A stretch of 10,934 nucleotides of DNA from Candidatus Poribacteria bacterium (GTDB taxonomy: Bacteria; Poribacteria; WGA-4E; WGA-3G): positions 1 through 10,934 of the forward strand of contig VXZL01000617.1 in assembly GCA_009845505.1 (NCBI GenBank), given 5' to 3'. Below are positions 1 through 10,934 of this stretch, one piece after another. The position numbers were made by a program, and so were the translations under genes. A model generated the notes under the pieces. It ran no database searches. It had not been told where the DNA came from and worked only from the letters and a program-made list of their open reading frames with translations. How positions within the stretch are numbered: the first letter of the stretch is position 1; every line of letters begins with the position of its first letter.

Positions 1-240
1 TTCGTAAATAACGTCTTAAGGTTACATAATATCCACTTTAATAGTGCAATTTACTTGTGGACATAGGGGCAGAATCCTTTCGTATTTGGGTTTAATAGGA
101 ACTTGACAATGCGGACGCTTCAAAGCAATACCACTACAGTACAAATCCCTCGGCTACAGATCGCGCCAATTTCTTTACAGAACGGTTCTCTTTACGCGTG
201 GGCTATCTTTACGCCTTTTGTGCAATTTGAAGGCGAAAAC
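1..240. other. Upstream non-coding region; no recognised gene
   Basis: No recognisable protein, tRNA or rRNA is visible in this stretch. A TTGACA hexamer at 103-108 matches the -35 consensus perfectly, but the sequence 15-18 bases downstream contains only weak -10 matches, so a promoter there is possible rather than supported. A small dyad AGAACGGTTCT lies at 180-190. The reading frame of the downstream leader peptide stays open back to 103, with TTG at 103 and ATG at 109 preceded by TAGGA. The leader could therefore be longer than annotated, but the upstream residues resemble no family I know. Confidence 0.4.
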
Positions 241-312
241 GTGCTCTTAAAAGCCGGCCTCGGATTGTATCTATACCTGTACCTTTATCTGTACAGCTAC
301 GCCAGGTGGTGA
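241..312 (+). CDS. Leu/Tyr-rich leader peptide of the aroF-leuA operon (23 aa)
   Basis: This is a short reading frame starting at GTG 241, preceded by GAAGG at 229-233 with 7-nt spacing, and ending in TGA at 310-312. It holds 8 Leu and 6 Tyr among 23 residues. The core, residues 9-18, is five successive Leu-Tyr pairs, followed by SYARW. All six leucine codons (CTC, TTA, TTG, CTA, CTG, CTT) and both tyrosine codons occur, so the pattern is not a simple DNA repeat. An intrinsic terminator follows at 356-396 and then aroF and leuA. In known attenuators such as trp, his, leu and phe, ribosomes stall on codons for the scarce end product and prevent terminator formation. By analogy, this peptide should sense charged tRNA-Leu and tRNA-Tyr. 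A longer in-frame start at 103 or 109 is possible. The dual sensing role is inferred, not shown. Confidence 0.75.
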   Translation: MLLKAGLGLYLYLYLYLYSYARW

Positions 313-358
313 AGCGCCGTAAGCGATGCTATTTTTAACCGATTTCGTTATCACCACC
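305..358 (+). promoter_or_regulatory. Putative antiterminator stem of the attenuator
   Basis: Bases 305-316 (GGTGGTGAAGCG) can pair with 346-358 (CGTTATCACCACC), giving 12 base pairs with one G-U and a single bulged A at 350. The 5' arm contains the leader-peptide stop codon at 310-312. The 3' arm overlaps the first three bases (356-358) of the terminator stem, which are part of its strongest GC-rich base. A ribosome finishing the peptide would cover the 5' arm and leave the terminator free. A ribosome stalled earlier on Leu or Tyr codons would leave the arm free to pair and weaken the terminator. I did not find a convincing segment that sequesters the 5' arm when no ribosome is present. Confidence 0.5.
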
Positions 359-396
359 CAGCGTTGAAGAAAAATTCAATGTTGGGTATTTTTTTT
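356..396 (+). terminator. Rho-independent terminator / attenuator upstream of aroF
   Basis: A 13-bp stem pairs 356-368 (ACCCAGCGTTGAA) with 375-387 (TTCAATGTTGGGT), with two G-U pairs and the loop GAAAAA. It is followed by one A and eight consecutive T residues at 389-396. This is a textbook intrinsic terminator on the plus strand. It lies between the leader peptide and aroF, about 90 bp before the aroF start, with no other complete gene between. It therefore most plausibly controls read-through into aroF-leuA rather than merely ending an upstream gene. Confidence 0.85.
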
Positions 397-485
397 AACT
401 AAACTTGATTTCCAACAGAGTTCCTTTTTAGGGCAGCTTGCAAACTGAAAACTTACTATTAAGAAGGCGGAGGTAGTTGAAAAGC

Positions 486-1505
486 ATGGTAATCGTGACC
501 AAAACCGATGCAACACAGGCAGATATAGATGCTGTTGTTAAACGGATTGAGAGCGTCGGGTTGAAGGCACAAATCTCAACCGGCGAACGCCATACAGTTA
601 TCGGTGTAATTGGAGATAAAACGTTGCTTGGTGATATTCCCATAGAGTCAATGTCCGGTGTGGAGCGAACAATGGCAATTACAGCACCATTCAAGTTGGC
701 ATCCCGTGAATTCCGAGGCGATGAGCCCACTGTTATTGTCGTCAACGGCACAAAGATCGGCGGAAGGGAGATACCTGTTATTGCGGGTCCCTGTGCTGTC
801 GAGAGCACAGAGCAGATCGTAACCATCGCCCAACTGGTTCAAAAGGCTGGGGCGAGTTTCATCAGAGGCGGTGCTTTTAAGCCGAGAACCGGTCCCTATA
901 GCTTCCAAGGTTACGGCGAAGAAGCACTCAAAATGCTACAAGAGGCGAAAGATGAAACAGGACTCGGCATCGTCACCGAAGTGATGACCCCACACGAAGT
1001 CGAACTCGTCGGGGAATATACGGATATGTTCCAACTCGGCACACGGAATATGACAAATTTCTATCTGTTGCGTGAAGTTGGACGCGCACGGAAACCCGTT
1101 ATCCTCAAGCGCGGCATGTCCTCAACAATCGAGGAATGGCTACTCGCCGCTGAGTATATCCTCTCAGAAGGTAATAAGGAGGTCATTCTATGCGAACGCG
1201 GGATCCGAACATTTGAAACGCACACCCGCAACACACTCGACCTGAATGCGGTTCCAGTCGTTCACGAATTGAGCCACTTACCTATTGTTGTCGATCCAAG
1301 CCACGGCACAGGCATCAGGAGTTTGGTCTGTGATATGACGAAAGCATCTGTAGCTGCCGGGGCAGATGGACTCTTACTTGAGGTACATCACGATCCAGAT
1401 CACTCGATGACAGGGGACGGGGCGCAGTCGCTGTTCCCAGACCAATTCGAGGCACTGATGCAGGAACTCAAGCCTATTGCTGTGGCTGTCGGACGTGAAA
1501 TTTAA
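486..1505 (+). CDS. aroF: 3-deoxy-7-phosphoheptulonate synthase (DAHP synthase), type I-beta with N-terminal regulatory domain
   Basis: This enzyme condenses phosphoenolpyruvate and erythrose 4-phosphate to DAHP, the first step of the shikimate pathway. Residues 1-70 form the ferredoxin-like/ACT-type N-terminal domain (MVIVTKTDAT... HTVIGVIGD), as in the Thermotoga maritima-type enzyme, which carries feedback control in relatives. The TIM-barrel follows, with GPCAVES (Cys103), FKPRTGPYSFQG (Lys132), ILKRGM, CERGIRTFE, VDPSHGTG (His273) and the Glu299/Asp311 region, so the metal and substrate residues look intact. The length of 339 aa matches this subfamily. The ATG at 486 is chosen because the protein then begins where relatives begin. 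GGAGG lies at 469-473, 12 nt upstream. A TTG at 477 would be only 3 nt from it. The gene is followed 67 bp later by leuA and preceded by the Leu/Tyr attenuator. Confidence 0.95.
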   Translation: MVIVTKTDATQADIDAVVKRIESVGLKAQISTGERHTVIGVIGDKTLLGDIPIESMSGVERTMAITAPFKLASREFRGDEPTVIVVNGTKIGGREIPVIAGPCAVESTEQIVTIAQLVQKAGASFIRGGAFKPRTGPYSFQGYGEEALKMLQEAKDETGLGIVTEVMTPHEVELVGEYTDMFQLGTRNMTNFYLLREVGRARKPVILKRGMSSTIEEWLLAAEYILSEGNKEVILCERGIRTFETHTRNTLDLNAVPVVHELSHLPIVVDPSHGTGIRSLVCDMTKASVAAGADGLLLEVHHDPDHSMTGDGAQSLFPDQFEALMQELKPIAVAVGREI

Positions 1506-1558
1506 ACCTTTTCGTAATGAAATGGAGAAGCAACCAGATTTAATCGTTAAAAATATTT

Positions 1559-1563
1559 GGAGG
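1559..1563 (+). promoter_or_regulatory. Ribosome binding site fixing the leuA start
   Basis: GGAGG lies 9 nt before a GTG at 1573. The reading frame is open further upstream, to an ATG at 1477 inside aroF and an ATG at 1522, but neither has a comparable site. The GTG start removes residues with no counterpart in the LeuA family. Confidence 0.75.
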
Positions 1564-1572
1564 AACACACCC

Positions 1573-3126
1573 GTGGACGATTTTGAAGCCAACCCGCAAA
1601 AAGTCTACATCTTTGATACAACACTCCGTGATGCAGAACAGACCCCTGGAGCCGCACTCGGTATCCAGGAAAAACTGGAAATTGCTAAGCATCTTGCCAG
1701 ATTAAATGTTGATGTCATTGAAGCCGGATTCCCAATTTCGTCACCCGGTGATTTCGATGCCGTCAAACAGATCGCAAACGAAGTGGAAGGTCCCGAAATC
1801 TGCGCGCTTTCGCGTGTTGTGGAGAAGGACATCACTGCTGCGTGGCAGGCGATTGAAGATGCACCGCGCGCCCGTATCCACACGTTTGTCGGAACCTCTC
1901 CGATCCACATGGGGCGGATCACACGTACAACTCCCGAAGATACACTTCGCATGGCAACCGATGCCGTCGCCTACGCAAAAAGCCTCTGTGAAAACCACGC
2001 TGATGCAAACGTCGAGTTTTCACCGATGGACGCTGGACGCACGGAATTAGCGTTCCTTTATGAAGTCGTTGAAGCCACTATCGCTGCTGGCGCAACCGTC
2101 GTCAACATACCGGAAACCGTCGGATGGACGGTACCGACTGAGTTCGGCGAATTAATTAAAGGCATCATGGAAAACGTCCCAAACGTTAATGATGCTATTA
2201 TTAGTGTCCACTGCCACAACGATCTTGGATTAGCCGTTGCAAACAGTCTCATCGCAATTGAGCAAGGCGCACGGCAGGTGGAATGCACAATCAACGGACT
2301 TGGCGAGCGTGCAGGGAATACCTCACTCGAAGAGGTCGTCATGGCAATCCGCACACGGCGTGATTACTTCAAAGCGTATTACACGGACATTAATGCTAAG
2401 GAAATCGTCCCGATTAGTCGGCGAGTCAGCCGAACGATGGGTATTATGGTGCAGCCGAACAAGGCAATCGTTGGCGCGAATGCCTTCGCACACAGTTCTG
2501 GCATTCACCAAGACGGGATCATCAAATCGCGCGTAACTTTTGAAATCATCGATCCGAAAGAGATTGGATGGAAAGAGAGCCAACTCATTCTGAGTCCCCG
2601 TTCTGGACGCAACGCACTTCGGCACCGCCTCAGCGAACTCGGTTACGAGGTGAACCCCGAAGAATTGGAAAAGGTTTATGAAAGATTTCTCAGCGTCGCT
2701 GATAAGAAAAAGTCAATACAGGATGCCGACCTTGAAGCGATTATGAGCGATGAGATTCGCGCAATCCCCTCTGTCTTTGAACTCGACTATATTCAGGTGG
2801 TCAGCGGAACAAAAATCTCACCGACAACAACGGTCGGAATTCGGACGGAAGGTAAAGTTATTGAAATGGCATCAACCGGAGATGGACCCGTTGATGCAGC
2901 GTTCAAAGCCATCAGTAAAGTTGTTGACATTCAACTGAACCTCATCGACTACCAGATACGATCTGTAACTGAAGGTGAAGACGCTATCGGTGAAGTCTCG
3001 TTGAAGGTGCAGGACAACGGAAATATCATTACCGGACACGGTGCCAGCACAGACATCATTGAAGCGAGTGCACGCGCATATATCCATGCTGTTAACAAAC
3101 TCATTCAGATCCGATCTGAAGGATAG
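1573..3126 (+). CDS. leuA: 2-isopropylmalate synthase
   Basis: LeuA condenses acetyl-CoA with 2-ketoisovalerate to 2-isopropylmalate, the first committed step of leucine synthesis. From the GTG start the protein is 517 aa, the usual length. The DRE-TIM barrel opens with [13 protein letters not shown] (Arg19, Asp20). The metal-binding HCHNDLG is at 213-219 (His213, His215), followed by [14 protein letters not shown] at 241-254. The linker holds HSSGIHQDG at 307-315. The C-terminal LeuA regulatory domain covers about 395-517 ([39 protein letters not shown]), which binds leucine for feedback inhibition in relatives. These motifs favour LeuA over homocitrate or citramalate synthase. It is the second gene of the aroF operon, so leucine control through the upstream leader would make sense. 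It ends in TAG, and a large palindrome follows. Confidence 0.95.
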
Positions 3127-3132
3127 TATTCG

Positions 3133-3174
3133 TTAGTTGTTGGTTATAAGTTATAATTTATAACCAACAACTAA
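3133..3174. repeat. Perfect 17-bp palindrome between convergent leuA and pepA
   Basis: TTAGTTGTTGGTTATAA at 3133-3149 is exactly complementary to 3158-3174, with the 8-nt spacer GTTATAAT. It fills the 55-bp gap between two convergent stop codons, so it could act as a bidirectional transcription end for both. Neither side has a T-tract, so it is not a canonical Rho-independent terminator. Related wording (GTTGTTGGTTGATAGTT) recurs at 4693-4709, suggesting a dispersed intergenic repeat family. Confidence 0.6.
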
Positions 3175-3181
3175 TAACTAC

Positions 3182-4669
3182 CTACCAATCCTCAACCAGT
3201 TGCACGAGCAACCTAACCCCATAACCCGACGCGCCTTCAGGAATATACGTAGAGCCTTTCATACCCCAGGCAGTCCCGGCGATGTCGAGGTGAACCCACG
3301 GATAGCCTTCGGCGAACTTCTTCAAGAACGCACCACCAGCAATCGTGCCAGCACCGCCGTCCCCGATGTTTTGTACATCCGCAACTTTGCTTTTAACGCC
3401 TTCATCGTAATCGTCCCAGAGCGGTAATTCCCAGACGCGCTCGTGCGTCTTTGCGGCAGCCGACTTCACTTTTGCCATCAGTTCTGGATCTGTTCCCATC
3501 GCGCCAGCGGCGATATGCCCTAAACAGGTAATTACAGCACCCGTGAGCGTGGCTAAGTCGATAACGCCTTTCGGATTATACTGCGCCGACCAACCGAGGG
3601 CATCCGCTAACACCAATCGACCTTCTGCGTCTGTGTTGAGAATCTCAATCGTTTTCCCACCGTAGGAGGTAATAACATCACCCGGTTTAATAGCCGTTCC
3701 ACTGGGCATATTCTCAGTCGCAGCAACGACACCAATCACGCGCACATTCGGTTTGAGCTGCCCAATGACCTGCATCGCACCAATCACAGCAGCAGCACCC
3801 GACATATCGTGCTTCATCTCGTGCATACCGCCGCCAGATTTCAGGGAAATACCGCCTGTATCAAAGGTGATTCCCTTTCCGGCAAGCACAACGGTATCCT
3901 GTCCTTCACCATCTGGAACATATTCAAGGATAATAAAGCGTGGTTCTTCAGCACTCCCTTGTGCAACGGCGAGAAGGGTTCGGAATCCTTTCTCTTCCAG
4001 TGTCGCTTTGTCAAAAATTTCACAACTAAGTCCGACAGCCTCCGCTACCGCTACCGCCTTGTCAGCGAGTTGTGTCGGTGTGAGGTGATTGCTCGGTTGA
4101 TTACTCAAATCACGGGCAAGAAGCGTTCCGTTGGCGATTATTTCTCCACGTTGGACAGCCTCTTCCACGGTTTCCTTGATTTGATCGTTTTCAGTTAAGA
4201 ACGTCAGGGATTCAATCTGTTTCTTCTCGTCTCCATCGCCACTTTCGGTTTTATGCTCGTCGAACTGATAGAGCGAAAGGAGACATGCCTCCGTAGCCCC
4301 TTGGATTATTTCTGGTGTGGCTTCTATCGGGATGGGAATGCTAACCGTCCTTAAACCCATGTCCCGTATCGCCCGTGCAGCCTGTCCCGCTGCTTGGCGT
4401 ACCCTCTCAGGTGTGAGGTCATGGTATTCACCCAAACCCACCAATAGTATACGCGGCGTACTGATAGCCCCGTTTGTATACAGCCAACTCGTCGTTTTAT
4501 GCTTACCTGTGAAGTCTCCGAGGTTCATGAGTTCGCGAATCCGACCACCGAGTGCCTGTTCTATATTTTGAAGTGGCGCACTATAGAAATCCGGGTTTTC
4601 CAGCACACCTATAGCAATAACATCGCTCTGCTCTTGACTAAATCCGCCTGTTTTGACAGTAATATTCAT
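3182..4669 (-). CDS. pepA: Leucyl aminopeptidase (peptidase family M17)
   Basis: This is a cytosolic two-metal exopeptidase that removes N-terminal residues, chiefly Leu, during peptide turnover. Its 495 aa are the usual length. Residues 1-160 or so form the variable N-terminal macrodomain-like part. The catalytic domain shows VLAGKGITFDTGGISLK (metal ligands Lys265 and Asp270, catalytic Lys277), MKHDMSGAAAV (Asp288) and the M17 signature NTDAEGRL at 345-352 (Asp347, Glu349, catalytic Arg351). All sit five residues before the Escherichia coli PepA equivalents, so the enzyme should be active. The ATG at 4669 has AAGGAG 5 nt upstream. No clear promoter is visible in the 139-bp gap before it. 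It is the last gene of the minus-strand series and converges on leuA. Some family members also bind DNA, but nothing here indicates that. Confidence 0.95.
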   Translation of the reverse strand: MNITVKTGGFSQEQSDVIAIGVLENPDFYSAPLQNIEQALGGRIRELMNLGDFTGKHKTTSWLYTNGAISTPRILLVGLGEYHDLTPERVRQAAGQAARAIRDMGLRTVSIPIPIEATPEIIQGATEACLLSLYQFDEHKTESGDGDEKKQIESLTFLTENDQIKETVEEAVQRGEIIANGTLLARDLSNQPSNHLTPTQLADKAVAVAEAVGLSCEIFDKATLEEKGFRTLLAVAQGSAEEPRFIILEYVPDGEGQDTVVLAGKGITFDTGGISLKSGGGMHEMKHDMSGAAAVIGAMQVIGQLKPNVRVIGVVAATENMPSGTAIKPGDVITSYGGKTIEILNTDAEGRLVLADALGWSAQYNPKGVIDLATLTGAVITCLGHIAAGAMGTDPELMAKVKSAAAKTHERVWELPLWDDYDEGVKSKVADVQNIGDGGAGTIAGGAFLKKFAEGYPWVHLDIAGTAWGMKGSTYIPEGASGYGVRLLVQLVEDW

Positions 4670-4690
4670 AAATGCTCCTTTCTATGTTTA

Positions 4691-4724
4691 TGGTTGTTGG
4701 TTGATAGTTGATGGTTCAATCAAC
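4691..4724. repeat. AT-rich GTTGGTT/GTTGAT repeat with small hairpin upstream of pepA
   Basis: The stretch TGGTTGTTGGTTGATAGTTG continues into a hairpin in which GTTGAT (4707-4712) pairs with ATCAAC (4719-4724). Its left half closely resembles the left arm of the 3133-3174 palindrome. It lies in the 139-bp pepA leader region (4670-4808), where I see no gene and no convincing promoter. Confidence 0.4.
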
Positions 4725-4785
4725 GGTATGAATGTCTTAATGGCATTCCCCGGATTATGAGTTAAGAGTCTGCCTTCACAGGGAA

Positions 4786-4803
4786 CCCTCTTCACGGATA
4801 ACT
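4786..4803 (-). repeat. Stop-proximal repeat, copy 1 (after the Uma2 gene)
   Basis: Read on the minus strand, AGTTATCCGTGAAGAGGG begins 5 bases after the TAG stop codon of the Uma2 gene. It matches the copy after fdhA (5875-5892) at 16 of 18 positions. Its function is unknown. Confidence 0.5.
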
Positions 4804-4808
4804 ATTAA

Positions 4809-5378
4809 CTATTCAAAAAGCGCGGCCACCTCACAAGAGAATCCTTTGACGACTGCTTCACCGCTAAGCGTGTCATTCCGCGTGAGCACTGTGATGTCTG
4901 TTTCTGAACGGTAAACAGTCACTGTTTTGGAGGGAGGTTTAATCACCCATACTAACTGTGTGCCTGCCTCAAGGTAAGCGAAAGCCTTTTCTTCAACTTG
5001 GTACAACTTGTCCGAAGGCGAAACAACTTCCACGGCAAGGTCTGGCGGGACTGGAGATGTTTTGCGCTGATCGTCAGGAAGCCGGGCATTTGAAATAAAG
5101 GCGATATCAGGGACCAGCATCCGTTCGCCAACACGGAAACCTGTATCTGATATAAGGACACGCCCAAGTTGGTTTTCGCGGACGTACAAGTGTAACGGCG
5201 AACTTAGGTTCACGCTAATGTACCCATGTTCCAATGAGGTTGGTGGCATCGACACTAATTCTCCTTCAATGTATTCATATCCTTCTAAATCGCTTTCGAG
5301 GAATTCCGCTAACGTCATTTTGGGACTCTCATGCGGAAGACGCTCAGGCGGGAATTGACGAACCTCTTGGGTGTCCAT
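4809..5378 (-). CDS. Uma2 family PD-(D/E)XK endonuclease-like protein
   Basis: This is a 189-aa protein of the Uma2/DUF820 family, whose fold is that of restriction-type PD-(D/E)XK nucleases and whose biological role is largely unknown. After MTLAEFLE at 21-28 come YEYIEGELVSMPP with Glu40, ERMLVPDIAFIS with Asp91, PDLAVEVVSPSD with Glu117, and then Lys131 and YLEAGTQLVWVI. The candidate metal-binding residues are therefore all present. The ATG at 5378 has AGGAG at 7 nt. The gene lies 53 bp after the cupin gene. Members of this family occur in large numbers in cyanobacteria, Chloroflexi and several candidate phyla, so it says little about local function. No cognate toxin, antitoxin or methylase is adjacent. 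Confidence 0.88.
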   Translation of the reverse strand: MDTQEVRQFPPERLPHESPKMTLAEFLESDLEGYEYIEGELVSMPPTSLEHGYISVNLSSPLHLYVRENQLGRVLISDTGFRVGERMLVPDIAFISNARLPDDQRKTSPVPPDLAVEVVSPSDKLYQVEEKAFAYLEAGTQLVWVIKPPSKTVTVYRSETDITVLTRNDTLSGEAVVKGFSCEVAALFE

Positions 5379-5431
5379 TTTTGCGCTCCTATTATGGTAG
5401 ATTTTAGAATGATCTAAGTAATTCTATACGC

Positions 5432-5737
5432 CTAAGTCTTTCGCATTCCTGTCAAAACGACCAGAGGTTCCTCGCTCGTAACAGTAATTGAATGATAGGT
5501 ATTCGCAGGAACATCCATCCGGTCCCCAGCTTCAACAGTCCCAGTTGCCTCCGCAACTTTTACATCTGCCGTGCCAGACAGGACACAGACAACCTCATCT
5601 TGGGTATGGATGTAGTCGAGATACGCACCCCCCGGACGGCCACTCCATTCATAAGCGTTGAAACCCTCAGATTGTAACTCCTGTTTTAAAGCGTCCACAT
5701 TCGCGTACTGTTCAGTCCAGCGTGATTTCCAATCCAC
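5432..5737 (-). CDS. Small single-domain cupin protein
   Basis: This 101-aa protein is a single cupin-2-type beta-barrel. Cupin motif 1 is recognisable around GGAYLDYIHTQDEVVCVLSG, but the usual HxH is HTQ, leaving His44 and Glu48 with Gln46 in place of the second His. Motif 2 is GDRMDVPANTYHSI, with Pro77 and His82. Metal binding with an altered ligand set is plausible, but the substrate is unknown. The GTG start at 5737 has AAGGAG about 8 nt upstream (in AAGGAGAGACGCT). Such small cupins serve as isomerases, dioxygenases or sugar/ligand-binding regulators, and the sequence does not distinguish these. It lies 171 bp downstream of fdhA and there is no evidence that the two act together. Confidence 0.85.
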   Translation of the reverse strand: MDWKSRWTEQYANVDALKQELQSEGFNAYEWSGRPGGAYLDYIHTQDEVVCVLSGTADVKVAEATGTVEAGDRMDVPANTYHSITVTSEEPLVVLTGMRKT

Positions 5738-5780
5738 AGCGTCTCTCCTTGACTCCGTTTATTTAGCAGTATTTTGTAGC

Positions 5781-5797
5781 GCAAACTTTTAGTTTGC
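5781..5797. repeat. Short perfect hairpin GCAAACT-TTT-AGTTTGC
   Basis: Seven-base arms (5781-5787 and 5791-5797) enclose a three-base loop in the 171-bp gap between fdhA and the cupin gene, about 44 bp before the cupin start. No T-tract follows on the minus strand. It may be a small intergenic repeat or a weak structural element in the cupin mRNA leader. The gap also holds a weaker AATCT/AGATT dyad at 5812-5824. I see no clear promoter in it. Confidence 0.4.
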
Positions 5798-5874
5798 AGA
5801 CGCATAGACACAATCTAAAAGATTATGATACAAGGATAGCAACATGGGTTATATTACACTCTCGTGGCACAAAC

Positions 5875-5892
5875 CCCTCTTAACCGATAACT
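5875..5892 (-). repeat. Stop-proximal repeat, copy 2 (after fdhA)
   Basis: On the minus strand, AGTTATCGGTTAAGAGGG lies 16 bases after the fdhA TAG stop codon. It matches the copy after the Uma2 gene at 16 of 18 positions. Both copies sit on the same strand, just beyond a stop codon. Confidence 0.5.
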
Positions 5893-5908
5893 GAAAATTA
5901 ATAACCAA

Positions 5909-8608
5909 CTAAAGCGGTTCCAACCGCACTGGACACACCTTCAATTCAGCCGTGTGAGTAACCGGGTCGTAGCCAGAACCCGTCAACATATTGACCGGCA
6001 CATCCGCAAAACTGAAACTGGCGAAAACCGTGCCACGCGGCGAACGAGCCGTCGCTTTGACTTTGATGTTGATACTCCCGCGCGCACTACTCATCCGACA
6101 CCACTCCCCGTCTGCTAATTGCCATCTCTCAAGGTCAACAGGATTGACTTCTAAGGATTCTTCCGGTAAGAGATAATCAATCCCTTCTGCTCTGCCTGTT
6201 TGGGTTCGCGTGTGATAGGACTGCAAACGTCTACCGGTTGTGAGCCATACAGGGAATTCTTCACTAATCGTTTCAGCAGGATCGCGGTAGTGGACATTCG
6301 AGAAGATACCGCGTCCATTGACAAACGTCTCCTCGTGAAGTCTCGGTGTCCCCGGATGTGCTTTATGCGGGACGGGCCATTGATACTTGCCTCTCTCAAT
6401 GCGGTCCCAATCCAATCCAGCATAGATAGGCGAGACGCGACAGAGCTCGTTGAAAATCGGTTTTGGAGCGTTGAAGTCAAAGCCTTTAAACCCAAGACGT
6501 TGCGCAATCTGACAGATAATCCACCAGTCCGGCTTGGCATCACCCGGCGGAGGCACCGCAGCACGCATCCGTTGGACGCGGCGCTCTGTATTCGTGCATA
6601 CACCCTCTGTTTCACCCCACGCTGTTGCAGGTAGGACAACATCAGCAAGTTCTGCAGTCTCCGTCAGAAAGATGTCGATGACAACAAGATGCGCTAATGA
6701 ACGCAACGCGTGTTCGCAATGCTCTCGATCCGGGTCAGAAATTAGCGTATTCTCACCGTCAATCAACATCGCATGGATACTATCACTACAAAGTTCTAAC
6801 GCCGTCACTTTCGTGATGCCCTTCTCCAAGTCAATCTCTCTGCCGTATTCCGCTTTAAACTTCGCTTGATGTGCTGGATCTGTGACAGCTTGGAAGCCGG
6901 GATAGTTATTTGGTAATGCCCCACTATCCCCTGCCCCTTGGATGTTGTTTTGTCCACGCATCGGGTTGATTCCCGTTCCCTCTCGTCCGACATGACCGGT
7001 CATCAAGGCAAGATTGCACAGGCTTTGGACATTCTCAACACCACAGATGTGCTCGGTAATCCCCAATGTGTAGTAGATAGCACCCTTGTTCGCGCTGCCA
7101 TACCACATCGCTGCTGTCTCAATATCCTTTGCAGGCACACCCGTAATTGTTTCCGCCCATTCGGGTGTCCATTGACTGATATGTTCAAAGAACGCATCAA
7201 ATCCGGTCGTGCGATTTTTGATGAAGTCTTCGTCAATCAAGCCTTCACGAGCGATAACGTGTGCCATGCCGAGAAGTAGGGCTGTATCTGAACCGACGCG
7301 GAGAGGCAAGTAAAGATGCGACATCTCCGCCAATCCGATGCGTCTCGGATCCGCCACGATCAACTTCGCACCGCGGGCGACCGCCTTCTTAAGTCCCGTC
7401 GCTGCAACCGGGTGACACTCGGTCATATTCGTACCGATACAGAAGATAACATCCGGTTTCTCCATATCCACGAGCGGATTAGACATCGCCCCACGTCCGA
7501 TTGTCGCTGCCAGACCGGCAACGGTCGGGGCGTGTCAGGCACGGCTACAATTGTCGATATAGTTCGTCCCAAACCCCGCACGGATAAACTTCTGCATGAG
7601 ATACGCCGCTTCGCTCGGTGCGCGCCCAGAAGCAACACCGTAGACGCTATGTCTACCGTGTTCAACATTGACCTTTCGGAAGCCTTCGGCGGCACTATCA
7701 AGTGCGTCATCCCATGTAGTTTCGTGGAGTTCACCGTCATCACCGCGAACAAGAGGCGTTTTCAACCGATCGGGATGTTGAACGAAGTCGTAAGCGAACT
7801 GCCCTTTCACACAGAGCGCACCCTGATTCGCAGGTCCGTCCATAGCGGGGTGGATACCGACAATCTTCTCGTTTTTCGTTAGGACATCAACAGAACACCC
7901 GACACCACAATACGGACAAATAGTGCGCGTCTTCTCAAGAACAGCCTCCGCAACTTCGTCAACGGCACGAAGTGCCTTTTTGTCAGCAAGGGCACCGGTC
8001 GGACAGGTCTGAATACACTGCCCACAAAACGTACAGGCAGAGTCTTTGAGAAGTCCATTAAATTCGGTCGTAATCTGGGTATGGAAGCCGCGATTCATGA
8101 CGTTAATGGCGTGGTCCCCCTCTTGCTCAGCACAGACGCGGACACACCGATAACACGAGATACAAAGTTCATAATCTCTGAGAATAAACGGATTGTCGTC
8201 ATCGGCTTTACTTGTGCCGGATATCGCACCCGTGATACGTTCCTCGTTAATTTCATACCTGTCGCGGAGGGCTGCGAGTTCGCCAGCGGCATAGCCGCGC
8301 AATGGAGAGACATCAACTTCGCGATTCTCACCGACAACCATTTCAAGCAACGTCTTCCGATACGCCTCTATTGTATCGGTTGAAGTGCGAACAACCATAC
8401 CAGGCGTGGCTTTGGTTGTACAGGATGCAACAGGGTTTCGCGCCCCTTCTAATTCAACAATACAGAGACGACATCCTCCAAAGGGTTCAAGCCTCGGATC
8501 GTAGCAAAGCGTTGGAATTTCTTTCTGATGACGTTGTGCAACCTCAAGGATGGTTTCATCCTCAGAGAAAGAGACTTCAACACCATCAATTTCTATTGTA
8601 TGTCTCAT
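5909..8608 (-). CDS. fdhA: Formate dehydrogenase alpha subunit, selenocysteine-containing (TGA at 7535-7537 read as Sec)
   Basis: This molybdenum- or tungsten-bis-pyranopterin enzyme interconverts formate and CO2. Read through the TGA it has 899 residues, with Sec358 in NCSRA-Sec-HAPTVAGL, exactly where Escherichia coli FdhF has Sec in a similar motif. Residues 1-78 are a [2Fe-2S] ferredoxin domain (Cys35, 46, 49, 63). Two [4Fe-4S] clusters follow (Cys149, 152, 155, 159 and Cys192, 195, 198, 202). The catalytic domain starts with CPYCGVGC and CVKG (Cys231, 234, 238, 266; Lys268). RGQNNIQGAGD lies near 551, and the C-terminal cofactor domain covers about 782-895. The His-Cys cluster motif seen after the ferredoxin domain in NuoG-like proteins is absent. 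The ATG at 8608 has GAGG at 9 nt. A TTG at 8623 is less likely. The gene lies 50 bp after the BMP pair. No NADH-binding partner subunit or fdhD is in the window. The electron acceptor is unknown. Confidence 0.93.
7497..7537 (-). promoter_or_regulatory. Selenocysteine UGA codon and bacterial SECIS-like hairpin within fdhA
   Basis: The UGA is at 7535-7537. After 12 bases comes GUUGCC-GGUCU-GGCAGC (7522 down to 7506), a six-bp stem with one U-G pair and a GGUCU loop. A lower stem CCGA/UCGG (7525-7528 with 7497-7500) closes it. The E. coli fdhF element has the same GGUCU loop sequence at nearly the same distance from its UGA, where SelB with Sec-tRNA binds. The surrounding codons continue to encode conserved protein, so the site is a recoding signal rather than a gene end. 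Confidence 0.85.
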
Positions 8609-8658
8609 CGCGATAAACCTCAAAGTGTCGCGACCTGAGGCCGCTTCTACCGAACAGG

Positions 8659-9726
8659 CTATTCCTCTCCACTAAAATCGATTTGTGGAACCTCTAATGT
8701 GCCAGCTAAAATTTGCTCTCTCGCTTCCTCAACCTTTTGCTGAACTTCTTCAGGTACCTGATCCCTCAGTTCTGGGTTATAAGTCAAAGCGATTGCGCCA
8801 CCGGTTGTCATTGTGAAGACATAGAGTTTGGATTCAAAAGTCCCCTCTTTGACTGCCGTCGCGAGTTGTACATAGGCTCTTGGTGTAATGACGGCATTCG
8901 CAAGCACTGCACGCGGGGAAACAGCACTTTGATCTCGGTTAGCACCGAAGGAATAAACGGTTTTCCCAGAATCCTGCGCCAAGACGACGGCTTCAAACAC
9001 ACCAATTCCCGCTTCGTTGGCGTTATGAAAAATAAAATCAACGCCTTCTTGTATCTGGGCAAGTGCCAATTCCTTTGCCTTCGCGATGTTTTCCCAGTCT
9101 CCTACGTAGGCACGTTGCACAACCGCGTCAGGATTAACGCTTTTTACGCCCCCTTCAAACGCCATAAACGTGCTGCTACCAGATGGAAGCTCCTGCCCGC
9201 CAACAATACCGATCTTGTCTGTTTGGGTCATCATACCTGCTATCATACCCAAGAGGTAGGTGGCTTGTTCAAGCCGAAAGACAATCGGCGCGACATTCTC
9301 ACGAACAGCACCGCTTGCTCCGGCAGACGTAATAAAGACGATTTCAGGGTAATCTTGTGCAACGGCTATGGCTGCTTCCTGATACTCGTAACCATGCCCA
9401 AAGATAAGGTGATAGCCATCCATAGCATAAGCACGAAAATCTGCTTCCCAGACAGATGGCGTTAAACTCTCAACATAGTCTATTTCGGCACCGAGTTCGG
9501 TTTCAATTGCTTTCAATCCATCGTGTGCTAAAGCATTCCACCCTTCGTCAGTGATGGCACCCGGAAGCAGCATACCGACTTTGAGCGTTTCAGGCGCAGG
9601 CGGAGAGACAATTTTGCCACTATCCGGAACCCTCTCACACCCTAATATGAAACCGATTGCCAAGAAACATACAATAAGCGTAGGATTTACGATCCTATCT
9701 CGCAATTTCCAGCAATTCTTTTTCAT
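8659..9726 (-). CDS. BMP family ABC transporter substrate-binding lipoprotein
   Basis: This 355-aa protein belongs to the BMP/PnrA/Med family of periplasmic-type binding proteins, whose characterised members bind purine nucleosides for ABC import. The N-terminus is a basic stretch and a hydrophobic segment ending in FILGC, a lipobox with Cys30, so a membrane-anchored lipoprotein is expected. The mature protein begins with LKVGMLLPGAITDEGWNALAHDGL. Further family features are FGHGYEYQEAA, IAGMMTQTDKIGIVGG, FMAFEGGVKSVNP and VDFIFHNANEAG. It is a close paralogue of the gene immediately upstream, 6 bp away. An AGAGGA ribosome site lies inside the end of that gene, so translation is probably coupled. 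No permease or ATPase is in the window. The ligand is unknown. Confidence 0.92.
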   Translation of the reverse strand: MKKNCWKLRDRIVNPTLIVCFLAIGFILGCERVPDSGKIVSPPAPETLKVGMLLPGAITDEGWNALAHDGLKAIETELGAEIDYVESLTPSVWEADFRAYAMDGYHLIFGHGYEYQEAAIAVAQDYPEIVFITSAGASGAVRENVAPIVFRLEQATYLLGMIAGMMTQTDKIGIVGGQELPSGSSTFMAFEGGVKSVNPDAVVQRAYVGDWENIAKAKELALAQIQEGVDFIFHNANEAGIGVFEAVVLAQDSGKTVYSFGANRDQSAVSPRAVLANAVITPRAYVQLATAVKEGTFESKLYVFTMTTGGAIALTYNPELRDQVPEEVQQKVEEAREQILAGTLEVPQIDFSGEE

Positions 9727-9732
9727 TTACGA

Positions 9733-10797
9733 CTATTCCTCTGCGCTTTCACTGAAATCAATCTGCGGCACTTTCAATTCGCCAGCAAGGATTTTCGCTT
9801 TGGCATCCTCAACGGCTCTTTGCACATCTTCCGGCACCTTATCCTTCAATGCCGGACTATAGGTAAGCGTAATCGCTTCGTCTGTTAGCATGTTAAAGGT
9901 ATAAATCTGTGGCTTGAATTTGCCTTCTTTAATGATCTTGGCAATCTGCACAAACGCGTCGGGTGTAATTACTGCGTTCGCAATCACAGTTGGGGATATA
10001 TCGCTCTTATCCCGGTTCGCGCCGAACGTGTATACCATCCTTCCCTCTTTTTCGGCAGTTTCAGATTTGTTAAAAATCTCAGCCGCCTCATAGGCACCGA
10101 GTCCTGCTGCGTCGGCATTCGGAAAAATAAAGTCAACGCCTTCGCTAATTTGTGCCAATGCGAGTTCCTTGCCTTTACCAATGTCCTCCCAGTTTCCGAC
10201 GTATACCCAAGATACTTCTGCATCAGGGTTCACGCGCTTCGCACCGCCTTCAAACGCCATAAATGTGCTATTCACAGACGGGATATTCTGTCCACCCATA
10301 ACACCAAGCTTATTCGTCTGGGTCATCATGCCAGCAATTATCCCTAACAGATAGGCGGGCTGCTCAACACGAAAGTTTGCTGCCGAGATGTTATCGGTAA
10401 TCGTGCCACCCGAAGAGGTAATGAAAATCGTCTCAGGAAAATCTGGTGCGACTGCTTTCGCCGGGTCCTGAAACTCATACCCGTGTCCAAACACCATATT
10501 GTAACCATCAAGGGCATAAGCGCGGAACTGTTCTTCCTGATCCGTAGGGGTCCGAGTCTCAGCGTGGCTGATCTCTGCGCCTAATTCTTTTTCAATCGCT
10601 TTAAGTCCTTCATACGCCAAAGCATTCCAGCCTGCGTCACTAATTGAACCCGGAAGCAGCATAGCGACCTTAAATTTCTCATGTCCCTTCGCGTCAAGAC
10701 TTACGTTCCCTATTAACACGAATCCGACCATAAAAAGGCATATACATAAAACAGAACATGCAATGTTATTTCGTAACTTATAAAATATTTGTATCAC
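9733..10797 (-). CDS. BMP family ABC transporter substrate-binding protein (signal peptide without lipobox)
   Basis: This 354-aa BMP-family binding protein is a tandem paralogue of the gene that follows it, alike over the whole length (KVAMLLPGSISDAGWNALAYEGLK, FGHGYEFQDPA, MMTQTNKLGVMGGQ, FMAFEGGAKRVNPDA, ALAQISEGVDFIFPNADAAG). The N-terminus has a hydrophobic export segment at about 12-30. Where its partner has ILGC this one reads LIGN, so there is no lipidation cysteine and the product is probably a soluble exported protein. The start is GTG at 10797 with AAGGAG 10 nt upstream. It is the first gene of the minus-strand group and has its own promoter at 10835-10864. The ligand is unknown. 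Purine nucleosides are the family precedent. Confidence 0.92.
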   Translation of the reverse strand: MIQIFYKLRNNIACSVLCICLFMVGFVLIGNVSLDAKGHEKFKVAMLLPGSISDAGWNALAYEGLKAIEKELGAEISHAETRTPTDQEEQFRAYALDGYNMVFGHGYEFQDPAKAVAPDFPETIFITSSGGTITDNISAANFRVEQPAYLLGIIAGMMTQTNKLGVMGGQNIPSVNSTFMAFEGGAKRVNPDAEVSWVYVGNWEDIGKGKELALAQISEGVDFIFPNADAAGLGAYEAAEIFNKSETAEKEGRMVYTFGANRDKSDISPTVIANAVITPDAFVQIAKIIKEGKFKPQIYTFNMLTDEAITLTYSPALKDKVPEDVQRAVEDAKAKILAGELKVPQIDFSESAEE

Positions 10798-10834
10798 GTC
10801 AAAATTTCTCCTTTTTCATAGATATGTTGTGTAC

Positions 10835-10864
10835 AGTATAGCACTTTTAAACGGAAAATGTAAA
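10835..10864 (-). promoter_or_regulatory. Sigma70-type promoter of the BMP-fdhA group
   Basis: On the minus strand the -35 box TTTACA (10864-10859) and the -10 box TATACT (10840-10835) are separated by 18 bp, each one base off consensus. TGC directly before the -10 forms an extended -10 element. Transcription would start near 10828, about 30 nt before the GTG start, with AAGGAG in the leader. Confidence 0.65.
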
Positions 10865-10875
10865 GCGTTAACATT
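10857..10875. promoter_or_regulatory. Imperfect dyad over the -35 box, possible operator
   Basis: On the minus strand the sequence AATGTTAACGCTTTACATT is an inverted repeat with arms matching at 7 of 8 positions around CGC. It includes the whole -35 hexamer, so a bound protein would block RNA polymerase. The shape recalls operators of LacI/GalR-type regulators, but its odd length and the lack of a nearby regulator gene make that assignment speculative. Beyond it (10876-10934) I see no feature. Confidence 0.35.
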
Positions 10876-10934
10876 GTCTTGGGTGTGTAAATATTTTGTC
10901 ATCAGGTATTGAGTGATATATGTGTTGAAAGTAA

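Follow-up and report, generated by a model that had tools for sequence, protein, structure and literature searches.

A putative ribosome-mediated transcription attenuator with leucine and aromatic control codons at the aroF-leuA operon of Poribacteria

The aroF-leuA operon and its leader reading frame

The window analysed here, a 10,934-nucleotide stretch of the forward strand of contig VXZL01000617.1 of Candidatus Poribacteria bacterium (assembly GCA_009845505.1), carries two adjacent genes of amino acid biosynthesis on its plus strand. The first, aroF (477..1505, with an alternative start at ATG 486), encodes a DAHP synthase of the B. subtilis type (NCBIfam DAHP_synth_Bsub), and the AroF protein is the sole match in its own genome. 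The second, leuA (1522..3126), encodes 2-isopropylmalate synthase (NCBIfam leuA_bact); its frame is open from TTG 1477, the start is likely ATG 1522, and the genome contains one match above the NCBIfam cut-off and a second one below it.

Upstream of aroF, on the same strand, lies an open reading frame of 67 codons (109..312) encoding the peptide MRTLQ...GLYLYLYLYLYSYARW and terminated by TGA 310-312, with a Shine-Dalgarno-like AGGA (97..100) 8 nt 5' of its ATG. The control-codon run of this leader (265..294) comprises five Leu-Tyr pairs, in which the Leu codons are TTG, CTA, CTG, CTT and CTG. The initial annotation of the locus had described a 23-codon frame starting at GTG 241. Its composition has been confirmed, with 8 Leu and 6 Tyr among the 23 in-frame codons from GTG 241 to TGA 310-312, but the start has not: position 241 is not conserved among the relatives, and GTG 241 was rejected. 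Because the frame in the relatives begins at a conserved ATG and the residue at 241 varies (L081 has Leu there, and most other leaders diverge over this segment), initiation at GTG 241 appears very unlikely and ATG 109 is the probable start. This ATG and the frame are retained across relatives, as seen in a first pass that covered 38 of 39 named Poribacteria loci and a second pass over further genomes, and a composition-blind rule that takes the longest ATG-initiated frame yields the same stop at 60 of 61 aroF-leuA loci. Most leaders of the same family have AGGA or a similar purine stretch 5' of the ATG, which is less clear in families f2-f4. The locus thus appears to contain a short translated frame with conserved register and start signals, as an attenuator would. 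A sigma-70-like promoter, TTGACT-17-TATTAT, is located 221 nt 5' of the leader ATG in a genome of the same species (L079), at a position outside the window; at the 58 of 61 loci with sufficient upstream sequence, the best promoter matches average 10.0/12 vs 8.4 in shuffles. Two leaders, L088 and L093, contain an apparent duplicated inner segment (LASKNLLL.../LASSSLLL...), so the stretch between the start and the run seems free to vary in length.

AroF was detected in 76 of the 84 genomes of the phylum. With one locus at a contig edge (G051) and five weak remote AroF matches left out, 77 aroF loci were examined; at 65 of them leuA follows on the same strand, and at the other 12 no leuA occurs in the fetched stretch, which covers 0.7-3.1 kb downstream. 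The leader, the antiterminator and the terminator described below were found directly 5' of aroF at 61 of the 65 aroF-leuA loci (four of the 61 were placed by hand), all of them from one taxonomic order; these genomes are related to one another, so that locus counts are not counts of independent events. At another aroF-leuA locus, L131, the sequence is cut off 119 nt upstream and the terminator is present, and three loci from deeper families (L140-L142) have no leader directly before aroF. Covariance models were employed alongside the inspection of loci, one (R1) built from the aroF-leuA attenuators and a broader one (R2). At the 12 aroF loci without nearby leuA, no terminator passed the test and R2 gave no match at E 0.1. 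Among 38 AroF loci in records not titled Poribacteria, no leuA match was present in the fetched stretch, and R2 produced one weak match (L076, E 0.067). In several relatives, the gene immediately 5' of the aroF leader is tyrS.

Alternative RNA structures and codon conservation

An intrinsic terminator hairpin (356..387, regions 3 and 4; 13 pairs, -19.2 kcal/mol) followed by a U tract (389..396) is encoded on the plus strand ahead of aroF, the first structural gene, as in known attenuators. The strong terminator followed by aroF and leuA that had been noted from the sequence alone is therefore upheld, and both genes are named by NCBIfam. A competing antiterminator is predicted between a 5' arm at 299..312 (region 2) and a 3' arm at 351..364 (region 3), likewise on the plus strand, with a duplex energy of -23.6 kcal/mol. 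The final leader codons, AGG TGG TGA, sit within the 5' arm. The 3' arm overlaps the terminator stem at 356-364, the 5' arm of the terminator, so that one structure excludes the other. Since region 2 overlaps the stop codon, a ribosome at the stop would cover it, and a ribosome stalled in the run would leave it free. A mutually exclusive antiterminator whose 5' arm becomes covered once the leader has been completed, another mark of an attenuator, is thus predicted.

Both helices were evaluated in 59 distinct aligned sequences. The terminator is paired in 97.7% of cells and shows compensatory changes. The antiterminator helix is 83.6% paired, a value biased towards the register, which was drawn from the same sequences; when the partners are slid by 1-3 columns, pairing falls to 27-61%. 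Changes on both sides of antiterminator pairs number 57 vs 19.6 in shuffles, with none of 500 shuffles as high, and the covariation score exceeds that of all 500. Two of the five covariation measures are not above the shuffles, namely the number of antiterminator pairs with both-side changes (7 vs 5.3 shuffled, matched by 80/500) and the occurrence of further pair types (matched by 141/500). Two inner antiterminator pairs are mostly unpaired, and the register used for counting does not hold in L130 and L132, where an alternative pairing exists. Families f2-f4 form the same helix from different sequence in homologous columns, for example with UA replaced by CG at columns 34-101 and CG by UA at columns 27-108.

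Folding calculations with the RNA ending at region 3 gave an antiterminator probability above 0.8 in 53 of 59 leaders when a ribosome was modelled as stalled at the last Leu or Tyr codon 5' of region 2, in 41 of 59 with no ribosome, and in 0 of 59 with a ribosome at the stop; the last value is built into the calculation, which masks region 2, and does not count as an independent test. For the leader of the window, the respective probabilities are 1.0, 0.04 and 0.0. By calculation, then, a stalled ribosome would leave the antiterminator able to form. A pause or protector hairpin (1:2) is found in the trp attenuator and is absent from some others; here no conserved protector is apparent, because the antiterminator is predicted without a ribosome in 41/59 leaders, the window leader (0.04) being an exception. 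In full-length RNA at equilibrium, the terminator is dominant on average in all three ribosome states (0.95, 0.99 and 0.96, the mean with the stalled ribosome being 0.95), with exceptions such as L118 and L119. Because a stalled ribosome does not, on average, keep the terminator from prevailing at equilibrium, switching has to be under kinetic control. The fold z-score of 230-400 is -2.65. In a joint test for a terminator, an antiterminator and a frame with at least 11 L/Y/F/W within 22 codons, 8/8 upstream regions pass vs 0/1548 dinucleotide shuffles, which were derived from the first seven of these eight regions; a terminator arose in 110 of the shuffles, in 31 of them together with an antiterminator.

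In the 35 leaders of the window's genus, the run consists of 2 to 6 LY pairs, with Leu sometimes substituted. Its Leu codons are TTG (43), CTG (54), TTA (23), CTT (18) and CTA (7), with no CTC, and its Tyr codons are TAT (91) and TAC (89). Mapped on the AroF tree, the three rightmost Tyr positions underwent 3 synonymous and 0 non-synonymous changes, three Leu positions 7 synonymous and 7 non-synonymous ones (to Val, Phe or Met), and the N-terminal codons 2-13 underwent 23 and 58, respectively; the non-synonymous/synonymous ratio of codons 2-13 is 0.89 vs 0.04 in AroF. Constraint is therefore stronger on Tyr than on Leu, and it is nearly absent from the N-terminal part of the peptide. The C-terminus is Arg-Trp in 35/35 leaders of the genus, and leaders of other families end differently.

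Homologous leaders, for which the initial annotation had proposed to look, are thus present with their terminator at 61/65 loci, but the strict LY run is confined to the genus of the window and, in shorter form, g2. In g3 and other families the operon is kept and the run is lost, a finding that had been named beforehand as counting against the attenuator; Leu, Tyr and Phe are nevertheless kept in place, in g3 together with Trp. The 17 leaders of g3, which lack an LY run (e.g., LWALFTLGLYPFLYCGGRW), have Leu, Phe, Tyr and Trp shares of 0.23, 0.17, 0.13 and 0.06, vs 0.086, 0.030, 0.014 and 0.003 in AroF. In g1, the in-frame shares are 0.30 for Leu vs 0.07 and 0.12 in the shifted frames, and 0.23 for Tyr vs 0.05 and 0.00. 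Because Leu (0.11, 0.18) and Tyr (0.09, 0.08) also occur in the shifted frames of g3, the contrast between frames is weaker there than in g1. The sensed set would accordingly be better described as Leu plus aromatic residues.

An origin of the run as a slippage repeat is disfavoured, because its Leu codons differ and Tyr persists despite third-base variation. The commonest Leu codon of AroF, CTC (29%), accounts for 0/145 run Leu codons in the window and 34 relatives, which perhaps reflects isoacceptor choice or an RNA constraint.

Sister attenuators and their codons

R1 matched 71 of the 84 genomes at E 0.01 and also places other than aroF, and R2 found matches in 76 of the 84 at E 0.001, three of them in the genome to which the window belongs. 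We inspected 52 further places, comprising 32 of the 34 non-aroF places found with R1 and 20 picked among the R2 matches listed. The genes that follow, some identified by NCBIfam and the rest by sequence likeness (some truncated ileS pieces fall below the curated cut-off), are ileS (25, including three deep-branch loci), leuS (6), tyrS (5), an AroG-type DAHP synthase (6), an unnamed family (4), hisS (1) and partial or unassigned matches (5). The AroG-type gene is followed by leuA on the same strand in 6/6 cases, at roughly 0.1-0.9 kb.

Codon shares were computed over the last 22 codons of the longest ATG frame with its stop in the permitted interval, chosen without regard to composition; the partial or unassigned matches L224, L225, L227, L228 and L229 were omitted, the rule gave no ATG leader for L137, L210, L213, L219 and L221, and for L211 it chose a frame other than that of the ileS relatives. 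The ileS leaders (n=20) are rich in Ile (0.23; Leu 0.08, Tyr 0.00), the leuS leaders (n=5) in Leu (0.29; Tyr 0.01) and the tyrS leaders (n=5) in Tyr (0.17; Leu 0.12), and both kinds of DAHP synthase-leuA operons have leaders combining Leu, Tyr and Phe (0.25, 0.20 and 0.10 for aroF-leuA, n=60; 0.26, 0.17 and 0.12 for AroG-type DAHP synthase with leuA, n=5). At least 3 Leu together with at least 2 Tyr occur in 58/60 aroF-leuA leaders, L138 and L139 being below the threshold, and in 5/5 AroG-type-leuA leaders; elsewhere, they occur in 0/20 ileS, 0/5 leuS, 2/5 tyrS and 1/3 deep-branch leaders. Consistent enrichment of Leu together with Tyr is seen only in leaders that precede a DAHP synthase and leuA. 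The codons track the downstream gene, as a sensor function would lead one to expect, and putative control codons for the end products of the downstream genes lie just 5' of region 2, as they would in an attenuator. The match between the enriched residues and the end products of aroF and leuA, pointed out for this single locus, is thus strengthened by codons that swap with the gene across sister attenuators.

In the window's own genome, an ileS leader (L297) ends RAISIIIAIRRAVVG. In G072 (g1), one of two tyrS copies has a leader (L198/L236, G072:C9:34996-35118, E 4.9e-16) that closely resembles the aroF-leuA leader and ends GLYLYLYCNGRW. A survey of 30 tyrS loci, of which 29 were placed, found the leader at both loci of families f2 and f3 and in none of the 27 placed loci of g1-g3, one of which has only 57 nt upstream. 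No leader of the aroF-leuA kind was found at the placed trpE (4/5) and pheA (5/5) loci, three of which (L157, L158 and L163) have hairpins with T runs and no matching leader, and an Rfam scan of leuC and tyrA loci gave no match. Rfam T-boxes were found at ilvB in G081, G079, G000 and G083 (L165, L166, L167 and L168, respectively), and these bacteria therefore use both T-boxes and translated leaders. The model match before hisS (L205, G026:C18:23297-23410) is accompanied by a frame that lacks a run of His codons. Within the window's genus, four genomes (loci L304-L307) have the attenuator core, with a leader ending ..GLG.VL.GI.MC..VVGE, 5' of the unnamed gene, for which the one copy scanned of the four (L304) had no NCBIfam match at E 1e-100.

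Proposed mechanism, alternatives and known systems

The conserved frame, the covarying antiterminator and terminator, and the codons that match the downstream genes best support the dual-specificity attenuator put forward in the initial annotation, and we assign a probability of about three in four to the view that a composite sensor controls the aroF-leuA operon through ribosome-mediated transcription attenuation. According to this scheme, the 67-codon frame would be translated by a ribosome as the polymerase proceeds through the leader. When charged forms of tRNA-Leu and tRNA-Tyr are ample (in sister genera, those of the tRNAs for Phe and Trp as well), the ribosome would reach TGA 310-312 and cover 299-312, the terminator at 356-387 would form, and transcription would end at about 396. 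If either charged tRNA were scarce, the ribosome would stall within 265-294 and expose region 2, which could then pair with 351-364 before region 4 is made and allow read-through into aroF and leuA. We infer transcription in vivo, ribosome stalling and a response to each of the amino acids. Judging from sequence, this sponge-associated bacterium would most likely co-induce the first genes of aromatic and of leucine biosynthesis when either amino acid is scarce. The Tyr arm of the sensor is better supported than the Leu arm, the Leu input being suggested by composition and by the association with leuA.

That asymmetry is the ground for a sensor of tyrosine, or of aromatic residues, only, in which the Leu codons are hydrophobic filler or ancestral and leuA merely rides in the operon. 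The invariant Tyr positions, the Leu positions that shift to Val, Phe or Met, the LY pairs ahead of a tyrosine-charging gene in G072 and the tyrS genes adjoining the aroF leader would all suit such a sensor. We nevertheless consider it unlikely: the Leu share of the aroF-leuA leaders is near that of the leuS leaders and twice that of the tyrS leaders, this share is kept in the operons of AroG-type DAHP synthase with leuA and in genera without the LY run, and a leader before aroF has been detected only where leuA follows.

The substitution pattern also bears on the suggestion that the leader is a small protein or a peptide that arrests the ribosome in the manner of TnaC or SecM, the peptide sequence being the signal. 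Although the leader is long and ends in Arg-Trp throughout the genus, codons 2-13 are nearly unconstrained compared with AroF, so that a conserved peptide beyond the control codons was not found; moreover, the run differs in length by whole LY pairs, and the Arg-Trp codons fall in region 2, where RNA pairing explains them, with other families ending otherwise. This reading is highly improbable, and still more so is control of the operon by a T-box or another aptamer RNA with the frame incidental. The presence of T-boxes at 4/5 ilvB loci of the same bacteria makes the latter worth weighing, but in the window no Rfam family reaches its cut-off, a relaxed threshold gives one chance-level match (E 8.7), and the conservation of codons and frame would be left unexplained. 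A T-box or known riboswitch was rejected on the lack of a T-box covariance-model match in the window, where no Rfam amino-acid leader family reaches its gathering score either.

Attenuators with several sensed amino acids are known from Escherichia coli, in which the thrABC and ilvGMEDA leaders each respond to several amino acids of one pathway or family. The composite attenuator proposed here is alike in sensing more than one amino acid, but it would join unrelated pathways, leucine and aromatic.

Parts of the proposed arrangement have precedents. The AroR leader of the Corynebacterium glutamicum aroF operon, with its Phe-Tyr-Phe codons (PMC11802643; PMC4046766), is likewise a leader peptide 5' of a DAHP synthase gene at which ribosome stalling leads to read-through; it belongs to another phylum, it responds to Phe limitation and not to Tyr availability according to a review, and the available text of these sources mentions neither a leucine codon run nor leuA. 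The Shewanella leuA leader (PMC2659441) similarly has a Leu codon run and an antiterminator and terminator before leuA, but, as far as that account goes, it senses leucine only and contains an anti-antiterminator stem, for which the Poribacteria leaders show no apparent conserved counterpart; a table in the same paper lists an attenuator sensing Tyr-tRNA for aroF and credits it to a 1980 paper. Attenuators predicted for Streptomyces leuS and trpS (PMC1262725) are classical and precede aminoacyl-tRNA synthetase genes, like those of ileS, leuS and tyrS here, but are described there as specific for a single amino acid, and the same source reports ileS T-boxes in several Actinobacteria. No title among the matches listed from the open-licence literature concerned a leader combining Leu and Tyr or attenuation in Poribacteria. 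Among these matches, then, a DAHP synthase leader, leuA leaders and synthetase attenuators are known, and the combination of Leu and Tyr and the occurrence in Poribacteria are new.

If the composite attenuator is confirmed, one leader couples leucine and aromatic synthesis at the level of transcription in an uncultivated phylum. The codon-swapped sister copies would then amount to naturally varied sensors sharing a single RNA scaffold, in which the rules of control codons, spacing and multi-input sensing could be tested with reporters, and would offer a codon-based route to predicting the amino acid that a leader senses.

Three deep branches bear on the origin of these elements, as in them a related leader precedes ileS and not aroF directly. 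In G004, 45 nt separate the end of ileS from aroF, and the leader is found 5' of ileS on the same contig. In G003, two contigs are involved, one with an ileS end 29 nt upstream of aroF and the other with the leader and the start of ileS, which would probably be linked to the former. In G002, a frame that by eye resembles the ileS end stops 785 nt before aroF. The leaders of G003 and G004 mix Ile, Leu, Phe, Tyr and Trp, and that of G002 has Ile and Leu. It is quite possible, although somewhat less likely than not, that Poribacteria possess modular, codon-swappable attenuators with a common core, in which the leader of a joint ileS-aroF-leuA operon, an arrangement persisting in the deep branches with Ile, Leu and aromatic codons, was duplicated to give single-input ileS, leuS and tyrS copies and a composite aromatic-leucine copy, together filling the place that T-boxes occupy at synthetase genes in other phyla.

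The distal part of the window carries further genes on the minus strand. A formate dehydrogenase alpha-like protein is encoded at 5909-8623 across two frames, 5909-7486 and 7535-8623, which align with consecutive parts of one NCBIfam profile below its cut-off, and two adjacent, related substrate-binding proteins, with ABC_BMP_B6 matches below the cut-off, are encoded in tandem at 8659-10797.
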